From NCBI GenBank assembly GCA_946628045.1, contig CAMOVZ010000015.1:1-8754 (forward strand): a stretch of 8,754 nucleotides of DNA, read 5' to 3'. How positions within the stretch are numbered: the first letter of the stretch is position 1; each line of letters starts with the position of its first letter. This DNA is from an uncultured Caryophanales bacterium. Lineage in GTDB: Bacteria > Bacillota_I > Bacilli_A > RF39 > UBA660. A program made the position numbers and the translations under genes. Below are positions 1-8,754 of the stretch, in pieces. A model generated the notes under the pieces. The model saw nothing but the letters and a program-made list of their open reading frames with translations. It did no database searches and was not told the origin of the DNA.

Positions 1-1956
1 AAAAGAAAAGAAGATGTTATTAGATTAATTGATGAAAAAGGACTACTTACTGATGAATTAAAAAATTCAATAATGAATTGTATTAAGTTAGTTGAAGTAG
101 AAGATTTATATAGACCTTATAAAGAAAAGAAAAAGACTAAGGCAACTGAAGCTATTAAGTTGGGATTAGAACCTTTGGCAAAAATAATAATGTCTTTTCC
201 AACAAGTGGTGATATTAAAAGTATTTGCTCTAAATTTATAAAAGATGATTTGAATGAAGATAAATGTATTGAAGGTGCTAAATATATAATAGCTGAATGG
301 ATTAGTGATAATGCTTCATATAGAAAGTGGATAAGAAGTTATTTCTATAAAAATGGTGTTATTGTATCTAAAATAAAAAAAGGTGCTGTAGATGAAGGTA
401 AAATATATGAAATGTACTATGACTATAATGAAGCTGTTAAATCTATTAAACCTCATAGAATTTTAGCTCTAAATAGAGGAGAAAACGAAAAAATACTTAA
501 TGTAAGTATAGATGTAGAAAAAGAAGAAATAATTAATTATATAGAGAGTAAAATTATTAAAAATAAAGATAGTTTTGTAGTTAATTATGTTAAAGAAGCT
601 ATTGAAGATTCTTATAAGAGATTAATAGAACCTAGTGTAGAAAGAGAAGTTAGAAGTGATTTAACTGAAAAAGGTGAGATTGCTGCTATAGATAATTTTG
701 GTAAGAATTTAGAAGCTTTATTATTAACTCCTCCTATGAAAGAAAAAATAATTCTTGCTTTTGATCCTGGTTTTGTTAATGGTTGCAAGTTAGCTGTTAT
801 TGATAAGACTGGTAAATATTTAGATTCTACTGTTATTAAACCTTTCTTAAAAGGAAAAGAAGAAGAATTAGAAGAGCCTTCTATGAAAATAGTAGTAGAT
901 TTAGTAAATAAATATAATGTTGATATTATTGCAATAGGTAATGGTACTGCTTCTCGTGAAAGTGAAAAGTTCTGTGCTAAAATGATTAAACAATATAATT
1001 TAAAATGTAAATATATTATAGTTAGTGAAGCAGGGGCATCAATTTATTCAGCAAGTGATGTAGCAATAGAAGAATTTCCTGATTTAGCAGTAGAAAAAAG
1101 AAGTGCTGTTAGTATTGGTAGAAGATGTCAAGATCCACTAGCTGAACTTGTTAAGATACCGCCTGAAGGAATAGGAGTTGGTTTATATCAACATGATGTT
1201 CAAAAATCAAAATTATCAACTTCATTAGATTTTGTGGTAGAAAAATGTGTTAATAGTGTAGGAGTAAATATAAATACTGCTTCTAAATCATTATTAAAAT
1301 ATGTTTCAGGTATTACTAAGAAAACTATTGATAAGATTATTGAATATAGAGAAAAAATGGGTAGAATTAATTCAAGAGAAGAATTAAAGAAGAAAAAAAT
1401 ATTAACAGATAAAACTTATGAACAAGCTATTGGCTTCTTAAGAATAGCTGATGGAGATAATATACTTGATTCTACCGCAATACATCCAGAGAGTTATGAC
1501 ATTGCTTTAAAATTACTTGATAAAATTAATTGTACTTTGAATGATATTGGTACTGATAATATTAAAGAAAAACTAGGTAGTGTTAATGTTAGTAGTATGG
1601 CAAAAGAATTAGGAACAGATAATTATACATTAGAAGATGTTATGATTAGTTTAAAGAAACCTAATTTAGATCCTAGAGATGAAATGCCTCAACCAATATT
1701 AAAAAGTGATGTTCTTGATATTAAAGATTTAAAAATAGGTGATAAATTACAAGGTACTGTTAGAAATGTAGTAGACTTTGGTTTATTTATAGATATTGGT
1801 CTACATAATGATGGATTAGCTCATATTAGTAAATTATCTAATCAATATATTAAACATCCAAGTGATTTATTTAGTGTAGGTGATATAGTAGATTGCTATG
1901 TTGATGATATATCTTTAGAAAAAGAAAAAGTAAGTTTGAGCTTACTTCCTAGATAA
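1..1956 (+). CDS. tex: Tex-family transcription accessory / S1 RNA-binding protein, 5' end outside window
   Basis: The frame is open from the first base and its first 24 codons continue the Tex N-terminal domain, so the ATG at 73 is internal and the true start lies upstream. 651 residues are visible; the family is usually a little over 700, so a modest N-terminal piece is missing. In visible numbering, the N-terminal helical Tex domain contains LYRPYKEKKKTKA (about 36-48). A YqgF/RNase H-like domain (about 250-385) carries ILAFDPGFVNGCKLAV and IGNGTASRE. Helix-hairpin-helix repeats follow (about 400-484; GVNINTAS, then ending near GFLRI), and a C-terminal S1 domain (about 578-649; GTVRNVVDFGLFIDIG). 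Tex is a cytoplasmic nucleic-acid-binding protein linked to transcription and RNA handling; its exact biochemical role is not settled. The gene is monocistronic at its 3' end, because a terminator overlaps its stop codon. Confidence 0.97.
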   Translation, partial: KRKEDVIRLIDEKGLLTDELKNSIMNCIKLVEVEDLYRPYKEKKKTKATEAIKLGLEPLAKIIMSFPTSGDIKSICSKFIKDDLNEDKCIEGAKYIIAEWISDNASYRKWIRSYFYKNGVIVSKIKKGAVDEGKIYEMYYDYNEAVKSIKPHRILALNRGENEKILNVSIDVEKEEIINYIESKIIKNKDSFVVNYVKEAIEDSYKRLIEPSVEREVRSDLTEKGEIAAIDNFGKNLEALLLTPPMKEKIILAFDPGFVNGCKLAVIDKTGKYLDSTVIKPFLKGKEEELEEPSMKIVVDLVNKYNVDIIAIGNGTASRESEKFCAKMIKQYNLKCKYIIVSEAGASIYSASDVAIEEFPDLAVEKRSAVSIGRRCQDPLAELVKIPPEGIGVGLYQHDVQKSKLSTSLDFVVEKCVNSVGVNINTASKSLLKYVSGITKKTIDKIIEYREKMGRINSREELKKKKILTDKTYEQAIGFLRIADGDNILDSTAIHPESYDIALKLLDKINCTLNDIGTDNIKEKLGSVNVSSMAKELGTDNYTLEDVMISLKKPNLDPRDEMPQPILKSDVLDIKDLKIGDKLQGTVRNVVDFGLFIDIGLHNDGLAHISKLSNQYIKHPSDLFSVGDIVDCYVDDISLEKEKVSLSLLPR

Positions 1957-1980
1957 AAGAGAAATCTTTTATCTTTTTTT
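1951..1980 (+). terminator. Intrinsic terminator of tex
   Basis: A perfect 10-bp stem, AGATAAAAGA (1951-1960) with TCTTTTATCT (1965-1974), is closed by a GAAA tetraloop and followed by a run of T (1975-1980). The 5' arm includes the tex stop codon, so the terminator begins inside the gene. Confidence 0.9.
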
Positions 1981-1995
1981 ATTATTTATAAAATA

Positions 1996-2015
1996 TGTTA
2001 TTATAGATATGGAGG
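1996..2015 (+). promoter_or_regulatory. Extended -10 promoter and Shine-Dalgarno of dut
   Basis: TGT (1996-1998) directly precedes TATTAT (1999-2004), an extended -10 box. Six bases later comes GGAGG (2011-2015), which sits 8 bases before ATG 2024. No good -35 is visible; the expected place falls in the T-tract of the tex terminator. A separate promoter is expected because tex is terminated just upstream. Transcription would start at or just before the Shine-Dalgarno. Confidence 0.5.
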
Positions 2016-2023
2016 TAATTATT

Positions 2024-2482
2024 ATGAAAACTAGAGGATTTGAAATTGCTAAAGGATGGGAAGACAAAAATATTAATTTACCTGTTAGAAAGACATCTAG
2101 ATCTGCTGCTTATGATATAGAGGCAGCAGAAGATATTGATGTTCCAGTATTTAAGCCTGGTATTAAACCAACTTTAATTCCAACTGGTTTAAAAGCATAT
2201 TGTCAAGATGATGAATGTTATTTTTTGATGAATAGATCTGGTGGACCAAAAAAGGGACTTTTGACTCCACATGGGTTGGGATTAATCGATGCTGATTATT
2301 ATGAAAATCAAGATAACGATGGACATTTTATGGTTCAAGTATTTAATTGTAGTGATAAAGTTATACATATTAAAAAAGGGGATGCAATAGCACAAGTTAT
2401 GTTTACAAAGTATTTGATATGTGATGGAGATAATGCAACTGGAAAAAGAACTGGAGGATTTGGTTCAACAGATAAAAAATAA
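2024..2482 (+). CDS. dut: dUTP diphosphatase (trimeric dUTPase)
   Basis: This enzyme hydrolyses dUTP to dUMP and pyrophosphate, keeping uracil out of DNA and supplying dUMP for thymidylate synthesis in the cytoplasm. The 152-residue product has the five dUTPase motifs in order: SAAYDIEA near 27-34, NRSGGPKKG near 70-78, GLGLIDADYY near 84-93, KKGDAIAQVMF near 117-127, and the C-terminal P-loop-like RTGGFGSTD near 142-150. The insert after motif 3 (ENQDNDGHFMVQVFN) and the MKTRGFEI start resemble the streptococcal/enterococcal subtype as I remember it. I chose ATG 2024 because GGAGG lies 8 bases upstream; the ATG at 2009 would overlap that ribosome binding site and add five residues foreign to the family. 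It is transcribed alone and converges on the RNHCP gene. Confidence 0.96.
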   Translation: MKTRGFEIAKGWEDKNINLPVRKTSRSAAYDIEAAEDIDVPVFKPGIKPTLIPTGLKAYCQDDECYFLMNRSGGPKKGLLTPHGLGLIDADYYENQDNDGHFMVQVFNCSDKVIHIKKGDAIAQVMFTKYLICDGDNATGKRTGGFGSTDKK

Positions 2483-2499
2483 ACCTACTTAGTAGGTTT
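2481..2499. terminator. Bidirectional terminator between dut and RNHCP gene
   Basis: AAACCTAC (2481-2488) pairs with GTAGGTTT (2492-2499) around a TTA loop. The hairpin fills the 16-bp gap and overlaps both convergent stop codons. On the minus strand it is followed by ATTTTTTATC, a reasonable U-tract; on the plus strand the following TATTTATT is weaker. It probably ends both transcripts, more efficiently for the minus-strand one. Confidence 0.75.
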
Positions 2500-2801
2500 T
2501 ATTTATTGTTTGTTAATTTTATTATTTCTTCATAGTTGTCATCTTTTGCCATAATATTTTTATGTAATTGATTACACTTTTCACATTTATAAATAATCTT
2601 ATATGTATCTTTAAATTTTTCTAGGTCTATTGGTTTTAGTAGACCTTTACAATTATTTTGTCTATCACCTGGGTTTATATCCACATGTAGTGAATATAGG
2701 CAATGTGGACAATGATCTCTAGATGAATATTCTAATTTGTCTACTTTTTTTCCACAATTTAGGCAAATAAATTCTTCGTCTAATTCATTAAATCTTTTCA
2801 T
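2499..2801 (-). CDS. RNHCP-domain zinc-binding protein, function unknown
   Basis: This 100-residue protein matches the RNHCP family, named after its conserved motif; here the motif reads SRDHCPHCLYSLHV (27-40), with Asp in place of the usual Asn, followed by NPGDR (43-47). Cysteine pairs C13-x2-C16, C31-x2-C34 and C73-x2-C76, plus C51, suggest two structural zinc sites. No membrane segment or signal peptide is present, so it is probably cytoplasmic. No biochemical role is established for the family as far as I know. The start is supported by GGTGA 4 bases upstream of the ATG (GGTGAAACTATG) and by an extended -10 box beyond it. It is convergent with dut and divergent from the patatin gene, and therefore its own transcription unit. 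Confidence 0.88.
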   Translation of the reverse strand: MKRFNELDEEFICLNCGKKVDKLEYSSRDHCPHCLYSLHVDINPGDRQNNCKGLLKPIDLEKFKDTYKIIYKCEKCNQLHKNIMAKDDNYEEIIKLTNNK

Positions 2802-2805
2802 AGTT

Positions 2806-2825
2806 TCACCAATTAAATTATATCA
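2806..2825 (-). promoter_or_regulatory. Extended -10 promoter and Shine-Dalgarno of RNHCP gene
   Basis: On the minus strand TGA (2825-2823) precedes a perfect TATAAT (2822-2817). After six bases comes GGTGA (2810-2806), complementary to the UCACC part of the 16S 3' end. No convincing -35 box is seen. The layout equals that of scpA. Confidence 0.6.
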
Positions 2826-2831
2826 TTAAAT

Positions 2832-2849
2832 ATATTATTATGATAATAT
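2832..2849. repeat. Inverted repeat in the divergent promoter region
   Basis: ATATTAT (2832-2838) and ATAATAT (2843-2849) form a perfect 7-bp dyad with a TATG spacer, overlapping the proposed -10 box of the patatin gene. It could be an operator, but it is pure A/T and such dyads arise easily by chance here. Confidence 0.35.
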
Positions 2850-2860
2850 TAAAGTGGTGA
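2841..2860 (+). promoter_or_regulatory. Extended -10 promoter and Shine-Dalgarno of patatin gene
   Basis: TGA (2841-2843) precedes TAATAT (2844-2849); six bases later GGTGA (2856-2860) lies 4 bases before ATG 2865. Alternative -10 candidates are TATTAT (2833-2838) and TATGAT (2839-2844). The -35 is not recognisable. Confidence 0.45.
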
Positions 2861-2864
2861 TAAT

Positions 2865-4025
2865 ATGAATAATACAAAATATGGATTAGTTTTTTCTGGT
2901 GGTGGAACTAAAGGTTCTTATCAAGTAGGAGCATTGAAAGCATTAAAAGAAATGCATATAAAAATAGGGGCTGTTTCTGGAGCATCTATAGGTTCTATTA
3001 ATGCAGCTTTGTTTGTACAAGGGGATTTAAAATTATTAGAAGATTTATATCATAATATTGAGATGAAAGATATTATGGAGGTTAGTGAAAAGAATAAATT
3101 GGATGTTTCTAAGAATTTATTAAGTCCTGATAATATTTTGAAGATTGCGAATGAGTATTTTCGCAATAAGGGTATTTCTAATGAACCTTTAAGAAAACTA
3201 ATGAATAAATATATAAATTTGGATAAATTATATAAATCTAAAATAGATTTTGGTATTATGACATATGATTTATCTAAAGAGACTGGAATAGAACTGTATA
3301 GAGATGATATACCTAAAGACAAAATGATTGACTATCTTCTTGCTTCATCTTGCTTTCCTATTTTTAAACCTCAGAAAATAGGGGGTAACGTATATTTAGA
3401 TGGTGGTTTATATGATAATATGCCTATTAATATGTTAATTAATAAGGGATATAAAAATATTATATTAATTGATATTAATGGAATAGGTATGATTAGAAGA
3501 ACTATGGGTGATGACATTTATTTCAAAGTAATTAAGCCTACTGAAGATTTAGGTGGTACTTTTGAATTTAATAAAGAGAAGATTGATCATAATATTAATT
3601 TGGGTTATCTTGATACCTTAAAAGCCTTTAGGGTTTTAATGGGAAAACATTTTTACTTTGAAAAAATCGAATATTTTAAATTATTAAGTAGATATAGTAT
3701 TGATGATATTTTAGGATTAGAAGAAGCTGGATTAATATATAAATTAAATAAATATAAGAAATGGAAAGCAAAAGAGTTTATTAATGCTATATTAAGTGCT
3801 TATAATAAAGAAATTAGTGAATTTCCTAGTATTAAAGATATTAATATGACTAATGTTAGTAATTATATAAAAGAGGGATATGGAATATCTATTTGTAGAG
3901 AAATTACTAATAATTATCCAGCTTTACTTAATAAATATAACGGAGTGTTTTCTAATTATTTTATGGCTAATAATGCTATAGAAGAAGTTATTAATCAAAG
4001 AAAAGATAAGCTGTTTTATTTGTAA
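2865..4025 (+). CDS. Patatin-like phospholipase family protein
   Basis: This is a 386-residue predicted serine lipid acyl hydrolase. The oxyanion loop GGGTKG is at 12-17, the nucleophile elbow GASIG at 39-43 (catalytic Ser41), and the DGG motif at 179-181 (catalytic Asp179), giving the complete Ser-Asp dyad of the patatin fold. The catalytic domain covers roughly 5-205. A charged, mostly helical C-terminal extension of about 180 residues makes the protein longer than many compact bacterial patatins of about 300; I do not recognise the extension. There is no signal peptide or transmembrane helix, so it probably acts in the cytoplasm or at the inner face of the membrane. Substrate is not predictable; membrane phospholipid is the usual inference. 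It is read divergently from the RNHCP gene. A clear terminator directly after the stop is not seen. Confidence 0.9.
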   Translation: MNNTKYGLVFSGGGTKGSYQVGALKALKEMHIKIGAVSGASIGSINAALFVQGDLKLLEDLYHNIEMKDIMEVSEKNKLDVSKNLLSPDNILKIANEYFRNKGISNEPLRKLMNKYINLDKLYKSKIDFGIMTYDLSKETGIELYRDDIPKDKMIDYLLASSCFPIFKPQKIGGNVYLDGGLYDNMPINMLINKGYKNIILIDINGIGMIRRTMGDDIYFKVIKPTEDLGGTFEFNKEKIDHNINLGYLDTLKAFRVLMGKHFYFEKIEYFKLLSRYSIDDILGLEEAGLIYKLNKYKKWKAKEFINAILSAYNKEISEFPSIKDINMTNVSNYIKEGYGISICREITNNYPALLNKYNGVFSNYFMANNAIEEVINQRKDKLFYL

Positions 4026-4052
4026 ATTTTTTAGAAAAAAACAACAAATATC

Positions 4053-4080
4053 TTGAAATGTAGAAAATGTATGATATGAT
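4053..4080 (+). promoter_or_regulatory. Sigma-A-like promoter upstream of candidate small RNA
   Basis: TTGAAA (4053-4058), a 16-bp spacer, and TATGAT (4075-4080) preceded by TGA make a good extended -10 promoter. It points into a stretch with no open frame that ends in a terminator, so it probably drives a non-coding transcript or leader. Confidence 0.6.
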
Positions 4081-4086
4081 TATTAT

Positions 4087-4160
4087 GTAAGTGATGAGCT
4101 TACTATGAATTTTTCATATTCTCTCATAGACTAGTCTAAATAGACTAGTCTTACTTTTTT
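4087..4160 (+). ncRNA. Candidate small RNA or attenuated leader upstream of scpA
   Basis: A promoter at 4053-4080 predicts a start near 4085-4087, and the terminator ends near 4160, giving an RNA of about 75 nt. Predicted elements are GTAAG/CTTAC (4087-4091 with 4099-4103, 7-nt loop), TATGAA/TTCATA (4104-4109 with 4113-4118, TTT loop), then the terminator hairpin. CTATGA (4103-4108) could instead pair with TCATAG (4124-4129), which would disrupt the second hairpin and the base of the terminator, a possible switch. I recognise no known riboswitch or sRNA family. It could be an independent sRNA or a leader regulating scpA; the ends are inferred. Confidence 0.45.
4128..4160 (+). terminator. Terminator built from a duplicated palindrome
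   Basis: AGACTAGTCT occurs at 4128-4137 and again at 4142-4151, separated by AAAT. Because each copy is itself palindromic, the pair is both a tandem repeat and a perfect 10-bp stem. TTAC and six T (4155-4160) follow, giving a terminator-like shape with an imperfect U-tract. The second copy also includes a weak -35-like TAGACT for the scpA promoter. Confidence 0.7.
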
Positions 4161-4161
4161 G

Positions 4162-4181
4162 TGATATAATAATTTCGGTGA
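4162..4181 (+). promoter_or_regulatory. Extended -10 promoter and Shine-Dalgarno of scpAB
   Basis: TGA (4162-4164) precedes a perfect TATAAT (4165-4170). Six bases later GGTGA (4177-4181) lies 5 bases before ATG 4187. TAGACT (4141-4146), with an 18-bp spacer, is a possible -35 sharing four of six consensus bases. The promoter begins in the T-run of the preceding terminator. Confidence 0.65.
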
Positions 4182-4186
4182 AAAGT

Positions 4187-4900
4187 ATGAATTATGACTT
4201 TAAAATAAATGACTTTGAAGGACCTTTAGACTTATTACTTCATCTTATTAAAGTTAATGAGATGGATATAATGAATATTCAAATTGAAAAAATAACTGAT
4301 CAATATGTAGAATATATTAATTCTTTAGAAAAAATGAATATAGAGGTAGCTTCTGAATATTTAGTTATGGCTAGTGAATTAATACAAATTAAGAGTAAAT
4401 TGTTGCTACCTAATGAGAGTATTGAATCAGAAGATGAAGAAGAAATTAATTCTAAAGAAGAGTTAATTAATAGATTGCTTGAATATGAGGCATATAAGAA
4501 AATAAGTAATATTTTAGAAGAAAAAAATGAAAATAGAAGTTTTATTTATACTAAATTACCTGAAAACATTAATAATTATATTGATGATAAACCTATTGAA
4601 CAAAATGGTGAAATAGATGATTTGGTTAATGCTTTTAAATTATTTCTAGAAAGAAATAAAAAGAATAAACCTTTGAAAACTAAAGTAACTGTAAATGAAA
4701 TTAGTATTACTAAAAGATGCAGTGATATTAGAAATATATTAAAAAGTAATAAGAAAGTATCTTTTTTTAAGTTATTTGAATATAATAGTAAAGACTATAT
4801 AGTTGTTACATTTTTAGCAATTCTTGAGATGTGTAAAAATAAAGAATTGACTATTAATCAAGATGATACTTTTGGAGATATAATTGTGGAGAGTGTATAG
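4187..4900 (+). CDS. scpA: Segregation and condensation protein A
   Basis: ScpA is the kleisin of the bacterial SMC-ScpAB condensin. It bridges the SMC heads and binds a ScpB dimer, compacting and separating chromosomes. The 237-residue product starts with the family signature FEGPLDLLLHLIK (about 9-21), continues with the conserved ITDQYVEYI and ASEYLVMASELIQIKSKLLLP stretch of the N-terminal SMC-binding helices, has an acidic linker (SEDEEEINSKEEL), and ends in the C-terminal winged helix (KVSFFKLF and ILEMCKN). Length is normal. I chose ATG 4187, with GGTGA 5 bases upstream, over the in-frame GTG at 4178, which lies inside that ribosome binding site. The stop TAG is directly followed by the ATG of scpB, so the two are an operon and probably translationally coupled. 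Confidence 0.96.
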   Translation: MNYDFKINDFEGPLDLLLHLIKVNEMDIMNIQIEKITDQYVEYINSLEKMNIEVASEYLVMASELIQIKSKLLLPNESIESEDEEEINSKEELINRLLEYEAYKKISNILEEKNENRSFIYTKLPENINNYIDDKPIEQNGEIDDLVNAFKLFLERNKKNKPLKTKVTVNEISITKRCSDIRNILKSNKKVSFFKLFEYNSKDYIVVTFLAILEMCKNKELTINQDDTFGDIIVESV

Positions 4901-5470
4901 ATGAAGGCAGTATTAGAAGGACTATTATTTGTTGTTGGAGAAGATGGATTAACTATTGATCAAATAATGGATATTTTAGATATAGATGAAAATGCTTCTA
5001 AAGAGTTAATTAAAGAATTAAAGTCTGATTATGAAGATGAGTCTCGTGGTTTAAGAATAGATTTTTTAGGTAATAGATTTAAATTAACTACTAAAGAAGA
5101 ACATAAAGATTATTATCAAAAATTAATTGAAAATCCTATGTCTAATAAGCTTAGTCAAGCAGCGTTAGAGACTCTAGCAATTATTGCATATAATGAGCCA
5201 ATTACTAGGATGAAAATAGATAATCTTAGAGGAGTTTCTTCAGTTCAAATAATTAGAAAATTAGTTGCGAAAGGCTTTATTAAAGAGAGTGGTAGAAGTA
5301 ATTTACCTGGAAGACCTATTTTATATGAAACAACTAATGAATTTTTAGATTATTTTGGATTATCTTCTATTGATGAATTACCTGATGTTTCTAAATTTAT
5401 AGAACAAAATACTGAAGAAGTTGATGAAAATAGTGATTTATATACTTCAAAATATGTTGAAAGTGAATAA
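4901..5470 (+). CDS. scpB: Segregation and condensation protein B
   Basis: ScpB is the dimeric winged-helix partner of ScpA in the SMC condensin. The 189-residue protein has the expected two winged-helix domains. The second contains the most conserved family segment, LSQAALETLAIIAYNEPITR (about 84-103), then GVSSVQIIRKL and GRSNLPGRPILYETT, and EFLDYFGLSSIDELP. The C-terminal tail after about 165 is acidic and variable, as is common. Length is normal. The start touches the scpA stop codon (TAGATG), and GGAGAG at about 4888-4893 inside the end of scpA serves as ribosome binding site. No clear hairpin terminator follows; the next gene appears to have its own promoter in the 75-bp gap. Confidence 0.96.
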   Translation: MKAVLEGLLFVVGEDGLTIDQIMDILDIDENASKELIKELKSDYEDESRGLRIDFLGNRFKLTTKEEHKDYYQKLIENPMSNKLSQAALETLAIIAYNEPITRMKIDNLRGVSSVQIIRKLVAKGFIKESGRSNLPGRPILYETTNEFLDYFGLSSIDELPDVSKFIEQNTEEVDENSDLYTSKYVESE

Positions 5471-5517
5471 AAAAATCAAAATTTAAAAGAATTGCTATTA
5501 TATTGAAAAATATATAG

Positions 5518-5538
5518 TATAATTTAATTATTAAGGAG
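5518..5538 (+). promoter_or_regulatory. Probable promoter and Shine-Dalgarno of the solenoid membrane protein
   Basis: A perfect TATAAT (5518-5523) is followed after ten bases by AAGGAG (5533-5538), 7 bases before ATG 5546. The -35 is poor: TTGCTA (5492-5497) is the best match but its spacer would be 20. Read-through from scpAB is also possible, because no terminator separates them. Confidence 0.5.
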
Positions 5539-5545
5539 ATGGAGT

Positions 5546-6601
5546 ATGAAGAAAAAATTAATAATAATAACAATTTTTTTATTGGTAATTTGTACAGTTC
5601 CTGTATTTGCTACTGATAAGAATGCATTTAAAGCAGGAGAAACTATTAACTTAGAAGAGGAGGTTAATTCTACATCATTTTTTGCTGGTAATAATATTAA
5701 CTTATCTTCTACTATAGATGGAGCAAGTTTTGCTGCTGGTAATAATATTATTGTATCTAATAAACAAGATTATTTGTTTGTAGCAGGTAATAATATTGAA
5801 GTAGTAAATGCTGATACTAAAGATGCTTTTATTGCTGGTAATAGTGTTACTATTGAATCTTCTAAAATTAGGGATTTATATGTTGCTGCTGAAGATATAA
5901 AGATTACTTCTGATATTACAAGAGATGCTTATATTGGGGGTAGTAAGGTTACTATTGACGGTGCTATTAAAGGAGATTTGAAGATAGAAGCTGATGAAAT
6001 TATTATTGGGGAAAATGCTTCTATAAAAGGTACATTAAAATATCCTGAAAAAGCAAATATTAAAATTGCTGAAACGGCGGAGGTACAAAATAAAGAAACA
6101 TATAAGACAAAAGAAGTGAATACTGAAGTAACTATTAAAGATGCAATTATTTCTGCTGTTACTAGTTTCTTATCATTATTATTAGTAGCGTTTATTTTAC
6201 TAGGTACTAATAAAAAACTATTTAAACAAATAAGTAAAGAAGAAAAAAGCGTAAATTGTTTTCTTAAGAATTCTTTAATTGGATTAGGATTATTACTACT
6301 TATACCACTTTTAGCTATTATTGTGTTATTTACTGTTATTGGTATTCCAATAAGTATTATTGCTTTATTATTATATGGTATATTTATTTATATTTCTTTA
6401 ATACCTACTGCTTATTATTTAGGTGGATGGATATTAAAAGATAAAATTAGTAATGAATATGCTATGTTAGGAATCTCTTTATTTGTGATTTTTGTTATTA
6501 AGTATATTCCGATAATAGGTGGTCTTGCTAATTTTATATTCTTAATATTTGGATTTGCTATTCTTTTAAAACAAATGAAGAAGTCTATGCATGAAAAATA
6601 A
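5546..6601 (+). CDS. Secreted bactofilin-like beta-solenoid protein with C-terminal membrane domain
   Basis: The 351-residue product begins with a signal peptide (MKKK, hydrophobic core 5-20, likely cleavage after VFA at about 22). Residues about 28-165 are a polar repeat domain of roughly 17-residue turns whose best copies read FFAGNNI, FAAGNNI, FVAGNNI, FIAGNSV, YVAAEDI and YIGGSKV, the pattern of a right-handed beta-solenoid related to bactofilin (polymer-forming cytoskeletal) domains. About 200-341 holds four or five hydrophobic helices, the first near 200-220, ending in a basic tail. With this order the solenoid should lie outside the membrane, unlike classical cytoplasmic bactofilins. 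Similar solenoid-plus-membrane proteins occur widely in Firmicutes, but I know no established function; an envelope or scaffold role is inference. The start has an excellent AAGGAG at 7 bases. It follows scpB by 75 bp and is probably transcribed separately. Confidence 0.8.
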   Translation: MKKKLIIITIFLLVICTVPVFATDKNAFKAGETINLEEEVNSTSFFAGNNINLSSTIDGASFAAGNNIIVSNKQDYLFVAGNNIEVVNADTKDAFIAGNSVTIESSKIRDLYVAAEDIKITSDITRDAYIGGSKVTIDGAIKGDLKIEADEIIIGENASIKGTLKYPEKANIKIAETAEVQNKETYKTKEVNTEVTIKDAIISAVTSFLSLLLVAFILLGTNKKLFKQISKEEKSVNCFLKNSLIGLGLLLLIPLLAIIVLFTVIGIPISIIALLLYGIFIYISLIPTAYYLGGWILKDKISNEYAMLGISLFVIFVIKYIPIIGGLANFIFLIFGFAILLKQMKKSMHEK

Positions 6602-6603
6602 TA

Positions 6604-6638
6604 AAAAAGGAAATAGTTTAGAACTATTTCTTTTTTTT
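6604..6638 (+). terminator. Intrinsic terminator of the solenoid protein gene
   Basis: GAAATAGTT (6610-6618) pairs perfectly with AACTATTTC (6622-6630) around a TAG loop, followed by eight T (6631-6638). The A-run at 6603-6608 can extend the stem against the T-tract. Confidence 0.93.
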
Positions 6639-6647
6639 ATTTGCAGA

Positions 6648-6678
6648 TAAATACTTCTAATTAAACAAAAAGTATTTA
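6648..6678. repeat. Inverted repeat upstream of the tRNA-Thr-like gene
   Basis: TAAATACTT (6648-6656) and AAGTATTTA (6670-6678) are perfect 9-bp inverted arms 13 bp apart. The right arm overlaps the -35 box TTTACA of the tRNA promoter. A regulatory site is possible; chance is not excluded in such AT-rich DNA. Confidence 0.4.
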
Positions 6679-6703
6679 CATTTTCTTTGTTTTTTGTTAT
6701 TAT
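6675..6703 (+). promoter_or_regulatory. Promoter of the tRNA-Thr-like gene
   Basis: TTTACA (6675-6680), a 17-bp spacer, and TATTAT (6698-6703) preceded by TGT form a strong extended -10 sigma-A promoter. TATAAT at 6701-6706 is an overlapping alternative. The start is predicted near 6710, a few bases before the mature tRNA 5' end. Confidence 0.8.
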
Positions 6704-6718
6704 AATTACATAAGAAAT

Positions 6719-6794
6719 GCCGAAGTAGCTCAATTCTAGAGCAGTCACTTTGTTTGTGAATGGTTAGTGGTGTAAGTCCATCTCTTCGGCACCA
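6719..6794 (+). tRNA. Atypical tRNA-Thr(UGU)-like gene, candidate non-translational tRNA
   Basis: A cloverleaf of 73 nt plus encoded CCA (6792-6794) can be folded. Acceptor GCCGAAG/CTTCGGC is perfect (7 bp), with discriminator A. D-stem GCTC/GAGC is perfect, but the loop AATTCTA lacks G18-G19. The anticodon stem GTCAC/GTGAA has one G-A mismatch; loop TTTGTTT gives anticodon UGU (6751-6753, Thr ACA), with U rather than A at 37. The variable loop is TGGTT. The T-stem AGTGG/CCACT is interrupted by a bulged T (6781). T-loop TGTAAGT keeps T54 and A58 but has GT in place of the invariant TC at 55-56. Bases resembling normal Bacilli tRNA-Thr, G1-C72, C2-G71 and anticodon G35-U36, fit ThrRS recognition. 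It has its own promoter and terminator. Either a specialised tRNA avoiding the ribosome, or a decaying copy. Confidence 0.75.
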
Positions 6795-6805
6795 ATATGA
6801 TATTT

Positions 6806-6829
6806 ACTCTTCGAAAGAAGAGTTTTTTT
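6806..6829 (+). terminator. Intrinsic terminator of the tRNA-Thr-like gene
   Basis: ACTCTTC (6806-6812) pairs with GAAGAGT (6817-6823) around a GAAA tetraloop, followed by T at 6824-6829. It lies 11 bases after the CCA, so the tRNA is a single-gene transcription unit. Confidence 0.9.
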
Positions 6830-6859
6830 ATAAGTGAAATTGAATTAATAAGATAAATT

Positions 6860-6885
6860 AAAACAACTCTATGAGTTGTTTTTTT
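6860..6885. terminator. Second hairpin terminator, probably serving tRNA-Leu on the minus strand
   Basis: AAAACAACTC (6860-6869) and GAGTTGTTTT (6873-6882) form a perfect 10-bp stem with a TAT loop. On the plus strand seven T in total (6879-6885) follow the last G; on the minus strand the tract is TTTTAATTTAT. It lies 10 bases downstream of the tRNA-Leu 3' end and may work in both directions. Confidence 0.8.
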
Positions 6886-6894
6886 ATATTATAT

Positions 6895-6981
6895 TGGTGC
6901 CCCTATCCGGACTCGAACCGGAACTCTATTGCTAGAAGTAGATTTTGAGTCTACCGCGTCTACCAATTCCGCCATAGAGGC
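6895..6981 (-). tRNA. tRNA-Leu (anticodon CAA)
   Basis: A canonical class II tRNA of 87 nt including an encoded CCA (6897-6895). Acceptor GCCTCTA/TAGGGGC pairs with one G-U. The D-arm contains the normal GG in AATTGGTAGA. Anticodon stem GTAGA/TCTAC encloses CTCAAAA, giving anticodon CAA, which reads UUG. A long variable arm (CTA/TAG stem) is present, and the T-arm TCCGG-TTCGAGT-CCGGA is perfect with standard TTC. It faces the tRNA-Thr-like gene and serves as an internal control: its elbow bases are fully conserved while those of its neighbour are not. Confidence 0.97.
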
Positions 6982-6992
6982 TTGACACAACT

Positions 6993-7022
6993 ATTGTATC
7001 ATATTTTTAAATTATGTGTTAA
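6993..7022 (-). promoter_or_regulatory. Promoter of tRNA-Leu
   Basis: On the minus strand TTAACA (7022-7017), an 18-bp spacer and TACAAT (6998-6993) preceded by TGA form a good extended -10 promoter, placing the start about 5 bases before the mature tRNA. Its -35 box shares bases with the -10 box proposed for the divergent zinc-ribbon gene. Confidence 0.7.
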
Positions 7023-7034
7023 TATTATTTTAGG
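7017..7034 (+). promoter_or_regulatory. Possible extended -10 promoter of the zinc-ribbon operon
   Basis: TGT (7017-7019) precedes TAATAT (7020-7025), and AGG begins seven bases later (7032-7034) before GTGATAATATG. No -35 is evident at the right distance; TTGACA at 6982-6987 is too far upstream (32 bp). Confidence 0.4.
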
Positions 7035-7044
7035 ATGTGATAAT

Positions 7045-7266
7045 ATGAATTGTCCTAATTGTGGAAATGAATTAAGTGAAATAATATATGGCAAGGTAAA
7101 CTTAGATGATGATGACTTAAAAAAAGAAATAGATGATAATAAAATAATATTAGGAGGATGTGTTATATATGAAGATTCTCCTAAATATTATTGTAGATTT
7201 TGTAATCATTATTTTAATGAAGATATGGAGGATGTAGATGAACGAGAAACAGAACAATCAAATTAA
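7045..7266 (+). CDS. Small zinc-ribbon protein, function unknown
   Basis: This 73-residue protein has C3-x2-C6 (MNCPNCGNEL) and C50-x2-C53 (YYCRFC), a four-cysteine zinc ribbon, plus a conserved-looking IILGGCV (35-40) with C39, and an acidic tail. Short proteins with the order CPxCG, IxYG, GGC, PxxxCxxC recur in Firmicutes, but I know no assigned function. I start it at ATG 7045, because the frame upstream overlaps the tRNA-Leu promoter and lacks a ribosome binding site; GGATGTGATAATATG carries a modest Shine-Dalgarno, and GTGATAATATGAAT is the same context as the patatin start. Its last 29 bases overlap the next gene in another frame, so the two are probably cotranscribed and coupled. Confidence 0.8.
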   Translation: MNCPNCGNELSEIIYGKVNLDDDDLKKEIDDNKIILGGCVIYEDSPKYYCRFCNHYFNEDMEDVDERETEQSN

Positions 7267-7945
7267 TACTGAAAATATTTCTACTGATATTAATGATCAA
7301 AGTAGAGTATTTGATGATAATGGAAATAGAATTGTAGATAAAAATACTCAATTTACAGAAAATTTAACTAGTTATTATGATAATGATCAAATGAAATCAA
7401 AAAATACTTTGACTCAAGAACAAAAAGCTGAGTTAATAGATGAAACAGCTAATAAGATAAAACATTCTGGAATGTTGTTTTTCTCTAATACTGCAATTAT
7501 TGATAATAATGATTTAACTAATAGATGTAAGAATGCTTCAATCTTTACTGTTATAATGCTTATTATTTGTTTAGTAGAATTTATTTCTTACCATGGTATT
7601 TTTGATTTATTTGCTATAGTTTGTTTTACTTATTCAATTATTGTTTTAAGAAAGAATAATATTAATGGTATTTATGCAGGCTTAGCTGGTGCTTGTTGTA
7701 TGATATTATCATTCTTTATTTTAAAGATAGTTTTAGGAATAGTTCTAGGGGTAGGCTTATTATTACTTTTAAAAAATTATAAAAATTTCATTAATAAAAA
7801 TAATCCTATTTCTCAACCACAAGAAACTGAAGTTAAAAAAGAAAATATTCCTGTTCCTATTGAAAATAAAACTATAGAAGAAATAAATAATAATAATAAT
7901 AATGAAAATAATAATAATGATAATAATAATTTGACTCAGAATTAA
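7238..7945 (+). CDS. Four-helix membrane protein with Asn-rich tail, function unknown
   Basis: I do not recognise this 235-residue protein. Residues 1-95 are hydrophilic and rich in Asn, Asp, Thr and Gln. About 100-118, 120-137, 143-162 and 163-178 are hydrophobic and read as four membrane helices, the last being LGIVLGVGLLLLL. The tail (180-235) is polar, with prolines then an Asn run encoded by AAT repeats. No signal peptide is visible; with an even number of helices both ends should lie on the same side. The start is well supported: GGAGG (7227-7231) lies 6 bases before the ATG. It overlaps the zinc-ribbon gene by 29 bases in a different frame and ends at a terminator, suggesting a two-gene operon in which the zinc-ribbon protein may be a partner or regulator. 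Confidence 0.75.
   Translation: MNEKQNNQINTENISTDINDQSRVFDDNGNRIVDKNTQFTENLTSYYDNDQMKSKNTLTQEQKAELIDETANKIKHSGMLFFSNTAIIDNNDLTNRCKNASIFTVIMLIICLVEFISYHGIFDLFAIVCFTYSIIVLRKNNINGIYAGLAGACCMILSFFILKIVLGIVLGVGLLLLLKNYKNFINKNNPISQPQETEVKKENIPVPIENKTIEEINNNNNNENNNNDNNNLTQN
7886..7930 (+). repeat. In-frame AAT trinucleotide tract
   Basis: Fifteen codons, thirteen of them Asn with one Glu and one Asp interruption, form AAT runs of six, four and three repeats. Slippage here would lengthen or shorten the Asn tail of the membrane protein by whole codons without shifting the frame. Confidence 0.85.
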
Positions 7946-7973
7946 AACAATAAATATTTTTATTGTTTTTTTT
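7944..7973 (+). terminator. Terminator of the zinc-ribbon/membrane protein operon
   Basis: AAAACAATAAA (7944-7954) pairs perfectly with TTTATTGTTTT (7959-7969) around a TATT loop; more T follow to 7973. The stem has one G-C pair but is 11 bp long and overlaps the stop codon. Confidence 0.8.
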
Positions 7974-7983
7974 ATAAATAGTT

Positions 7984-8008
7984 TTGTCAATTGGCATGAG
8001 ATTGACAA
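7984..8008. promoter_or_regulatory. Candidate operator: inverted repeat over a -35 box
   Basis: TTGTCAAT (7984-7991) and ATTGACAA (8001-8008) are perfect 8-bp inverted arms with a 9-bp spacer. The right arm contains the whole TTGACA -35 box of the next promoter. Arms centred 17 bp apart lie on one helical face about 1.6 turns apart, typical for dimeric helix-turn-helix repressors. The N9 spacing equals that of CIRCE, but the arm sequence differs. The binding protein is unknown. Confidence 0.6.
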
Positions 8009-8030
8009 TTAATTATAAAAAGAGTATAAT
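8002..8030 (+). promoter_or_regulatory. Perfect-consensus sigma-A promoter
   Basis: TTGACA (8002-8007), exactly 17 bp, and TATAAT (8025-8030) match the housekeeping consensus in all twelve bases. The predicted start is near 8037, giving a leader of about 34 nt before ATG 8071. Such a strong promoter normally implies high expression or control by a repressor. Confidence 0.93.
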
Positions 8031-8070
8031 CTATTCGTATTTTCAAAGAAAGAGGTAGATTAATTAGATT

Positions 8071-8691
8071 ATGTCTGAGGATACATACGGGTCGTCGATT
8101 AGTGACCTTAGAAGTGAATTAAGATTATGTAAAAAATATGCTAGAGAAATTACTTCTGAATACAAAGGTTATAGTATTTTTAATTTTTCTGGTAGAAAGG
8201 ATGCTTTAAGAAGATTAGAGTATTATGTAGTACAAATTGATTCTATATATCAAACTGGAAACGATTATAGTGAATTTGATAAAGAAGATTTTGTTCCTTT
8301 TATGATTGATTTATTGGAGTATAAGGAACATGATAATTATACTTTTGTTGATAATATATATGATAAAATAACTAGAAGATCATATGATATTATTACTACT
8401 ACTACTCATGCAAATGCAATATATGAAAGTCATTCTAAATTTAATTTAGAGGATTTTTGTAGAAGATGTAATGATGATAAAATTATTATATTAAATCATA
8501 GCAATAAATATGGATTATATCACAACTTAGAATTTAGAGATGAATACGCAAATTATCCATATTTAGCTAATGTTGGTGAAGATATAATTAATTATAGATT
8601 AAGAAATAGAAATGCTTCTTCTAAAGAAGTGCTTAATAATGTATTAAATAATCTTAAGAAAAAAAATAAACAAAAAAAGAAATTAGGTTAA
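8071..8691 (+). CDS. Soluble protein of unknown function under a strong promoter
   Basis: I do not recognise this 206-residue protein. It is polar and rich in Tyr, Asp, Asn and Arg, with no signal peptide or membrane helix, and ends in a very basic tail (KKKNKQKKKLG) that could bind nucleic acid or the membrane surface. Notable stretches are SGRKDALRRLEYYV (40-53) and DFCRRCNDDKIIILNHSN (128-145). Cysteines at 129 and 132 have the CxxC spacing, but no second pair exists nearby. The start is imperfect: AGAGG (8051-8055) is 15 bases before ATG 8071, and an in-frame TAG at 8065 rules out a much earlier start; an ATT at 8068 is a remote alternative. The first codons (8085-8099) include CG-containing triplets unusual for this region. 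It has its own promoter, possible operator and terminator. Confidence 0.75.
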   Translation: MSEDTYGSSISDLRSELRLCKKYAREITSEYKGYSIFNFSGRKDALRRLEYYVVQIDSIYQTGNDYSEFDKEDFVPFMIDLLEYKEHDNYTFVDNIYDKITRRSYDIITTTTHANAIYESHSKFNLEDFCRRCNDDKIIILNHSNKYGLYHNLEFRDEYANYPYLANVGEDIINYRLRNRNASSKEVLNNVLNNLKKKNKQKKKLG

Positions 8692-8707
8692 TAATTTCTT
8701 TTTTTTT
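8672..8707 (+). terminator. Terminator of the 8071-8691 gene
   Basis: The A-rich arm 8672-8685 (ending GAAATTA) pairs perfectly over 14 bp with TAATTTC and the following T-run (8692-8705), around GGTTAA, which contains the stop codon. The remaining bases to the window end are AT-rich with no gene visible. Confidence 0.85.
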
Positions 8708-8754
8708 ATATTATTTGATTGTTTATATTTATAGATTTTTGTTTATAAAGTAGA

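Follow-up and report, generated by a model that had tools for sequence, protein, structure and literature searches.

An extra threonine tRNA gene with near-staphylococcal changes suggests a wall-building tRNA for threonine in uncultured gut Bacilli

The odd tRNA-Thr(UGU) gene and its surroundings

The stretch of DNA analyzed here, referred to as the window, comprises 8,754 nucleotides of an uncultured Caryophanales bacterium. On the forward strand, at positions 6719–6794, it carries an odd tRNA-Thr(UGU) gene with an encoded CCA end, identified by Rfam and by its homologues. The Rfam tRNA model matches positions 6719–6791 with 38.9 bits (gathering threshold 29, E = 1.5e-5) compared with 56.2 bits for the neighboring tRNA-Leu, and ARAGORN run on the window reported the tRNA-Leu(CAA) and missed the odd gene. 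The tRNA-Leu(CAA) gene is normal and located as a divergent neighbor on the reverse strand (6895–6981). Upstream lie the syntenic genes scpA and scpB (4178–5470, forward strand), assigned by Pfam and by their positions in relatives; in the related genomes G211 and G084 the scpB homologue is located directly 5’ of the odd tRNA.

A sequence-only reading of this DNA had described both promoter and terminator of the gene as kept. A consensus scan detects a sigma-70-like promoter on the forward strand at 6675–6703 (TTTACA and TATTAT at a spacing of 17 with TG before the second hexamer); because two such sites were found in the region and 1.5 are expected by chance, it is a weak candidate. The terminator fared better: an intrinsic terminator-like hairpin followed by a T run is located at 6806–6823 (forward strand), with three such sites in the region versus 0.1 expected.

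At the level of individual bases the earlier description of the tRNA was borne out. The acceptor stem (GCCGAAG/CTTCGGC) is paired in 7 of 7 and the D stem (GCTC/GAGC) in 4 of 4 positions, A73 is present and CCA occupies positions 6791–6794. The anticodon UGU (6751–6753, forward strand; sequence and Rfam) corresponds to the threonine codon ACA and is followed by U37 and U38 (6754–6755, forward strand), where normal copies of tRNA-Thr(UGU) have A37 and A38. The D loop AATTCTA (6732–6738, forward strand) is seven bases long, one base shorter than in a normal copy, and sequence, Rfam and relatives agree on two pyrimidines in place of G18-G19. The order CT given previously holds only for one placement of the missing base: the two bases read CU or UC, and Rfam places them as UC. 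In the T arm (6766–6783, forward strand) the loop UGUAAGU (6771–6777) contains G55 and U56, and the 3’ strand of the stem is bulged by an extra U at 6781. Thus none of the translational tRNA-Thr traits A37, G18-G19, U55-C56 and a regular T stem is present in the window gene. Not listed earlier were U38, a G-A mismatch at 27-43, which forms a pair in relatives, and a possible pairing between pyrimidine 18 and G55. Both halves of the elbow had been described as lost. G18-G19 and U55-C56 are indeed replaced, but with such an 18-55 pair the elbow might be modified without having disappeared altogether.

Two groups of relatives and their conservation

As center of the comparison we used the genome RUG13444 (G001, labelled uncultured Erysipelotrichaceae), whose contig is 98.8% identical to the window. 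Of the 291 genomes sampled from the family, at least 10 contain an odd tRNA-Thr(UGU) gene. Four of these holders form group I (G001, G211, G084, G221) and six form group II (G035, G170, G267, G154, G165, G026). Within the genus of G001, represented by four genomes, three have the gene: the G001 copy is identical to that of the window, and those of G211 and G084 are 87% identical to it. The site is unassembled in the remaining genome, G002, where one contig stops at about window position 5712 and another begins at 6894.

A covariance model of group I (R1), made from the copies of the four genomes, three of them distinct, scored 92.7–106.7 bits in its source genomes only when run over the 291 family genomes; the best genome after these reached 73.8 bits. 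Group II was found in 6 of the 291 by a DNA search starting from a weak relative in G035. Across the order, in a sample of 385 genomes from which G211 and G084 were absent, a group I pattern matched four, two of them real (G001, G221), as compared to three matches with a reversed control; the matches in G352 and G408 were discarded, since ARAGORN reported no tRNA there and visual inspection showed no 5’ acceptor strand. A class-wide R1 search returned 1 of 395 genomes (G001) at E ≤ 1e-17. The general Rfam tRNA model (E ≤ 0.001), applied to the four group I genomes, listed the odd gene in G001 and G221 and did not list it in G211 and G084. A viral origin was considered and rejected, as the patterns of both groups gave 0 matches in viral contigs and the window gene was unmatched in phage records.

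The D loops of group I are AAUUCUA (window), AAUUUUA and AAUUUCUA; bases 18-19 are C/U in the window, UU in G211 and G084, and UC by plain numbering in G221. The T loops read UGUAAGU, UGUGAGU and UGCAAUU. Base 37 is U, with A37 in G221, and the pairs 49-65 and 51-63 are A-U and U-A in G001, G211 and G084, with G-C at 49-65 in G221. Group II represents a different solution, since it retains U54-U55 and probably G18, and base 56, which varies between U, C and A, is an A opposite U19 in two of the five distinct sequences. Its D arm contains an invariant stretch of 13 bases, TAACGTTAGAACG (14–26), which is the same in 6 of 6 genomes. In these tRNAs (L085 602–677, L309, L310, L311, L312 and L313) the stretch could fold into an alternative hairpin 17-19/24-26. 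Taking both groups together, pyrimidine 37 occurs in 9 of 10 holders, the exception being G221. All eight distinct odd sequences have a complete acceptor stem, and nine of the ten holders encode CCA (CTA in G026), which is consistent with charging.

The surroundings of the group II genes vary. G035, G170 and G267 have a protein gene in common downstream of the odd tRNA (L085 766–2061, L310 81–1379 and L309 82–1380); it encodes about 430 residues with a hydrophobic C-terminal end, and a Pfam scan of the L309 copy gave no match. In G165 and G026 a histidine-kinase-like gene adjoins the odd tRNA (the L313 copy was scanned), and in other holders the neighbors differ.

Sequence conservation is higher in the tRNA than in its flanks. 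Between G211 and G084 the tRNA is identical, with 83% identity in the 76 bases upstream and 59% downstream; between G001 and these two genomes the tRNA shows 87% and the flanks 43–58% identity. The three distinct group I sequences show two-sided changes at five base pairs, and 98.4% of the cells are paired, compared with 31–61% in slid controls; 5 of 500 shuffles did as well, a figure that is indicative since there are only three distinct sequences. In group II the acceptor, anticodon and T stems (the latter with U52 bulged) are paired in 5 of 5 distinct sequences, with two-sided changes at 6-67, 7-66, 27-43, 29-41, 30-40, 31-39 and 49-64; of the D stem only 10-25 and 11-24 are kept in all. 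Because the stems covary while the flanks diverge, the gene is not decaying: it is a conserved, structurally constrained second tRNA-Thr(UGU). The proposal of selection in place of random decay is thereby substantiated, with the odd bases kept between species, and random differences with broken stems were looked for and did not occur. A tree of 16 sequences (8 normal tRNA-Thr and 8 distinct odd ones) placed the odd tRNAs on one side of a branch with support 95/99. Given 76 alignment columns, this is also compatible with convergence.

The odd gene is accompanied by a normal tRNA-Thr(UGU) with GG, TTC and A37 in 7 of 10 holders (G211, G221, G026, G165, G154, G170, G267), which answers the question whether a normal copy exists elsewhere; in these seven the odd copy is not the sole reader of ACA. 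The normal copies adjoin tRNA-Val or Tyr-Gln. One was also found in G002, the genome nearest to G001 by Tex identity. G001 and G084 yielded none, and Val, Tyr, Phe, Asp and Pro are missing from the tRNA lists of these two genomes as well; the nine R1 matches in G035 did not include a normal copy either. In addition, contig C82 of G002 (L289, L306) carries dense tRNA genes without encoded CCA according to ARAGORN, two of them tRNA-Thr(UGU), and is perhaps part of a phage or other mobile element.

Possible destination of the threonine

FemAB-type transferases are candidates for the receiving enzyme. The sequence-only reading had asked for FemX/MurM-type genes, and FemAB (PF02388) was detected in 30 of 30 genomes checked with 1–7 matches each, as compared to 3 of 14 control genomes; G211 has four FemAB proteins. 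The 30 genomes comprise G001, G002, G084, G211, G221 and G035, 18 from G003–G020 and six in which normal tRNA-Thr scored high with R1; some of these genomes yielded no odd tRNA, and FemAB is present there too. A tree of the 94 FemAB proteins of these genomes contained no clade restricted to holders (here G001, G084, G211 and G221; G002 and G035, the latter recognized afterwards as a group II holder, were counted as non-holders) except for pairs of sister species (G084 with G211). The label “holder” required 11 changes on the tree versus a mean of 14.2 after shuffling, and 3 of 500 shuffles were as low. A FemAB clade as specific partner was nevertheless discarded, because the low count is explained by the sister species G084 and G211. 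With genes in all 30 genomes and no clade tracking the tRNA, the FemAB link is unspecific. A tRNA-Thr near a FemAB gene in G017 turned out to be a normal copy in a usual tRNA cluster.

We consider it probable that the gene encodes a dedicated threonyl-donor tRNA, kept from translation, that feeds a FemAB-type peptidoglycan transferase. Threonyl-tRNA synthetase would charge the odd tRNA through its intact acceptor end and UGU anticodon. Odd and normal copies have the first four acceptor pairs and the anticodon in common, and threonine identity is described as residing in acceptor pairs and anticodon bases (PMC9976931). Judging from the staphylococcal case, a tRNA with U37, a bulged T stem and a rewritten contact between its D and T loops would be a poor ligand for EF-Tu and the ribosome. 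A transferase that depends on aminoacyl-tRNA would then take over the threonine and attach it to a peptidoglycan precursor; one of the several enzymes of the FemAB family in these genomes is the likeliest candidate for this step. Fem enzymes are stated to discriminate by amino acid as well as tRNA sequence (PMC4052509). Against this reading speak the unspecific FemAB link, G221, with A37 and G-C at 49-65, and the differing architecture of group II.

The destination of the threonine could be the cell wall or lipid. The same structural evidence, together with the unspecific FemAB link, would also fit a tRNA-Thr that is conserved for use outside translation and serves a different enzyme dependent on aminoacyl-tRNA, such as MprF-type lipid aminoacylation or a natural-product or protein-tagging transferase. 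We regard this as unlikely, as the closest likeness is to cell-wall tRNA-Gly and FemAB was present in every genome checked.

A regulatory tRNA mimic, for instance a T-box ligand or a small RNA, appears clearly improbable. The glyS T-box reportedly responds to non-proteinogenic tRNA-Gly, as the title of a 2015 study has it, and for tRNA-Other of Bacillus cereus, a pseudo-tRNA, functions other than translation are described, T-box regulation among them (PMC3399842). However, transcriptional T-boxes are said to generally grip the tRNA elbow including G19-C56 (PMC7583486), a pair that is absent in the odd tRNA, and the complete acceptor stems and the nearly universal CCA fit charging.

That the gene encodes an atypical but translational tRNA-Thr decoding ACA under some condition is very doubtful. 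Its UGU anticodon, intact acceptor and CCA would allow for it, as would the elbow variation seen elsewhere in the family, where three tRNA-Thr(CGU) have A19 and U56. On the other hand, a normal tRNA-Thr(UGU) coexists in the seven holders named above, the T-stem bulge and the loop changes are kept between species, and U37 rules out the modification t6A37. A decaying pseudogene, which the low Rfam score, the ARAGORN miss and the G-A mismatch at 27-43 of the window copy might suggest, is scarcely credible in view of the compensatory changes, the odd bases kept across species and the kept terminator-like site.

Comparison with known tRNAs

For the wall-building reading the relevant reference is the staphylococcal cell-wall tRNAs, which serve FemXAB. 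We searched with a sequence that we take to be a S. aureus non-proteinogenic tRNA-Gly and obtained a match of 100% in OR845017.1 (L337; 2,275 bases). ARAGORN predicts 23 tRNA genes in this record, including three tandem tRNA-Gly(UCC). This entry was deposited as a Staphylococcus phage clone and is apparently host chromosomal DNA. Bases 18-19 of the three genes are UU, CU and UU, base 37 is C, U and C, and the T loops read UGCAAAU, UGUAAAU and UGUAAAU. In the literature, three of five S. aureus tRNA-Gly are described as showing traits of weak EF-Tu binding, among them A49-U65 and A51-U63, and the three non-proteinogenic ones as having UU or CU instead of GG18-19 (PMC4052509); three non-proteinogenic tRNA-Gly are likewise said to escape EF-Tu (PMC9976931). 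From the UCC anticodon, UU/CU, A49-U65 and A51-U63 we infer that the tandem genes are the published set.

How unusual these changes are was assessed among 290 unique CCA-ended tRNAs reported by ARAGORN from the loci studied, a set that leaves out L337 and the odd genes missed by ARAGORN and includes the G221 odd gene (A37). Pyrimidine 37 occurred in 0 of 290. The D-loop GG was absent in five (the G221 odd gene, a prophage tRNA and three tRNA-Thr(CGU)) and T55 in three (the G221 odd gene, the prophage tRNA and one Asn). The three tRNA-Thr(CGU), located in L170, L175 and L325, carry GA for GG18-19 and U56, and their elbow pair 19-56 seems to have changed from G-C to A-U with compensation. Since they too have no GG, with A19 facing U56, loss of GG alone is not decisive. 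Furthermore, we noticed a second odd tRNA in G084 (L122 531–605; C1 about 38,830–38,905, minus strand) with a CUU anticodon, a mismatch at 1-72 and no D-loop GG. Phage genes for head, portal and terminase lie no more than about 10 kb away, and the T loop of this tRNA, UGCAAAU, is that of one S. aureus cell-wall tRNA-Gly.

Compared with normal bacterial tRNA-Thr(UGU), the odd tRNAs share the acceptor GCCG.../...CGGC, A73 and the UGU anticodon. They differ in having neither G19 nor a regular T stem, and A37 is missing in 7 of 8 distinct sequences and kept in G221. The B. cereus tRNA-Other is similarly tRNA-like and placed outside translation. In contrast to the odd gene it has a Trp anticodon, is poorly charged with Lys, adjoins a pathogenicity island and is possibly part of a larger regulatory RNA (as given in PMC3399842), whereas the odd gene is closely followed by a terminator-like site and its acceptor stem is complete.

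The likeness to the S. aureus tRNA-Gly is closer and, for group I, the staphylococcal analogy drawn earlier holds closely at 18-19, in the T loop and at base 37. Both have two pyrimidines at 18-19 (the exact UU in G211 and G084) and T loops starting with UGUAA (window) or UGCAA (G221). U54-G55-Y56 is found in 4 of 4 group I genomes and 3 of 3 S. aureus genes, in both sets pyrimidine 18 faces G55 with 19-56 unpaired, and a turned-round 18-55 contact is possible. The odd tRNAs of both groups resemble the S. aureus genes in pyrimidine 37 (S. aureus 3 of 3) and as extra copies alongside a normal isoacceptor. In the window copy, moreover, bases 49-65 form an A-U pair and bases 51-63 one of A-U type. 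Differences are the threonine anticodon and acceptor, the T-stem bulge, the single copy found per genome, the occurrence in uncultured gut Bacilli and UC, not CU, at 18-19 in G221. Because of its UGU anticodon and threonine identity we do not place the odd tRNA in the tRNA-Gly set and compare it only as one that would work alike. Group II has U54-U55, and probably G18 with U19 in place of the UU/CU-type replacement.

We give an even chance to the idea that a threonine wall tRNA, independently of the staphylococcal tRNA-Gly, arrived at almost the same set of substitutions (pyrimidines at 18-19 and at 37, with a UGYRA T loop), G18-U55 being turned into a possible pyrimidine 18-G55 contact. If true, the bases that take a tRNA out of translation would follow a general sequence code. 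Group II could be a second solution, with its invariant D-arm stretch UAACGUUAGAACG as recognition mark for the receiving enzyme. A threonine case with such closely matching substitutions would be an independent test of the bases that remove a tRNA from translation; it would also imply that uncultured gut Bacilli have threonine in their cell wall, and it offers a signature (pyrimidines 18-19, G55, pyrimidine 37) for finding other diverted tRNAs in genomes. Among the matches listed in a search of the open-access literature we found no paper on a non-translational tRNA-Thr, which is weak evidence of novelty. Dedicated wall tRNAs are already known for glycine in S. aureus; new here would be threonine instead of glycine and the second architecture of group II.
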